Positions 1-64,000 of a stretch of DNA of 64,000 nt are shown here, piece by piece. Within the stretch, counting starts at the first letter, position 1. Each line of letters opens with the position of its first letter. A program made the position numbers and the translations under genes. The notes under the pieces are model-generated. The model was not told where the DNA came from and made no database searches. It saw only the letters and a program-made list of their open reading frames with translations. This stretch comes from Rhodothermales bacterium (GTDB taxonomy: Bacteria; Bacteroidota; Rhodothermia; Rhodothermales; VXPQ01). Where the stretch lies: contig OX638295.1 in NCBI GenBank assembly GCA_951812345.1, forward strand, positions 1 through 64,000, read 5' to 3'.

Positions 1-176
1 CGGACAAACGCCTCCTCGGCGCTCTCTGTGAGCTGCTTCTTCCACGACTGTATCTGGTTCGGGTGTACCTCGAAGCGTTCGGCGAGTTCGGCCAGCGTGC
101 TGTCGCCGCGCATGGCGGCAAGGGCTACCTTCGCCTTGAACGAAGGACTATGGGTTCTGCGTGTACGTCTTGACAT
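1..176 (-). CDS. IS3 transposase OrfA, N-terminal part (partial)
   Basis: This is the first 58 or so residues of the helix-turn-helix protein OrfA, starting [20 protein letters not shown] at 176 and leaving the window at base 1. It is nearly identical to the OrfA at 37282-37572. OrfA binds the terminal repeats and, by frameshift with OrfB, gives the active transposase. The rest of the element lies outside the window, so whether this copy is intact cannot be judged. Confidence 0.9.
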
Positions 177-267
177 GGGTCTCCTCTGGTTGATTGGGTC
201 GGAACAAGGTCGCAATATTACACCTTAAATTCCGCCGAAATCTGTCCAATCAAACCGAACCACCTCT
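1..267 (-). mobile_element. IS3-family insertion sequence, left end (copy 1, cut by window edge)
   Basis: This is the orfA-proximal end of the same IS3-family element that is complete at 37190-38476, lying in the opposite orientation and running off the window. The terminal bases (CCGAACCACCTCT read on the plus strand, ending at 267) match the left tip of the complete copy. The inserted end supplies the stop codon of the small gene at 250-468, so the insertion has truncated it. Confidence 0.9.
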
Positions 268-468
268 TTTCTCGATTACCTTCTTTACGGACAAGGAACG
301 TGAAAGGAGGTTTTCGTGGATGTACCTGAGTGCGAGGTGTATATCGATCTTTTCCGCATGTGAGGCATCCTTTTCGAGGAAGTCTTTCCAGGCTTTTTCG
401 ATAATGCCATTTTCAAGTATTTTATCATTAGATTTATGCGAATTCAGGGAATCGGATTTTTCAGGCAT
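250..468 (-). pseudogene. Small hypothetical protein truncated by IS insertion
   Basis: This 72-residue reading frame begins MPEKSDSLNSHKSNDK and is charged and helical-looking, with no family I recognise. Its last five or so residues and stop codon come from the IS3 tip that ends at 267, so the native C-terminus is missing. Base composition is more AT-rich than the flanking genes. The 200 bases upstream (469-671) are AT-rich and hold no convincing gene. It could be the remnant of a longer small protein or a spurious frame; codon choice looks plausible for coding but nothing more supports it. Confidence 0.35.
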
Positions 469-671
469 TTAGACCCCATGTTACCGTAGGTCGTAGCAAG
501 TTTTGCTTATCTTCTGTACGATAATAATGAAATATATCGGGATATGTTGTACGGAATTCGATTATTAGGAGTATTTGACAGATTCGCTGATGAACAATAA
601 GACGCAATTTTTGTGCGATCAGGGTTATTGCCTCCATAATTCCCATTCATGTAGCCGTGCCCTTATAAAAC

Positions 672-3077
672 CTACCGCCCCTGCCCGGCAATCCATGCGC
701 GCCGTTGCAGCAGATCGGGGTTGTCCGGGTATTGCGCAAGCAGGCGGTCCGTGTATTCGAGCGCGGCGTCCCACGCCTCCTGTTGCGCATGGAAAATGCT
801 CAGCGCGTTCAGGTAATCCGCGTGATCCGGGGCAAGGCGCAGCGCATTGGATAAAAGCCGTCCGGCTTGTTCGGCATTGCCCAGTTGCTGGTACGCCAGC
901 CCGGCGTTGTACTGCATGCGGGCATTCGAAGCGTCCAGCGCCGCCGCCCGCCCGAGGTGGGTCGCAGCCTCTTCGAGCTGCTCCGGCGTTTCGGCGAGGA
1001 ACAGGCCCAGCGTGTAATGCACCTCCGCAGCGTCCGGCTGCATGCGCACCGCTGCGCGCAGGGAGGCTTCGGCCTCGGCAGCCAGCGCTTCCGCCTGCGT
1101 GCCGCCCTGTCCCCGCGTGCGGTTAAGCAGCATGGCCAGGTTCAGGTGCGCCGGGACAAAGGTGGAGTCGATGCGGACGGCGGTCCGGTACGCTGCCGCA
1201 GCCGAGTCCGACCGGCCCAGGCGCTCGTGGAGAATGGCCAGATTCAGGTGCGAGGCGGCCTGGTCGTTCAGGGCGCGTTGTCCGTCGCGGTATTCCTTTA
1301 GGGCGTTCCGCCAGGCAATCGCCGTTTCGCTCGCATTGTCCCGGGTGTATCGCTCCGGCGCGATCTGCGCGAGCACGCGGGCCGCTTCCATCCGCACCAG
1401 CCCCACGGAATCGGTCAGCAGGGGCTCCAGTTTCGGGATCGCCGAGCGATCGGTTTCGGCGCGGTTCTGCGCTCCGAGGCGGCGTACGGCGGCAGCCCGC
1501 ACGAGAGGCGCTTCGTCGCCGAGCGCCTGGATGGCCATCTCCGAAGCACGGACGGTGTTATAGCGGTCCAGCAGCGTCAGCGCCGTGGCGCGCACGATAT
1601 CCGGAGCACCGGGATCTTCCATCAGCCGGATCAATTCCGGTTCGGCCTCCGGGGCTCCTTCCCGTCCCCCGGCAAGGGCCGTGGCGAACGAGGGCGGGCG
1701 TTCCGGTCCATGCCAGTCCTCGATCCGTTCGGCAGCCCATTCCGCGGAGCGGTCCGTATGACACCCCTGGCATACATTGGGTGCGCCGATTTGGGCCGAG
1801 AGATCGGGCCGGGGAATCTTGAAACTGTGATCCCGGCGGGGGTCTACCACCATATAGGTTCGCTCGGGCATATGGCAATCGACGCACTGCCCCCCTGCCG
1901 ATTCTTGCGGATGCCGGAGGTGCTCGAACGTGTCGTAGACGGCTGCGTCGTGGCATTGTCCGCAGAGCGCATTCCCCTCGAATTTCACCCGGGTCGTATG
2001 CGGGTCGTGGCAATCGGCGCACATCACGCCCTCCGCGTACATGCGGCTTTGCAGGAACGAACCGTACACGTACACCTCGTCGCGTATCTGTCCGTCGGCG
2101 AAGTACAGTTCCTCTTCGAGCAGTTCGGGCTCGTAATGGTCCAGGAAGGCGTTGCCGGCGATATGATCCGGGGAGACGATCCGGCGCCGGGAATGGCACG
2201 GCGCGCAGGTCTCCACCTGCTGGTGCGGCGCCGAAAGGGTCGCCGTGAGGCCGGACGAGACCCGGTCGTACGTTCCGGATTGCGCGTTTTCCACATGGGC
2301 CTCCCCGGGCCCGTGGCATGTCTCGCAGCTCACGTCGATTTCCGAAAAGGAGGTCTCGTAGGCGCCGGTAGCCAGATTGAAATTGCGTTGCAGGTTGGTG
2401 GAATGGCAATCCGCGCACATGTAATTCCAGTTCATGCCGTCGCCGGTCCAGTGGAGCCAGTCCGGAGGATCGATGCACTCGTCTTCCGTGAGGGAGAACC
2501 ACCGTTCGCCCTGCGTATCCCAGGCCACCGTGAACGCCTGCACGCGCCCGTTTTCCAGCGGGATGAGATATTGCTGGAGCGGTTCGTAGCCGAATGTGTA
2601 AGCGACCGGGAAGGTTTGCATGGTCCCGTCCGCGCCCTGCGTATGGATGAAGAAGCCTTCGTCTTCCCGGAAAAAGCGCGTTTCGACGCCGCAATGCCGA
2701 AACACGGCGTCGTCGAAATCGCCGAGTACGGTTTCCGGGAGGGCTTCTTCCATGGCCCGGTCGTGATCCGATCCTTCCCAGGCGAGGGCAGCTTCCGCAT
2801 GGCATCCCGCGCAGACTTCGCGGCCCACATACGCCGGGGCGATAGCGGCAGGGGATGCACGATCCGGGCCGCACCCGGATCCGATAAAAATGACCAGACA
2901 GGTCAAACAAAAAAGACCAATCCGGTCAATAAACTTGCCTGTCGCCGCGGATGCGCTATCGGAAAACAGCCGCCGGATCGCGCCGTATCGGCCGGAAGAC
3001 CGACCGAACGTACGCCGGATAAGGGCCGGGAACACGGACCGCCGCATAAAAAACGAACGAGGATTTTCGGAGGACAC
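672..3077 (-). CDS. Octaheme c-type cytochrome lipoprotein with HEAT-like and TPR C-terminus
   Basis: The 801-residue product has a hydrophobic stretch ending in a lipobox-like GSGC near residue 69. Eight CXXCH haem-attachment motifs follow, at about 89, 221, 251, 291, 353, 372, 398 and 436. From about 470 there are HEAT-like helical repeats, and from about 600 tetratricopeptide repeats to the end. The family resembles cytochrome c554/NrfA-type multihaem proteins (doubled CXXCH) linked to TPR repeats, so a periplasmic or outer-surface electron-transfer role is likely; the substrate is unknown. The chosen ATG leaves an unusually long 50-residue N-region; a start at residue 12 (MRRSV) or later is possible. 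It is divergent from the sulfatase at 3314. Confidence 0.8.
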   Translation of the reverse strand: MSSENPRSFFMRRSVFPALIRRTFGRSSGRYGAIRRLFSDSASAATGKFIDRIGLFCLTCLVIFIGSGCGPDRASPAAIAPAYVGREVCAGCHAEAALAWEGSDHDRAMEEALPETVLGDFDDAVFRHCGVETRFFREDEGFFIHTQGADGTMQTFPVAYTFGYEPLQQYLIPLENGRVQAFTVAWDTQGERWFSLTEDECIDPPDWLHWTGDGMNWNYMCADCHSTNLQRNFNLATGAYETSFSEIDVSCETCHGPGEAHVENAQSGTYDRVSSGLTATLSAPHQQVETCAPCHSRRRIVSPDHIAGNAFLDHYEPELLEEELYFADGQIRDEVYVYGSFLQSRMYAEGVMCADCHDPHTTRVKFEGNALCGQCHDAAVYDTFEHLRHPQESAGGQCVDCHMPERTYMVVDPRRDHSFKIPRPDLSAQIGAPNVCQGCHTDRSAEWAAERIEDWHGPERPPSFATALAGGREGAPEAEPELIRLMEDPGAPDIVRATALTLLDRYNTVRASEMAIQALGDEAPLVRAAAVRRLGAQNRAETDRSAIPKLEPLLTDSVGLVRMEAARVLAQIAPERYTRDNASETAIAWRNALKEYRDGQRALNDQAASHLNLAILHERLGRSDSAAAAYRTAVRIDSTFVPAHLNLAMLLNRTRGQGGTQAEALAAEAEASLRAAVRMQPDAAEVHYTLGLFLAETPEQLEEAATHLGRAAALDASNARMQYNAGLAYQQLGNAEQAGRLLSNALRLAPDHADYLNALSIFHAQQEAWDAALEYTDRLLAQYPDNPDLLQRRAWIAGQGR

Positions 3078-3120
3078 AGGCGCTTTCGGGATGCGCGGTA
3101 GGCTTATACGGTCTACCCAA

Positions 3121-3140
3121 AGTATACTGTGGAGTATACC
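3121..3140. promoter_or_regulatory. Possible operator: two AGTATAC-type half-palindromes
   Basis: Between the divergent cytochrome (minus) and sulfatase (plus) genes lies AGTATACT followed four bases later by AGTATACC. AGTATACT is itself a perfect palindrome, so the block reads as two adjacent dyads. This is the kind of site a dimeric repressor uses, but no cognate regulator gene is nearby, so the call is tentative. Confidence 0.25.
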
Positions 3141-3313
3141 ATTTGCCGGGGTTTTATGTCAGGCTGACCGCTCTCGCGGACCCGCCCCATCGAACGGATC
3201 AAAGGATTTTAAGTTGTATCCTGTACCGGTTCGCGGACGATTCCTCTTGACACTGTCCGCCGGAAAACTTATCTGTAACCATTCCTTCGGATTTCTCGAC
3301 ATTCCATAAAACC

Positions 3314-4771
3314 ATGCGTCTTTTCGTCCGTACGTTCCTTGTTTTCGTTTTTGCATTCGCCGGCGCGTTGTCTGTCCGGGCACAGTCCGGCGATGCACCC
3401 CGGAACGTCGTGTTTATTCTGAGCGACGACCACCGGTACGACTTCATGGGATTCCATGAGCGGGCCCCCGATTTTCTCGAAACCCCGAACATGGATCGCA
3501 TGGCCCGGGAAGGGCTGCATCTGCGCAACGCGTTCGTGACCACGGCGTTGTGTTCGCCCAGCCGCGCTTCCATTCTTACCGGGCAATATGCGCATAACCA
3601 CGGCGTGGTGGACAACCAGCGGCTGGTGCCGGAGGGCACTACGTTTTTCCCGGAATTACTCCAGGAGTCAGGCTACGAGACCGCTTTCGTGGGGAAATGG
3701 CACATGGGTTCTTCCACCGACTCGCCTCGCCCGGGCTTCGATTACTGGGTGAGTTTCCGGGGGCAGGGCGTCTATATGAATCCCGAACTGAACGTCAACG
3801 GGTCGCGCAGCCCGCACCTCGGTCACACGTCGGACCTGTTGACGGATTACGCCCTCCGGTGGCTGGATAACCGGGATGCGGACCGTCCGTTTTTTCTGTA
3901 CCTCTCGCACAAGGCGGTTCATGCCGAGTTCATTCCTCCGGAGCGGTACGCAGGCCGGTATGCGGACACGCCGCTGGAGTACCCCGTCACGATGGCGAAC
4001 ACGGAGCAGAACTATCTCTCCAAACCCCGGTGGGTCAAGGAGCAGCGCTATAGCTGGCACGGCGTCGATCACATGTACCACGGCGATCTTGTGTACGATC
4101 AGTTCTACCGGCGCTATGCGGAGACCTTGCTGAGCGTCGACGACAGCATCGGGCGCGTACTGGATTATCTCGAAGAACAGGGCCTTACGGACGAAACGCT
4201 GGTCGTGTACATGGGGGACAACGGATTCCTGTTCGGCGAGCACGGGCTGATCGACAAGCGTAACGCCTATGAGGAGTCCATGCGCGTACCCATGCTCGCG
4301 TATGCGCCGGGACACATTGCGCCGGGCGGCGTGCTCGATCAGATGATCCTGAACATAGACGTCGCTCCGACTTTCCTGACGTTGGCCGGCGTGGAGACGC
4401 CTGCGAGAATGGATGGACGTTCGTTCCTGCCGCTTCTTTCCGGCGCGTCCATTCCCGACTGGCGGACCGAATTCGTGTACGAATACTTCTGGGAGTTTCC
4501 CTTTCCCCATACCCCCACGGTGTATGCGCTCCGCGGCGACCGGTACAAGTACATGTTCTACCACGGCGTCTGGGACATAAACGAACTGTACGACCTCGAA
4601 CGGGACCCGTTCGAGCAGCATAACCTCATCAACAGCCCGGATCACCAGGAACGCATCCTCGAAATGCAGGCCCGGCTTTTCGAAACGCTGGAGGCCGACG
4701 ATGCGGTGGATGTGCAGTTCCGCCGTCCGGGACGATTCCAGGCCGGCGAGCGTCTTCTGGATGCGGAATAG
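3314..4771 (+). CDS. Secreted arylsulfatase (sulfatase family S1)
   Basis: This 485-residue protein has an N-terminal signal peptide (residues 1-23, cut after VRAQ) and the metal-binding start of the alkaline-phosphatase-fold sulfatases (FILSDDH, 35-40). The formylglycine signature CSPSR has Cys80 as the residue matured to formylglycine. A later GDNGF segment around residue 300 supplies further active-site residues. It should remove sulfate esters from sugars or polysaccharides in the periplasm or outside the cell. No formylglycine-generating or radical-SAM maturase gene is in the window, so maturation must be supplied elsewhere. It stands alone, divergent from the cytochrome gene and 81 bases ahead of recG. 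Confidence 0.92.
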   Translation: MRLFVRTFLVFVFAFAGALSVRAQSGDAPRNVVFILSDDHRYDFMGFHERAPDFLETPNMDRMAREGLHLRNAFVTTALCSPSRASILTGQYAHNHGVVDNQRLVPEGTTFFPELLQESGYETAFVGKWHMGSSTDSPRPGFDYWVSFRGQGVYMNPELNVNGSRSPHLGHTSDLLTDYALRWLDNRDADRPFFLYLSHKAVHAEFIPPERYAGRYADTPLEYPVTMANTEQNYLSKPRWVKEQRYSWHGVDHMYHGDLVYDQFYRRYAETLLSVDDSIGRVLDYLEEQGLTDETLVVYMGDNGFLFGEHGLIDKRNAYEESMRVPMLAYAPGHIAPGGVLDQMILNIDVAPTFLTLAGVETPARMDGRSFLPLLSGASIPDWRTEFVYEYFWEFPFPHTPTVYALRGDRYKYMFYHGVWDINELYDLERDPFEQHNLINSPDHQERILEMQARLFETLEADDAVDVQFRRPGRFQAGERLLDAE

Positions 4772-4852
4772 CGGACCGCGTTCGCATACGGACGGAATGC
4801 CGCCGGTTATATTGTAAGGAGCAAGGAATCTCCCGAACCAATTCCCGCCGCC

Positions 4853-6952
4853 ATGTCGATAAGCCTTCTGCAGCAGGGCGTGCAGCACGTGCAGGGGATC
4901 ACGGGTCGCCGCGTGGATGTGCTTGCGGAGGCAGGAGTGCGGACGGTCCGCGACCTGCTGCACTACTATCCGCGGCGCTACCTTGACCGGTCCTCCATCG
5001 TTCCGATCCGGGCGTTGCGCGGCGACATGTCTTCGATTACGGTGGTGGGCGAGGTGATTCTTGCGGATACGGTGAGGGGGCGAACCGGGCAGCGGTTCGA
5101 ACTGATCGTACAGGACGAGGGCGGCCAGGTCATGAAATGCGTCTGGTTCAAGGGCGCCAAGTGGATAAAGGGACGTTTCTCCAAAGGCGACCGGGCTGCG
5201 TTCCATGGGAAGCCCCAGCGCTACGGCGGCATGTTTTCGATGGCGCACCCGGATTTCGACAAACTGGACGCGGAAAGCCGGACCCTCGATACCGGGCGCA
5301 TCATTGCGTTGTATCCCGGCGGCGCGGCGCTGACCGGCGTAGGGCTGACCAGCCGCGCCTTCCGGCATATCATCCACGATTTTTTTACGCAGCACGGGGA
5401 GGAGATTCCGGAATCGTTTCCCTCCGATATCTGCGAGGCCGCGCAGTTGATGGACGGCCCTGCTGCGCTGCGCGCTATCCATTTCCCGGAAGACCGGGAC
5501 GAACTCGAAGCGGCGCAGCGCCGGCTGAAGTTCGAGGAACTCTTTTCCATCCAGATCATGCTGGCGCAGTTGCGCCGCCGCCGGATCGTGCACGCGGGTC
5601 CCCGGTTCGATGCGCCGGGCGCGCTTATGAAGCAGTTTCTCCAGGATGGTCTTCCCTTCGAACTGACCGGAGCGCAGCGGTCCGCGCTGAAAGACATTGC
5701 CCGGGACATGCGGAGCGGCAAGCAGATGCGCCGCCTTCTGCAAGGCGATGTGGGGAGCGGCAAGACCGTCGTCGCCGTTGCGGCGATGCTTCATGCGCTG
5801 GATAGCGGCTACCAAAGCGCATTCATGGCGCCTACGGAAATTCTGGCGGAGCAGCATTACGCCAATTTGCGCAAGTACCTCGACCCGCTGGGCGTGCGGA
5901 TACGGCTCCTTATCGGGGGATTGCCCAAGGCGGAGCGCGAAAAGATTCTTTCGGATATTGCGGAAGGGCAGGCAAACATTGCGGTCGGCACCCATGCGCT
6001 CATCCAGGAAGATGTGACGTTCCGGCAGCTGGGTCTGGCGATCGTCGACGAACAACACCGGTTCGGGGTGATGCAGCGCGCCCGCATGTTTGAAATGGGC
6101 GCCCGACCGCACATGCTGCTCATGACCGCTACGCCGATTCCGCGTTCGCTCGCGATGACGCTCTACGGCGATCTCAACGTATCGATCATGAAAGAAATGC
6201 CGGCGGGAAGGCGCCCGGTGCGCACGGCGCTGCGCTACGACAAAAGCCGGGAGCAGGTGTATGCCTTCGTGCGCGGCGAGATCGCAAAGGGACGGCAGTG
6301 TTACATCGTGTATCCGCTGGTGGAAGAGTCCGAAAAAATGGACCTCAAGGACGCCGAATCCGGGCATGCGGAGTTGAAGAAGATATTTGCTCCGCACAAG
6401 GTGGGGCTGATCCACGGACGGATGTCGCGGGGCGAGAAAGAGGACACCATGACCCTGTTTCACCGGGCCGATTTCAAGGTGCTGGTCGCTACGACGGTGA
6501 TCGAGGTAGGGGTGGACGTGTCGAATGCCACCATCATGATCGTCGAGCATGCCGAACGGTTCGGGTTGAGCCAGCTGCACCAGTTGCGGGGCCGGGTGGG
6601 CCGGGGCGGGGAGCAGAGTTACTGCATTCTCATGGCGGACTACAAGTGTACGCACGAAGCCCGCGAGCGCTTGCAGGTGATGGTGGATACGAACGACGGC
6701 TTTCGGATCAGCGAGGCCGATCTGAAGATCCGCGGGGCCGGCGACTTTTTCGGCACCAGGCAGAGCGGCCTGCCGGAGTTGAAAATTGCCGAGTTACCGG
6801 GGGATGTGGAACTCCTCACGGAGGCTCGCGACCTGGCCTTCGGACTGGTTAAACGCGATCCCGATCTGAAGGAATCCGGTCATGCGGCGCTGCGGGAACA
6901 CCTCCACGCCGTGTACGGGGACCGGGGCATGGGACTTTCCCGCGTCGGCTGA
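4853..6952 (+). CDS. recG: ATP-dependent DNA helicase RecG
   Basis: At 699 residues this is the usual length for RecG, the helicase that reverses stalled replication forks and branch-migrates Holliday junctions. The N-terminal wedge/OB domain includes the LLHYYPRRYLDRS motif near residue 40. It is followed by superfamily-2 helicase motifs: Walker A GDVGSGKT near 298, the DEQH box near 398, TATPIPRS near 424, and GRVGRGG near 580. All key motifs are intact. An AAGGAG sequence lies about 30 bases upstream of the ATG, too far to act as its ribosome-binding site, so the exact start is slightly uncertain. Confidence 0.97.
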   Translation: MSISLLQQGVQHVQGITGRRVDVLAEAGVRTVRDLLHYYPRRYLDRSSIVPIRALRGDMSSITVVGEVILADTVRGRTGQRFELIVQDEGGQVMKCVWFKGAKWIKGRFSKGDRAAFHGKPQRYGGMFSMAHPDFDKLDAESRTLDTGRIIALYPGGAALTGVGLTSRAFRHIIHDFFTQHGEEIPESFPSDICEAAQLMDGPAALRAIHFPEDRDELEAAQRRLKFEELFSIQIMLAQLRRRRIVHAGPRFDAPGALMKQFLQDGLPFELTGAQRSALKDIARDMRSGKQMRRLLQGDVGSGKTVVAVAAMLHALDSGYQSAFMAPTEILAEQHYANLRKYLDPLGVRIRLLIGGLPKAEREKILSDIAEGQANIAVGTHALIQEDVTFRQLGLAIVDEQHRFGVMQRARMFEMGARPHMLLMTATPIPRSLAMTLYGDLNVSIMKEMPAGRRPVRTALRYDKSREQVYAFVRGEIAKGRQCYIVYPLVEESEKMDLKDAESGHAELKKIFAPHKVGLIHGRMSRGEKEDTMTLFHRADFKVLVATTVIEVGVDVSNATIMIVEHAERFGLSQLHQLRGRVGRGGEQSYCILMADYKCTHEARERLQVMVDTNDGFRISEADLKIRGAGDFFGTRQSGLPELKIAELPGDVELLTEARDLAFGLVKRDPDLKESGHAALREHLHAVYGDRGMGLSRVG

Positions 6953-6969
6953 ACGCGGGGCCGGTTTGG

Positions 6970-7566
6970 CTACGGGGCGCGCACGATCTTACCCGGAAGC
7001 GGGCGTACGGCGCTTGCTTTTTTGGCGGCAGGCGCCGGTTGCGATATCTCCCGCGGCTTTCTCCACAGCGGGACGGACGAACAGGGTTCGCCGTACATCA
7101 ATTTGGCGGCCACCTGCTGCAATTTTGTCGTGGCCAGCAGGTAGGCGGCGGGCGGGACGACGCCGCTGCCGCATCCTTTGACGACTACGGGCTTTCCTCC
7201 GTAGGGAGACCAGTCTGTGGATTCGAGCGCCCGCGCGAAATGATCCCGGATCAGGTCCTCCGCCCGGCCCAGGGCTACGGAGCAGGCGACGGGTTCCAGT
7301 TTCGACGCCGCCAGCATCCATGCCCAGGTAGGAATGATCGCATCCGCTGAGCAGAAGACCGCCACGTGGTGGTCTGCGTACTGCGCCCATTCGTGCGTTT
7401 TCATCGCTGCACGGAAGTCCTTTTCGCGCAGCATGATCTCCTGAAACAGGAATGGGGCGATATCGAATTCCGTGACAGGCCGGTTATCCCACAGATCTTC
7501 CAGATTGAACACGACCAGGTCGCTCTGGGCCACGCGATTGGTGATTTCCCCTGGATTCGGTTCCAT
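6970..7566 (-). CDS. DUF2480 family protein
   Basis: This 198-residue protein matches the DUF2480 family known from Bacteroidota. It has the NRVAQSDLVVFNLEDLW start, the central CSADAIIPTWAWML block and the GKPVVVKGCGSG block with conserved cysteines. The biochemical role of the family is not established. It lies 42 bases downstream of a cysteine desulfurase on the same strand, so co-transcription is likely. That context, plus the conserved cysteines, fits a part in iron-sulfur or sulfur metabolism; this is inference. The C-terminal 40 residues are basic and proline-rich and look like a lineage-specific tail. Confidence 0.85.
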   Translation of the reverse strand: MEPNPGEITNRVAQSDLVVFNLEDLWDNRPVTEFDIAPFLFQEIMLREKDFRAAMKTHEWAQYADHHVAVFCSADAIIPTWAWMLAASKLEPVACSVALGRAEDLIRDHFARALESTDWSPYGGKPVVVKGCGSGVVPPAAYLLATTKLQQVAAKLMYGEPCSSVPLWRKPREISQPAPAAKKASAVRPLPGKIVRAP

Positions 7567-7608
7567 GCGGAATAGGGATGGAAGTGGGTGTTCTCCGGCG
7601 AAAAGACG

Positions 7609-8769
7609 TCAGGCGGAAGCCACGGCCGTTTGTTTTACGGAGCAGACGCACTGCTCGATCAGGTAGACTGTGCGATCTACTTCGTCTTCGGTGGTGAACC
7701 GTCCGAGGCTGAGACGCAGCGTGGACAGGGCTTGTTCGCTCGACAGGCCCATGGCCCGGAGCACATGGCTCGGCTCGCCGCTGCCGCTGGAACAGGCGCT
7801 GCCGGCGGAAAAGGCAAGGTTGCGGCACGCCGTAATCATATGAGCCCCCCCGATGCCTTCGAATCGGATGCTGGACGTTTGCGGCAGGCGAGGCACATGC
7901 TGCGGGACATTCAAATGGGCGCCGGGAAGCTCGAGAAGGCGGCTTTCCAAGCGGTTCTGCAAGCGCTCCATGCGTTTCCTGAAGTCTTCCATTTCCCGGC
8001 AGGCGATTTCGGCGGCTTTTCCCATTCCCACGATGCCCGGCACATTCAGCGTTCCCGAACGGCGCCCGTTTTCGTGACCGCCCCCGTCGAGGAGCGGCGT
8101 AATGCGCACCCGGGGATCGCGCCGGCGCACATACAAGGCGCCGGCGCCCTTCGGGCCATAGAACTTGTGCGCCGAGCAGACGAGCAGGTCCGCCAGTCCG
8201 GCGTGGACCGGTATTTTGCCCACGGCCTGGGTGGCGTCCGTCATAAAAAGCACGCCCCGGGAGCGGGCTATTTCCGATACGCCTTCTACGGGCTGGATCG
8301 TGCCTGCCTCGTTGTTCGCCCACATCACGGAAACGAGAATCGTGTCGTCGCGGAGGGCGTGCTCCAGCGCATCGAGATCGAGTTGTCCGTACGCATCCAC
8401 GGGCAGGTACGTGACCTCGTATCCTTTTCGTTCCAGCGCGCGGTGTGCGTTGAGCACCGCCCGGTGTTCGGCCTGCACCGTAACGAGGTGGCGTCCCTTG
8501 GACGCGTACATTTCCGCCACTCCCTTGATGGCCGCATTGGCTCCCTCGGTAGCCCCGGAGGTGAACACGATTTCCCCCGGTTCCGCCGAGAGGGCGGCAG
8601 CCACTTGCTCCCGGGCTTGTTCGCAGGCTTCCTCCGCAGCCCAGCCGAGGGCATGTCCTTTGCTGGAGGGATTGCCGTACTGCCCGCAAAACCAGGGAAG
8701 CATGGCTTGCAGGACCCGTTCGTCCACCGGCGTGGACGCATTGTAATCGAGATAGACGATTCCCTTCAT
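7609..8769 (-). CDS. Cysteine desulfurase (NifS/IscS type)
   Basis: This 386-residue fold-type I PLP enzyme takes sulfur from cysteine to give alanine and a persulfide for Fe-S cluster or thio-cofactor assembly. It has the N-terminal YLDYNASTP motif, His102 stacking on PLP (QAEHRAV), the PLP lysine Lys202 in SAHKFYGPKG, and the catalytic loop Cys326 in SAGSACSSGSG. The loop reads SAGSAC where many IscS proteins have ATGSAC, but the cysteine is present. It heads an apparent two-gene unit with the DUF2480 gene. The upstream gap shared with the ATPase at 9049 carries part of a dispersed repeat. No iscU, sufE or hscA gene is nearby. Confidence 0.93.
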   Translation of the reverse strand: MKGIVYLDYNASTPVDERVLQAMLPWFCGQYGNPSSKGHALGWAAEEACEQAREQVAAALSAEPGEIVFTSGATEGANAAIKGVAEMYASKGRHLVTVQAEHRAVLNAHRALERKGYEVTYLPVDAYGQLDLDALEHALRDDTILVSVMWANNEAGTIQPVEGVSEIARSRGVLFMTDATQAVGKIPVHAGLADLLVCSAHKFYGPKGAGALYVRRRDPRVRITPLLDGGGHENGRRSGTLNVPGIVGMGKAAEIACREMEDFRKRMERLQNRLESRLLELPGAHLNVPQHVPRLPQTSSIRFEGIGGAHMITACRNLAFSAGSACSSGSGEPSHVLRAMGLSSEQALSTLRLSLGRFTTEDEVDRTVYLIEQCVCSVKQTAVASA

Positions 8770-8883
8770 GGCCGTGATGGGCGGGTCGCCGGCCGCTGGC
8801 GGGCGATTACCGCGCGGGTGATGGATGTTGGGTATCGAACAGGTACAACATATTGTAACGCATGAAACGGGGGATATATCCCC

Positions 8884-8987
8884 AATGAGAAATGACGCGG
8901 CCAGCGTGCCACTCGCAGCCTCCCGAAGGGCGCATCACGCACGAACGTGACGCGCTGATCGAAGCGGTTTTGATCAGAGTATCTTAT
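8884..8987. repeat. Dispersed repeat A, right part (copy A1)
   Basis: About 100 bases here match the right half of the copy at 24766-25024: the CCAGCGTGCC and CCTCCCGAAGGGCGC blocks, then an end reading TTTGATCAGAGTATC. The left end with its terminal inverted repeat is missing. It lies in the gap between the divergent cysteine desulfurase and AAA ATPase genes, so it may carry or disturb promoters for either. Confidence 0.75.
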
Positions 8988-9048
8988 ACTATACCTGCCG
9001 GGTCGTATGCAGGATGCGACCGTGTGGAACCGGAAGCACAGGGACGAC

Positions 9049-10314
9049 ATGCTTAAGCGCGTTCACATCAAAGGCTACAAATCCCTTCTCGATGTCGAGG
9101 TGCATATCGAGCCGCTAACCGTGCTGTTCGGTCCGAATGCTGCCGGAAAAAGCAATGTGCTCGATGCGTTGCAATTACTATCCAGGCTCGGCACGAGCAA
9201 AACGCTGAAGGAAGCCTTTGATTCGCCGTACAGGGGGAAACCCCTCGAATCGTTTACGATGCGGAAAGGGGGGCTCAAGGAGCTGGTTGCCCGGGAGCGC
9301 CTGACATTTTCCTTCGAAGCCGATCTGTGGCTTTCGGATGCGGTCGTGCATGCTGTAAATCAGGAGATACGGGACATGCGTCGCCCGAGCCGCGCCGAAT
9401 CAACCCCCGAAAACGACAAGGAACGGCTCCCGCAAGTGCATGAACGCAATCTGCGTTACCGTATCGAAGTCGAAATGCTGCCCGAATCCGGTATCCTGCG
9501 TGTGGCGGATGAATCCCTGACCGCCCTGAACAGGAAGGGGATGCCTACGGGTAAACGCAAGCCGTTTTTCGGACGGGAAGGTGAAAAGATATATCTGCGA
9601 CTTGAGGGGCAGGCGCATCCCACCTACTACGATCGGTATCTGGATCGCAGCATCCTGTCCATGCCCCATTACCTGCCGTATTATTCGCACGTCGCAGCGG
9701 CTCGGCGCGAACTGGAAAGCTGGCGATTTTTCTGTTTTGAGCCGCGCGAGCGCATGCGTGCCGCCACCCCGGTCAGGGAAGTATCTCATATTGGCCCGAT
9801 GGGTGAAGGTCTGGCCGTTTTTCTGAATATGCTCAAGGCCACGGATACGGACCGGTTCCAGGGTATAGAGCAAGCGTTGTGCACGCTTATGCCGGATATT
9901 GAAGGCATCGATGTGAGTGTAAACGAATTCGGCGAGGCCGAACTGCACCTGAGAGAGGGTGGTGCAGCCATTCCTGCCCGCGTGCTTTCGGACGGTACGC
10001 TTCGGATGCTTGGATTACTGTCCCTGACCGGGGCACGAGAAGCCCCTGGCCTTGTAGGCTTTGAAGAACCGGAAAACGGTATGGATCCGCGTCGTATCCG
10101 ATTCATTGCGGAGCTGCTGAAAACGCAGCAAACCCTGCAACAGAGCCAGTACATCGTCACCACTCATTCACCGCTCTTGTCCGATGTACTTCCGGACGAG
10201 TCCTTGTTTGCGGTGTGTCGAAGCGGTGGAGCCACCCGGATCGATCCCTTCTCGACATGGGGGACACTGGGGCGGGGAAGGGACATCGACCGGGTTCTTT
10301 CGGACGAACGGTAA
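9049..10314 (+). CDS. AAA-family ATPase (RecF/OLD-like, AAA_21 type), solitary
   Basis: With the start at 9049 (AGGGA five bases upstream; an in-frame ATG at 9007 lacks such a site) the protein has 421 residues. It opens like SMC/RecF-type ATPases (HIKGYKSLLDVEV), then Walker A GPNAAGKS at 28-35, Walker B GFEEPENGMD near 336, and a switch histidine in TTHSPLL near 370. Proteins of this group are often found with a nuclease or TOPRIM partner in phage-defence or repair modules. Here no partner is adjacent: the next 446 bases are non-coding. Its function is therefore open. A D-loop reading LSDGTLRML near residue 320 is present. Confidence 0.85.
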   Translation: MLKRVHIKGYKSLLDVEVHIEPLTVLFGPNAAGKSNVLDALQLLSRLGTSKTLKEAFDSPYRGKPLESFTMRKGGLKELVARERLTFSFEADLWLSDAVVHAVNQEIRDMRRPSRAESTPENDKERLPQVHERNLRYRIEVEMLPESGILRVADESLTALNRKGMPTGKRKPFFGREGEKIYLRLEGQAHPTYYDRYLDRSILSMPHYLPYYSHVAAARRELESWRFFCFEPRERMRAATPVREVSHIGPMGEGLAVFLNMLKATDTDRFQGIEQALCTLMPDIEGIDVSVNEFGEAELHLREGGAAIPARVLSDGTLRMLGLLSLTGAREAPGLVGFEEPENGMDPRRIRFIAELLKTQQTLQQSQYIVTTHSPLLSDVLPDESLFAVCRSGGATRIDPFSTWGTLGRGRDIDRVLSDER

Positions 10315-10760
10315 GGCCATGTCGTCGGGTTCTGCAATCCCGGTTGCCGCGACACCTTCGAAAACGCAGTCCGTCATTTCGAGGAAGCGAAAACGTCACA
10401 AGCCACCCACGTTCAGCCTTCGATACATAAAGGCAATTTCACATATACGCTTGTTTTGTAGAAAAAATCATTTATCGCCTCCTCCTCCTTGCAGGGACAG
10501 CATTACGTACGCCTTCCGGTGCTTTATGTATATTACGCCCTGAAAATAGCAAGGCGGGATGCAGAACTAAGAAATGGTCCGAAAGGGCTGGACTGTCAGC
10601 CAGCACCTTCGGGCTTTCCGTACGGTAAGCGTGGCAATGGAGATGCTGCCCGAAGCCCCCTATGTAGGCCGCTCTGTTGCGGAGCGCCAGCATCTGCGCG
10701 CTTGCGAGAGGGCCCGGAATGCCGGCTTGCCCCCCTGAAAAATCGACGCGCATCGCGCCC
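10315..10760. other. Non-coding gap with a solo IS3-like terminal sequence
   Basis: I see no convincing gene in these 446 bases. At 10570-10593 the sequence AGAAATGGTCCGAAA followed by three other bases and CTGGAC matches the right tip of the IS3 element at 38453-38476 (reverse strand). The rest of that terminus is absent. It is probably a relic left by loss of an element, or the end of a related IS. Around it, GCTGG and CCAGC can pair across an eight-base loop. Confidence 0.5.
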
Positions 10761-11867
10761 TCAATAGACGAATGGCAACATCGAATAACGCACCCGCTGC
10801 GTGTATTGCTTCCACAACTCCCCATACTTGGCGCGACAACGACGATCATCGCGTCTCGAACGATGCCACAACAGACCCGCCAGCCACAAGGGCAAGAGGT
10901 AAGGCAGCCAGGATGCGAATCCGGTGGTAAGGGCGAACGCCAGGTAGATGCAGATTTCGCCGGTATAGTTCAGATGTCGTCCAATACCCCAAAATCCGGA
11001 GATCAGCAGGCGTCCGTCCAGGGTCCGGGCGGGTTTCCCCCAAATCGTGACGCCAGGGTCGCGCTTGAAGCGGTGCTTTTGCTGGTTGGCGCCGCGGAAG
11101 AGCCAGAAGCCGAAGGCGAACAATAAAACGATTGCGACAGCCGCGGGTGGAGGCAGTGGCGCCGATGCGTGGACCAGCCACCAACCGGGGAGGCAATAGA
11201 AAAATGGCGCCAGCACATAGTCTCCCCAAACCAACGTCCATCCGAAGCGCTCACTGACCATGTCCCAGGTGTATATCATTCCGTCTTCGAAGTGGAAATA
11301 GTTGAGCACGTACGAGAAGGTGAATAGCTGATAGAGTACCATGGCCAGGGTCAACGTGCCGTAGGTTTCGTACTGCACGACCGCAAACGATGCGTTGAAC
11401 AGCGCCAGGCCGATGAGGGAGGGGCGGTAGCTGAAAAGCTTCAAATCCACTCCGAGATAGGTCGGATTGAATTCCGATCCCATCAGGAAACTTCGCCAAT
11501 TGCCCGGCGATGTATGCTGAATCCGTGCTCTTCGGAAGTACAGCCAAGCGGAAAAAGCAAATGCGAATGCGTTGGCCGCCACGAACAGCGCGGCGAAATG
11601 GGTATGCAGCACGGAAAGAGAAAACAAGCCGGAGACCTGGGCAAGACATCCCCCGATCACGGTAATCAGGAATAAGGCGAGGCCGTTGAGTTTGTAGGTA
11701 CGCGACCGCCCCTCTATTTCCGGTCCTGCAACCCGATGCCCGGGCAGGAATTTCGAACCTAGAAACAAAACGCCGACAAACGCCAACAGCATTGCCGCCG
11801 CCTCGAGCACGGCGCCGACCGACAGCGTGGACCACAAGAAGTGCGATTCAGACACTGGCATTGTCAA
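10761..11867 (-). CDS. ERG4/ERG24-family sterol C14/C24-reductase-like membrane protein
   Basis: This 368-residue polytopic membrane protein has roughly nine hydrophobic segments. The family signatures are all visible: GSEFNPTYLGVDLKLF near 130-145, GFWGIGRHLNYTGE near 295-308, and a C-terminal RCRAKYGELWKQY...LPFVY ending. In eukaryotes these enzymes use NADPH to reduce sterol double bonds (delta-14, delta-7 or delta-24). Bacterial members are uncommon and their substrates are mostly untested; isoprenoid or sterol-like lipids from another organism are candidates. No other sterol gene is in the window. It is followed on the same strand by nothing and preceded by a decayed TonB receptor, so it appears to stand alone. 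Confidence 0.85.
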   Translation of the reverse strand: MTMPVSESHFLWSTLSVGAVLEAAAMLLAFVGVLFLGSKFLPGHRVAGPEIEGRSRTYKLNGLALFLITVIGGCLAQVSGLFSLSVLHTHFAALFVAANAFAFAFSAWLYFRRARIQHTSPGNWRSFLMGSEFNPTYLGVDLKLFSYRPSLIGLALFNASFAVVQYETYGTLTLAMVLYQLFTFSYVLNYFHFEDGMIYTWDMVSERFGWTLVWGDYVLAPFFYCLPGWWLVHASAPLPPPAAVAIVLLFAFGFWLFRGANQQKHRFKRDPGVTIWGKPARTLDGRLLISGFWGIGRHLNYTGEICIYLAFALTTGFASWLPYLLPLWLAGLLWHRSRRDDRRCRAKYGELWKQYTQRVRYSMLPFVY

Positions 11868-12047
11868 CCTCGGTCTCGTGCGCCAAATACTCCTGCCACG
11901 TACGCACCGTCACTTTTTGAAAAGTTCGTACCACTGGATTGACCTTGATGGGAGCGGCGTTCCAATGTTTCGTTGTTGTCCTCGTGCTTCAGCAACACCC
12001 GGACTCGAACGCCCTCTGTAAAACGATAGTAAATCGGCACTTCTCCC

Positions 12048-13497
12048 CTACCTGAAAATAACCCGAACGCCCAGGTTGAACGTTCTCGGCAGGCCGAGGA
12101 AGACTTCCGCGTCGTCGGCCGCGTTGGCGTCTCTTCTGTTTCCGCGGTAGGCATTGAAACGCTAGTTATTCGTGGCGTCCTGGATGTAGAAGCTGTCGAA
12201 CACGTTGGCCAGCACGCGGATATCGAAACGCGAAAGGCCGAGCAGTTTGCGCGTAGTGGTTCAGGTTGAGTTGCGGTTTGTGGAAGAAATTCTCCCGTTC
12301 GTTGATCTGGCCTGCCCGGATGCGCTTGACCGTTCCGAAACCGTCATGCTGCTCCATGCCGTATTGCGAGGAAACAGAAGACACATTGTCGTTCCAGCGC
12401 CGGCCTGCTTCCGGGAAGGTTGTCAGGATGTCGTCGATGGTCGCGCGGTCCAGCCCGTCCCTTTCGAAGACTTCGCGGGCATAGTCGTGATCGTATGCGG
12501 CGATGTTCTGACGATAGAGGTTCTGCCCGTGACGCTGGGGAGCGCCCACGGCGTAGAAGTCGAGGCGGTGCCTGTCGTTGACGTTCCAGGCCGCAGCGGC
12601 GTAGTAGGCCCAGGCGTCGGTCCATGTCCCATTGTAGTAGCCCTCGCCTGTTTTGCGTACGCCGGACACCGTGAAGGCGTACTTGCCGTCGATCAGGCCT
12701 GTCGAAAGGGAAACGGTGGATTTCAGGAAGCCGTCGTTGCCGAATTCCTGTTTGACCATGACCCGGCGCGTGTTCTCCGACGGATCGGTGATGATGTTCA
12801 GCGTGCCGCCGATGGACGGGGTGGCCAGATTGACGACCGACAGGCCGCGCTGGAGTTGGATGGAGGAGGTGGCGTCGCTGAGGCCGTCCCAGTTCGACCA
12901 GTAGAGCCAGCCGTTTTCCATGTCGTTGACCGGAACGCCTTTGATCATGATGGCCACGTTGCGCTGGTTGAATCCGCGCACGTTTACGCGAGCGTCGCCG
13001 GCTCCGCCCCCTTGGGCGGTTCCGTACACGGACGGCGTAACGTTGAGCACCAGCGGTACGTCGCGCGATCCGAGTTCCCGCTGTATCTGCACCTTGTCCA
13101 CATTGGTGAAGGCGACGGGCGTCTTGCGGTCCACGGCCCGCGAGGCGAATACCTCCAGCGCTTCGAGCGCCTGGCTTGAAAACGCGAGTCGGAAATCGGC
13201 AGTCACATCCGAGGAGCGGATGGTGACGACGCTGGAGATATCGTCGTATCCGACAAAGGACACGGTCAGCGTATGGGTTCCCGACGGAATATCATCGATT
13301 GCGTAGCGACCGTTCTTGTTCGTGGCGGCGACCATCGCCGTTCCTTCGACGATCACGCTCGCGCCGGGAAGGACCTCCCCGGTATCGGCGTCGGTAACCG
13401 TTCCGGAGACGTTCGTTTGGGCAAATGCCGAACCTGCGAAGAACAGCGCAGCGGCAAGCGTCAGGCAACGGAAGCGCATCATGGCGTTCGGGTCCAT
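12048..13497 (-). pseudogene. TonB-dependent receptor, internally deleted and frameshifted
   Basis: The first 415 or so codons encode an intact N-terminus: signal peptide (FFAGSAFAQ), a CarboxypepD_reg-like domain, and a plug domain with VNVRGFNQRNVAIMIKG. Near 12251 the frame passes directly from the early barrel (HKPQLNLNHY) to the extreme C-terminus in another frame (LGLSRFDIRVLANVFD). That tail is interrupted by a TAG at 12162-12164 before reaching the family-typical end LGVRVIFR and its stop at 12048. Several hundred codons of barrel are missing. It once imported a large substrate across the outer membrane; it cannot do so now. Confidence 0.88.
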
Positions 13498-13554
13498 CTA
13501 TTTGTGACCAGTGGAAAATACGGAGAATACTTCAGCGGTATGCGGTCGCAAATA

Positions 13555-13570
13555 GATCAGAGTATCCTAT
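13555..13570. repeat. Solo end of dispersed repeat A
   Basis: GATCAGAGTATCCTAT here equals the terminal inverted repeat of the dispersed family at 24766-25024 and 63179-63304, without the body of the element. It lies between the divergent TonB receptor pseudogene and katG. Confidence 0.5.
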
Positions 13571-13683
13571 ATAAAGTTGCCGAAAGGCGCCGCCGGACAC
13601 CGTGTACGCGGAACGCCTTCGCCAGCGTCTTGACAGCCAATCGCCCGCAGCGTATTCTTCGGACGCAAACCGCTCGCCAAAGA

Positions 13684-16028
<2,345 letters not shown>

Positions 16029-16109
16029 ACCAGCGCCTTATCGTCTACTGCCACTGTTTCAAGGAACCGGATTTGCGCCCGTCGCTACGATACGGGGGAT
16101 GCGATCGAT

Positions 16110-16601
16110 ATGACACTGGAAGCACTGCTCACCCTGCTCGACTATCACTATTGGGCCCGGGACCGGCTGCTCGATGCGGTCGAGAAGATCGCGCCCGACC
16201 GCTTCCATAAGGATATGGGGAACAGTTTTCCCTCTATTCGGGACACGTTGCTCCACATCGTGTTTTCCGAATGGGTATGGCGCTTGCGCTGGGAGGGGGA
16301 GCCGCTGCCGGCGCTTTTCGACCCGAAGGATTTCGAGGCCGTGCAGGATGTTCGCGCGCGCTGGATCGAGGAGGAGCGCCAGGTGCGGCGGTTCGTCGAT
16401 CAAGTCGGGCCGGACGACCTCAACCATGTGTTCCGCTATGCCGAACTCAATGGCCAGCAGACACAGTCCGTTTTCTGGCAGTCCTTGCAGCACGTGGTCA
16501 ATCATGCTGCCTATCACCGCGGGCAGGTCACCACGATGTTGCGCCAACTCGGGGCCGAGCCGCCGGATAGCCAGGACCTGATTGCGTTTTATCGCTTATG
16601 A
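16110..16601 (+). CDS. DinB-family four-helix protein
   Basis: This 163-residue protein has the DinB/YfiT shape: helical throughout with metal-ligand histidines in RDTLLHIVFSEW (near 48) and VVNHAAYHRGQ (near 132-136). Family members are metal-dependent thiol transferases or damage-inducible proteins of unsure function. Its last four bases overlap the start of the following Fic gene (ATGA), which implies translational coupling. Coupling to a Fic enzyme is a context clue but does not define a reaction. Confidence 0.88.
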   Translation: MTLEALLTLLDYHYWARDRLLDAVEKIAPDRFHKDMGNSFPSIRDTLLHIVFSEWVWRLRWEGEPLPALFDPKDFEAVQDVRARWIEEERQVRRFVDQVGPDDLNHVFRYAELNGQQTQSVFWQSLQHVVNHAAYHRGQVTTMLRQLGAEPPDSQDLIAFYRL

Positions 16602-17587
16602 TCGAAAAGCCGCCATTCACGATCACAGCGGACATTCTTTCCCTCGTTGAACGCATCGGCGAGGTGATCGGTCGGGTGGAGGCCGCGGGCGTCTCGCGCG
16701 ATGTGCGCCTGCGGCGAAACAATCGCATCCGTACGATTCGCGGCTCGCTGGCCATAGAAGGTAATACCCTCAGCGAGGAAGAAATCTCTACGATTCTTGA
16801 CGGCAAGCCGGTTGCCGCCCCGCTGAGAGATATTCAGGAGGCCCGCAACGCGATAAAAGCCTATGATCGATATCAGCAATGGAATCCCGTCGGCGAGAGC
16901 GATCTTCTGCAGGCCCACCGGATTCTGATGGCCGGATTGCTGGATGCGCCCGGACAGTATCGCCGTACCGGCGTGGGCGTTATGGGCGGCGGCGTGATTC
17001 ATCACATCGGCCCGCCTGCGGAATCCGTGCCGTCGCACATGGCGAACCTGTTGGCGTGGCTTGGCGATACCGACGAGCATCCGCTCATCGCCAGTTCGGT
17101 CTTTCATTACGAATTCGAGTTCATCCATCCTTTCGAGGACGGCAACGGACGCATGGGGCGGCTTTGGCAGACGCTGATTCTGACCCGCTGGAAATCCCTT
17201 TTCGCCAGTATTCCCGTAGAAAGTCTGCTCCATGCTCGTCAGGACGATTATTACGGAGCCATCAGGAAGAGTTCGGCGGAGGGAGCGAGTACGTCGTTTG
17301 TTGTATTTATGCTGGAGATTATTCTGGAGGCCCTCCGGGTTTCCGGGGTAAGCGACCAAGTAAGCGACCAAGTAGCACAGTTGGTCGCCGCCTTGGGGAC
17401 GGGGGCGAAATCCGCTGTGGAGCTTATGGGGGCGATGGGGCTGTCGCATCGCCCTACCTTTCGTAAAAACTACCTCCGTCCAGCCATGTCCTCGGGGCTG
17501 GTGGAGATGACCCACCCCGAATCGCCCACGGCGAAGAATCAGAAGTATCGGTTGACGATTAGGGGGAAGGAGGTTTTGGAAAGGTAG
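16598..17587 (+). CDS. Fic-domain protein (AMP-transferase family) with C-terminal winged helix
   Basis: This 329-residue protein carries the Fic active-site motif HPFEDGNGRMGR near residue 180. The Fic histidine acts as base in transfer of AMP (or another phosphate-linked group) to target hydroxyls. An N-terminal inhibitory motif SLAIEGN (Ser50, Glu54) is present, so it is a class II, self-inhibited Fic. The C-terminal 90 residues look like a winged-helix domain (SAVELMGAMGLSHRPTFRKN) of the type found in many Fic regulators. It overlaps the DinB gene by four bases. Its target is unknown. GTAAGCGACCAA is repeated in tandem near 17350, encoding SDQVSDQV. Confidence 0.92.
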   Translation: MIEKPPFTITADILSLVERIGEVIGRVEAAGVSRDVRLRRNNRIRTIRGSLAIEGNTLSEEEISTILDGKPVAAPLRDIQEARNAIKAYDRYQQWNPVGESDLLQAHRILMAGLLDAPGQYRRTGVGVMGGGVIHHIGPPAESVPSHMANLLAWLGDTDEHPLIASSVFHYEFEFIHPFEDGNGRMGRLWQTLILTRWKSLFASIPVESLLHARQDDYYGAIRKSSAEGASTSFVVFMLEIILEALRVSGVSDQVSDQVAQLVAALGTGAKSAVELMGAMGLSHRPTFRKNYLRPAMSSGLVEMTHPESPTAKNQKYRLTIRGKEVLER

Positions 17588-17803
17588 GGTGTGGGGGAGT
17601 GATTTTTTGGTGGGGTGGGTTGGGGGAAGGCATCCTGAACGGATCATCAAAAATTTCTTTCTGCCATCCCTTCCCCCGGAGCGCGGAATGATCTGGCAGC
17701 GCCCCACATTTGTTTTCCACATACCCCGCATGCCTCCACACCAAAGAAGTCCGTACATTGCGGGCGCCCCCGGCGGCAAAACCACAACAACCCCCGCACC
17801 ACC

Positions 17804-18727
17804 ATGACCCTTCCCGTTTTTTTCCTGTTGATGAGCCTGCTGAGTCTTCCGGGCCTGGTGCTTACGGCATGCAGCCCGGAGACACCCGTAGGGCCGGAGG
17901 GGAGCGCAAGCGATACGCTCCGAGTTCTGTCGTTCAATATCCGGTACGACAACCCGGAAGACGGGCCAGACGCTTGGCCGCATCGCAAGGAGGCCGTTGC
18001 GGAGATGATCCGGTCCCGGGCGGTGGATGTCGCGGGACTTCAGGAGGCGCTGAAGGGGCAGATCGACGATTTGCAAGTGCTGCTTCCCGAATACGCATGG
18101 CTGGGCGTGGGGCGCGAGGACGGCATGGAACAGGGGGAGTTTGCCCCGATTTTCTACCGGCGCGACCGTCTGGATACCCTGCGGTGGGGCACATTCTGGC
18201 TGTCCGAAATGCCGGATATCCCCGGAAGCCGATCATGGGATGCGGCGCTGGAACGCATTGCAACCTGGGTGGTGCTGCGCGACCGGCAGACGAGCGAGGC
18301 GTTTCTGGCGGTCAACACGCATTTCGATCACCGGGGAGCGGAGGCCCGGACCCGCAGCGCAGAACTGATTGTCGAACGCCTTGACGAACTGGCGACGGCG
18401 CAGCCGGGAGAACAGGATGACGAAGGGACGGGGAGTCTGCCTGTCGTACTCACGGGGGATTTCAATGTGAGAGAGAATAGTGCGCCGTACGCCGTGCTCA
18501 CGGATGCGCTTTCCGATGCGCTGTACGCTTCGGAGCAGCCCCACGAAGGGCTCATGTCCACCTGGAGTGGTTTCGAGGCCATTGCGCCCGGCCATCGCAT
18601 CGACTACATCTTCGTCGGCGCCGGCGTACGCGTATACGTCCATCGCATCCTGGACGACAAGACTGCTGACGACCGCTTCCCGTCCGATCATCTGCCGGTG
18701 CTGGCGGAGGTAGGATTTGGGGAGTAG
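17804..18727 (+). CDS. Lipoprotein of the endonuclease/exonuclease/phosphatase family
   Basis: This 307-residue protein has a lipoprotein signal (LVLTAC, Cys23) and then the metal-dependent EEP fold: LSFNIRYDNP near 44, the metal-binding Glu in AGLQEAL near 80, NTHFDHRG near 168, TGDFNVREN near 215, and the catalytic SDHLPVLAEV at the C-terminus. Secreted members cleave phosphodiesters in nucleic acids, lipids or sugar phosphates; this subgroup often sits among carbohydrate genes. The specific substrate cannot be read from the sequence. The 216-base gap before it is G-rich on the plus strand and holds no gene. Confidence 0.88.
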   Translation: MTLPVFFLLMSLLSLPGLVLTACSPETPVGPEGSASDTLRVLSFNIRYDNPEDGPDAWPHRKEAVAEMIRSRAVDVAGLQEALKGQIDDLQVLLPEYAWLGVGREDGMEQGEFAPIFYRRDRLDTLRWGTFWLSEMPDIPGSRSWDAALERIATWVVLRDRQTSEAFLAVNTHFDHRGAEARTRSAELIVERLDELATAQPGEQDDEGTGSLPVVLTGDFNVRENSAPYAVLTDALSDALYASEQPHEGLMSTWSGFEAIAPGHRIDYIFVGAGVRVYVHRILDDKTADDRFPSDHLPVLAEVGFGE

Positions 18728-19009
18728 GGGCAATCAAGACTTTCGCCTGATCGCGCGTGAGACATCCTCAAATAGTGAAAATTCCATGAACGCAAGTTAT
18801 TTCCGTTATTGATAAAAATATTCTGCGTCCAACCATTGTAACCGTGAACCGTTATCCGGATTCGGGCATCGGTGGGGGCAAAAAGGCTCATTTTCGGAAT
18901 TTTTTTCGCGGATTTGCGTAATATGGTGCAAGCATTGGGGATTCCCATCCACAACGCGCCCCGATGTTATGCCTCAGGGACTATCCCTGAAATGCAACCA
19001 GGCACCACC

Positions 19010-19228
19010 ATGCGCTCCGCTCTTGCAGTTCTAAAAAACGTATTCACCTTAACTCCCTTGCCTCCAAGTCCGGCAAAACAGGAAAAGGCCCGCCAGGAAT
19101 CCGATAGACGGATCGTTGCCAAGCATTCTTCCGGCAACGTTCTCTTGCAGCAAGGGAAATATGCCACCCGGGAAGAACTCGACGCGGAGCGTGAACGCGC
19201 CTTGGCTTTCCGGTGGGACGATGCCTAA
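19010..19228 (+). CDS. Hypothetical protein, first of three small genes
   Basis: The 72-residue frame starts MRSALAVLKNVFTLTPLPPS and ends in a charged helix (REELDAERERALAFRWDDA). I do not recognise it. Its stop codon overlaps the start of the next gene (ATGCCTAA), which supports both being real and coupled. An upstream in-frame ATG at 18872 would add 46 residues with less coding-like composition. Confidence 0.5.
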   Translation: MRSALAVLKNVFTLTPLPPSPAKQEKARQESDRRIVAKHSSGNVLLQQGKYATREELDAERERALAFRWDDA

Positions 19229-19544
19229 GAACGTCGATCCCACACCTGAGCAGTATCGCGACCTCTACGATAGGGCAGATTCTTTTGCTCGTGAGGTTTG
19301 GCAGTTTCGCGGTTCGGTTGCACTTCCCGCTCACAATCAACTGCGGTATGCCGGGCATCATCTTTTAAAGTCGCTTGGACCCGACGGAAAGATCGCAGAC
19401 ATTGAGAAACTCCGCGAGGCCATATCGCACTGTGAACGTGCAATGTATGAGGCCGCAGAGGCGGGTATTGGTGCGGCTATCAACCGGATCGAAGGTTTCA
19501 AGGAGGACCACCAGCGTATCGCTATCGGTAAGATTGTCCCGTAA
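19221..19544 (+). CDS. Hypothetical protein, second of three small genes
   Basis: This 107-residue, mostly helical soluble protein begins MPKNVDPTPEQYRDLYDRAD. It contains RYAGHHLLKSLGPDGKI and a C-terminal INRIEGFKEDHQRIAIGKIV. No known family comes to mind. It overlaps the previous gene by eight bases and is followed 39 bases later by a small membrane protein, so the three are likely one transcript. Confidence 0.5.
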   Translation: MPKNVDPTPEQYRDLYDRADSFAREVWQFRGSVALPAHNQLRYAGHHLLKSLGPDGKIADIEKLREAISHCERAMYEAAEAGIGAAINRIEGFKEDHQRIAIGKIVP

Positions 19545-19583
19545 ATTCGTGATGCTCCCCGACTGATTCGCGAAGCGCAAGGC

Positions 19584-19811
19584 ATGATTTCAGCGCCTCG
19601 CTCCGAAGACTTGTCGGCCCCGGAGGAAACAGCGCGGTATATGGAAGTTTTCAGAGCATTGCGCGATCTCGTTGACCTCCTTGACGGTAGCCACGACGAT
19701 CTCGTCATTGAGGCGCGCCGACAACGCTTCAAGGATGTTCTGGGTATTCTCGGTGTGGTTACTGGCGCTATCGCTGCTTGCGCCGTGGTATTCCGTTTAT
19801 TTTTCTGCTGA
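19584..19811 (+). CDS. Hypothetical small membrane protein, third of three small genes
   Basis: This 75-residue protein has an acidic and basic helical N-terminal part and one C-terminal transmembrane segment (VLGILGVVTGAIAACAVVF) ending at the last residues, as in tail-anchored proteins. No family is recognised. The layout of two small soluble proteins followed by a membrane-anchored one recalls some toxin or defence cassettes, but that is only an analogy. Confidence 0.45.
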   Translation: MISAPRSEDLSAPEETARYMEVFRALRDLVDLLDGSHDDLVIEARRQRFKDVLGILGVVTGAIAACAVVFRLFFC

Positions 19812-19906
19812 GGAGATCAGCCCTGGTCCTGACGATAATAGAGTGCCGAAGCGGATGAGTTAATCTGGGGTTCTGCCAGCCCAACACCTTCCGCATCCTT
19901 TCAAAA

Positions 19907-20010
19907 GGTCATGGGGTGCGCATTTTCAGACAATGTAGGGCCCGAGAAACGCCTGCGAACCGGTAGCATGCCGCACGTTTACGTTGTATGAAAATGCGCA
20001 TCGCATGACC
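19907..20010. repeat. Hairpin element B1 (60-nt core, copy-specific arms)
   Basis: Left arm 19907-19928 pairs with right arm 19989-20010 at 20 of 22 positions. The outer tips GGTCATG and CATGACC are perfect, and the inner part is TGCGCATTTTCA against TGAAAATGCGCA. Between them is a 60-nt core containing GGGCCCGAGAAACGCCTGCG and TGCCGCACGTTTACGTT, shared with the copies at 21904, 22135 and 56658. The outer arm sequence is unique to this copy. It lies between the third small gene and xylA. Confidence 0.9.
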
Positions 20011-20019
20011 AGACAGCGC

Positions 20020-20060
20020 AGGGCCCGAGAAACGCCTGCGAACCGGAAATTGCGCACGTT
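20020..20060. repeat. Partial second core of the hairpin family, without arms
   Basis: Just ten bases after B1 the core motif GGGCCCGAGAAACGCCTGCG recurs, then runs into a shortened tail (TTGCGCACGTTGAAC). Convincing complementary arms are not visible. It appears to be a decayed or incomplete copy. The rest of 19812-20236 holds no gene that I can support. Confidence 0.7.
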
Positions 20061-20236
20061 GAACCGTGCCCCCATTCCCCTCAAACTGCACACGTCTCAT
20101 AGCAGTGGATAAATGCGTGGACAACCGGTGGAGAAAGAGTGAAAAAACCGGGCAAAACGGAATATTACTGGCACGTACCTTTCGAAATACGGATTTTTCC
20201 GAGCGTCTGCTCCCATTAATCCTCTCGTCAATAAAT

Positions 20237-21406
20237 ATGTCCAATTCGTATCGCCCGCAACCTGAAAACAAATTCACGTTCGGTCTCTGGACCGTCGGCA
20301 ACGTGGGCCGGGACCCGTTCGGAGAACCGGTCCGCGCTCCGTTCTCCCCTGTCGAAATCGTTCACCTGCTGGCCGATGTGGGCGCCTACGGAGTCAATTT
20401 CCATGACAACGACCTGGTGCCCATCGACGCAACGGCCCGGGAACGGGACGAAATCGTGCGCTCCTTCAAGGAGGCGCTCGCCGAGCGAGGCCTGAAGGTA
20501 CCGATGGCCACCACGAACCTGTTCACGGATCCGGCCTTCCGGGACGGAGCCTTTACCGCCAACGACCCGGCGGTCCGGGCGTACGCCATCCACAAGACCA
20601 TGCGCGCCATGGACCTCGGCGTAGAGTGCGGGGCCACGACGTATGTCTTCTGGGGAGGGCGCGAAGGGACCGAATCCGACGCCACGAAGAGCCCCGTGGA
20701 CGCGTTGGCCTGGATGCGGGAGGCCCTGAATTTCCTGTGCGAATATGCGGTGGACCAGGGGTACGACCTGCGCTTTGCGCTGGAGCCGAAACCCAACGAG
20801 CCGCGCGGCGACATCTATTTTCCCACGGTGGGCGCCATGCTGGGATTCATCGGGACGCTGGATCGCCCCGACATGGTGGGCGTGAATCCCGAGGTGGCCC
20901 ACGAACACATGGCCGGCCTGAATTTCACGCATGCCGTGGCGCAGGCGTGGGATGCGGGCAAGCTCTTTCATATCGACCTGAACGATCAGAATCCGGGCCG
21001 CTACGACCAGGATTTCCGGTTCGCTGCGCACAACCTCAAGCCTGCCTTTTTCCTTGTGAAGCTGCTGGAGAAGGTCGGCTACGACGGCCCGCGCCATTTC
21101 GACGCGCATGCCTATCGTACCGAAGACGCCGAGGGGGTCAGGGACTTCGCGCGTGGGTGCATGAGGAGTTACCTGATCCTGAAGGAGAAGGCGCAGGCGT
21201 TTGCGGAAGACGAGACCATCCAGGGGCTGCTTGCCGAGGCGCAGCAGGCCTCCGCCGAATTCCCGTCGTATGCGGGCGGCTATTCCCGGCAGGCGGCAGA
21301 AGCCCTCCGGGAGCATTCCTTCGACCGGGCCCGGTTGGCTTCCCGGGGCCTGGCCTACGAAAAAATCGACCAGCTGCTTACCGATCTCCTGCTCGGCGTG
21401 CGTTGA
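20237..21406 (+). CDS. xylA: Xylose isomerase (class I, short form)
   Basis: This enzyme interconverts D-xylose and D-xylulose. The 389-residue length and motifs match the short class I form known from Actinobacteria and Thermus: catalytic His56 and Asp59 in [15 protein letters not shown] near 142, the metal ligands in [10 protein letters not shown] near 183 and [11 protein letters not shown] near 220, and [16 protein letters not shown] near 250. The start at 20237 is the first ATG giving the conserved N-terminus; in-frame codons upstream are not family-like. No xylulokinase or xylose transporter is in the window; a MazG-like gene follows after 87 bases. Confidence 0.95.
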
Positions 21407-21493
21407 GCGCACCGATTTCCTGTTTCATTCGCTGTGCCGCCGCGCCTGCCCGATCTGCCGCCCATTCCGGTTTCATCCCACACAAACACCGCC

Positions 21494-21886
21494 ATGCCGT
21501 CTCATTCCTTGTCCAGCTATCAGTCCGACGCCCTGCGCACCTTGTCCCGGCAGTTTCACATAGGAAACGGCAGCGACGAAGGCGCCGTGTCGCCCGAACT
21601 CCTGCACGGGGCCATCGGCCTTGCCACCGAAGCGGGCGAGTTGCTGGACGCCATCAAGCGCGCGCTCTACTACGGGGGTACGCTCGACAAACCCAATCTG
21701 GTCGAGGAATTGGGCGATCTCGAATGGTACATGGCCGTGATTCGGGATGCGCTCGGCGTCGATCAGGAAGAAGTGCAGCGCATCAACATTGCGAAACTGC
21801 GGGCGCGCTATCCGGAGAAGTTCACCACGGAAGAGGCCTACAACCGGAACCTCGACCGGGAAAGGGAAATTGTGGAAAGGGGATGA
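21494..21886 (+). CDS. MazG-like nucleoside triphosphate pyrophosphohydrolase
   Basis: The 130-residue product has the all-alpha NTP pyrophosphatase signature: ATEAGELLDAIKRA near 42 and LVEELGDLEWYM near 70, giving the paired EXXE/EXXD metal sites. It should hydrolyse nucleoside triphosphates to monophosphate and pyrophosphate, as a house-cleaning enzyme. The start could also be 60 bases upstream (21434). The stop codon (GGATGA) lies within the sequence block that is duplicated around hairpin elements B2 and B3. Confidence 0.85.
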   Translation: MPSHSLSSYQSDALRTLSRQFHIGNGSDEGAVSPELLHGAIGLATEAGELLDAIKRALYYGGTLDKPNLVEELGDLEWYMAVIRDALGVDQEEVQRINIAKLRARYPEKFTTEEAYNRNLDREREIVERG

Positions 21887-21903
21887 CCCGGTCCTCCGAG
21901 GGG

Positions 21904-22002
21904 CATGGGGATGCGTATTTTCAGGGAACGTAGGGCCCGAGAAACGCCTGCGAACCGGTAGAATGCCGCACGTTTACGTTGCTTGAAAATACGTACCCCA
22001 TG
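21904..22002. repeat. Hairpin element B2
   Basis: Left arm 21904-21923 (CATGGGGATGCGTATTTTCA) pairs with right arm 21984-22002 through CATGGG/CCCATG and CGTATTTTCA/TGAAAATACG, with a small internal loop. The core 21924-21983 is 60 nt, as in the other copies. It sits 18 bases past the MazG stop, where a convergent gene ends at 22249, so it could act as a transcription terminator. Confidence 0.9.
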
Positions 22003-22016
22003 TCCTGCTATGTCCC

Positions 22017-22110
22017 CAAGGACACTCTGATTAAGTCCACAAAGCTCAGAGGCTTGCGAGAAGCGGGCTGGCAAGGAATGACGAAGCAGTGTGGCAGGCC
22101 CCACATAAGA
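22017..22110. repeat. Dispersed repeat A, left part (copy A3)
   Basis: AAGGACACTCTGATTAAGTC and the following block through GGCAAGGAATGACGAAGCAG and GGCAGGCCCCACATAA match the left part of the copy at 24766. The right end is absent. It lies exactly between hairpin elements B2 and B3. Confidence 0.8.
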
Positions 22111-22134
22111 GGGATGACCCGGTCCTCCGAGGGG

Positions 22135-22233
22135 TATGGGGATGCGTATTTTCAGGGAACGTAGGGCCCGAGAAACGCCTGCGAACCGGTAGAATGCCGC
22201 ACGTTTACGTTGCTTGAAAATACGTACCCCATG
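22135..22233. repeat. Hairpin element B3 (tandem duplicate of B2)
   Basis: This copy is almost identical to B2, arms and core, displaced by 231 bases. The duplication includes flanking sequence: 21881-22011 matches 22112-22242, starting at the GGATGACCCGGTCC block that holds the MazG stop codon. The single arm change I see is C to T at the outermost left base. Confidence 0.9.
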
Positions 22234-22248
22234 TCCTGCTATACCCTT

Positions 22249-23085
22249 CTATGTCCTTAATTCCTTGAACCGCCTCGCCTGCGCCTCGATAGCCGGTTCC
22301 GTGGCGAGCCGCTCCACGCTGGACGCGCCGAAGAACCCGACGACGCCTTCCGTGTGGTCGAAGATGTACTGCACATCGTCCGGTTCGGCGATGGGGCCGC
22401 CGTGGCATAGCACGAGCACATCGGGATTGACGGCTTTCGCCGCGTCGTGAATGGCCTGTACGCGCTTTGCGGATTCCGCGAGCGTCGGGGCCGTATCGGG
22501 ATTCACTCCGATTGATCCCTTTACCGTCGTGTTCATGTGCGCCACGACGATATCCGCGCCGGCCTCGGTCAGCGCGGTGGCCTGGGCTTCGTCGAAAGCG
22601 TACGGGCAGGTGAGCATGTCGAGTTCGTGCGCCAGGCGGATCATCTCGATTTCGAGGTCGAAACTCATGCCCGTCTCCTCCAGAATCTGCCGGAAATTCC
22701 CGTCGATCACCCCCACGGTAGGGAAGTTCTGAACCCCGTCGAACCCCGCTTCCTTGAGTTGCTTCAGGAAAACGGGCATCAGCCGGAAAGGATCGGTGCC
22801 GCATACGCCCGCCAGCACCGGGGTATCCTCGACGACTGGTAGGACTTCGCCAGCCATGTCCATGACGATGGCGTTTGCATCGCCATAGGCCATCAGGCCC
22901 GCCGCGCTGCCCCGGCCCGCCATGCGGTAGCGCCCGGAATTATAGATGATGATGAGATCGACGCCGCCGCGCTCGGCGAACTTGGCGGAAATGCCGGTTC
23001 CGGCGCCGGCCCCTATGATCGGTTTGCCCGCCGCTGCCTGATTGCGAAGGCGTTGCAGGCACTCCTCGTATGGAATGAATGGCAT
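22249..23085 (-). CDS. Phosphoenolpyruvate-hydrolase-like TIM-barrel protein
   Basis: This 278-residue TIM barrel of the PEP_hydrolase (IGPS-like) family shows GAGAGTGISAKFAERGGVD at the N-terminus, the NSGRYRMAGRGS loop, AGVCGTDPFRL near 92, NFPTVGVIDG near 120, and VLCHGGPI near 225. The family's reaction is poorly defined. In tomato, the resistance protein Tm-1 joins a UPF0261 domain to a barrel of this type. Here the two are separate genes, 14 bases apart and in the same order on the minus strand, so they very likely act together. It is the last gene of the run. Confidence 0.85.
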   Translation of the reverse strand: MPFIPYEECLQRLRNQAAAGKPIIGAGAGTGISAKFAERGGVDLIIIYNSGRYRMAGRGSAAGLMAYGDANAIVMDMAGEVLPVVEDTPVLAGVCGTDPFRLMPVFLKQLKEAGFDGVQNFPTVGVIDGNFRQILEETGMSFDLEIEMIRLAHELDMLTCPYAFDEAQATALTEAGADIVVAHMNTTVKGSIGVNPDTAPTLAESAKRVQAIHDAAKAVNPDVLVLCHGGPIAEPDDVQYIFDHTEGVVGFFGASSVERLATEPAIEAQARRFKELRT

Positions 23086-23099
23086 GGGTCTGTGTGGTT

Positions 23100-24305
23100 T
23101 TACGTCATCAGGGCGATCAGCCGTTCGAAGACCGCGTCGGCGAAGGCCGTATCGTTGATGTGGAGGTCCAGTTCCACGAGTTCGACAGGAGGCCGTACGT
23201 GCCGGCGCAGCGCGTCGAACAGGGCTGCGTTCGCTCCAGGGTCATGGAACGGTTCGCCTTCCCGGTCGAGCATGCTGACCCCCTTGAGAGGCAGCATGAG
23301 CACCGTCGGGCCCGTGGCCTTGTTCAGGTTCTCCGCAATGCGCCGCCCGATTTCCCGGCATTCTTCGGCGGTTGTGCGCATCAGCGTTACGTTGGGGTTG
23401 TGCCGGTACAGGGTGCGTTCGCGAAAAGGTTCGGGCACGGTATGCATGGCCCGGAAATTCACCATATCGAGCGCTCCGCACGAGACGACTTGGGGGATGC
23501 CCGCCTCGCCCGCTGCTGTCAGCCGATCGGGACCGGCGGAAAGCACGCCGCCCACCACTTCGTCGCACCATTCCGTAGTGGTCATATCGGCCACGCCGGC
23601 CACGTAGCCGTCCCGGATCAGCCCTTCCATGGAGCGTCCTCCGGAGCCGGTGGCGTGGAATACGAGCATTTCGTACCCGGCTTGTTCCATGCGCTCGCGA
23701 ATATTGTTCACGCAGGGGGTCGTCACGCCGAACATGGAGGCGGCCACGATGGGACGGTCTTTCGCCGCAGGCACGTCCTGTCCGACCATGCCGCAGATGG
23801 CGCCGGCAGCATTGGCGAGAATGCGGCGCGACAACGGGTTCAGGCCCGCAATATCGACCGCCGAATACATCAGCGTTACGTCCTTTATGCCCACATAAGG
23901 GCTTACATCCCCAGAGACGACTGTCGAAACCATCAGTTTCGGAACGCCGACGGGCAGCGTCTGCATCGCTGCGGCGGCGATGTTCGTGCCGCCGCCTCCG
24001 CCGAGCGCCAGCACGCCGTGGAACCGGCCCGCCTCGTACAGTTCCGGCATGAGGCGGCAGACGCCGCGAATCATGACATCGACGGCTTCTCCCCGATCTC
24101 CCCGTTCCCGCAATGCCGCCAGAGAACCGCCCCCGGCAACCGCTACCTCGTCCGCCGAAATGTCCGGGGAAAAGCCCGGCTCGCCGAGCACGCCCGCATC
24201 CATCGTCAGCGTTTCGAGCCCTCGATCCCAGATGAGATCGCGCACGTATTCGTATTCTGTGCCTTTCGTGTCGAGCGTGCCGATGAGCAGAATGGTCCGG
24301 GGCAT
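23100..24305 (-). CDS. UPF0261 / Tm-1-like ATP-binding protein
   Basis: This 401-residue protein has the UPF0261 start ILLIGTLDTKGTEYEYVRD, a glycine-rich LALGGGGGTNIAAAAM near 125, and VSGDVSPYVG near 153. It ends in DTAFADAVFERLIAL. The Tm-1 N-terminal domain it resembles binds ATP. Its physiological role in bacteria is not settled. Position between a cupin gene (15 bases upstream) and a PEP-hydrolase-like barrel gene (14 bases downstream) suggests one operon, perhaps catabolic. Confidence 0.88.
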   Translation of the reverse strand: MPRTILLIGTLDTKGTEYEYVRDLIWDRGLETLTMDAGVLGEPGFSPDISADEVAVAGGGSLAALRERGDRGEAVDVMIRGVCRLMPELYEAGRFHGVLALGGGGGTNIAAAAMQTLPVGVPKLMVSTVVSGDVSPYVGIKDVTLMYSAVDIAGLNPLSRRILANAAGAICGMVGQDVPAAKDRPIVAASMFGVTTPCVNNIRERMEQAGYEMLVFHATGSGGRSMEGLIRDGYVAGVADMTTTEWCDEVVGGVLSAGPDRLTAAGEAGIPQVVSCGALDMVNFRAMHTVPEPFRERTLYRHNPNVTLMRTTAEECREIGRRIAENLNKATGPTVLMLPLKGVSMLDREGEPFHDPGANAALFDALRRHVRPPVELVELDLHINDTAFADAVFERLIALMT

Positions 24306-24320
24306 GATCGCCGCGAGAGA

Positions 24321-24755
24321 TCAGTTTGCTGAGGGGTAGTCGATGGGCGTTTTGAGGGAACGCCAGGGTTCTTCCTCATGCATATCCACGGTGGCAGGTC
24401 CCTCGAAGGTCGCGGGGGACAGGATAGCGAGAAAAACGAGCGGTTCGTCCCCTGCATTCCAGGTGGCGTGCACCACGTCCTTCGGGATGTGGGCCATATC
24501 GCCGGGGCCGAGCAGGCGCTTTTCTTCGTCCACCCATTGCTCTGCCGTTCCGGAAATCACGTAGATGATTTCTTCGAGCGCCGGATGGCGGTGAAACTGG
24601 TGCGCATCTCCGGGCGGCATATGCACCCGCACCATAAGGAGGTCCTTGGCCTCGGTCAGTCCGGGGCGGCACAGCCAGTGATGAGGCCCCCAGGGGGCTT
24701 CTTCCACCTCCGCTTCCGTGGCGGTGACGAAACGCAGGGTTCGGTCGTCGGGCAT
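24321..24755 (-). CDS. Cupin-domain protein
   Basis: This 144-residue single-domain cupin has the first motif HQFHRHPALEEIIYVISG (metal-binding His, His, Glu) and the second PGDMAHIPKDVVHATWN. Such small cupins bind a metal and serve as isomerases, dioxygenases or ligand sensors; the substrate is not evident. The start at 24755 gives the family-like N-terminus. Eleven bases upstream begins a dispersed repeat A copy (24766-25024), so its promoter or leader is probably provided or altered by that element. Confidence 0.88.
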   Translation of the reverse strand: MPDDRTLRFVTATEAEVEEAPWGPHHWLCRPGLTEAKDLLMVRVHMPPGDAHQFHRHPALEEIIYVISGTAEQWVDEEKRLLGPGDMAHIPKDVVHATWNAGDEPLVFLAILSPATFEGPATVDMHEEEPWRSLKTPIDYPSAN

Positions 24756-24765
24756 GGTTTTTGTT

Positions 24766-25024
24766 AAGGATACTCTGATTAAATCCGCAAAGTTCAGAGG
24801 CTGAAAGGGGTGCGCTGGCAAGGAATGACGAAGCAATGTGGCAGGCCCCACATAATGAGGAATGACACAGCCAGCGTGCCCCTCTCTGCCTCCCGAAGGG
24901 CGCTTCACGCCCGCCGCCGCCCCGAATCTGCGGTGTTTTCCACTAATTTCAATGATGCAAATACAATATCTTTTACGCACGAGCGTGAAGCGCTGGTCAA
25001 AGTGGATTTGATCAGAGTATCCTT
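24766..25024. repeat. Dispersed repeat A, full-length copy A2 with terminal inverted repeats
   Basis: This 259-bp element begins AAGGATACTCTGATTAAATC and ends TTTGATCAGAGTATCCTT, imperfect inverted ends of about 16 bases. It has no coding capacity and looks like a miniature inverted-repeat transposable element. Its right end overlaps the stop codon of the large ThuA fusion gene (25023-25025). No transposase with matching ends is in the window. Confidence 0.8.
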
Positions 25025-28000
25025 AATTATCTCCTTCCGGTTCGCCTTCCGGATCCAGCGAAACCAGCACGCCCTGCATCGCCACATAGTGGGCCGCGTA
25101 CGTGCAGATGAACGGGTAGTCGCCGGGTGGCGGCATGGTGAAGGTTACCTCTACGGTTTCCCCGGGTCCCGCCGTGGCGGTGTACGCAATGATTTTTTCC
25201 TCGTGTTCGGGCGGAATGTAGTCGTGCTCCGCCGCGGTGATGGCCGCCACGCCCACCGGGTTGATGTATTCCCAGTGTTCCAGCACGACCACGTTATGCG
25301 TCATGGCCGGCGAGGTGGCATTGTTCACGAAGCGGATAGTGACGAGTTCGCCGGCTACGGCCTCGATGAACCGGGTGTCGAAGGCCATCTCATCCCCTGT
25401 GGAAGCGACCGTAATCACGCCGTCCCCGTCCGGGCGCGTACCTCCCCGCGAAGCGCCTGCTTCTTCCTCTGCGCCCCCGGTCATGTCCATCGGCATTATT
25501 TCTCCGTCCAGAATGCCGCTCATCCGGTGGAACGCAACATGCCCGACGGCTTCCTTGACAGCGCCCGTCATAGCGTCCGAGTTGTTTGCGGCCCGCAGGA
25601 ATCCTCGCGCGTGTTTTGCGCCCGCAGCCGTGGCGGCGTGCGGAATCCATGCGTCCCGGGCGTTTTCGGGCGCAGCGAGCATGGCGAACACGGCCGCCCC
25701 CGTCTCGTCGGAGGGAGGCGTATCCGCGAGGGCGAGCAAGGCGGCAAGCCGCACGCGCGCGTCCTCATCTTCCAGCACGTTGCTTGCCATCAGGGCGTCG
25801 CGCGAGGCGTCGGTCGGCGGCAGAACGCTCGCGGCGGCTCGACGCACGGCTGCGGAGGGATGGTTCAATGCTTCCGCAGCTACTCCGAAGGCTTCGTTAT
25901 GGCCGCCGTTCAGCATGCCCAAGCCGTGCAGCGTCCACAAGGCATGCAATGCGCCCGGATTGAGGCCGAGATCATCCATGGACGAATCACGCACGAGGCC
26001 GTACAGGTCCGTTGCCACATCCTGTTCGCCCCGGTCCACAAGGAGCCGTTGGGCCGTTTGCCGCCAGAACATGTTGTCGTGCCGGAGCGCGGCGACGAGT
26101 TCCTGCGGCGAAGCGCCGGAGAGGTCCATGGACTCGCCCGAAGCGGCGTCCTTGTGCACGATGCGGTAGATGCGGCCGCGCTCGCGGTCCCGCAGATCGG
26201 TCACGTACGCATTGTTTTTACCGTGCTCCCAACCTTCCCGGAACGGCCCGAGGTTATGCTGCGGGATGTAGTTATACCAGTCGACCATCCACAGGGCGCC
26301 GTCGGGGCCTACCTCGGCAAGGATGGGAATGGTCCACTCGTCGTCGCTGGCGAACATGTTCCACTTGTTGATCGCCTTGTAGTCGCTGCCGTCGGGTTCC
26401 ATAGCGAATCGCCCCAGCGTGCGGACGGTCGGCCCGGCGACGAATGCGATGCGATTCCAGTATTCCTCGGGGAAGTCGCGCGCCGTGTACAAGGCATGCC
26501 CGGATGCGGCCGTGTAATTGCCTTTCCAGTCTCCCTGACGGGTGCGGGTCGTTACGGGGTGTACGCGCCGGTCTTCGGCAATAGTGCCGAGCCGGACGGG
26601 GGTCCATCCGCGCACCGCCTCGTAATACCGGTTCGGGACGGGCATGTACACGCTGGGATTGTTGTTGGCCGTCGAGGCGAAGGGGATGCCTTCCTCGCTG
26701 AAGCCGAATCCCCAGGTGTTGTTGTTCGTCATCCGCACGAATTCAAGTTTGGACCCGTCCGTTTTGAATCGGAAGAAGCCCATGGGGAATTGGTGGGATT
26801 CGCCGCCGACCGTTCCGTCGAAGCCCGAATAGCCCAGGACGCCCCATATCCAGTTGTCGAAGCCCATCCGGATGTTGTTGGGCCCCGCGTGGGTGTCGAA
26901 CGTTCCCCAGCCTTCGAAAAGGACCTCCTGCACATCGGCCTTATCGTCTCCGTCGGTGTCTTTCAGGAAGAAGGTATACGGGGCCTGCACCACCACGACG
27001 CCGCCGTTCGCAAAGGCGAATCCGGTCGGGATGCTGAGGTTCTCGGCAAACACATGGAACGAGTCGGCCCGGCCGTCCCCATCGGTGTCTTCAAGAATCG
27101 TAATGCGGTCGTTGCCTTGCCCGACCTCTTCATGGAGCAGATTCGGATAATCGATGGTTTCTGCAATCCATAGTCTTCCGCGTTCGTCCCATGCCATGTA
27201 GATGGGCTTGACGATGTCGGGCTCCGCCGCAAAGAGTTGAATCTCGAATCCCGGCGGCACCACCATGCGGGACATGGACGTTTCAATGTCCAGGGGCAAT
27301 TGCATGGGGCGCAGCTTGCGCTCGTTTTCCGGGTTCGAGTTGTATTCGAGGGAAGGCAGTACGGCGTCGACGTATTCGTACGGCATTGACCTCGGTACGA
27401 CATCGAGCGCCCAGTCTCCGGCGGCCCACTTTATGCCCCGCGCAACCAGTTGCTGGAATCCCGGTTGCGACCAGGTCCGTTCGTCGTGTCCCCAGGCCGT
27501 GTAGAACACCCGTCCTTCGCCGTGCGTCCGCACCCATGTCCACGGCTCGGCATGATTCCCCTCGCGGCGCACCTCGAGCACCGTGCGGTCGGGGTTGTGG
27601 TGCGTATGGATGTAGGTCTCGTCCCAGCTTTCGAATTCCGGCACGCCGAGAATGGCGGGATGGGCTGCATCCGTGCGTTCCGTACGCACGACGCCGATAC
27701 CATGGCTGTCGAAGGCCGCGCCGACGAGCGCGACGTATGCCTCCGAGTTGCGGAACATGGCTGAGGCGCAATGCAGGGGGACGAATCCGCCGCCCTCCGC
27801 GACATACTCGAGCAGGGCCTGTTCCTGCGCGTCCGTCATTTCCAGATAATTGGCGTAGAACACCACCGCGTCGAATAGACGCAGGTTCTCGAGATTAAGG
27901 GCCTTGACTTCGTCCGTGTAGAAGATGTCCACGCCCGTTGCGTACAGCGACGAGATAATTTGCTGGGCGCGGGCTGCGGGCTGGTGATGCCCGTGGTCCC

Positions 28001-28121
28001 CGAGGAACAGGACGGACACGGTAGATTGGTCGTCCGGCCGGAGCGCTGGCGAGGCGGTGGCGGCGGAACATAAAACGACGGTGAGAAGAAGAACGCCGGC
28101 AAAGGGAGCGAAACGACGCAT
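25023..28121 (-). CDS. Secreted fusion: ThuA, dehydrogenase-like propeller, HEAT repeats, cupredoxin
   Basis: The 1032-residue protein starts with a signal peptide (MRRFAPFAGVLLLTVVLCSA). Domains in order: a ThuA-like domain (about 30-255; LFLGDHGHHQP, GGGFVPLHCAS), and a glucose/sorbosone-dehydrogenase-like beta-propeller (about 300-650; repeated EDTDGDGRAD motifs). Helical HEAT-like repeats follow (about 690-870). Last comes a C-terminal cupredoxin (about 895-1020) whose copper ligands appear as His in MTHNVVV and Cys, His, Met in FICTYAAHYVAMQGV. Similar proteins in Planctomycetes and relatives often end in a haem domain; none (no CXXCH) is present here. It probably oxidises a sugar and passes electrons to its own copper centre. 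A second ThuA gene lies 49 bases upstream. An in-frame ATG 132 bases earlier gives no signal peptide. Confidence 0.85.
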   Translation of the reverse strand: MRRFAPFAGVLLLTVVLCSAATASPALRPDDQSTVSVLFLGDHGHHQPAARAQQIISSLYATGVDIFYTDEVKALNLENLRLFDAVVFYANYLEMTDAQEQALLEYVAEGGGFVPLHCASAMFRNSEAYVALVGAAFDSHGIGVVRTERTDAAHPAILGVPEFESWDETYIHTHHNPDRTVLEVRREGNHAEPWTWVRTHGEGRVFYTAWGHDERTWSQPGFQQLVARGIKWAAGDWALDVVPRSMPYEYVDAVLPSLEYNSNPENERKLRPMQLPLDIETSMSRMVVPPGFEIQLFAAEPDIVKPIYMAWDERGRLWIAETIDYPNLLHEEVGQGNDRITILEDTDGDGRADSFHVFAENLSIPTGFAFANGGVVVVQAPYTFFLKDTDGDDKADVQEVLFEGWGTFDTHAGPNNIRMGFDNWIWGVLGYSGFDGTVGGESHQFPMGFFRFKTDGSKLEFVRMTNNNTWGFGFSEEGIPFASTANNNPSVYMPVPNRYYEAVRGWTPVRLGTIAEDRRVHPVTTRTRQGDWKGNYTAASGHALYTARDFPEEYWNRIAFVAGPTVRTLGRFAMEPDGSDYKAINKWNMFASDDEWTIPILAEVGPDGALWMVDWYNYIPQHNLGPFREGWEHGKNNAYVTDLRDRERGRIYRIVHKDAASGESMDLSGASPQELVAALRHDNMFWRQTAQRLLVDRGEQDVATDLYGLVRDSSMDDLGLNPGALHALWTLHGLGMLNGGHNEAFGVAAEALNHPSAAVRRAAASVLPPTDASRDALMASNVLEDEDARVRLAALLALADTPPSDETGAAVFAMLAAPENARDAWIPHAATAAGAKHARGFLRAANNSDAMTGAVKEAVGHVAFHRMSGILDGEIMPMDMTGGAEEEAGASRGGTRPDGDGVITVASTGDEMAFDTRFIEAVAGELVTIRFVNNATSPAMTHNVVVLEHWEYINPVGVAAITAAEHDYIPPEHEEKIIAYTATAGPGETVEVTFTMPPPGDYPFICTYAAHYVAMQGVLVSLDPEGEPEGDN

Positions 28122-28170
28122 GGCAGGAGTTGTGCGTTGGATGGAAAGCAATAGGGTGTGTGCGGGAGCG

Positions 28171-28920
28171 CTACGGGGTACGGCGGGCGGCCCATTCCAC
28201 GCTGTTGCGGAGGATACGGGCGTACGCAGGGTGCTGGTGCGCTGCGCCGTCATGGCCCAGCGTGTTTACGACGATCCGCCCGTTCGTATGGTGGACGGTC
28301 CACACGATCGGGTATGTTTCGCCGGTTTCGACTTCTTCCGCTTCGGCGAGGACATGGATGGACGAGCCCTCGGGGTCTCGTTCGGAGCGGTACAATTCGT
28401 CTTCGATGGTGAATTCGGTCGGTACGTCCGCCATCACCGGATGGTCGGGTTCGATGACCTGCACCGTGAAGGCGCCGTATTGCCGGTGGCTCCGGGACCC
28501 TCCGCCCACGAGTTCCTGGTTGTATTCCGGCCAGTTCAACCAGTTGTACCATGCTCCCGGATGTCCGATCACGAGCCCTTTGCCCGCCCCGACGAAATAA
28601 AACACGCCCTCGTGTAATTCCGGGTCGGTCATGGGCTGGTTCGTCACGATGCGGAGTACATCGAGCGTGTCGAGGGCGGGGAGGATGTGCGCCAGCGCGT
28701 CGGTATAGGCCGCATGGATACCGGCTTTTCCGAGCACGCCCGCATCTTCTTCATGGAACCACCGGTCGAAATCGTGGGAGGCGCCTCCTCCAGCCGTAAG
28801 GACGGAAATCGGGTCGGGCGCCTCGGACGCGGGAGTCTGCGCCTGTACGCAGACGGATATGGTCAGGGTTGCAAATAGCAGGAAGCCTGCTCGCCCGGTA
28901 GCGTGCAAGAGCGTTGTCAT
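28171..28920 (-). CDS. Secreted ThuA-like protein
   Basis: This 249-residue protein has a signal peptide (ending CVQAQ) and a single ThuA-like glutamine-amidotransferase-fold domain (SVLTAGGGASHDFDRWF, GLVIGHPGAWYNW, RIVVNTLGHDG). ThuA was first linked to trehalose use in rhizobia, and many secreted copies occur with sugar dehydrogenases. It is the first gene ahead of the large ThuA fusion on the minus strand. Duplication of the ThuA module in two adjacent genes hints at a shared sugar substrate. Confidence 0.85.
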   Translation of the reverse strand: MTTLLHATGRAGFLLFATLTISVCVQAQTPASEAPDPISVLTAGGGASHDFDRWFHEEDAGVLGKAGIHAAYTDALAHILPALDTLDVLRIVTNQPMTDPELHEGVFYFVGAGKGLVIGHPGAWYNWLNWPEYNQELVGGGSRSHRQYGAFTVQVIEPDHPVMADVPTEFTIEDELYRSERDPEGSSIHVLAEAEEVETGETYPIVWTVHHTNGRIVVNTLGHDGAAHQHPAYARILRNSVEWAARRTP

Positions 28921-29037
28921 AATGGATGCGGGTTAGGGCGTTTGCGGAATCGCCCGCTGCGTTTCCGATCTGGCATGAAACAAAATGATACTTCCCGCTA
29001 CGTTAATGCACAAGGCGCGGGCAAGTAGCGAGGAAGG

Positions 29038-29874
29038 TCAGGTGGCGAGATCGAAGGGCAGATCGCTGATGTCGCGCAAGCGACTTCCTCCAACAAGCGT
29101 ATCCAGAAGATCGATATCCGTTTCGCTGGATGCCGCCTTCTGCAATTCCGGTAATGCGAAGTGATAGACGCAGTCTATGTCCCCTGTTCCCAAGGCCAGT
29201 GACGCAAGTCGACTGGGCAACGGCTCGGCAGTGACGACCACTATGTGGGGAGATTTTCCTTTTCGGTTGCGGATCAGGTTCAAGCCCTCGGTACGCGCAT
29301 TCTGCGAACGGTCGCTGCGGAGTGTCCATTTACACGATACGCTCGCGTGTAAAATGCTCCGGTCCGAATTGGCTTTGCGCAGAGGCGTATGGACTGCGAT
29401 ATCTTCGTCTCCCACCAGCACCTCAGGGGCATTGATCGTGTCATTGTCGACGGGTTTGCGACAGATCACGATATCCGGCGTCACGATGTAATCGCCAAAA
29501 ACCGTCCTCAATTCCCGGTGGCGTTCGATCAATCGGGTTATGTCCGCCAGATGCCGGTATTGTTCAAAGTTTTGAATGTTGCCCCCAAGCGAGAATTCCC
29601 AATCTCCCGGACGCAGATGACGCAATAAAGCGAATGCCTTATGGAGAAAATCGCGCGTCGTTTCCTCGAATTTCTGTCCCGCCGTCTGTCCCGGAATTTG
29701 TCCTGAAATCGGTTGCAGGCCGATTCGTTCAATAATGCCTCTGGCGGTTTTTACGCTTGCCTTGCTACCGCTGTCGGAATTGTTCGGCGCGCCAGACTCG
29801 TTTATGCGCAGTACATGTTTGAACAGGTTTTCGTGATACGCTTCCCGAAGCCTGCCGATTTTTCCTGTGGTCAT
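29038..29874 (-). CDS. NgoMIV-type type II restriction endonuclease (predicted to cut GCCGGC)
   Basis: The 278-residue protein matches NgoMIV (about 286 residues). Active-site residues align by spacing: Glu70, Asp134 (VTPD), Lys182 in SCKW and Glu196. The arginine-aspartate-arginine set that in NgoMIV reads the central bases is preserved as Arg186, Asp188, Arg189 (LRSDR). Recognition of GCCGGC is therefore a firm prediction from family knowledge, though untested here. The gene overlaps the methyltransferase upstream by four bases (ATGA), as in a coupled restriction-modification operon. Confidence 0.92.
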   Translation of the reverse strand: MTTGKIGRLREAYHENLFKHVLRINESGAPNNSDSGSKASVKTARGIIERIGLQPISGQIPGQTAGQKFEETTRDFLHKAFALLRHLRPGDWEFSLGGNIQNFEQYRHLADITRLIERHRELRTVFGDYIVTPDIVICRKPVDNDTINAPEVLVGDEDIAVHTPLRKANSDRSILHASVSCKWTLRSDRSQNARTEGLNLIRNRKGKSPHIVVVTAEPLPSRLASLALGTGDIDCVYHFALPELQKAASSETDIDLLDTLVGGSRLRDISDLPFDLAT

Positions 29875-31307
29875 GGTTTGAGCAACCCGATTACATATTC
29901 TTCGTGCATGCGTTCCTCGATCTGCGATTCTCTGGCCTTGCCCCAGCGAGCAGGCATCATGCGTTTATCGCGATCGAGACGCCGGATGCCGATGCCTGCC
30001 AGATTAAAGCCGACGTTTTCTCCTATTGCGGCGAGTCCTTTGTGCGTTTCTACATCTATGCCGCGCAGGATGGATGTCCCGACGACGACAATGGCCGATT
30101 TTCCTTGTTTCAGTACCCGATGCATTTCCTGGATAACGGCGCTCATCTCGCCAAAGTATCGGCGAAGCACCGCAGCTTTCCTCCTATCGACCTGTCCCAG
30201 TACGGCCAGTGTCGATTCGCATTGCTCCGGCAGCGACGCGTACGCTTTTTCGCCCAGGGCGTCATGTCCGAGATACTTTTTTCGGATGTTCGTCAGGTCG
30301 TCGATCTTCCAACCCAGCCAGACCAGCGAGAACTTGTGCGCGCGCATGTAGTCGATGGCGTTGTTGGCATAGGGCGGCGATGTTACGATCAGATCGACAC
30401 TCTCCGCCGGCAATCCGGTGTTGTCCGCCGCAGCTTCAAAAACTTCCGATCTGTCGGAGCGGGCGATGTACTTGTCGTCTACGTCCCCGTTTTCCTTGTG
30501 CTTGCCCTGGGTTTCCGAGGGGTTTGGGCAGGCGCCGGGTCCATTGCCGTCGCCCGCGTAGGAGCGAAGGTTGTTCTTCAATCGTTTCTCGAATTCCACG
30601 AATGCGGAATTGGGATTTTTGTCCATGACCCGGTGGGGCCGCGTATGCGCAAGATCGCGAGCCAGCGAAACGCCGCCGGACTTGGCGATAATCGTCGAGG
30701 AAAAGACGACCTGGAAGAATTGCCGCATAGAGTACTCGCCTAATGTCTCTATGCATTTCAGGAGGGACAACAGTTCCAGTTGTTGCTGCATGGGGAACCA
30801 ATAGTCCACGAAAGACAGCGTTTTGGGATCGAACCGCCGAACACGGTCCGCTTCCAACTCTTCCGGGTGCAGCCTGTAGATACGTCGCGCTTCTTCGAGA
30901 ATCTCACGTCCCGCGATCAGGGCGTCCATTGGATTTACCGGCGCCAGCTTGGCTGCCGAGATCATGCGAGCCAACGGATCGATGTCACATCCGATAGCCC
31001 GGCGACCCAGCCTTTGGGCTTCGACCAACGTGGTGCCCGATCCCAGCATCGGATCGAGTACCGTCTCGCCGGGGACGGACAAGGTCTCTATGAATAAATG
31101 CGGCAACTGCGGCGGAAATTTCGCCGGGAACGGGTGCCAGCCATGCGTTGCGTATTTGCCGCTGGTCCCGTGAAATCCCAGATCGGATTGCAGTACCTCT
31201 TGCAACGTGGCTGCATCGTACACGCCGGCCCGATCGGCCCTCGTATCCATCGGCTGTTTCCTGAAGAGATCGATTGTCGCTGCGCCCCTCGACATATTCC
31301 TTCGCAC
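29871..31307 (-). CDS. DNA methyltransferase of the NgoMIV-type system (N4-cytosine signature)
   Basis: This 478-residue enzyme should protect the host from the endonuclease encoded next. The AdoMet-binding motif DPMLGSGTTLVEA lies near residue 85 and the catalytic motif TSPPYANN near 310. SPPY is typical of N4-cytosine enzymes rather than the C5-cytosine type. The 220 residues between the motifs probably hold target recognition, an alpha-type order. Starts at residue 5 or 20 are possible alternatives. It is first in the two-gene operon, so methylation is made before cutting. The 193 bases upstream are AT-rich and likely hold its promoter. Confidence 0.9.
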   Translation of the reverse strand: MRRNMSRGAATIDLFRKQPMDTRADRAGVYDAATLQEVLQSDLGFHGTSGKYATHGWHPFPAKFPPQLPHLFIETLSVPGETVLDPMLGSGTTLVEAQRLGRRAIGCDIDPLARMISAAKLAPVNPMDALIAGREILEEARRIYRLHPEELEADRVRRFDPKTLSFVDYWFPMQQQLELLSLLKCIETLGEYSMRQFFQVVFSSTIIAKSGGVSLARDLAHTRPHRVMDKNPNSAFVEFEKRLKNNLRSYAGDGNGPGACPNPSETQGKHKENGDVDDKYIARSDRSEVFEAAADNTGLPAESVDLIVTSPPYANNAIDYMRAHKFSLVWLGWKIDDLTNIRKKYLGHDALGEKAYASLPEQCESTLAVLGQVDRRKAAVLRRYFGEMSAVIQEMHRVLKQGKSAIVVVGTSILRGIDVETHKGLAAIGENVGFNLAGIGIRRLDRDKRMMPARWGKARESQIEERMHEEYVIGLLKP

Positions 31308-31500
31308 TGGCGTTTGCGGGTTAACTCCTTCCTGTAAGGCTACCGGTGAAATTCGATCGTTGTTCCCTCAATTAAAGGCGTGGATATAGCCTTGATCCGA
31401 TGAAACGGGCAGGTTCGATTGACGGATTTTCAGAAATAAAAGGATATTCTTACGATATTATTCCGATTCTTTCAAGCGAAAAGACAATTCCATAAAACCT

Positions 31501-33006
31501 GTGCCCGGTATGATCGATCTGGTTTTAAAGATCGGAGCGCCTCTTGCGATTTGCCTTGCCGCATTCACCCCCGGAGATTCCTGCGCTCAAGCCGATACAT
31601 CTCCCAACCCGGCGGCCCGCAACATCGTGCTCTTCGTCGCCGACGATCATGGACAGGATACGGGGGCGTACGGGAATCCGGTCCTGCGCACTCCCCATCT
31701 CGATGCTTTCGCCGACGAGGGGATGCTGTTTACGCACGCTTTCGCGACGACCGCCAGTTGCAGCGCCAGCCGTTCCGTATTGCTTACCGGATTGCACAAC
31801 CACCGCAACGGGCAATACGGTCATGTGCATGACTTTCACCACTTTATGGCGTTCGATAATATCCGGTCCCTGCCGGTGTTGCTGGAGGAAGCGGGCTACC
31901 GCACGGCCCGCGCCGGAAAATACCATGTGGCGCCGGAGGCCGTTTTTCGTTTCGGGGAAGCCATTCCCGGGAATTCCCGCGACGTCGTGACAATGGTGGA
32001 CCATGCCCGCCCGTTTCTCGAAGCGGAAAGCGAGCGGCCTTTCTTCTTTTATATCGCCACCAGCGACCCGCACCGGGGAGGGGGCACGACCTCGGACGAG
32101 GCCTTTGCGCCGGATCGTTTCGGCAACCGTCCGGCGGGCTATCCGGGCATCGATCCTGTTCTGTACGATCCGGAAGAGGTGATTGTGCCGCCCTGGCTTC
32201 CCGATTCGCCGGCTGCGCGCGCCGAACTGGTGCAATACTACCAGTCCGTGTCGCGTATCGATCAGGGATTCGGATATCTGATGCAGGTACTGAAGGAGGC
32301 AGGCCGCTACGACGATACGCTCATTCTTTACCTGTCGGATCATGGAATCGCCATGCCGGGCGCCAAAACGACCGTGTACGAACCCGGATTGCTCTCTCCC
32401 CTGATCGTTCGCCATCCCGATGCGGCGGAACGCGGCATGGTGACCGACGCCATGGTGAGTTGGGTGGATATTGCACCGACGATCCTGGACTTCGCCGGGG
32501 TTGCCGAGCCGACGTATCTGCAGCAGGTTCGATCGGAAGGTATTCGTATGCACTTGCAGGACGAGCACGGCTTGCACGGACGTTCCTTCCTGAGCGTTCT
32601 GGAAGGCGGCGACGGGGCCGGGTTCGATCGCATCTACGCATCGCATACGTTCCACGAGATTCAGATGTATTATCCCATGCGCGTCGTGCGGGATCGGGAC
32701 TACAAACTCATCTGGAATGTGGCGCACGATCTTCCCTTCCCCTTCGCCACGGATTTGTGGGCGGCGTCCACCTGGCAGCAGGCGTATCGGCAGGGGCCGG
32801 ACGCGCGCTACGGGGTACGCTCCGTGGAGGATTACATACACCGCCCCGAATTCGAGTTGTACGACATGCGCGCCGATCCGTGGGAATCGAAAAATCTGGC
32901 GTATCTTCCGGAGTACTCGGAGGTACTGGCTGCCTACCGGGATATGCTGTGGGATTTCGAGGTGCGCACGTCGGATCCGTGGTTGCTCAAACAGGAATAC
33001 GAATAG
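31501..33006 (+). CDS. Secreted sulfatase with CSASR signature
   Basis: This 501-residue S1 sulfatase has a signal peptide (residues 1-30) and the metal site FVADDHGQDTGAYG near 45. The formylglycine signature is CSASR (Cys87), the Cys-x-Ala-x-Arg variant, which both known maturation systems can accept. A GTG start is used here; an ATG nine bases later is equally possible. It is followed after 14 bases by a second sulfatase, so the two form an operon. The pair likely desulfates a complex polysaccharide outside the cytoplasm. Confidence 0.9.
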   Translation: MPGMIDLVLKIGAPLAICLAAFTPGDSCAQADTSPNPAARNIVLFVADDHGQDTGAYGNPVLRTPHLDAFADEGMLFTHAFATTASCSASRSVLLTGLHNHRNGQYGHVHDFHHFMAFDNIRSLPVLLEEAGYRTARAGKYHVAPEAVFRFGEAIPGNSRDVVTMVDHARPFLEAESERPFFFYIATSDPHRGGGTTSDEAFAPDRFGNRPAGYPGIDPVLYDPEEVIVPPWLPDSPAARAELVQYYQSVSRIDQGFGYLMQVLKEAGRYDDTLILYLSDHGIAMPGAKTTVYEPGLLSPLIVRHPDAAERGMVTDAMVSWVDIAPTILDFAGVAEPTYLQQVRSEGIRMHLQDEHGLHGRSFLSVLEGGDGAGFDRIYASHTFHEIQMYYPMRVVRDRDYKLIWNVAHDLPFPFATDLWAASTWQQAYRQGPDARYGVRSVEDYIHRPEFELYDMRADPWESKNLAYLPEYSEVLAAYRDMLWDFEVRTSDPWLLKQEYE

Positions 33007-33020
33007 AGGGATTTTTGATT

Positions 33021-34481
33021 ATGAGATCCAGACCGTTTCGATGGAAAAGGCCGTGTGCGGCCATAGTGCTCACGCTGGGCCTGACGGCGTGGGGGCTTGC
33101 CGGATGCGGCGCGCCGGACCGTGCAGGCGACGGAGTCGCCGATGAGGGAGCTGCAGGCGCTCCCCCGAACATTGTATTTATTCTGGCCGACGATCTCGGC
33201 TACGGGGATGTAGGGGTTTTCGGACAGCCCCGCATCGCGACGCCCAGCCTCGACCGCATGGCGGCGGAAGGCCTCCGGTTCACGCAGTTTTATTCGGGTT
33301 CGACCGTGTGCGCCCCGTCGCGCAGCGTGCTCATGGACGGGCGGCACACGGGGCATACCTACATCCGGGGCAACAAGGAAATACGCCCTTACGGGCAGGA
33401 GCCCATCCCCGATTCTGTCGTGACCTTTGCCGAAGTGCTCAAGGGCGCCGGATACCGGACCGGGCTTGTGGGCAAGTGGGGACTGGGCGGCCCCGACACG
33501 CCGGGGCATCCGAACCGCCAGGGATTCGATTATTTTTTCGGCTACCTCGGGCAACGGCACGCCCACAATTACTATACCGACTTTCTTTTCCATAACGAGG
33601 CGCGCGTGCCGGTGGCCGGCAACAGAATGCCCGAACCGCCCAGCGGGGACGGCGCCGGCGAGGCCCTCGACAAGATCACCTACAGCCACGATCTTTTTGC
33701 GGATTCGGCGCTGGCCTTCATCGACCGGAACCGGGAAGGCCCCTTTATTCTCTACTTCGCATTGACGATTCCGCACGCCAACAATGAAGCGGGCCCCCGG
33801 GGCATGGAAGTCCCCGACTACGGACGCTACGAGCACATGGACTGGCCGGACGCCGAGAAGGGAATGGCTGCGATGGTTACCCGGATGGACGCCGACATAG
33901 GTCGTGTGCTGGATCGCCTTGAGGAGCACGGCATTGCCGAAAACACGCTCGTTTTCTTCACCAGCGACAACGGCCCGCACCGCGAAGGCGGGCGAGATCC
34001 GGAGTTTTTCGATTCGAACGGACCGCTCCGGGGCGTCAAGCGGGATTTGTACGAAGGCGGCATTCGCGTGCCCACCATTGCCTGGTGGCCGGGAAGCGTG
34101 GAAGCGGCAACCGTCACGGATCATGTGGGATATTTCGCCGATATGCTGCCGACTTTCGCCGGTCTGGCCGGAGTTGCTCCTCCCGAAGGTATCGACGGGA
34201 TCGATATGACGCCGACACTGCTGGGTCGCTCCGAGGATCAGCGCCAACACGAGTATCTGTACTGGGAATTCCACGAGGACGGTATGGCGCAGGCCGTACG
34301 GATGGGTTCGTGGAAGGGGGTTCGTATGCCGGCGCACGACGCGATCGAGGTATATAATCTCGATACGGATCTTTCGGAAACGACCGACATTGCCGCGCAG
34401 CATCCCGATGTGGCGGCGCGCCTCGACAGCATCATGCAGGCGGCCCATCACCCGTCGTCTATCCAATGGACGAGAAGGTAG
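33021..34481 (+). CDS. Sulfatase lipoprotein with CAPSR signature
   Basis: This 486-residue S1 sulfatase is anchored by a lipobox (GLAGC, Cys29). It has FILADDLGYGDVG near 53, the maturation signature CAPSR with Cys97, and TSDNGPH near 315 with metal or sulfate ligands. The ending YNLDTDLSETTDIAAQ is typical of the family. It starts 14 bases after the preceding sulfatase stop and is closed by a hairpin terminator that overlaps its own stop codon. The different active-site sequences of the two sulfatases suggest different sulfate positions as targets. Confidence 0.92.
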   Translation: MRSRPFRWKRPCAAIVLTLGLTAWGLAGCGAPDRAGDGVADEGAAGAPPNIVFILADDLGYGDVGVFGQPRIATPSLDRMAAEGLRFTQFYSGSTVCAPSRSVLMDGRHTGHTYIRGNKEIRPYGQEPIPDSVVTFAEVLKGAGYRTGLVGKWGLGGPDTPGHPNRQGFDYFFGYLGQRHAHNYYTDFLFHNEARVPVAGNRMPEPPSGDGAGEALDKITYSHDLFADSALAFIDRNREGPFILYFALTIPHANNEAGPRGMEVPDYGRYEHMDWPDAEKGMAAMVTRMDADIGRVLDRLEEHGIAENTLVFFTSDNGPHREGGRDPEFFDSNGPLRGVKRDLYEGGIRVPTIAWWPGSVEAATVTDHVGYFADMLPTFAGLAGVAPPEGIDGIDMTPTLLGRSEDQRQHEYLYWEFHEDGMAQAVRMGSWKGVRMPAHDAIEVYNLDTDLSETTDIAAQHPDVAARLDSIMQAAHHPSSIQWTRR

Positions 34482-34500
34482 ACCGATCGGTCTGCTTTTT
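34480..34500 (+). terminator. Rho-independent terminator
   Basis: AGACC-GATC-GGTCT forms a five-pair hairpin with a four-base loop, followed by GC and five T residues. It begins inside the TAG stop codon of the second sulfatase, ending that operon before the PhoD-like gene. Confidence 0.7.
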
Positions 34501-34538
34501 CGCTTTATCGCGCATCAGAAACAGACTTTCCTGGACTC

Positions 34539-37160
34539 GTGAAGACATCCCGACTGATTTCTTTGGCCGTGTGGGGGACGCTTGCCCTTGCATGGGCCGG
34601 TTGCGGTCCGACGGACCGGGCGGCGTTTCATGCGGCGCATCCTGTGGTCGAACGCCCGTGGATCGGCCCGGAATACTGGTCGAATCCGCTTCAGGACTGG
34701 CGAATCCGGGACGGGCGTATCGAATGCCTGACCCGCCGTGCAAACCGGAATGTAGCGTTGCTTGTGCGGGAGGTGGCCGAGGGAGAAGGGGACGTACATG
34801 TGCGGGTTCGCCTTGGGGTCATCGCCTCCGATGCGCCGCTGCCGGATTCGGGCAGGGCGGGCTTTCGTATCGGCGCGCGCGGCGCGTTCCACGATTACCG
34901 GGACACCGCGCTGCGGGGATCCGGACTGGATGTGGGCGTGACCGCTCTGGGCAGTCTGTTCATTGGCGCGTTTTCCGATGTCTCGGAGGATGCGTCTTCG
35001 GGCGCGCTGTTTCCGGATGGGGCCTTCCCTGCGGAGGGCGTGTTTCTGGATATGCGGGCGGTACAACAGGAGGACGGGCAGTACAACCTCCGATTGCGGC
35101 TGGAGAATCCGGACGGGGAGGTGCTGGAATCCATCGAGGCGCCGGTGGACGCCGATGCATTGACCGGGGGGCTGGCGCTGGTGGTCGATTTCGATACCGC
35201 CGGGCTGTCCGGCGAGGACACGAATCGGCCGAGCTTCTGGTTCGAGGACTGGCAGGTGAATGGCACGCGAGTGCGGGCGTACCCCGAACGGGCATTCGGT
35301 CCCGTTTTGTTCGCCATGTACACCCTGAGCAAGGGAAGCCTCTCCATGACGGCCCAGATGCCGCCGCTCTCGGACGACGATGCGCAGGAGGTACGGCTGA
35401 CGGTACGCAGGGATGGGCAATGGGAAGAGGCCGTGCGCGCCCCGATCGATCCCATGGCGCGTACGGCGACCTTTGCCGTGGCCGATTGGCCCGATTCGCT
35501 GGATGTTTCCTATCGCCTTGCGTACGATCTGACGAGCGCGTCAGGGAATCCGGTCGAGCATGTGTTCGAAGGCACGGTGCGCCGCGATCCGGTGGACCAG
35601 GAAGAGATCGTGGTGGCGGGCTTCACGGGAAACAACGATCTCGGGTTTCCTCATGCCGATCTGGTGCGGCGCGTCGCATGGCACGACCCGGACATTCTGC
35701 TTTTCACCGGGGACAACATTTACGAGAGCATAGGCGGCTACGGCTATGTGGAAGGGCCGCTCGATACCGCGATGCTCGATTACCTGCGCAAATGGTATCT
35801 CTTCGGCTGGGAATACGGCGAGCTTACGAAAGATATTCCCACGGTTACCATTCCCGATGACCATGACGTGTATCACGGCAACGTATGGGGCGCCGGGGGC
35901 AAGGCCACCGGGCCCGGCGCCACGAAGAAAGAGCGACAGGATACTGGCGGATATGTCATGCCGGCGTCCTGGGTGAACGCCGTACAGCGGACGCAGACCG
36001 CGCACCTGCCGCCGCCGTATGATCCTGCGCCTGTCGAACAGGGTATAGGCGTCTATTACACCGATCTCGTGTACGGCGGCGTCAGCTTCGGGATCATCGA
36101 GGATCGCAAATGGAAAGATTCGCCGAAGATGGTGTTGCCTGCGTACCTCGACATCGAAAACGGGTGGGCGGAGAACCGGCCCACAAACCCGCCCGAGGCG
36201 CTGCGCGCCCCGACTGCCGACCTCCTGGGCCAGCGGCAACTTGATTTTCTGGAGCATTGGGCCGCAGACTGGTCACACGGCGCGTGGATGAAATTCCTCA
36301 TGTCCCAGACCATTTTCGTCAATGTGGCGACCCTGCCGCAGGCGGCTCCGAGCGATGTGGTGGTGCCCCGTCTCGAAATCTTCGACGTGAGCGAGTATGC
36401 TCCCAACGACCGCATCGTGCAGGACATGGACTCCAATGGCTGGCCGAAGCACGGGCGGGACGCTGCGATCCGGGCCATCCGCAAGGGGTTCGCTTTTCAT
36501 CTTGCGGGGGATCAGCACCTTGGAAGCACGATCCAATACGGCGTGGACGCCTGGGGCGATGCAGGCTATGCGCTGTGCGTGCCTTCCGTGGCCAATTTCT
36601 ATCCCCGGCGGTGGTATCCTCCCCTTCCCGGCGCCAACCGCCCGGAAGGCGCCCCGAAGAACACGGGCGATTTTCTGGACGGATTCGGCAATCACATGAC
36701 GGTGCTTGCGGTCTCGAATCCCTATGAGACAGGGATGGAGCCGAAGAATCTGTACGACCGGGCTCCCGGCTACGGAATCGTGCGGCTGAACCGGGAGGCG
36801 CGCACGTTGCATATCGCCAACTGGCCTCGCCACGTGGATCCGGAAGATGGCGCGCCGTACCCCGGCTGGCCCGTCACCATCGGGCAGATGGACAATTACG
36901 GCAGAGAGGCGGCAGCCTGGTTGCCGCAGATACAGGTGCGCGGGATGGAGGATCCTGTCGTGCAGGTGATCGACGAAGCTTCCGGCGAAATCGTTTATAC
37001 GCTGCGTATTGCCGGGACGACATTTTCTCCGAAAGTGTTCACTACAGGCTCCTACACGCTGCACGTCGGCGACCCGGACGGCGCCATACAGACCTTCACG
37101 GGCGTTCGGAGCGCCGCGTCCCCTGACGCCTCCACGCTGGATGTGGCGTTTGGAGGGTGA
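34539..37160 (+). CDS. PhoD-like metallophosphatase lipoprotein
   Basis: The 873-residue protein begins with a lipobox (AWAGC, Cys22). An N-terminal half of beta-rich domains (to about 340) is followed by the PhoD-like catalytic domain. Its metal ligands are visible in FTGDNIYES near 390, TIPDDHDVYHGN near 440 and AGDQHLGS near 655. PhoD-type enzymes hydrolyse phosphate mono- or diesters with Ca/Fe centres. The start is GTG. It follows the sulfatase operon beyond its terminator, so it may have its own promoter. An IS3 element begins 29 bases after its stop. Confidence 0.85.
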   Translation: MKTSRLISLAVWGTLALAWAGCGPTDRAAFHAAHPVVERPWIGPEYWSNPLQDWRIRDGRIECLTRRANRNVALLVREVAEGEGDVHVRVRLGVIASDAPLPDSGRAGFRIGARGAFHDYRDTALRGSGLDVGVTALGSLFIGAFSDVSEDASSGALFPDGAFPAEGVFLDMRAVQQEDGQYNLRLRLENPDGEVLESIEAPVDADALTGGLALVVDFDTAGLSGEDTNRPSFWFEDWQVNGTRVRAYPERAFGPVLFAMYTLSKGSLSMTAQMPPLSDDDAQEVRLTVRRDGQWEEAVRAPIDPMARTATFAVADWPDSLDVSYRLAYDLTSASGNPVEHVFEGTVRRDPVDQEEIVVAGFTGNNDLGFPHADLVRRVAWHDPDILLFTGDNIYESIGGYGYVEGPLDTAMLDYLRKWYLFGWEYGELTKDIPTVTIPDDHDVYHGNVWGAGGKATGPGATKKERQDTGGYVMPASWVNAVQRTQTAHLPPPYDPAPVEQGIGVYYTDLVYGGVSFGIIEDRKWKDSPKMVLPAYLDIENGWAENRPTNPPEALRAPTADLLGQRQLDFLEHWAADWSHGAWMKFLMSQTIFVNVATLPQAAPSDVVVPRLEIFDVSEYAPNDRIVQDMDSNGWPKHGRDAAIRAIRKGFAFHLAGDQHLGSTIQYGVDAWGDAGYALCVPSVANFYPRRWYPPLPGANRPEGAPKNTGDFLDGFGNHMTVLAVSNPYETGMEPKNLYDRAPGYGIVRLNREARTLHIANWPRHVDPEDGAPYPGWPVTIGQMDNYGREAAAWLPQIQVRGMEDPVVQVIDEASGEIVYTLRIAGTTFSPKVFTTGSYTLHVGDPDGAIQTFTGVRSAASPDASTLDVAFGG

Positions 37161-37281
37161 GCGCGCGTGTTTTCCGGTGCAGAGCGGTAAGAGGTGGTTC
37201 GGGTTGATTGGACAGATTTCGCGGGAATTTTAAGGTGTACTGTTGCGACCTTGTTCCGACGCAATCAACCAGACAAGACCC

Positions 37282-37572
37282 ATGTCGAGACGCACACGCA
37301 GAACCCATAGCCCTTCGTTCAAGGCGAAGGTAGCCCTTGCCGCCATGCGCGGCGACAGCACGCTGGCCGAACTCGCCGAACGCTTCGAGGTGCATCCGAA
37401 CCGGATACAGTCGTGGAAGAGGCAGCTTACCGAGAGCGCCGAGGAGGCGTTCGTCCGAAGCCGCAACGTTCCCGACGAACGCGACAGGAAGATCGAGGCG
37501 CTTCACGCGAAGATCGGAGAATTGTCGATGGAGAAGGATTTTTTATCGAAGGCGCTTGGTCGCGACCGATAG
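37282..37572 (+). CDS. IS3 transposase OrfA
   Basis: This 96-residue helix-turn-helix protein ([20 protein letters not shown], then [13 protein letters not shown]) ends in a leucine-zipper-like helix. It binds the IS ends and regulates transposition. Its last codons contain the slippery run through which part of the ribosomes shift into orfB. The identical N-terminus appears in copy 1 at the window start. Confidence 0.93.
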
Positions 37573-38414
37573 CCGAGCGCCGCGCCATGATAGCGCCGAC
37601 GCATCGCTTGCCGGTCGTTCGCCAGTGCAAACTTCTCGAACTGAGCCGTTCGACGGCCTACTACCGTCCCCGGCAAGAGAGCGAAGAGAACCTTGCCGTC
37701 ATGAAGGAGATCGACAGACTCTACATGGAGCGTCCCACGAGCGGATCGCGCACGATAAAGAGCAAGCTCCAGGCAAAAGGCATTTGCATCGCCATAAGCC
37801 GCGTCGTACGTCTCATGCGGCTTATGGGCCTTGGGGCCATCTACCCGAAGCGCCGCACGTCGTCTCCGGGGGAAGGGCACAAGATTTACCCCTATCTGCC
37901 CAGAACTCTCAAGGTGACCAGGCCCCGCGAGGTCTATGCGGCGGACATTACGTACATCCCTATGGCGAAAGACTTTCTCTATCTCGTGGCCGTGATCGAC
38001 TGGCACAGCCGCAAGGCGCCAGCCCACCGGCTCTCGAACACGCTCGACGCCTCTTTCTGCGTCGAAGCGACGGAAGAGGCCATGGTCCGCTACGGAGCGC
38101 CCGAGGTCTTCAACACGGATCAGGGAGCGCAGTTTACTTCGGGGGCATTCACCGGGGCACTGAAGGCGCACGGCGTGCGCATCTCCATGGACGGCAAGGG
38201 CCGCTGGCTGGACAACGTGTACGTGGAGCGCCTATGGCGCAGCCTCAAACAGGAAGAAGTCTACCGGCGCGCCTACGGCACGGTGACCGAGGCCAGGAAG
38301 GGAATCGCCGATTACCTGCGCTACTTCAACGAAGAGCGCCCGCACCAGGGACTTGACAACCGAACGCCCGACGATGTATTCTACAAACGAAAACCGCTGC
38401 CCAAGGCAGCATAG
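37413..38414 (+). CDS. IS3 transposase OrfB (DDE integrase domain)
   Basis: The frame from 37413 encodes up to 333 residues, with the real product made as an OrfAB fusion by minus-one frameshift near 37539. It has an HTH_21 helix-turn-helix segment ([12 protein letters not shown]) and the rve integrase core. The DDE triad lies in [15 protein letters not shown] and [11 protein letters not shown]. The C-terminal [16 protein letters not shown] is complete. The reading frame is uninterrupted, so this copy is a possible source of activity for the others. Confidence 0.93.
37539..37545 (+). promoter_or_regulatory. Programmed minus-one frameshift site TTTTTTA in the IS3 element
   Basis: In the orfA frame the codons read GAT TTT TTA, giving the canonical slippery heptamer T-TTT-TTA. 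orfB is in the minus-one frame relative to orfA, so slippage here would fuse the two. Confidence 0.75.
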
Positions 38415-38651
38415 CCCGGTGCTACAGTACACTTAAAATCGCCGGGAAAACTGTCCAGTTTTTTCGGACCATTTCTGTACGTTTCTTGTATTATATGACG
38501 TGTAGCCTGCCCGGCGTTTATCCTGTAAAGTGTACGGCGCGTTACTATTCCAGACCGCTCTGCGGCTTACACATGACTACAGGATCACCGGGAAGCGCGG
38601 GAGCGAAAACCTCCCCAACGAAGGTTTTTTACCACCCAAGAGGAGGATGCT

Positions 38652-39608
38652 ATGCAGCGTTTAATCGTGGTTGCATGTCTAACGGTTCTTGCGGCGGCTT
38701 CTCCGGTTTTTGCGCAGGAAAATGCCAATGAGCCGGACGAATCGATGTCTGACACGGCGGTCTGCCTGATTGGGGATCATGGGGATTTGCCGGAAGCCGA
38801 TGCGCACACCGCTGCTTTTCTGGTGTGTCGGGAACTGCGCAATCAGGGCGTACAGGTGGGCGAACCCGTGTACGATGTCGCGGCCTCAGCGATTGCGTAT
38901 CGTGTTACGTTACACGTTTTGGGCCAGAATATCCTGGTTCGCCTAAGTCAGGAAGCCCCTGACGGGACCGTCGTGATCGAGCGGGAGCTTCTGTTAGCGG
39001 GCATCGAGGAAATGGTCTCGGCCGCGCCGAGACTGGTCGATGCGCTGGTCAACGAGACCTCGCTTGCTACTACGGTTGACATGGAGAATCTCGTCGAAGA
39101 GGAAGCCCGGGAGCTCCGGAAGATACCCGGCGAGTTCATGTGGCGTCTTGGGATGATTGGAACTTCCGTGTCCAACAACCCTGAATTCGGCGCCGAGTGG
39201 GGGTGGACGTATGAGACGCCATCCTATGCTGTGGGAACCGAATTCCGGGGCGCCGGGGGCAGTAACGATAACGACGAGAGATTCACGTTCTTTGCCTGGT
39301 CGATCGGCGGGCAGTACTTTTTCAACAAGAAGAATATCTCGCCCTATGTGGGCGGCGGTATCGCCAGATCCTGGGGTAGCCGCGATTACTACGAGGATGA
39401 ATATTTCGTCTACACCGAGACTGATAGTGAGAGCGGCATGGGGGTATATGTTGTTGGCGGGGTGGAAGCGCTTCGCCTCAGCAGAGCTCGTCTGAAACTC
39501 GAGTTGCGTATAGATCAACCATTTTACAAAGTAGGGAACCGAACCATGACTCCGGTATCGGTGGGCGCCTCCGTTTCTCTGCCGAGTTTTGTGGCGCGGA
39601 TTTTTTAA
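38652..39608 (+). CDS. Outer-membrane beta-barrel protein of unknown function
   Basis: This 318-residue protein has a signal peptide cut after PVFAQ. The N-terminal half is an alpha/beta region (to about 150) with ERELLLAGIEEMVSAAPRLVD. The C-terminal half is rich in alternating hydrophobic beta strands (FTFFAWSIGGQYFF, VYVVGGVEALRL) and ends VASVSLPSFVARIF-like with a terminal Phe, as in outer-membrane barrels. A strong ribosome site AAGAGGAGG lies just upstream. The N-terminal part may be a periplasmic domain that acts on or senses something; no family name can be given. The decarboxylase gene starts three bases after its stop. Confidence 0.75.
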   Translation: MQRLIVVACLTVLAAASPVFAQENANEPDESMSDTAVCLIGDHGDLPEADAHTAAFLVCRELRNQGVQVGEPVYDVAASAIAYRVTLHVLGQNILVRLSQEAPDGTVVIERELLLAGIEEMVSAAPRLVDALVNETSLATTVDMENLVEEEARELRKIPGEFMWRLGMIGTSVSNNPEFGAEWGWTYETPSYAVGTEFRGAGGSNDNDERFTFFAWSIGGQYFFNKKNISPYVGGGIARSWGSRDYYEDEYFVYTETDSESGMGVYVVGGVEALRLSRARLKLELRIDQPFYKVGNRTMTPVSVGASVSLPSFVARIF

Positions 39609-39611
39609 TTA

Positions 39612-41078
39612 ATGCCTGATCTTCCCGAATCTCCGCCGACAGGCGACCTGGAATCCGAAGAATTCCGTCGTGCGGGGCACGCTGTCATAGACTGGATCGC
39701 CGACTACATTGCGCATCCGGAACGGCTGCGCGTGCAGCCGGATGCCGAGCCTGGTGCGTTGCTCGACAAGTTGCCGGGGGAAGCGCCTGTTCACCCGTCC
39801 CCGTATGGCGAGATTCTCGCCGATTTCGAGCGCACGATCGTGCCCCACGTGATGCACTGGAATCATCCCGGTTTCATGGGGTACTTCTCCGCCGGCGGGT
39901 CGTCTCCGGGGGTGTTGGCGGAAACCCTGATCGCTGCGCTGAACAACATCGGCCTGATGTGGAGTTCGTCGCCTGCCCTGACCGAACTCGAAGAAAGAAC
40001 ATTGCAGTGGCTGGGTAAGCTGTTGGGGCTGCCGCTGTCCTGGTTCGGCATGATTCATGGAACGGCTTCCACGGCCAGCCTCCATGCGATGATCGCTGCG
40101 CGCGAATTCGCCGCCTCCGCGGCCAGAAAAGCAGGATCGGCGCTGGATCTGAACCGTCTGGTCATTTATACGTCGGAGCATGCGCATTCATCCGTCGAAA
40201 AAACCACGGCGGCCCTTGGCCTCGGCTGGGAAGCGTGCCGCAAGATCGAGGTGGACGAGCGGTACGCCATGAAGCCCGATGCGCTGCGCGAGGCGATCGC
40301 TTCGGACCTGCGAAACGGCTTTGCTCCCATTGCGATCGTCGCGACGGTAGGCACTACGGGGTGTACGGCGGTGGATCCGGTTCCCGCCATCGCGGATATT
40401 GCCGCCGAACATGCGCTCTGGCTGCACATCGATGCGGCCTATGCAGGCGCATCCGCCATGCTGCCGGAGATGCGCCATCACTTCGAAGGGTGCGAGCGCG
40501 CCGATTCGTTTGTCGTCAATCCCCACAAGTGGATGTTCGTCCCCATGGACCTGACGGCATTCTATACGGCGCGTCCGGAATATCTGCGGGACGCCCTCTC
40601 GCTGGTGCCGGAGTACCTTCGGAGTCGCGAATACTCCCGCACCGTCAATTATATGGAGTACGCTATCCCGCTGGGGCGCCGGTTTCGCGCCCTGAAACTC
40701 TGGTACGTACTGCGCTCACTCGGCGCTGAACGCATTGCGGACACCCTGCGCGAGCACATCCGGCTTGCCCGCCTCCTTGCCGGGTGGGTCGATGCCTCCC
40801 CCGGCTTCGAGCGCATGGCCCCGACCGATTTTTCGCTCGTCTGTCTGCGTTTCCGTCCTGCGGGCGCCAGTGAAGAAGAGACCGATGCCGCCAACGAGCG
40901 CCTCCTGCACGCGATCAACGAAACCGGCGAGTTCTTCCTTTCCCACACCAAATTACGGGGACGGTACACGATACGGGTCGCCATCGGGAATCTGCGTACG
41001 ACGGAAGAGCATGTCCGCCGCCTTTGGGAACTCCTGCAGGGGTTGGCAGCGGATGCGGAGTCTGCAGGCAGGCGTTAG
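39612..41078 (+). CDS. PLP-dependent aromatic amino acid decarboxylase family (group II)
   Basis: The 488-residue protein matches group II decarboxylases such as aromatic-L-amino-acid and tyrosine decarboxylases. It has the N-terminal HPGFMGYFSAGGSSPGVLAE, TASTASLHAM near 150, HAHSSVEKTTAALG near 188, the aspartate in IDAAYAGAS near 278, and the PLP lysine in VNPHKWMF near 305. It removes CO2 from an aromatic amino acid to give an amine; the exact substrate is unknown. It is tightly linked to the outer-membrane gene upstream (three-base gap). Its C-terminal 327 bp are duplicated at 42048-42374 with about 14 differences. Confidence 0.9.
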   Translation: MPDLPESPPTGDLESEEFRRAGHAVIDWIADYIAHPERLRVQPDAEPGALLDKLPGEAPVHPSPYGEILADFERTIVPHVMHWNHPGFMGYFSAGGSSPGVLAETLIAALNNIGLMWSSSPALTELEERTLQWLGKLLGLPLSWFGMIHGTASTASLHAMIAAREFAASAARKAGSALDLNRLVIYTSEHAHSSVEKTTAALGLGWEACRKIEVDERYAMKPDALREAIASDLRNGFAPIAIVATVGTTGCTAVDPVPAIADIAAEHALWLHIDAAYAGASAMLPEMRHHFEGCERADSFVVNPHKWMFVPMDLTAFYTARPEYLRDALSLVPEYLRSREYSRTVNYMEYAIPLGRRFRALKLWYVLRSLGAERIADTLREHIRLARLLAGWVDASPGFERMAPTDFSLVCLRFRPAGASEEETDAANERLLHAINETGEFFLSHTKLRGRYTIRVAIGNLRTTEEHVRRLWELLQGLAADAESAGRR

Positions 41079-41157
41079 AACGCTCATTGCGCATCCGGCA
41101 TGCGGGTTTACGGTCTGAAAGGCTGGCAGGGCTTGGTCAGCGCGGGGCACAAAGGAG

Positions 41158-41235
41158 AACTATGCAGAAATTGCATAAAAGGAGAGGGTATTATGCAAAA
41201 AACGCATAGATGACGATTTTTTGCGAGGCTGCCCG
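41158..41235. repeat. Repeat C, first copy of a 78-bp direct repeat
   Basis: This block is nearly identical to 44622-44701 and has the same orientation. It contains two dyads, TATGCA-N5-TGCATA and TATGC-N7-GCATA, separated by GGAGAGG. The second dyad includes ATG four to five bases after GGAGAGG, which would start a six-codon frame (MQKTHR). It could be a pair of operator sites, a decayed leader region, or a recombination site. Confidence 0.8.
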
Positions 41236-41290
41236 GTTCATAGTAGTTGCTCCGGTGAACCTTTGGTCCGATGATTTCAGAGTGAGGCGG

Positions 41291-41755
41291 CTAATGTTCA
41301 ATGCTATGGGTGTCCCGCACGCTGCTGAACGTCAAGTCAAGCAACTTCCAATCGTCGTCCACCTTTTGGTATATCTCGGTAACGGTGAACTCATTCGAAA
41401 CTTCATTGCCTCGAACCTCGGCCAGCAGCGTGATGCGGTTCCAGAGGATGACCGTGTCGCCGAAAGTTTCTATCACCACATCGTGGACATCAGCTTGCTT
41501 GTAGTGGATTCGCCCGCTTCTGATGATGTCGATCTCCTCGTCCTTGCCCCAGGTGCCGCTCATGTGGACGAATCTTGATCGGTCATGAAAAAGTGCGGCG
41601 AGTTCGTCCACGTTCTTGTCCGCCATCCATTGCCATTTTGCCGTGGATAAATCGGCAATTTCCTGTTCAACGGCATCGTTTTGCGCGAAGGCCCATTGCG
41701 CACTCATGAGGAGGAGCAACAACCCGGCAGTTGACGTTTTCATGATTGTTTTCAT
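41291..41755 (-). CDS. Secreted DUF4440/SnoaL-like protein
   Basis: The 154-residue protein has a signal peptide (SAQWAFAQ) and an NTF2-like cone fold of the DUF4440 type: NVDELAALFHDRSRFVHMSG near 52 and the ending WKLLDLTFSSVRDT. These proteins often bind small ligands or act as minor isomerases or hydrolases; no function can be fixed. The start at 41755 (next to GAAACGAAC) is preferred; an ATG at 41809 would precede the signal peptide with 18 extra residues. It stands alone inside the segment bracketed by repeat C. Confidence 0.8.
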   Translation of the reverse strand: MKTIMKTSTAGLLLLLMSAQWAFAQNDAVEQEIADLSTAKWQWMADKNVDELAALFHDRSRFVHMSGTWGKDEEIDIIRSGRIHYKQADVHDVVIETFGDTVILWNRITLLAEVRGNEVSNEFTVTEIYQKVDDDWKLLDLTFSSVRDTHSIEH

Positions 41756-41970
41756 GTTCGTTTCATGGTTTGCAGGCACGAACTGACTGTTCAAACGATA
41801 TCCTCGCACGCAGTTACCGCGGGCGATACGGCACGACGACGGCTCTGGTGAGGTCCACCGCTTCTGGCGCTATGCCGTCAGCGAGCAATCACCGTTCGAG
41901 CAGCCGGATCCTCTGCACCGTAATCAGAGTATTTCTGGACATTCAAGTTAGGCGCCTTGTTCCGTGCGCT

Positions 41971-42042
41971 GGTACAACGATCCTCCGTGATTATTGCATC
42001 ATCCTGCAAGATTTGAATCTGAAAGGCCCGGATTGTTGTACT
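41971..42042. repeat. Inverted repeat with 46-base spacer
   Basis: GGTACAACGATCC (41971-41983) pairs with GGATTGTTGTACT (42030-42042) at eleven of thirteen positions. It ends five bases before the duplicated decarboxylase fragment begins, so it may mark the breakpoint. The rest of 41756-42047 shows no gene. Confidence 0.5.
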
Positions 42043-42047
42043 ATTAG

Positions 42048-42408
42048 CGGCGCCGAACGCATTGCGGACACCCTGCGCGAGCACATCCGCCTCGCCCACC
42101 TCCTTGCCGGGTGGGTCGATGCTTCCCCTGGCTTCGAGCGCTTGGCCCCGACCGATTTTTCGCTCGTCTGCCTGCGTTTCCGTCCTGCGGGCGCCAGCGA
42201 CGAAGAGACCGACGCCGCCAACGAGCGCCTCCTGCACGCGATCAACGAAACCGGCGAGTTTTTCCTTTCCCACACCAAATTACGGGGACGGTACACGATA
42301 CGGGTCGCCATCGGGAATCTGCGTACGACGGAAGAGCATGTCCGTCGCCTTTGGGAACTCCTGCAGGAGTTGGCGCACTCGGATACGAGGCGTACGGACG
42401 GGCGCTAA
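42048..42408 (+). pseudogene. C-terminal fragment of the amino acid decarboxylase (partial duplicate)
   Basis: Bases 42048-42374 repeat 40721-41047 of the decarboxylase gene without any indel and with about 14 substitutions, many of them synonymous. The fragment encodes the small C-terminal domain only (from GAERIADTLREHIRLA), then 11 unrelated residues and a stop. It lacks the PLP lysine and the large domain, so it cannot be an enzyme by itself. Reading-frame preservation is notable but may simply reflect recent origin. Confidence 0.88.
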
Positions 42409-42610
42409 GACAGGATGGTGCATCAGGCATGCCCGCTTGCACAGCCGTTAGACCGGACACGCATCCGACATTGATCGCACACTTGTAAGCTGTGCTATCT
42501 GCTCGCTTCGAGGTCGATCCGGGGCCGTGCTGGGCTTCGAAGGCATTGACACGCTCTTGGCCGCTGGTTAAGTTGGGGATTCACTTCCTCTTTGGTTTTC
42601 TGCTTGCTCT

Positions 42611-44350
42611 ATGAAACATATTCTCTTCGCATTTTCGATTTCGATGCTGTTTTCTCCTGCTCTTCTTCTCGATGCAAGGGCGCAAGGATCCGCAGCTACC
42701 GATCGCACTGCTCTTGAAGCCCTGTACGACGCTACAGATGGGGATAATTGGTTTAATAATTATAACTGGAAAACGTCTGAGTCTCTTGGTAATTGGGAGG
42801 GCGTTACAGTTAATTCAGATGGACGGGTTATAGGTCTTTTCTTGTCTGACAATGGCCTGAGCGGCGAGATTCCTTCTCAAATAGGTAATCTTTCAGCGCT
42901 GCAAGTGCTTGATCTGGAGAGTAACGCTCTGCCTGTTTCGATTCCTAAAATAGGCAATCTTTCGTTTTTGCAAGGGCTTGATCTGGAGGGTAGCGGTCTG
43001 ACTGGCGAGATTCCTCCTGAAATAGGTAATCTTTCGTTTCTGCAAGGGCTTTTTCTAAACCGTAACGATCTGACTGGCGAGATTCCCCCTGAAATAGGTA
43101 ATCTTTCGGCGCTGGAAGAGCTTGATCTGGCTGCTAATGCTCTGACTGGCGAGATTCCCCCTGAAATAGGTAATCTTTCGGCGCTGGAAGAGCTTGATCT
43201 GGCTGCTAATGCTTTGACTGGCGAGATTCCCCCTGAAATAGGTAATCTTTCGGCGCTGCAGGTGCTTGATCTGGAGGTTAACGCTCTGACTGGTAAGATT
43301 CCTTCTGAAATAGGCAATCTTTCGGTGCTGGAAAGGCTTCGGTTGTCTTTTAATGCTCTGACTGGTGAGATTCCTTCTGAAATAGGCAATCTTTCGTTTC
43401 TACAAGGGCTTTTTCTGAACCATAACGATCTGACTGGCGCTATTCCTTCTGAAATAGGTAATCTTTTGGCGCTGGAAGAGCTTGATTTGGAGAGTAACGC
43501 TCTGACTGGTGAGATTCCTTCTGAAATAGGCAATCTTTCGGTGCTGGAAAGGCTTCGGTTGTCTTTTAACAATCTGACCGGCGCTATTCCTTCTGAAATA
43601 GGTAATCTTTCGGCGCTGAGAAGTCTTAATCTGAGCTATACCGATCTGACTGGCGCTATTCCTTCTGAAATAGGTAATCTTTTGGCGCTGAGAAGTCTTA
43701 ATCTGAACCGTACCGATCTGACTGGCGCTATTCCTTCTGAAATAGGTAATCTTTTGGCGCTGGAATCTATTTACCTGCATTTTAACAATCTGACTGGCGC
43801 CATTCCTTCTGAAATAGGTAATCTTTCGGCGCTGGAATTTCTTGATTTGTCTTTTAACAATCTGACTGGCGCCATTCCTCCTGAAATAGGTAATCTTTCG
43901 AAGTTGTTCCAGCTTGGTCTGGGGGATAACGATCTGACCGGCGCCATTCCCGAGACGTTCTCTAATCTTCTGAATCTTTTGTCATTCTATACTGAGGGTC
44001 TGCCTAATGTTTGCTTGCCTGTATCGCTCGTTCAGTGGCATGCAGGGATAGCCACGACGAATTCTATTTTCCATTGCTCTTCCGCTGAAGAACTAACGCT
44101 TTTTAGTAACTATCCGAACCCCTTCAATCTCCGGACGACTATCGATTATGTCTTGCCGGAAGCGAGTCACGTACGTCTTTTTGTCTACGATATGACGGGT
44201 CGGATCGCCGGCGTACTCGTAGATCGCCTTCAACCTTCTGGGTTTCACAGCGTCCGCTTCGATGCAAGCAATCTGCCGACGGGTTCCTATCTGTATCGCC
44301 TTGCGGCGAGCGGCGAAACCAGAACGGGCACGATGACGCTCGTTCGATAG
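42611..44350 (+). CDS. Secreted leucine-rich-repeat protein with type IX secretion sorting domain
   Basis: The 579-residue protein has a signal peptide (residues 1-24) and an LRR N-cap (TDRTALEALYDATDGDNW). About sixteen 24-residue plant-type repeats follow, with consensus LTGxIPxEIGNLSxLxxLxL. The C-terminal domain (NYPNPFNLRTTIDYVLP to the end) is a T9SS type A sorting domain that directs export and surface attachment. The gene is clearly more AT-rich than its neighbours and its repeats are very alike at DNA level; two successive 72-bp units near 43068-43211 are almost identical. A surface binding role (polymer or cell adhesion) is likely. It lies within the segment bracketed by repeat C. 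Confidence 0.9.
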   Translation: MKHILFAFSISMLFSPALLLDARAQGSAATDRTALEALYDATDGDNWFNNYNWKTSESLGNWEGVTVNSDGRVIGLFLSDNGLSGEIPSQIGNLSALQVLDLESNALPVSIPKIGNLSFLQGLDLEGSGLTGEIPPEIGNLSFLQGLFLNRNDLTGEIPPEIGNLSALEELDLAANALTGEIPPEIGNLSALEELDLAANALTGEIPPEIGNLSALQVLDLEVNALTGKIPSEIGNLSVLERLRLSFNALTGEIPSEIGNLSFLQGLFLNHNDLTGAIPSEIGNLLALEELDLESNALTGEIPSEIGNLSVLERLRLSFNNLTGAIPSEIGNLSALRSLNLSYTDLTGAIPSEIGNLLALRSLNLNRTDLTGAIPSEIGNLLALESIYLHFNNLTGAIPSEIGNLSALEFLDLSFNNLTGAIPPEIGNLSKLFQLGLGDNDLTGAIPETFSNLLNLLSFYTEGLPNVCLPVSLVQWHAGIATTNSIFHCSSAEELTLFSNYPNPFNLRTTIDYVLPEASHVRLFVYDMTGRIAGVLVDRLQPSGFHSVRFDASNLPTGSYLYRLAASGETRTGTMTLVR

Positions 44351-44621
44351 ATTCCGGAAATCCACATCCTACTACGGTTTGGAGCGTCTGAGCGTCAACC
44401 ACAACCCGCCCGTGCGGGGTCAGCTCCTTTTTCCGGACGTTCCTGGGTCCGGCTCAGTCTTCGAGGCCCAGCACGCCCTGCTCCCATAGCGTGTAGATCG
44501 CGTCTGCGACAGCGCTGGCGCTCAGGCCGGTTCCTTTCCGGATTGGTTTTCCGATTCGTCCACGTCGCCCTGGTGCGCCCACAGGTACGCGTACACGTGC
44601 CACACGCTGGCCGGACAGGCC
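44351..44621 (-). other. Gap with a possible decayed gene end
   Basis: No intact gene is present. On the minus strand one frame reads VWHVYAYLWAHQGDVDESEN and another, after an apparent one-base shift, reads GLSASAVADAIYTLWEQG and then VLGLED before a stop near 44457. Together these look like the end of a small frameshifted gene, but I cannot name a family. Repeat C starts at 44622. Confidence 0.3.
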
Positions 44622-44701
44622 AACTATGCAGAAATTGCATAAAAGGAGAGGGTATTATGCAAAAAACGCATAGATGACGATTTTTTTGCGAGGCTGTCCG
44701 G
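44622..44701. repeat. Repeat C, second copy
   Basis: This matches 41158-41235 in direct orientation, with one extra T in the T-run and one C-to-T change near the end. The two copies bracket about 3.4 kb holding the DUF4440 gene, the decarboxylase fragment and the LRR gene. Confidence 0.8.
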
Positions 44702-44794
44702 AAAATGGCGCAGCCTTACGTTCGCAGAACCGTACGGCCCGAATACGGTAGAACACACGCATTTATTTCCATCTACATACAACCTTTTCGCACC

Positions 44795-45412
44795 ATGAAA
44801 TCCATTCGTTTTCTTACCGCCGCCTTTTTGGCTACCGCTTTCCTTTTGACCGGCGCAGCGCTTCCGGTTCATGATCGCGCCGAAGTCGTCACCTTCCGTC
44901 CGGACAAGACCCATTCCAACGTCGGGTTCAAGGTTCGTCATCTTGGAATTTCCAATGTGCGCGGCGCTTTCGGCGAGTACGACGCCACGGTGCAGTTCGA
45001 TCCGGAAGACCTGAGTACGCTCTCCGTGGAGGCGACCATCCAGACAAGCAGCGTCGACACCGGGAACGAGCGCCGCGACAACCATCTTCGCTCGGACGAT
45101 TTTTTCAATGCCGAGGAATACCCGGAACTGCGGTTCGTGAGCAAGGAGGTTCGCGATCTTGAGGACGGCGAATTTAAGCTCGTCGGCGAATTGACCATCC
45201 GGGACGTTACAAAGGAGATCGAGCTGGACGCCGAATTCCTGGGCATGGCCGCAGGTCGAGAGGGACGCAAGGCCGGGTTCGAAGCGAGGACGACGATCGA
45301 CCGCTTCGAGTACAATCTGAAATTCGACGCCTTGACGGAAACCGGCGGTCTGGTGGTAGGAAGCGACGTGGAGATCGTTCTGGAAATGGAACTGGACGAA
45401 CAGGCGGGATAA
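44795..45412 (+). CDS. YceI-family secreted lipocalin-like protein
   Basis: The 205-residue product has a signal peptide (MKSIRFLTAAFLATAFLLTG) and the YceI beta-barrel. It shows FRPDKTHSNVGFKVRHLGISNVRGAF near 32-57, DTGNERRDNHLRSDDFFNAEEYPE near 90-113, and VGELTIRDVTKEIELD near 130 (positions approximate). The family binds polyprenoid-type lipids such as ubiquinone precursors in the periplasm. The start at 44795 gives the signal peptide; 30 further in-frame codons upstream do not fit. A DoxX gene follows 134 bases later. Confidence 0.92.
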   Translation: MKSIRFLTAAFLATAFLLTGAALPVHDRAEVVTFRPDKTHSNVGFKVRHLGISNVRGAFGEYDATVQFDPEDLSTLSVEATIQTSSVDTGNERRDNHLRSDDFFNAEEYPELRFVSKEVRDLEDGEFKLVGELTIRDVTKEIELDAEFLGMAAGREGRKAGFEARTTIDRFEYNLKFDALTETGGLVVGSDVEIVLEMELDEQAG

Positions 45413-45546
45413 TCCATCCCGGATGCCGGACGCTCTGACGAGGAAGTTATTTGTGGGAAAAGGGGGAAATCGTAGTCGGGACTTGATTTTGTAAGCGCTT
45501 TCACCTAATTATTAAGGGGTGTTTCTTAACCAATCCCTTCGGAACG

Positions 45547-45960
45547 ATGTCGAATTTTTTCAATTCGCCCCCCGGTCGCTCTATCCGGAGCATCACCCAT
45601 GCGTTTGCGCGCATTCTTATCGGCCTTTTGTTCATGCAGCATGGCGCCCAGAAGCTCTTCGGCTGGTTTGGCGGCATGGGCGAATCCGGCGGTACGGCGG
45701 AGTTGTTTTCGCTCATGGGGCTTGCGGGCGTGCTTGAATTTTTCGGCGGCCTGCTCGTCGTCGTGGGACTTCTGACCACGCCGATTGCAGCCATCCTTGC
45801 CCTCATGATGCTTGTGGCCTATTTCATGGCCCATGCGCCGCAAGGCGGCCTGCCGATTCAGAACCATGGAGAACTTGCGCTGCTGTATATGTGCGCGTTC
45901 GGTTTGCTCGCGGTGTACGGTCCCGGCCCGGCCAGCCTGGGAGGGAAGTTGAAAAAGTAG
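45547..45960 (+). CDS. DoxX-family membrane protein
   Basis: This 137-residue protein has four transmembrane segments and the DoxX features: RILIGLLFMQHGAQKLFGWF near 22-41, a GLLVVVGLLTTP turn near 70, and the polar APQGGLPIQNHGELALLY near 97. The family occurs in membrane complexes tied to redox or oxidative-stress functions, and its exact activity varies. It is followed ten bases later by a DUF4199 gene on the same strand. Confidence 0.92.
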   Translation: MSNFFNSPPGRSIRSITHAFARILIGLLFMQHGAQKLFGWFGGMGESGGTAELFSLMGLAGVLEFFGGLLVVVGLLTTPIAAILALMMLVAYFMAHAPQGGLPIQNHGELALLYMCAFGLLAVYGPGPASLGGKLKK

Positions 45961-45970
45961 GCATGGGATC

Positions 45971-46516
45971 ATGAAGCGGATGTTGCTTTACTACGGCGGG
46001 ATCGGCGCCGCCATCATGATCGGCGTCAACCTGCTCGTGCTGCTCATCATGGGCATCCCCGATGCGGAGGATTTCGCGGTGGGCGAGATCATCGGGTACA
46101 CGACGATCGTGGCTGCGCTCGCCATCGCCATCTATCTCGGCGTCAAGGAATACCGGGACAAGATGTCCGGCGGCGGCATTTCCTTCGGGAAAGCCTGGCT
46201 GGTGGGTATCGTCGTCACCGAACTTCCGGCCGTTGCCTTCGCCGCCTACAATCTGCTCTATGTGAAAGTCATCGACCCCGATTTCACGCAGAAGTACATG
46301 GATTACCAGACGGAGTTGGCCCGCGCATCCATGACGGCGGAAGAGTTTCAGGCGTTCGAAGCTACGATGGGAGCCCAGAGCCCTCTATTGACCAATATCG
46401 CCTTTCAAACGGTCGTGATGTATGTGACCGTGCTGCTGATCGGCATCGGGCTTTCTCTCCTTCTGGCGATCTTTCTGAGGCGCAAGGCGCAGGCGGCGGA
46501 AGAGGTAGTCACCTGA
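45971..46516 (+). CDS. DUF4199 family membrane protein
   Basis: The 181-residue protein has four predicted transmembrane segments and matches the DUF4199 pattern common in Bacteroidota: a short first helix pair, IYLGVKEYRDKMSGGGISF near 55-73, a long polar loop (about 105-135), and a final helix ending in basic residues. Function is unknown. Ten-base spacing to the DoxX gene suggests co-transcription. Confidence 0.85.
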   Translation: MKRMLLYYGGIGAAIMIGVNLLVLLIMGIPDAEDFAVGEIIGYTTIVAALAIAIYLGVKEYRDKMSGGGISFGKAWLVGIVVTELPAVAFAAYNLLYVKVIDPDFTQKYMDYQTELARASMTAEEFQAFEATMGAQSPLLTNIAFQTVVMYVTVLLIGIGLSLLLAIFLRRKAQAAEEVVT

Positions 46517-46620
46517 TCCCCCTCTTGTTTTCTTTTGCTCAGGCGATCTTTCCGAAGCGCGACGCGGGCGAGGCGATACAGCCAGAAAATCTTTCGTAAT
46601 CGCGCACAGGACAGTCCGTG

Positions 46621-48333
46621 CTACCTTGCGCGGCGCGCAGGGTCCGGCCAGCGAATTTCGACGCCCTGCCGCCTCAGGGATTGCTGGAAATCTTCCAGTA
46701 ATTGCGGCCTGGCGCGTACTTGCCGGGGTGCATGATTCCCGTGCTTGCAGAACGCCGCCAGTTGGCCTGCGGCTTCCCCGATATTCCACTCCACGGGATG
46801 CAGGCGATAGCACCCGTTCGTAATGTGCGTCGTTCCAATGTTCTTTGCGGCGGGCAGCAGGTTTTCCATGCGCACGGGAAGCAGGGCGCCCAGAGGAATT
46901 TCAAAGGGCAGGGACCCGATGTCGATATAATTATCCCCGCCGGTGGACGGGTGCAGGTCGATGCGGTAACTGCCGATCCCCACGGAGTCCGGGAAAGCCG
47001 CCGCGGTAACTTCTCCTTGCGGCAAGCCCGTCTCCGCCATGCGCGCCTCCACGCCCACATGTTGTTCGAGCACGGTGAATTCGGCCCGGATGCGCCGGGC
47101 CTCGCGGATGTACGGTCGTTTTGCCAATCCGTGCCGGGTACCCGTCAGATCGCCGCGCAGCCGCAGGCCGGGCCAGCCCTCGCCCCCATCGGGTCGGGGG
47201 GCTTCCGTTTGCAACCAGTAGAAGAGCGATCGGCTCAGACCCATCGCTCCGTCGAGATGCCGGGCTTTCTCCGCCTCGTCGACATCCACGAAATTGCCCA
47301 GGAGGTAATCGTTCTGCGGCCAGTTGACCAGGGTGACGCCGCCCGGATACGTTCCCGGCGCAAAGTTGGCCGGGTCAATGAGGCGCCGGTAGGTCCACCA
47401 TCCCCCGTCGTCCGTCCGCGGGTCGAACGGCAGCGTGCGCGGTTCGAGCGTAATCGGATGGCTATAGGTGAAACTCAGCAGGGGGCCGGGCCAGGGGGGC
47501 GCGAGGTCGGGCACGTAGTCGCGCCAGAATGCGTACTCGGCGGGCCGTTCGATGACGTGATTTTCTCCGTCCACATGCTCCATGGCGAAGCACCAGGTGG
47601 CCGCCTGCATATTTTGCGGCTGCGGCTCGGCGGGGGCATGCGGTTCGCCGGTCTGATCCATCGATTCCGCTCCGGTTACGTATTCGACCCCGGCCAGCGG
47701 GAGCACATCCCCGAGCTCCGTCGCGTCGATAAAGAAGGGGGCGGTCAATTCGGTTTCGTGTCCTGTGCGTCCATCGCGCACGCGCACGGATTCGATGCGG
47801 TCGCCCGTCACGCTTGCGGAAATGCACACATGCTCCAGCAATACGGTAAGCTGCCCGCTGCTTACATACCGGGCCAGCATTTCTTCCAGCACGGCCAGCG
47901 CGACGCGGGGTTCGTGGCAGATGCGCGAAACCCCGCAATTTCCCGGATTGAACGGGTCCGGCGCCCCTCCGGCCAGCGGATAGGCCTCTCGGTAAAAGGC
48001 CCGCACCCGCCGCCGGAAATCGAGGTACGAAGCGGGCGCCCCGAACTGTTCGATCCACGGGTGTTCGTCGGGGGGAACCGCCTGCTGGGTCAATTGCCCG
48101 CCGATCCAGTCCGTTTCTTCGGTCAGGATAACCCGGCAGCCGCTGCGCAAGGCCCCCAGCGCTGCCGCCACGCCGCCTGTGCCTCCGCCAATGATCACCA
48201 CATCGGCGCGTCGCTCGCGGGCCGGGGGGTACGGAGGGTCGAGCAGGGCTTGGCGCGCGCCCAGCGTTCCGATTCCGGCGACCGTAGCCAGACTGCAAAG
48301 AAAATTTCTGCGATCCATCGAATCCGTAGTCAA
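46621..48333 (-). CDS. FAD-dependent oxidoreductase (FAD_oxidored family), exported
   Basis: This 570-residue flavoprotein begins with a twin-arginine-type signal ([14 protein letters not shown]). The FAD-binding [20 protein letters not shown] lies near 45-65, followed by [18 protein letters not shown] typical of the FAD-dependent oxidoreductases linked to carbohydrate loci. The C-terminal [20 protein letters not shown] region is family-specific. Export through the Tat route with folded cofactor is likely. The substrate is not known; secreted members are often near sulfatases and glycosidases, which fits this window. It is divergent from the DUF5686 gene. Confidence 0.9.
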
Positions 48334-48406
48334 TACCGGTCAAACAGGGACAAAACTCCTTGTGAAGATCTGCCGTCCATGATACGAAGCACGCCGGTGG
48401 TTCGTT

Positions 48407-48433
48407 AAGAACACTCTGATCAGAGCATCCTAT
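48407..48433. repeat. Fused ends of dispersed repeat A (palindrome)
   Basis: AAGAACACTCTGATCAGAGC followed by ATCCTAT joins a left-type and a right-type end of repeat A with nothing between, giving the perfect dyad CTCTGATCAGAG. It lies in the gap between two divergent genes. It may be the footprint of an internally deleted element, or a true regulatory dyad. Confidence 0.5.
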
Positions 48434-48504
48434 AGTATCTTGTTCCCTTGTTCCGTGGCGTACGGCTACCGCATTCCCCCGACCGGCTATCATGAGGTCC
48501 GGTC

Positions 48505-50907
48505 TTGCAGAAAGTCGCTGCTTCATCCGGCGTGATCCGGTACATCCTCTATATCTTCCTGCTGTCGATCGGCGCCGTCTGGACGACTGCCGCGCAGGTG
48601 CGCATCGGGGGAACGGTCCTGGACGAGCACACCGAAACCCCCCTGTCCGGCGCGCATGTGTTCACGGAAGACATGGCGCAGGGCGCCATTACGAATGCGG
48701 AGGGGCGTTTCTTCCTCGAATTGCCCGCGTTTCCCAAGGCTATCGTCGTCCAGCATCTGGGGTATGCTCCTCGGGTATTCCCGGTGTCCCCGGAAGCGGC
48801 GGAATCGCTTGTCATCCGGCTGACCCCTATCGTGATTCCGCTGGAGGAGGTACTGGTGTCGGGCGAGGGCTTCGCATCCGGCCTGATGGAGCAGGTGATC
48901 CGCCGCAAACAGCGCATGTTCGCGGACGTATCATCGCTTCGCATGGTGGGCCAGACCCGGCTCGTGCTCGAAGGCGACGAACGCATTGTCCATCTCGGCG
49001 ATACCGCCTTCGACCTGCTGTGGCTGTATGGCGAAGCCGAACCGACGGACCGTACCCATCATGCCTCTCGCGCCGAGGTGAGCGCCGTAAGCCGGACCGG
49101 TGCGTGGGACGAGGAACTTCCCTTGCCCGCCCCGCACGACGTGGCGAACCTGTACGAGGATTTCGTGACCGTTCAGGGGCAACGGATGATCGGGCCTACC
49201 CATCCCGACGCGCTGGAACACTATGTCTTCCGGGTGGCCGCGGAGCGCATGCTCGGCGATCGCACCATCTACGATCTGAACGTTTCCCCCATCGGCGAAG
49301 AGGAAGCTGCGTTTATAGGGCAGATTTCCGTGATGGACGAGGAATTCGTGCTGCTGGAAGCCCGGCTTTTCCCGGCCCGGCACGTGGTTTTTCCCGACCC
49401 GACGTCCGGCTGGAGTGTCCGGTACGTGCAGCACTTCCGGGAGGTCGCTGCCGGGTTCTGGGCCCCTGTCAATCTCGATATGGAGGGGACGCTCCGCGCC
49501 GCCGTCGATACGCAACGTCTGCGTACCGTGGCGTTCAGCCGGCGCACCCTGCTGGCCGGGCACCGTACCAACATCCCGGAAGAGCAGCTTACATCGGTAA
49601 CCACGCCCTGGAGCGACCCGGATTTTCGATACGGGCAGGTGCTCATGCCAATGACGGCGCGCGAACTGGACGCAATCGGCGATCTTCGCGCCGCCAACCT
49701 GACGTTGAGCGAAGCGTTTCCTCCCGAACGGCGCGAGGGACGATTCGTCGGTTTTCTGGATCCGGAAAATCCTGACCGGTTGCATTGGCCCGTGGTCATG
49801 GGATACCGGTTTACATTCCGGTACAACCGGGTGGACGGCCTGTTCAGCAGCGTCGGAAACGAACTGGACCTGTTTTCCGGCGCCCGCCTGTCGTGGCGTA
49901 TCGGCCAGGCGACCGGCCTCCAGAAGACCCGGTCATATGTTTCCCTAACGGCCCCGCTTGGCGAACAAATTCTTCTTCGCATTTCGTACGACCGGGATGT
50001 TGCTTCGCAGGGTGTCTGGTCCGGCTACAGCGAGGCGCTCGCTTCGGTGCAAGCGGCGCTCGGCGGACAGGATTACTTCGATTATTTCCGGCGAACCCGG
50101 TACGGAGCCGACCTGGAGACGACATGGCGGGGATTGCATCTCGCCGCCGGCGTCGAGCAGGAAAAGGCGGAATCGATAGAACGTCACGTGATTCGTTCCT
50201 GGCCGTACGCACAGGCCTTTCGGGCCAATCCGCCCGTTGTGGACGACACATTCCGGTCGGTGTACGCGGCTCTTGCGCTGCCTCGCCGCACAACCCGAAC
50301 CATCCGGTCCGCCGCGTTGCGCGTCGAGCACAGTTCGCCGCAGGGGCTTGCGAGCGACGCCGCATTTACCTTGCTGGGAGGCCATATCGACCTGACGCAG
50401 CCCACCCTGCGCAGGCACCGCCCGACGCCTGCGGGCCTGCATATCCGCCTGCAGGCCGGTACGTCTTTCGGCGATCTTCCGCCGCAACGGACCGCGCTAC
50501 TCGATACCGGACTCGAACTTTTCGGCGGCCTCCGGCTGAACCGGCGTCATGCCTTTCGTTCTCTGCACGGACGGCCGTTGCAAGGGGCGCGGCACGCCGC
50601 CGTCTTCTGGCGTCACGACTTCACGACGCTCCCGTTCGAATGGGTCCGGCTGTGGCCGCTTGTCCGCCTGCGCATGGGCATCGCGCTGTTTGGGGCGCAC
50701 GGGCGCGTTCGGGGACAGCCTGCCGCATCTGCGCATGACTGCATGCCCCCGGCGTATTGCGGGGACCGTTCCGTCCACGAGGTCGGCGTTTCCCTGACCC
50801 GGATTGGCGGCGCGCCGCTCCGCATGGACATTACCCGCCGCCTCGGGGGATTCGGAGATATTGCGGGGGGACGGGTGGTGCTGGGGTTTGGGGTGGAGTT
50901 GAATTGA
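48505..50907 (+). CDS. DUF5686 / CarboxypepD_reg-like outer-membrane protein
   Basis: The 800-residue protein has a signal peptide (IGAVWTTAAQ) and an N-terminal carboxypeptidase-regulatory-like domain (VRIGGTVLDEHTETPLSGAH near 32-51). Then comes a DUF5686 region (EEVLVSGEGFASGLMEQVIRR near 112) and a long C-terminal beta-barrel. The start is a TTG at 48505 preceded by TGAGGTCC; no ATG gives the signal peptide. DUF5686 proteins are abundant in Bacteroidota outer membranes without a settled function. It appears monocistronic. Confidence 0.85.
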   Translation: MQKVAASSGVIRYILYIFLLSIGAVWTTAAQVRIGGTVLDEHTETPLSGAHVFTEDMAQGAITNAEGRFFLELPAFPKAIVVQHLGYAPRVFPVSPEAAESLVIRLTPIVIPLEEVLVSGEGFASGLMEQVIRRKQRMFADVSSLRMVGQTRLVLEGDERIVHLGDTAFDLLWLYGEAEPTDRTHHASRAEVSAVSRTGAWDEELPLPAPHDVANLYEDFVTVQGQRMIGPTHPDALEHYVFRVAAERMLGDRTIYDLNVSPIGEEEAAFIGQISVMDEEFVLLEARLFPARHVVFPDPTSGWSVRYVQHFREVAAGFWAPVNLDMEGTLRAAVDTQRLRTVAFSRRTLLAGHRTNIPEEQLTSVTTPWSDPDFRYGQVLMPMTARELDAIGDLRAANLTLSEAFPPERREGRFVGFLDPENPDRLHWPVVMGYRFTFRYNRVDGLFSSVGNELDLFSGARLSWRIGQATGLQKTRSYVSLTAPLGEQILLRISYDRDVASQGVWSGYSEALASVQAALGGQDYFDYFRRTRYGADLETTWRGLHLAAGVEQEKAESIERHVIRSWPYAQAFRANPPVVDDTFRSVYAALALPRRTTRTIRSAALRVEHSSPQGLASDAAFTLLGGHIDLTQPTLRRHRPTPAGLHIRLQAGTSFGDLPPQRTALLDTGLELFGGLRLNRRHAFRSLHGRPLQGARHAAVFWRHDFTTLPFEWVRLWPLVRLRMGIALFGAHGRVRGQPAASAHDCMPPAYCGDRSVHEVGVSLTRIGGAPLRMDITRRLGGFGDIAGGRVVLGFGVELN

Positions 50908-51077
50908 AGGGGAGATAGGGATAGTGAAGCGCATTGCTTTGGGGCGGTTCCTGGGGTAGAAATCGCCCGCTTTGCTGCGTACCGGTCCGTGACACCGCCT
51001 CCAAGGCGTGCCTACGCTGGACAAGCACGTAAAACGATCCTGCACGGACTTTCGTCCGGGCGCCGCGCTTTGTGCGT

Positions 51078-51647
51078 TTATTTCAACTTGAAGGTGATTG
51101 GCAGCGACATCCGCACCTTGACAGCCCTGCCGCGTTGCTTTCCGGGGGTGAATTTAGCCTCTTCCACGACGCGGATGGCTTCCTCGTCGCAGCCGGCGCC
51201 AATGCCCCGGCCCGGCGTTATCTTCACGTTATATGTGTTGCCCTGTTCGTCGACAACAAATTCTACGAATACGCGTCCTTCTACCCCTGCCTTGCGGGCG
51301 ATCTCGGGATACTTTATTGCGTTAACGATAGAAGCGTAGCCCCCGATCAGTTCAGGGCTCTGCTCCACGATTATGAAGATCTCGGGCTCTTCTTCCTCTT
51401 CCTCATCAGGGGTGGGGGGTGGGGGAAGGGCAGCCGCAGGGGCGTCGAGGTCCAGCGAAGCGTCGAGGTCAAGGATATCGTCCTCCAGGATTTCATCGTT
51501 CGGGACCTCTACGGGGACGGGCGGCTTCGGCGGCGGAGGAGGTTGCTCGATTTGCTCCGTTTGCTGGATTTCCTCCATGGTGATCTGCTCCTGTTCCGGA
51601 AGCACGATCTCGAAATCGCTCTTGTTGGACCAGTCGGCGCGGAAGGC
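51078..51647 (-). pseudogene. TonB-family energy transducer, N-terminus removed by IS3 fragment
   Basis: About 190 residues remain. They comprise a short periplasmic stretch (FRADWSNKSDFEIVLP), a proline-rich linker (PPPPPKPPVPVEVP), an acidic run of glutamates, and a complete TonB C-terminal domain. That domain has GGYASIVNAIKYPEIARKAG, GRVFVEFVVDEQGN and the ending PITFKLK. The cytoplasmic tail and the membrane anchor that couples to ExbBD are gone. They are replaced at 51647/51648 by antisense sequence of an IS3 transposase, which happens to keep the frame open to 51968. Without the anchor it should not work. Confidence 0.88.
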
Positions 51648-52012
51648 AACACGGACCAGGGGGCGCAGTTTACCTCCGAGGCGTTCACGGGTGCGCTCAA
51701 GGCGCACGGGGTGCGTATATCCATGGACGGCAAGGGCCGCTGGCTGGACAACGCGTACGTGGAGCGCCTCTGGCGCAGCCTCAAACAGGAAGAAGTCTAC
51801 CGGTGCGCCTACGACACGGTGGTCGAGGCCAGGAAGGGAATCGCCGACTACCTGCGCTACTTCAACGAAGAGCGCCCGCACCAGGGACTTGACAACCGAA
51901 CGCCCGACGACGTATTCTATAAACGAAAACCGCTGCCCAAGGCGGCATAACCCGACGTGACAGTACACTTAAAATCGCCGGAAAAACTGTCCGGTTTTTT
52001 CGGACCATTTCT
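51648..52012 (+). mobile_element. IS3-family element, 3-prime fragment (copy 3)
   Basis: This segment matches the last 365 or so bases of the complete element at 37190-38476: the C-terminal 99 codons of orfB ([20 protein letters not shown] onward, stop at 51950) and the right terminal repeat. The left two-thirds are missing. It joins the tonB remnant on one side and the tail of another broken gene on the other, so an IS-linked deletion probably happened here. The orfB part differs from copy 2 at scattered bases, so it is not a very recent copy. Confidence 0.92.
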
Positions 52013-52153
52013 GACTCCTACGACAGAGTCAAGCTTCGCGTGACCCAATCCGACAGTGAAGGACAAGTACGTTCGTTCGAAAGCACCCAGGGCTTCGTTC
52101 GTGAGTTTCCGAGGGTCGTGCCCAATAATGCCCCCTTTCGCCTGGTTTTTTAA
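52013..52153 (+). pseudogene. C-terminal fragment of an unidentified gene
   Basis: Immediately after the IS3 tip an open frame encodes SYDRVKLRVTQSDSEGQVRS and then about 25 more residues ending APFRLVF and a TAA stop. The composition is coding-like and it has no start codon, so it is probably the 3-prime end of a gene cut off by the IS-linked deletion. I cannot assign it to a family. Confidence 0.45.
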
Positions 52154-52209
52154 TCAATAGAGGGAATGACCGGCAGCTCGTTGCGGGTTGTGTACGTTCC
52201 AATTCCAAT

Positions 52210-55200
52210 ATGCAGCATCTAAGTATCGAAGGAGTCCCGGAATTGTCCGTATTAAACCGTCTGTACATTGTTTGCCTGATGGCTCTGACAATAGCCGGCT
52301 GCAAGTATGGCGCACAAACCGGCAGGCAGCCCGGTTCCGTCGCCGAGGTTCGCGCGGACGTCCCCACAGGGCACTGGCGCAGGGCGTCTACAAAGCCGCC
52401 CGAGAAGCGCTTTGGTCAAGGACTGCCCCCGCGCGATGTGATCGATGTCAACTCAAACTGGGAATTCAACTACTTCCCCTCGGCAGAGCTGGATCGATCG
52501 CTGGCGGCAACCAACTTCGATTCCTCGTCCTGGCCAGTAGTGTCCATTCCGCATACCTGGAGCACCTATGAGACGACCGGCGAGTTGCATCCATTTATCG
52601 CCGCCCCCTCGGAGCGTGACGATCCCTATTGGTGGAACGGCTGGGGCGTCTACCGAAAAACGATCACGATAGCGAAGGACGTATCGGACAAAGTCATACG
52701 GATCGAGTTCGATGGCGTTCAGAAGTACGCGCAGCTATGGGTGAATGGCCAGTATGTCGGGGATCACAAAGGCGGATACACCTCATTCTATTTCGACCTG
52801 ACGCCTCATCTTAAATACGGCGAAGCCAATTCGATTGTCCTGTTTGTTCAAAACAAGCGAAACGACGCTCATCGAATCGCCCCCATGTCAGCCGGCAATT
52901 GGAACGTCTACGGCGGAATTTACCGTGATGTTCGCCTGGTTATTTCCTCCAAGGTTCATATTCCCTATCAAGGGTCTCATGAGCATGATGGGGGCATCTC
53001 GATTGTGACGCCCATGGTGACGCATGAAGAGGCCTCGGTACGCGTCGAGACGCACCTGGCGAACGCCGACGAAATCAGCCAAACCGTCCTTGTGGAGGTG
53101 TCGGTATACGACCCCGACGGGAACCGAGTCGCAGCCTCTTCAAAGTCGGTCACGGTGGCGCCTGGCGCTCAAGCCAGGACGCAATCGGACCTTTTGTCGA
53201 TCGATTCCCCCTCGTTATGGTCGCCTGAAACGCCAGCTCTTTACACCGCTGATGTTTCGGCGAGTCTGCATGGCGAAATCGTTGATCGGCACCAAAGCCG
53301 ATTTGGCCTACGCTGGTTCGAGTGGGATAGGGATCGACAGGGCCTCTATCTGAACGGAAAGCGAATAGACATCAACGGCACCAATCGGCATCAAGAGTAT
53401 CCCTGGTTGGGCGATGCGATTCCTCACTGGATTACCTACTTCGACTTGTACGACATTCGCAGGTCGCTCGGGCACAATTTTATTCGCGCGGCGCACTATC
53501 CGAACGACCCATACGTCTACGAACTAACCGACTTGCTGGGGCTGATTACTGTCCAGGAAGTACCGAATATCAAAAATCAGGACTTTGACGAAGACGTCCA
53601 GCGCCAAAATGTTATCGAAATGATTCGGCGCGACCGCAATCACCCGAGCATTCTTTTCTGGAGCATGGGCAACGAGACATCGGACCCGGCGAATCCGGCC
53701 TGGGCTCGTGCCGAAGACCCTTCGCGAATCGTTCACTTGCGCAAGGGCGCATTGGGAGATGCTGATTCTTCGGCCGATCACACGCATGAGGATATCGATC
53801 TCGAAAACCTCCTTAGAGTCACCCCGGGCGGGCTATTCGATTTCGGTCGAACGGATTTGCGCGAAAAATACAATCCGGAACACGGTCAGCATGCCGGCAG
53901 TGAAGAATGGCAACACGCAATGGCGCTTAAGCCCAACGGCAGTATCCGCGGATCGATGAACGAGGATGTTGTCGTTTGGCTATACAACGATCACGGAGCG
54001 GATCGCGAATACCTGAACTCGACACTCAAGCATGTCAACCCCAAGGGATGGGTCGACCCGTATCGTAGACCGAAGTACATATACCACCTTTGGAGGGCCA
54101 ACTTTTCCGACCAGCCTTCGGTTTTTGTGCAAAGCCACTTCTGGCGCCGCGAGTTTCTGGGGACAAGTCAGAACATCGTGGTCGATTCGAATTGCCCAAC
54201 TGTGGAATTGCATGCCGGGGATGCGTTGATTGGCCGCAAATCGCCCAGGCCGGAAGACAACAACACCCTCCTTTTCGAAGGGGTGGATGTGGTCGATGCT
54301 CCGCTCGTAGCAACGTGCAGCACCCTCGAACATGACATCGTTACCAGTCATTTCGTTCCGATGTCCGGCCCAGCTCGTCGACTACGGTTGCGCGCATCGC
54401 ACGACGTGCTGGCTTCGGCCAGATCCGAGCTAGCCATAGTCGAAGTCGAGGCAGTCGATGCACACGACAATCCAGTGCCGGGCGCACTGCTGGATATCGA
54501 GTGGTCCGTATCCGGCCCTGGCACGCTTGTGGGTCCGTCTACCTATCGATCGGATGCAGGCAAGATCGAAGAACCCTACGGATTTGGATACATAGAGTTG
54601 CCAACATCGAATGTCGTTCGCGCAAACGAGGAGTCTGGCGAAATTGTTGTAACCGCGCACGCCGATGGGCTCGCCGCAGGGACTGTATCGATTCGGGTCA
54701 TGAAGGCGCAGCACAGGGAGCATCCGTTGGTCGGCCAACCTGCGATGTCGGAGTCGGGTCGTACGCGGGTTCGACGGATAGAGGGGTTTGTACAGCCATT
54801 CTCCCGCACGGTGACTGTCGGTTTGATCCGCGAGAACATTGCGCTTGATCGGCAAACCGAAGAAGCTTCGATTGAAGAACGCTTGACGAGGATGGTGGTT
54901 GACCGAAATCGAAACATTGACGTCAACGCGCCCGGGTTTGCGGATTTCATTCAAAATCTGGTCAACAGGGTGAACGTCGGTAGTGGCGTACTGATAGCGG
55001 ATGACTTCAACTTCGAGGCATCGAAATTCAATGACTATCGCGATCTAATCCGCTACATAGAAAGTCGGGATTTTCACAAGTCCTACGCGCGCCAACTCGC
55101 TGAGCATTTTCGGGAAGCCATTTTGCAAAAAGCGCAACTTCTGGATTTTGGCGTGAACTTCGCATTTGTCGAGTCCGTGCCGCGGGTGCACAAGTACGTA

Positions 55201-55473
55201 CACATTCAACCGAGCGGCGTCCAGGAACAGGCAAGGATCGTCGCTATCAACAATGTTAGTCACACCACAACTGTGTCTGCTCGCTCTCTGATGGATGTTT
55301 TGGAGTTGCTTGATCCGGACTTCAGCGAACTCGATGCGGATGAGAAAAAACGAGTGAGCGCTCGTGTCGCAGAGATCAATCTCATGGAGACAGGAGACAG
55401 TAGTTTCTACGAGTTGGCGAATCCGCTCAGTTTAGTGATTCCGTCGTCAAAGACTCTTTTGGCGGGACCGTAG
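52210..55473 (+). CDS. Glycoside hydrolase family 2 lipoprotein (beta-galactosidase-like)
   Basis: The 1087-residue protein has a lipobox (ALTIAGC, near Cys31). A GH2 sugar-binding domain follows (about 75-235; WNGWGVYRKTI, LWVNGQYVGDHKGGY), then an immunoglobulin-like domain, and the TIM barrel. The barrel includes LNGKRIDINGTNRHQEYP near 380, RAAHYPNDPYVYELTD near 420 and the acid/base Glu in WSMGNETSD near 488. I could not place the nucleophile glutamate with certainty, so activity should not be assumed. Long C-terminal domains extend past 730. The last 300 residues lack a known family signature. Base composition is lower in GC than neighbouring genes. Confidence 0.85.
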   Translation: MQHLSIEGVPELSVLNRLYIVCLMALTIAGCKYGAQTGRQPGSVAEVRADVPTGHWRRASTKPPEKRFGQGLPPRDVIDVNSNWEFNYFPSAELDRSLAATNFDSSSWPVVSIPHTWSTYETTGELHPFIAAPSERDDPYWWNGWGVYRKTITIAKDVSDKVIRIEFDGVQKYAQLWVNGQYVGDHKGGYTSFYFDLTPHLKYGEANSIVLFVQNKRNDAHRIAPMSAGNWNVYGGIYRDVRLVISSKVHIPYQGSHEHDGGISIVTPMVTHEEASVRVETHLANADEISQTVLVEVSVYDPDGNRVAASSKSVTVAPGAQARTQSDLLSIDSPSLWSPETPALYTADVSASLHGEIVDRHQSRFGLRWFEWDRDRQGLYLNGKRIDINGTNRHQEYPWLGDAIPHWITYFDLYDIRRSLGHNFIRAAHYPNDPYVYELTDLLGLITVQEVPNIKNQDFDEDVQRQNVIEMIRRDRNHPSILFWSMGNETSDPANPAWARAEDPSRIVHLRKGALGDADSSADHTHEDIDLENLLRVTPGGLFDFGRTDLREKYNPEHGQHAGSEEWQHAMALKPNGSIRGSMNEDVVVWLYNDHGADREYLNSTLKHVNPKGWVDPYRRPKYIYHLWRANFSDQPSVFVQSHFWRREFLGTSQNIVVDSNCPTVELHAGDALIGRKSPRPEDNNTLLFEGVDVVDAPLVATCSTLEHDIVTSHFVPMSGPARRLRLRASHDVLASARSELAIVEVEAVDAHDNPVPGALLDIEWSVSGPGTLVGPSTYRSDAGKIEEPYGFGYIELPTSNVVRANEESGEIVVTAHADGLAAGTVSIRVMKAQHREHPLVGQPAMSESGRTRVRRIEGFVQPFSRTVTVGLIRENIALDRQTEEASIEERLTRMVVDRNRNIDVNAPGFADFIQNLVNRVNVGSGVLIADDFNFEASKFNDYRDLIRYIESRDFHKSYARQLAEHFREAILQKAQLLDFGVNFAFVESVPRVHKYVHIQPSGVQEQARIVAINNVSHTTTVSARSLMDVLELLDPDFSELDADEKKRVSARVAEINLMETGDSSFYELANPLSLVIPSSKTLLAGP

Positions 55474-55543
55474 TCGGTCGATAACGCCCCCCGTATCGCC
55501 GACTGATACCGATACGATCCGGCGCCGCTTCCGCGAAGCGTTC

Positions 55544-56101
55544 ATGAGGATCGCCCTCGGTATAGTCAATCGCCACATGGCAACCGAGGGTTTCGTTCAG
55601 GCGATCGACACGGAGCGCTACCGGGAGCGGCGCTTGCAGGCGCAGTACATCGCATGGAGCCACCAACCGGGGGCGCACTTGGTCTCCGCGTTTTTGGAAA
55701 CGCCGCAATCGGAGGGGATGTACTTCGCCGGACCGGAATCGGACTTTCGCTCCAACGTCAACGAGCAAACGGGAAGGAGCGGGGAGCAGGTTCTCGCCAC
55801 GTACGAGACCAGGCATGGCGGCTTTCCCGCGTCACCGTATTGGGCGCACGCCTACGATGCAACCACCATCCTCCTCTCGGCCATCGAGTCTGTTGCCGTG
55901 GAGGAGGGCGACAGGCTGTTCATAGACCGGGCGGCGCTGCGCGAGAAGGTGGGAGAAACCGCCATGAACGGCCTGATCGGGACGATATCCTGCGACGAGT
56001 TCGGCGACTGTGGCACGGGAGGGATGAATATCTACCACCACACGGATACCGACATCACCGACGTTTCCAGGCTGCCGGTCGTCTACGTATACAATCCCTG
56101 A
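55544..56101 (+). pseudogene. Solute-binding protein of a branched-chain amino acid type ABC transporter, C-terminal part
   Basis: This 185-residue frame covers only the last third of a periplasmic-binding protein of the Leu/Ile/Val family. It shows SEGMYFAGPESDFRSNVNEQ near 57, SPYWAHAYDATTILLSAIES near 97, and the ending GGMNIYHHTDTD. The usual length is about 400 residues. The 40 residues before the recognisable part do not look family-like, and no signal peptide or upstream half is found. Permease and ATPase genes are absent. It is best read as a 5-prime-truncated relic. Confidence 0.65.
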
Positions 56102-56178
56102 GCCGGTCGGGGGCCGGTTTCTCCGAATTTTTCCTCCTCACCGGGTTACACCTCCCCATTTAGGGTGTCTATACACCC

Positions 56179-56631
56179 ATGAGGCCACCCGTTTACATCA
56201 TTGCCGCCCTGTTGGCGCTTGCCGTCGCCACGCCCGCCACCGGACAGATGGTCGCCGACACCACATTCAGTTGGCGGGGATACCGCAACGTTTCGACCTG
56301 CCGCGTGCGCATCTACCGCTCGGCCCCAAAGGCCGCGCGCCCCATGACCGTAGTCCTCGACGAGCTCGCCGAGAACCGGGGCCGGTCCACACTCGACGAT
56401 GCGCCGCACCTTGCAGAAATGCTGTCGCGGAGTTTCCCCGTACGACCAGACTCGGCCTTCTGGATTTTCCGCTGGGGATCGTTCAGCTTTGCCGGGGCGA
56501 CCCCGGATAAAAAAGAAATCTACCTCCGCGCCACGTTCCGCCGAAGCAAAAGCGGGGCGCTGGGACCGCCCTCCTGGCGCCTGATCGACCGGACCACCGT
56601 AAGCGAATACACGGACCGGGCCTACCGGTGA
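56179..56631 (+). CDS. Secreted hypothetical protein
   Basis: The 150-residue product has a clear signal peptide (IIAALLALAVATPATGQ). A mature part of about 127 residues follows, with TTFSWRGYRNVSTCRVRIYR, AENRGRSTLDDAPHLAEML and SFSFAGATPDKKEIYLRATF. It resembles no family I know. The start context is ordinary. It converges with pdxH, and hairpin element B4 lies between them. Confidence 0.6.
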   Translation: MRPPVYIIAALLALAVATPATGQMVADTTFSWRGYRNVSTCRVRIYRSAPKAARPMTVVLDELAENRGRSTLDDAPHLAEMLSRSFPVRPDSAFWIFRWGSFSFAGATPDKKEIYLRATFRRSKSGALGPPSWRLIDRTTVSEYTDRAYR

Positions 56632-56657
56632 AAGTGACCGCGTAAGCACGTAAAGAG

Positions 56658-56761
56658 GCCCTGTGGTCGCGGATTTTCAGGGAACGTAGGGCCCGAGAAA
56701 CACCTGCAAACCCGTAGAATGCCGCACGTTTACGTTACGTGAAAGTGTGCGACCACAGGGC
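56658..56761. repeat. Hairpin element B4 (divergent arms)
   Basis: Left arm 56658-56679 starts GCCCTGTGGTCGC and right arm 56740-56761 ends GCGACCACAGGGC, a perfect 13-base match with no relation to the outer arms of B1-B3. The inner parts (GATTTTCA against TGAAAGTG) keep the family motif. The core is again 60 nt, with a few changes (AACACCTGCAAACCCG). It sits between the convergent ends of the secreted unknown and pdxH. Confidence 0.9.
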
Positions 56762-56775
56762 TATGCGATTACCCC

Positions 56776-57417
56776 TCAGGGCCCCAGCCGCTCCACATGC
56801 CACAGACCCGCCTCTTCGAGCCGGTACGCCAGGCGGTCATGCAGGCGATTCGGACGGCCTTGCCAGAACTCCATCGCGTGAGGCCGCAAAAGATACCCGC
56901 CCCACTCTTCGGGACAGGGCACACCGCGCCCTTCGTACTTCTTCCGGGCCATTTCCACGGCGGCCAGCAGCGTGGCGCGGTCCGCAAGAGAACGACTCTG
57001 CGCAGAAGCCGCCGCCGCCAGTTGACTCTCCCGCGGCCTCGATGCAAAATACGCCTCCGAGGTAGCCCGATCCGTGCGTTCCGTCCGCCCCTCTATACGC
57101 ACCTGCCGGTCCAGTTCGTCCCACCAGAATGTTAACGACGCCCACGGATTCGCCTCCAGATCGCGCGCCTTGCGGCTGCCGTAATTCGTGTAGAATACAA
57201 AGCCCGTCGGGTCATACCCTTTCAGAAGAACAATCCGCCCGGAAGGACGGCCCCGGGCATCGACCGTGCCGAGTGACATCGCGTTCGGATCGCGGCTCTT
57301 TGCGTGCGCGGCTTGCACCGCCTCCTCGAACCATGCCCCGAACAACGCCATCGGATCGTTACCGGCCGCATCGAAGCTGCCCCCGCTATATTCGCGTCTC
57401 AGTCCGCTTACATCCAT
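56776..57417 (-). CDS. pdxH: Pyridoxamine 5-prime-phosphate oxidase
   Basis: This 213-residue FMN enzyme oxidises pyridoxamine or pyridoxine phosphate to PLP. Motifs: NAMSLGTVDARGRPSGRIVL near 45-64, FVFYTNYGSRKARDLEANP near 73-91, the phosphate-binding RQVRIEGRTERT, and the C-terminal FWQGRPNRLHDRLAYR. The C-terminal residues of the active site are all present. It is a lone gene whose end lies 14 bases from hairpin element B4. Confidence 0.95.
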   Translation of the reverse strand: MDVSGLRREYSGGSFDAAGNDPMALFGAWFEEAVQAAHAKSRDPNAMSLGTVDARGRPSGRIVLLKGYDPTGFVFYTNYGSRKARDLEANPWASLTFWWDELDRQVRIEGRTERTDRATSEAYFASRPRESQLAAAASAQSRSLADRATLLAAVEMARKKYEGRGVPCPEEWGGYLLRPHAMEFWQGRPNRLHDRLAYRLEEAGLWHVERLGP

Positions 57418-57629
57418 TTTTTCGAATCTTGTATGCTTGGGCGTGTAAACCCGGATCCCTGGCCGCCCCGAACGTTACATTGAACGACCGGTAGGAAAAT
57501 AGGAGCCCGAACCGTTTGCAATATGCACAAATGTATGCGCGCCTCGACATGAACGGCGCGGCCCCGTTTCCCCCGATCATCTCCGGACCGTATATACACC
57601 ACGCACTCCCATAGTGCACGCTACGTCCG

Positions 57630-58493
57630 ATGCGCCTTCCCTATTTTCTGGCACGCCGCTTCGTCGCGGGAGAATCATTCCAGGAGGCACTCCCCGTTAT
57701 TCGCGCCCTGAACAATAAAGGCCTGAGCGTCACCCTCGACCTGCTGGGCGAACACGTCACGAAACAGAAGGTCGCCGAGACGAGCCGGGACGCCTACATA
57801 CGCCTCGTCCGCATCATTGCCGAGGAACGGGCCCGGCGCGCCATGCAGGCCGGCATTTCCATCAAACTCTCGATGATCGGGCAAAAAATCGACGAAGACT
57901 ACTGCCTGAAAAACCTGCGCATACTGCTTGCGGCGGCAAAAGAATGCAATGTGTTCATCCGCCTCGACATGGAAGGCAGCGATGCCACGGCATCCACGAT
58001 ATCCCTCTTCGAGGAAACCTTCCCCGAGTACCCCGATCACGTGGGGATCGTGCTGCAAGCATACCTGAAGCGTACGGAACGCGACGTGGAACGCATGTGC
58101 TCGCTGAAAGCGCAGGTCCGGCTGTGCAAGGGCGCCTACAAGGAACCTTCGGAGATTGCCTGGCAGAATATGGACATCATCCGCGAGCACTTCATGACCT
58201 GCGCACAGGAACTCATCGCGCACGGGCGGTATCCCGGCATCGCCACGCACGATGACCGGCTGATTTCCGCCACGAAAATCTTTGTCGCGAATCGCGGCAT
58301 AGATCGGGACCGGTTCGAATTCCAGATGCTCTACGGCATACGCCCGCAGACCCAGGAACAGATCGTAAACGAGGGGTACGGCATGAGAGTCTACGTACCC
58401 TTCGGTACGCAATGGGCGCCGTATTTCGCCCGGCGGCTGCGCGAACGGAAAGAAAACGTGTGGTTCGTGCTGCGGAATCTTGTCCGCACATAG
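57630..58493 (+). CDS. Proline dehydrogenase (monofunctional)
   Basis: The 287-residue FAD enzyme oxidises proline to pyrroline-5-carboxylate. It has the short monofunctional PRODH barrel: SIKLSMIGQKID near 75, FIRLDMEGSD near 110, QVRLCKGAYKEP near 165, IATHDDRLI near 207, EFQMLYGIRP near 232, and the substrate-binding RVYVPFGTQWAPYFARRLRE near 252. No pyrroline-5-carboxylate dehydrogenase gene is in the window. The 212-base gap before it is AT-richer and probably holds promoters for both this gene and pdxH. Confidence 0.95.
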   Translation: MRLPYFLARRFVAGESFQEALPVIRALNNKGLSVTLDLLGEHVTKQKVAETSRDAYIRLVRIIAEERARRAMQAGISIKLSMIGQKIDEDYCLKNLRILLAAAKECNVFIRLDMEGSDATASTISLFEETFPEYPDHVGIVLQAYLKRTERDVERMCSLKAQVRLCKGAYKEPSEIAWQNMDIIREHFMTCAQELIAHGRYPGIATHDDRLISATKIFVANRGIDRDRFEFQMLYGIRPQTQEQIVNEGYGMRVYVPFGTQWAPYFARRLRERKENVWFVLRNLVRT

Positions 58494-58536
58494 AAATGCA
58501 GAGCGCCGGGGCGTCTGCCCGCTTTGCCGGTCCCGA

Positions 58537-59277
58537 TCAGCGGACCCGCAGCCGCTGCCCCGACCTGACCGTGTTGGACGTCAACCCGTTCATGGCCCTG
58601 ATCCGGTCGATGTGCACGCCGTATTTCCGGGAAATGGTCCAAAGGCTTTCGCCTCGCATCACGGTGTGATATACCGGCCCTTCCGTACCGCCTCCGGGTG
58701 AGGCGCGCTCTTCCAACGATCCGTTTCCTCCCCCGTCCGGCAACGCACCCGGTGCATCCCCGGAAAGCCCGGACGCTTCTGCAAGGCCCGTTGGTTTCTC
58801 CTCCGTCGAGGTAAGTTCGTTCGAGACGGATACCACACCCGGTACGCGCGCCACCACGGCGGCAGCGTGCTCACGCTGCTCCCAGGTAGCTACATGACCG
58901 CGCAGGATAACATGCCCCGCTACCGCCTCCGGATCGAACCGATGCGCCCGCAGATCGCGCGTATCCACAAGCGCCAGATGCACCTTTGCAGCCAGCGAAG
59001 CATCGCTGATCTTCCCGGAGACCGACCGGCCATCGTCCGCATAACGGTCCGCCGAAGACGCTCCCGCTGCGCCTTCGGCACGTGCATCCGTTGTCGTTCC
59101 GGACGTCTCGCCTGCGCCGGCAGCCTCTTCGACGCCGCTCATCGGCGCAATAGCTTCTTCCTCAGGCGCCGGATTGTTTGTGCAACCGGACGACAACAGC
59201 AAGCCGCAGCATAGCACCCCGAGAAAAAGCCTTCCCGGCACTAAGTAAGCCGGTCCTGGCCAGAATATCTTATGCAT
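58537..59277 (-). CDS. Lipoprotein with BON and LysM domains
   Basis: With the start at 59277, thirteen bases after the trxB stop, the 246-residue protein has a lipobox (LLSSGC, Cys32). A low-complexity Ala/Gly/Glu linker comes next, then a BON domain (about 90-160; LAAKVHLALVDTRDLRAHRF, GHVILRGHVATWEQREHA), and a C-terminal LysM domain (YHTVMRGESLWTISRKYGV) that binds peptidoglycan. This suggests an envelope-anchoring or osmotic-stress role. Earlier in-frame ATGs overlap trxB and are unlikely. Confidence 0.88.
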   Translation of the reverse strand: MHKIFWPGPAYLVPGRLFLGVLCCGLLLSSGCTNNPAPEEEAIAPMSGVEEAAGAGETSGTTTDARAEGAAGASSADRYADDGRSVSGKISDASLAAKVHLALVDTRDLRAHRFDPEAVAGHVILRGHVATWEQREHAAAVVARVPGVVSVSNELTSTEEKPTGLAEASGLSGDAPGALPDGGGNGSLEERASPGGGTEGPVYHTVMRGESLWTISRKYGVHIDRIRAMNGLTSNTVRSGQRLRVR

Positions 59278-59290
59278 CCTTCTGCCCGTC

Positions 59291-60283
59291 TCAGGAAGTT
59301 TCGGCATGTTCCGCAAACCAGCGCTCCGCATCGATGGCCGCCATACACCCTGTGCCGGCGGCCGTAACCGCCTGCCGGTATACATGATCCTGCGCATCGC
59401 CGCATGCGAACACGCCGGGAATATTCGTATACGTGGATTTGCCTTCCGTCACGATATACCCCAGAGCATCCATATCGAGCCACTCCTTGAATACCTGCGT
59501 ATTGGGCGTATGCCCGATGGCCACGAAAAACCCGCCTACCGCCAGTTCCGAGGCAGCGCCCGTTTCTCTGTTGCGCAAGGCAAGACCCGTCACTTCATCA
59601 TCTCCCAGCACATCCTCCACCACCGTGTTCCAGACAAACTCGATCTTTTCGTTTTCGAACGCCCGTTCCTGCATGATCTTCGAGGCGCGCAGGCTGTCCC
59701 GGCGATGAATAACGTACACCTTCGACGCAAAGCGGGTCAGAAACAGGGCTTCTTCCATGGCGGAGTCGCCGCCCCCGGCGACAGCCACCACCACATTGCG
59801 AAAAAACGCCCCGTCACAGGTCGCGCAGGCCGACACGCCGCGCCCCAGCAGGCGTTTCTCGTTTTCGAGACCCAGATACCGTGCGGAAGCCCCTGTGGAT
59901 ATGATAACCGTTTCCGCGAGCACAGGCGTTTCGCCGTCCACGAGCAACCGGAACGGACGCTGCGAAAAATCCACCGCGCTCACTGTGCCGTAGCGAAGAT
60001 CGGCTCCGAACCGGGTTGCCTGCCCATCGAACAGTTGCATCATGTCCGGCCCCAAAACACCATCGGGGAATCCTGGATAATTCTCCACATCCGTCGTGGT
60101 CATCAACTGACCGCCGGGTTCGGGCCCCTGGAACACGACCGGTTCGAGATTTGCACGGGCCGCATACAGAGCGGCTGTCAGCCCGGCAGGCCCCGTTCCG
60201 ATAATGACAACGTTCCGGCGCTCCGCCCCGGAGAAATCGATCCCGTCGAAAGCGGACATATCCGTTGCGGCGCGCTCGGTCAT
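59291..60283 (-). CDS. trxB: Thioredoxin reductase
   Basis: This 330-residue flavoenzyme passes electrons from NADPH to thioredoxin. The FAD site [20 protein letters not shown] lies near 25-44, the redox-active pair in [11 protein letters not shown] near 155, NADPH binding in [20 protein letters not shown] near 168, and the C-terminal [19 protein letters not shown]. It lies between trxA upstream (54-base gap) and the LysM lipoprotein downstream, probably co-transcribed. Confidence 0.95.
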
Positions 60284-60336
60284 GGAGAAAAAGAGTGATC
60301 GGGGCGATCAGGAAAAGGAAAAGGCGGGAAAAACCG

Positions 60337-60678
60337 TCAGACAGCTTGTGCAACCAGCGCATCGAGCCGGTCAACCAGATCCTTTTTGGGAGAAACCCCG
60401 ACCAGTTGATCCGCAACCTGCCCGTCCTTGAAAAACAGCAGGGTCGGAATCGACCGGATCCCGTACTGCATCGGCGTCTCTGTATTGTGATCGACATCCA
60501 TCTTGACCACCTTCGCACGTCCGGCGAATTCCCCGGCCAGCTCCTCGACCACCGGGGCAATCATACGGCACGGCCCGCACCAGGCGGCCCAGAAGTCCAC
60601 GAGCACCGGCACATCGGAGTCGAGCACTTCCTCCTTGAAACTGTTGTCCGTAACCGTCAGCGGGTTATGCGTATCCAT
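60337..60678 (-). CDS. trxA: Thioredoxin
   Basis: The 113-residue thioredoxin has the active site [10 protein letters not shown] (Cys34, Cys37) and the cis-proline in [11 protein letters not shown]. The start at 60678 is marked by GGAGAAACAACATG. It is followed by its reductase trxB on the same strand, giving a complete thiol-reducing pair in one unit. With katG and the cysteine desulfurase elsewhere in the window, it serves general redox balance. Confidence 0.95.
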
Positions 60679-60798
60679 GTTGTTTCTCCAGAAATTGAGG
60701 CAAATCAGGTGTTCATTTCGTCGGCGCAATACCGGGGACGTATTGCACAGCATACTACAGAAAAAGGGCACGTTGGTTTCCCTGTTCCAACGCTGCGC

Positions 60799-63078
60799 TT
60801 ACTGGTTCATATAACCGGGAATGGTGTGTTCGTACGGACGGCAAAGGTCTTCTGCGGGCAGGTCGATAACCGGCTCACCGTCCAGAAGAATCGTCAGATT
60901 GCCGGGACGCACAACGCCCAGCCGCGTCAGGCGAACGGGAGCCGCCCCAATGGCTTTTTCGATCTCAACAGCTCGTTCCGCAGACGCACTGAATACAATG
61001 CGGGATTGCGCCTCGCCGAACAACACCGCATCCCGTCTCATCCCCGGCGCAGCCAGATAGATCTCCGCGCCGGATGCATCCGCATGAAGCACACACTCGG
61101 CCAGCGCCACAGCCAGCCCTCCGTCGGAAACGTCGTGCGCACTGCGCACCAGGCCCGCCTTGATAAGGCGCAGCATCGCTTCCTGCACCGCCGCTTCTTC
61201 GTCCAGCAGCATATACGGAGCGCCGCCGCACACCAGCCCGTGCCGGCGCGCCAGATACTCGGAGCCGTTAATGTCCTCCCGATACACCCAACCTGCCGGG
61301 CTAAGCAGATACACCACATCGCCCGCCTCCCGGAACGGTACGGTAACGACGCCGGACTCCATATCATCCACGATGCCCAGCATGCCGATCGTCGGGGTGG
61401 GATAGACGGCCCCTTCCGGATTTTCGTTGTAGAAGGACACGTTGCCGCCTGTCACCGGCGTGTCAAAGGTCCGGCAGGCATCGCCCATACCCCCGACCGC
61501 CTCCGTAAAGGCCCAGTAGACCTCCGGCTTGTACGGATTGCCGAAATTAAGACAGTTCGTGACAGCCACCGGCTTGCCTCCGGCGCACACCACGTTCCGG
61601 GCCGCCTCCGCCACGGCAATGCGCCCGCCCTGACGCGGGTCGAGATACACATACCGTCCGTTGCAATCGGTCTTGACGGCCAGTCCCTTGTTCGTGCCCT
61701 TGATACGCACCACCGCGGCGTCACTCGGCCCCGGGCCTGCCAGCGTGTTCGTCCGCACCATCGTATCGTACTGCTCGAACACCCAGCGTTTCGAGGCGAT
61801 ATTCGGAGAGGCGAGCAGGTCGAGCAGCACCGCGCCGACGTCGGTCGGCGACACATCGGGCACATCGGCGAGGTCCAGCGCGATATCGTCGAGCCGGGCC
61901 GGGCGTCGCGTTTCCCGGTGATACACAGGCGCCCCGCCCCCCAGCACGAGATGATCGGCTTCCACATCCGCAACCAGTGCGCCGTGCCAGAAAATCTTTA
62001 CGCGGGGTTCGGCAATGACCTCTCCTATACATTCCGCATGCAGATCCCATTTTCGGAAAATGGTCTCGACTTCATCCTCCCGGCCTTGTTCGCACACAAG
62101 CAGCATCCGCTCCTGACTCTCCGAAAGCATGATTTCATAGGGGGTCATCCCCACTTCACGCTGCGGCACCTTGTCCACATGCACGATCATGCCGCACCCG
62201 CCTTTTGCGCTCATTTCGCAGGAGGAACAGGTAAGCCCGGCGGCCCCCATATCCTGAATGCCCACGATCACGCCGCTGGCGATAGCCTCCAGCGTGGCCT
62301 CCAGCAAAAGCTTTTCGGTGAATGGATCGCCCACCTGCACGCTGGGGCGCTTCGCCTCACTCCCCTCCGAAATTTCCTCGGAGGCGAAGGTGGCGCCATG
62401 AATGCCGTCCCGTCCGGTCGAAGACCCTACGATATACACCGGATTCCCCACGCCCTCGGCAATGGCCGAAGCGGTTTGTCCGATTTTCGCCACCCCCACG
62501 CTCATGGCGTTGACGAGGGGATTGCCCTCATAGGACGGATCGAAATACACCTCGCCGGCCACAGTGGGCACACCGAAGGAATTGCCGTAGTCCCCGATTC
62601 CGCGCACCACCCCGTCGAAGAGATAGCGCACGCGAGGATTATCCAGCGCACCGAACCGGAGCGAATTGAGCGAACAGATGGGCCGGGCGCCCATCGTGAA
62701 GATATCGCGCTGGATGCCGCCCACACCGGTAGCGGCCCCCTGGTAGGGCTCTACTGCCGACGGGTGATTGTGCGATTCGATTTTGAACGCAACCGCAAGA
62801 CCATCCCCGATATCGACGAGGCCCGCGTTTTCCTCTCCGGCTTCCGCAAGTAGCGCTTCACCCTCGCGGGGCAACGTCTTCAGCAGCGCAATGGAATTCT
62901 TGTAGGAACAGTGTTCACTCCACATGACGGAATAAATGCCCAACTCGACGAAAGTCGGCGTGCGCCCGAGTTTGTCGAGAATCCATCCATACTCCTCGTC
63001 CGTCAATCCATGATCCCGAGCCATTTCTATGGTGACTTCCGGGATTGCGTCCGGCTGATCCGGCCTTATTTCCGCCAT
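60799..63078 (-). CDS. purL: Phosphoribosylformylglycinamidine synthase II
   Basis: This 759-residue enzyme of purine synthesis converts FGAR to FGAM with ATP and ammonia from the PurQ/PurS partners. It is the small PurL type. Motifs: [11 protein letters not shown] near 52, [21 protein letters not shown] near 96-116, [15 protein letters not shown] near 163, [18 protein letters not shown] near 275, and the second half [11 protein letters not shown] and [15 protein letters not shown]. The start at 63078 is preferred over an ATG 60 bases upstream. purQ and purS are not in the window. Confidence 0.96.
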
Positions 63079-63178
63079 GCCTGCGTGAATAGGTAATAAC
63101 GTCTTTGCTGTGCCCGTGGAAATATACCCCGCAGACAACCGGTTTCATATGGAGAAATCGTTACTTCAACGTAATATC

Positions 63179-63304
63179 AGGATACGCTGATCAAAACCTC
63201 TTCGCTCAGCACTTTAAGGTGGGACCTGCCGCACTGCTTCGTCATTCCTTGCCAGCGCACCCCTCGCAGCCTCTGAGCTTTGCGGACTTAATCAGAGTAT
63301 CCTA
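63179..63304. repeat. Dispersed repeat A, short full-length copy A4
   Basis: This 126-bp copy has both terminal inverted repeats (AGGATACGCTGATCAA at the left and TTAATCAGAGTATCCT at the right). It lies in reverse orientation to A2, sharing the block CTTCGTCATTCCTTGCCAGC. Its other half differs from that of A2. It occupies most of the gap between divergent purL and the VOC gene. Confidence 0.8.
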
Positions 63305-63387
63305 TTGCATTATTCGTTTTTCCCGATTCCGTGGTATACTATAGGATACTGGAATGCAAACAGGCCCCGAGGCAACCCGGCAACCCC

Positions 63388-63774
63388 ATGCTGAAGATTA
63401 TCCCGAACATCCCGGTGGCAGACCTCGAACGCTCCGTGGAGTTTTACCTGGACGTTCTCGGCTTCGAGATGATTAACATACGGGGGCGCGGCGAAATGGC
63501 GCGGGCCCACCTGCGTAGAGGCGGGGCGGAGATTATTTTCCGTTCCTGCGACCCGGAGGCGCCGCTCCCGTTTCCCGACCCGTTCCTGACGAATCAGGTC
63601 ATTCTGCACATTCAGGTGAACGACATCCTCGCCTTATACGACCGCATCAAGGAGGGGCGGGTGGAAGTGGTGCAGGCACTTGAGCCCACACTGTTCGGGG
63701 CTGCCCAATTCATGATTCGCGACATCGACGGGCGCATCATTTCCTTCGACCAACCGGGCAAAGTGCAGGGATAG
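63388..63774 (+). CDS. VOC-family (glyoxalase/bleomycin-resistance fold) protein
   Basis: The 128-residue protein has paired beta-alpha-beta-beta-beta modules of the vicinal-oxygen-chelate fold: IPVADLERSVEFYLDVLGFE near 8-27, QVILHIQVNDILALYDRI near 71-88, and the ending FMIRDIDGRIISFDQP. The reaction is not predictable; related proteins act as lyases, dioxygenases or antibiotic binders. Start at 63388 gives the conserved N-terminus. Repeat A4 ends 84 bases upstream. Confidence 0.85.
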   Translation: MLKIIPNIPVADLERSVEFYLDVLGFEMINIRGRGEMARAHLRRGGAEIIFRSCDPEAPLPFPDPFLTNQVILHIQVNDILALYDRIKEGRVEVVQALEPTLFGAAQFMIRDIDGRIISFDQPGKVQG

Positions 63775-63843
63775 GCCCTGCCGGGGACACGCACCTGCCA
63801 AGGGCATGACCGGGGGGTGCGCTATGGCGACGATTCCCTCCCG

Positions 63844-64000
63844 CTACCCGATGTGCATCTGCAATTCCTCGCGCCGGTGTTTCTGGCGCAGTTTGCGCAG
63901 CGCTTTTTCCTTGATCTGACGAACGCGCTCGCGGGTCAGATCGAAACGCTGGCCTATTTCTTCGAGCGTCAGAGGATGCTCGCGCCCGATCCCGAAATAA
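63844..64000 (-). CDS. Sigma-70 RNA polymerase sigma factor, region 4 (partial)
   Basis: The last 51 residues of a sigma-70 family factor are visible ([20 protein letters not shown], then [14 protein letters not shown]), ending in ELQMHIG and a stop at 63844. The region 4.2 helix-turn-helix that reads the minus-35 box is intact. The sequence is of the primary or close-to-primary type rather than ECF. The rest lies beyond the window. Confidence 0.9.

Follow-up and report, generated by a model that had tools for sequence, protein, structure and literature searches.

A hairpin family with covarying arms in one Rhodothermales genus, and the probable origin of its B4 copy

Introduction

Integron attC sites are recombination sites that are read as folded single strands and have variable arms. 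Among dispersed repeats, the ERIC and YPAL stem-loops are intergenic, measure about 100-170 bp and conserve their fold over the family, as stated in an excerpt of PMC2267715. In the REPINs of Pseudomonas fluorescens and others, changes on one side of the hairpin are compensated on the other, according to an excerpt of PMC3116915. Going by that excerpt, dispersed hairpins with covariation are an established kind of element.

The hairpin B4 lies in a stretch of 64,000 nucleotides from a Rhodothermales bacterium (contig OX638295.1), which is called the window below. The genome of the window, G000, is 2.82 Mb in size. B4 and its relatives resemble the ERIC and YPAL repeats, as far as the excerpt describes these, in size, in their placement between genes and in a stem-loop fold that is kept family-wide.

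The B4 hairpin

B4 is situated between a short open reading frame, for which no Pfam family was found, and the convergent gene pdxH. The features of this locus are:

56179..56631, + strand, flanking ORF of 150 aa, which ends 26 nt before B4
56658..56761, + strand, the B4 element, a hairpin of about 104 nt
56656-56765, match of the R1 model to B4, 99.4 bits on the + strand and 30 bits on the - strand
56658..56670, + strand, left outer arm of B4, GCCCTGTGGTCGC
56689..56730, + strand, apical core of B4 with GGGCCCGAGAAACACCTGCAAACCCGTAGAATGCCGCACGTT, between the 31-nt arms
56749..56761, + strand, right outer arm of B4, GCGACCACAGGGC, exact reverse complement of the left arm
56776..57417, - strand, flanking convergent pdxH (pyridoxamine 5'-phosphate oxidase)

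The preliminary description credited B4 with an exact outer stem of 13 bp, and the two arms listed above bear this out. The full inverted repeat is longer, with 31 nt in each arm, no gaps, 84% complementarity and 42 nt between the arms. The window contains one perfect 13-bp inverted repeat with a spacer of at most 150 nt, which is that of B4; 40 dinucleotide shuffles contain 0.2 on average. When folded as RNA, the + strand of B4 reaches -51.8 kcal/mol (z -5.76), and an equally good fold is found in none of 200 shuffles. The opposite strand reaches -45.9 kcal/mol (z -4.85). The core has indeed drifted, as had been noticed: AACACCTGCAAACCCG differs by three mismatches from the AACGCCTGCGAACCGG of the other window copies. 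The GGGCCCGAGAAACACCTGCAAACCCGTAGAATGCCGCACGTT of the apical core is the best conserved part among the copies of G000 and G003.

The outer stem had also been called entirely new, without relation to other copies. This does not hold, because the orthologous copies in the sister species G003 and G004 have CTGTGGTCGC in the same place as the B4 stem; that the core and the arms have diverged was a correct observation. Compared with arms from 81 non-orthologous copies, the 16-nt arm of B4 has a mean score of 6.5, against 5.3 for shuffled arms; the margin is modest, and 9 of 300 shuffles score as high. The best single match scores 11, a value that 27 of 500 shuffles also attain. By comparison of the sequences, B4 inherited its outer stem from the family, the stem has since diverged, and it is not a trace of the target.

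Distribution of the family

Hairpins of about 105-110 bp, most of them intergenic, are present in every one of six genomes from a single Rhodothermales genus, and DNA and covariance-model searches found none in 108 other genomes of the order. A sample of 394 genomes of the phylum gave four matches, every one of them within the genus, and a pattern scan of the species genomes gave matches in two Rhodothermales MAG contigs. A weak match of 29 nt in another genus (genome G031, E 0.006) is taken as chance; the order-wide model search gave nothing in this genome. The family has no match in phages or plasmids, and none was found in viral contigs, in which one exact pattern was searched. A phage or plasmid origin was rejected on these grounds.

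The working set consists of 84 best-strand matches from 74 sources. Three core types can be distinguished among them: one of G000 and G003, with a related form in G002, one of G004 and G005, and a second G001/G002 type. Throughout the family the apex is conserved and the arms are variable. Copies are few in G000 and G003 and more numerous in G001, G002, G004 and G005. The window holds four full copies, including B4, and one core remnant, and the rest of the G000 genome gives weak or decayed matches only. The other family members in the window are:

19906..20013, + strand, sister copy
20017..20060, + strand, degenerate core remnant directly 3' of the 19906 copy
21900..22008, + strand, sister copy downstream of the MazG-domain gene
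22131..22239, + strand, sister copy, the later of the two in a 231-bp tandem duplication

Relative to the upstream gene, as placed by a rough home-made gene caller, the family members lie on the same strand in 33 cases and on the opposite strand in 38, with 13 left unassigned; 13 of the 84 stand between divergent genes. A 3'-UTR element of fixed orientation was rejected, since these rough calls give no strand preference.

Occupied, empty and altered sites

The hairpins occupy different places in different species. The three loci of G000 are common to sister species, so the genome of the window gives no sign of recent movement. The 19906..20013 copy has an orthologue in G003, and the matching place in G001 holds a copy of a different core type. 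Neither G000 nor G003 has the element at the positions orthologous to two G004 copies, where the nearby intergenic DNA differs and the breakpoints are not clean. No clean target-site duplication was found, nor was a clean single-element empty site for any copy outside the TIR unit of G004 and G005 described below.

The B4 site itself is occupied in G003 and G004. Beyond pdxH, the gene neighborhood of G001 and G002 differs, and no match to pdxH was found in G005. In G000 and G003 the core runs against the direction of pdxH, in G004 it lies on the pdxH strand, and the flanks are collinear. This difference in orientation is an inversion of the core within its arms.

The site downstream of the MazG-domain gene is occupied in G000, G004 and G005 and empty in G003, which retains only CCCCATGTCC, the ten outer bases of one arm. 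G001 and G002 show neither arm at their counterparts of this site. Removal of all that lies between two ACCC tetramers turns the occupied form into the empty one, and a junction of the empty type is also present in G004, beside its first MazG-gene end. The ACCC tetramers fit a duplication or a deletion alike, and one G004 site has a possible TA duplication. The simpler reading is that G003 would have lost its copy by deletion between the tetramers. An ancestral site with both arms and no core was not seen.

Half copies are joined to a duplicated MazG-gene end in G004 (contig C20) and G005 (contig C551), and about 3 kb of inserted sequence lies nearby. These half copies were considered as a sign of a nuclease acting at the apex and rejected as such, since the G003 gene also has GCGAACGGGAGAT at the place of the G004/G005 join, so that microhomology accounts for them. 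At some places different core types apparently stand at the same site, as with L103 (2001, G001) and L086 (2208, G002) and, seemingly, with the window site at 19906 and position 77370 of contig C6 in G001. It seems as if the core had been replaced or the site used twice. The 19906 and 56656 copies are 37 kb apart in G000 and 7 kb apart in G003 (L098), so the region has been rearranged.

Arm covariation and strand bias

B4 alone had been put forward as the strongest evidence of covariation. A single copy is no such evidence; it is the comparison of many copies that provides it. The proposal that the pairing itself is maintained gains support across the family, as 25 of 32 arm pairs have changes on both sides, a result obtained in 0 of 500 shuffles. 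Alignment A4, on which this comparison is based, comprises 44 of the 84 copies, chosen by hand, with near-duplicates, decayed and truncated copies left out. Over the 32 arm pairs, 91.5% of the cells are paired and every measure gives 0 of 500 shuffles. Related sequences can exceed shuffles of this kind, and of the measures the two that count pairs and types are safer. The signal collapses when the partner is slid by one column. RNAalifold finds 26 pairs, 20 of them with double changes. Arms that remain matched despite the change of their letters suggest that the folded single strand matters for the spread of the family.

By the symmetry of DNA alone, G.T and A.C mismatches should be equally common on the GGGCCC strand. 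They are not: the A4 cells contain 66 G.T against 12 A.C, and 33 sequences have more G.T, none more A.C. The distinct column-by-type classes number 23 and 9, respectively, and parsimony on a FastTree tree counts 41 gains of G.T against 9 of A.C. In all 84 matches, uncurated and with a few poor pairwise alignments (e.g. L129 and L108), the numbers are 79 and 22. The feature that is kept thus appears to be the single-stranded fold, of RNA or DNA, of the GGGCCC strand.

Sixteen comparisons between orthologous copies give a different picture. Changes between a Watson-Crick pair and G.T number 17, those involving A.C 7 and those involving other mismatches 20; the contrast of 17 to 7 is weak within orthologous pairs alone. 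Only one compensatory double change is present (L063/L123), so compensation is seen between sites and not within them. One-sided changes dominate, which indicates that resident copies mostly decay. These changes are few, and they would agree with selection that acts during spread and not through a role for the host at each site.

Neighboring repeats and candidate movers

Many copies of G004 and G005 lie inside a unit with inverted ends GGnnnCTCTGATTAAATC. These ends do not bound the hairpin in G000, G001, G002 and G003, where the ends of the hairpin itself vary. A second repeat of about 100 bp, GGACACTCTGATTAAGTCC...CACATAAG, is found in the window at 22016-22124, 24766-24866 and 63206-63303 and in many copies in the other genomes of the genus. 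The latter copies often lie at the ends of contigs, and the left end of the repeat is similar to the inverted ends that bound the hairpin units of G004 and G005. A module of about 50 bp, GGTTAAAATAATAAGGC...GGTTAAATAATTAAGGC, adjoins many G001 and G002 copies (e.g. L103, L085 and L110). In L062 and L118 (2001-2109) the left flank resembles the reverse complement of the right flank, and the palindrome extends past its usual end.

The Y1 (RAYT) transposase, PF01797, was found in none of the six genomes of the genus and in 5 of 14 control genomes; a REPIN driven by RAYT was therefore rejected. The integron integrase, TIGR02249, exceeds the cut-off in none of the six, which give weak matches only, as do all 14 control genomes, and an attC site was rejected on this basis. 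A reverse transcriptase domain, PF00078, occurs in one genome of six, G002, where it lies in a 1300-aa open frame (contig C4, 11610-12119), and reverse transcription was rejected as the mover for this reason. Rfam 15 has no match over the gathering threshold in the window, and three copies searched permissively gave sub-threshold matches only, so a known RNA family was rejected as well.

Proposed origin and maintenance of the element

By combining these observations, B4 can be described, at a probability of roughly two in three, as an old resident copy of a miniature mobile element that is restricted to the genus and whose fold was selected during spread. The element, about 105-110 bp in length, would be one long hairpin with a structured apex. 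It would be non-autonomous and would spread as a single strand, the GGGCCC one, in the form of either RNA or DNA. The fold of this strand would be needed during spread, so that the arms stay paired while their letters drift, and the same requirement would allow G.T steps and hardly any A.C steps. After insertion, a copy would decay slowly and might undergo deletion between short direct repeats or inversion of its core between the arms. Many G004 and G005 copies have probably multiplied as passengers of the GGnnnCTCTGATTAAATC-ended unit. It is conceivable, if somewhat doubtful, that the element, with arms that vary freely and yet always match, is recognized as a folded strand by its conserved apex and moved, within one genus, by an enzyme other than a Y1 transposase, an integron integrase or a reverse transcriptase.

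Compensatory changes combined with tolerance of G.T on one strand could also come from an RNA that is used by the host as an RNase III site, a stabilizer of 3' ends or a small RNA, with the fold selected at each place, since a preference for G.T is also expected of a transcribed functional RNA. The mostly intergenic placement fits such a role, as do the two orientations at the pdxH site, both of which put the GGGCCC strand after a gene that is encoded on that same strand. However, the 84 copies as a whole have no strand preference with respect to genes and include those between divergent genes, the decay of orthologous copies includes 20 non-wobble breaks, G003 lacks the copy that follows the MazG-domain gene, and no Rfam family reaches its threshold. 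Use of the hairpins as host RNA is thus unlikely.

Pairing might arise without any selection if template switching in the quasi-palindrome copied one arm onto the other. Parsimony gives 65 double changes from one Watson-Crick pair to another in a single step, transversion pairs included; the L063/L123 change is one such event between orthologues, and the flip of the core at pdxH indicates that the arms interact. This mechanical homogenization nevertheless predicts equal numbers of G.T and A.C intermediates, which is at odds with the gains counted above, and the orthologous copies show decay instead of correction. It is a still less probable explanation than a host RNA.

That the outer stem was made at insertion, one of two options in the preliminary description, is very improbable, whether by entry into an existing palindrome or by copying of the target flank into a matching arm: the CCCCATGTCC left in G003 and the lengthened palindromes of L062 and L118 agree with it, but a single partial arm is exactly what the ACCC-repeat deletion would leave, G001 and G002 have neither arm, and copies that stand at different sites have homologous arms.

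As a dispersed repeat with up to tens of copies per genome, the family offers a natural set of covariation data, in which the arms change together and a clear strand bias of the mismatches tells which strand has to fold. Identification of the mover would show whether repeats that fold as single strands can spread without RAYT.

Comparison with known systems

Many G004 and G005 copies are similar to MITEs in being part of a unit with inverted ends, whereas the hairpin in G000 to G003 has no such fixed ends. With attC sites the family has in common the variable arms and, apparently, the folded single strand, but its copies are dispersed instead of being arranged in cassette arrays, and no integron integrase exceeds the cut-off. 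The family differs from ERIC and YPAL in being confined to one Rhodothermales genus, the sequence comparison here being that with Rfam alone. The likeness to REPINs, as these appear in the excerpt, lies in a short hairpin located between genes, a large number of copies and compensatory changes, all of which are found in the family. REPINs, however, have conserved ends, a variable middle and a RAYT (Y1) gene, whereas in this family it is the apex that is fixed and the arms that vary, and PF01797 was not found in the six genomes. The hairpin family is not a REPIN; judged by its sequence features, it is best described as REPIN-like, with the pattern of conservation reversed and without RAYT.
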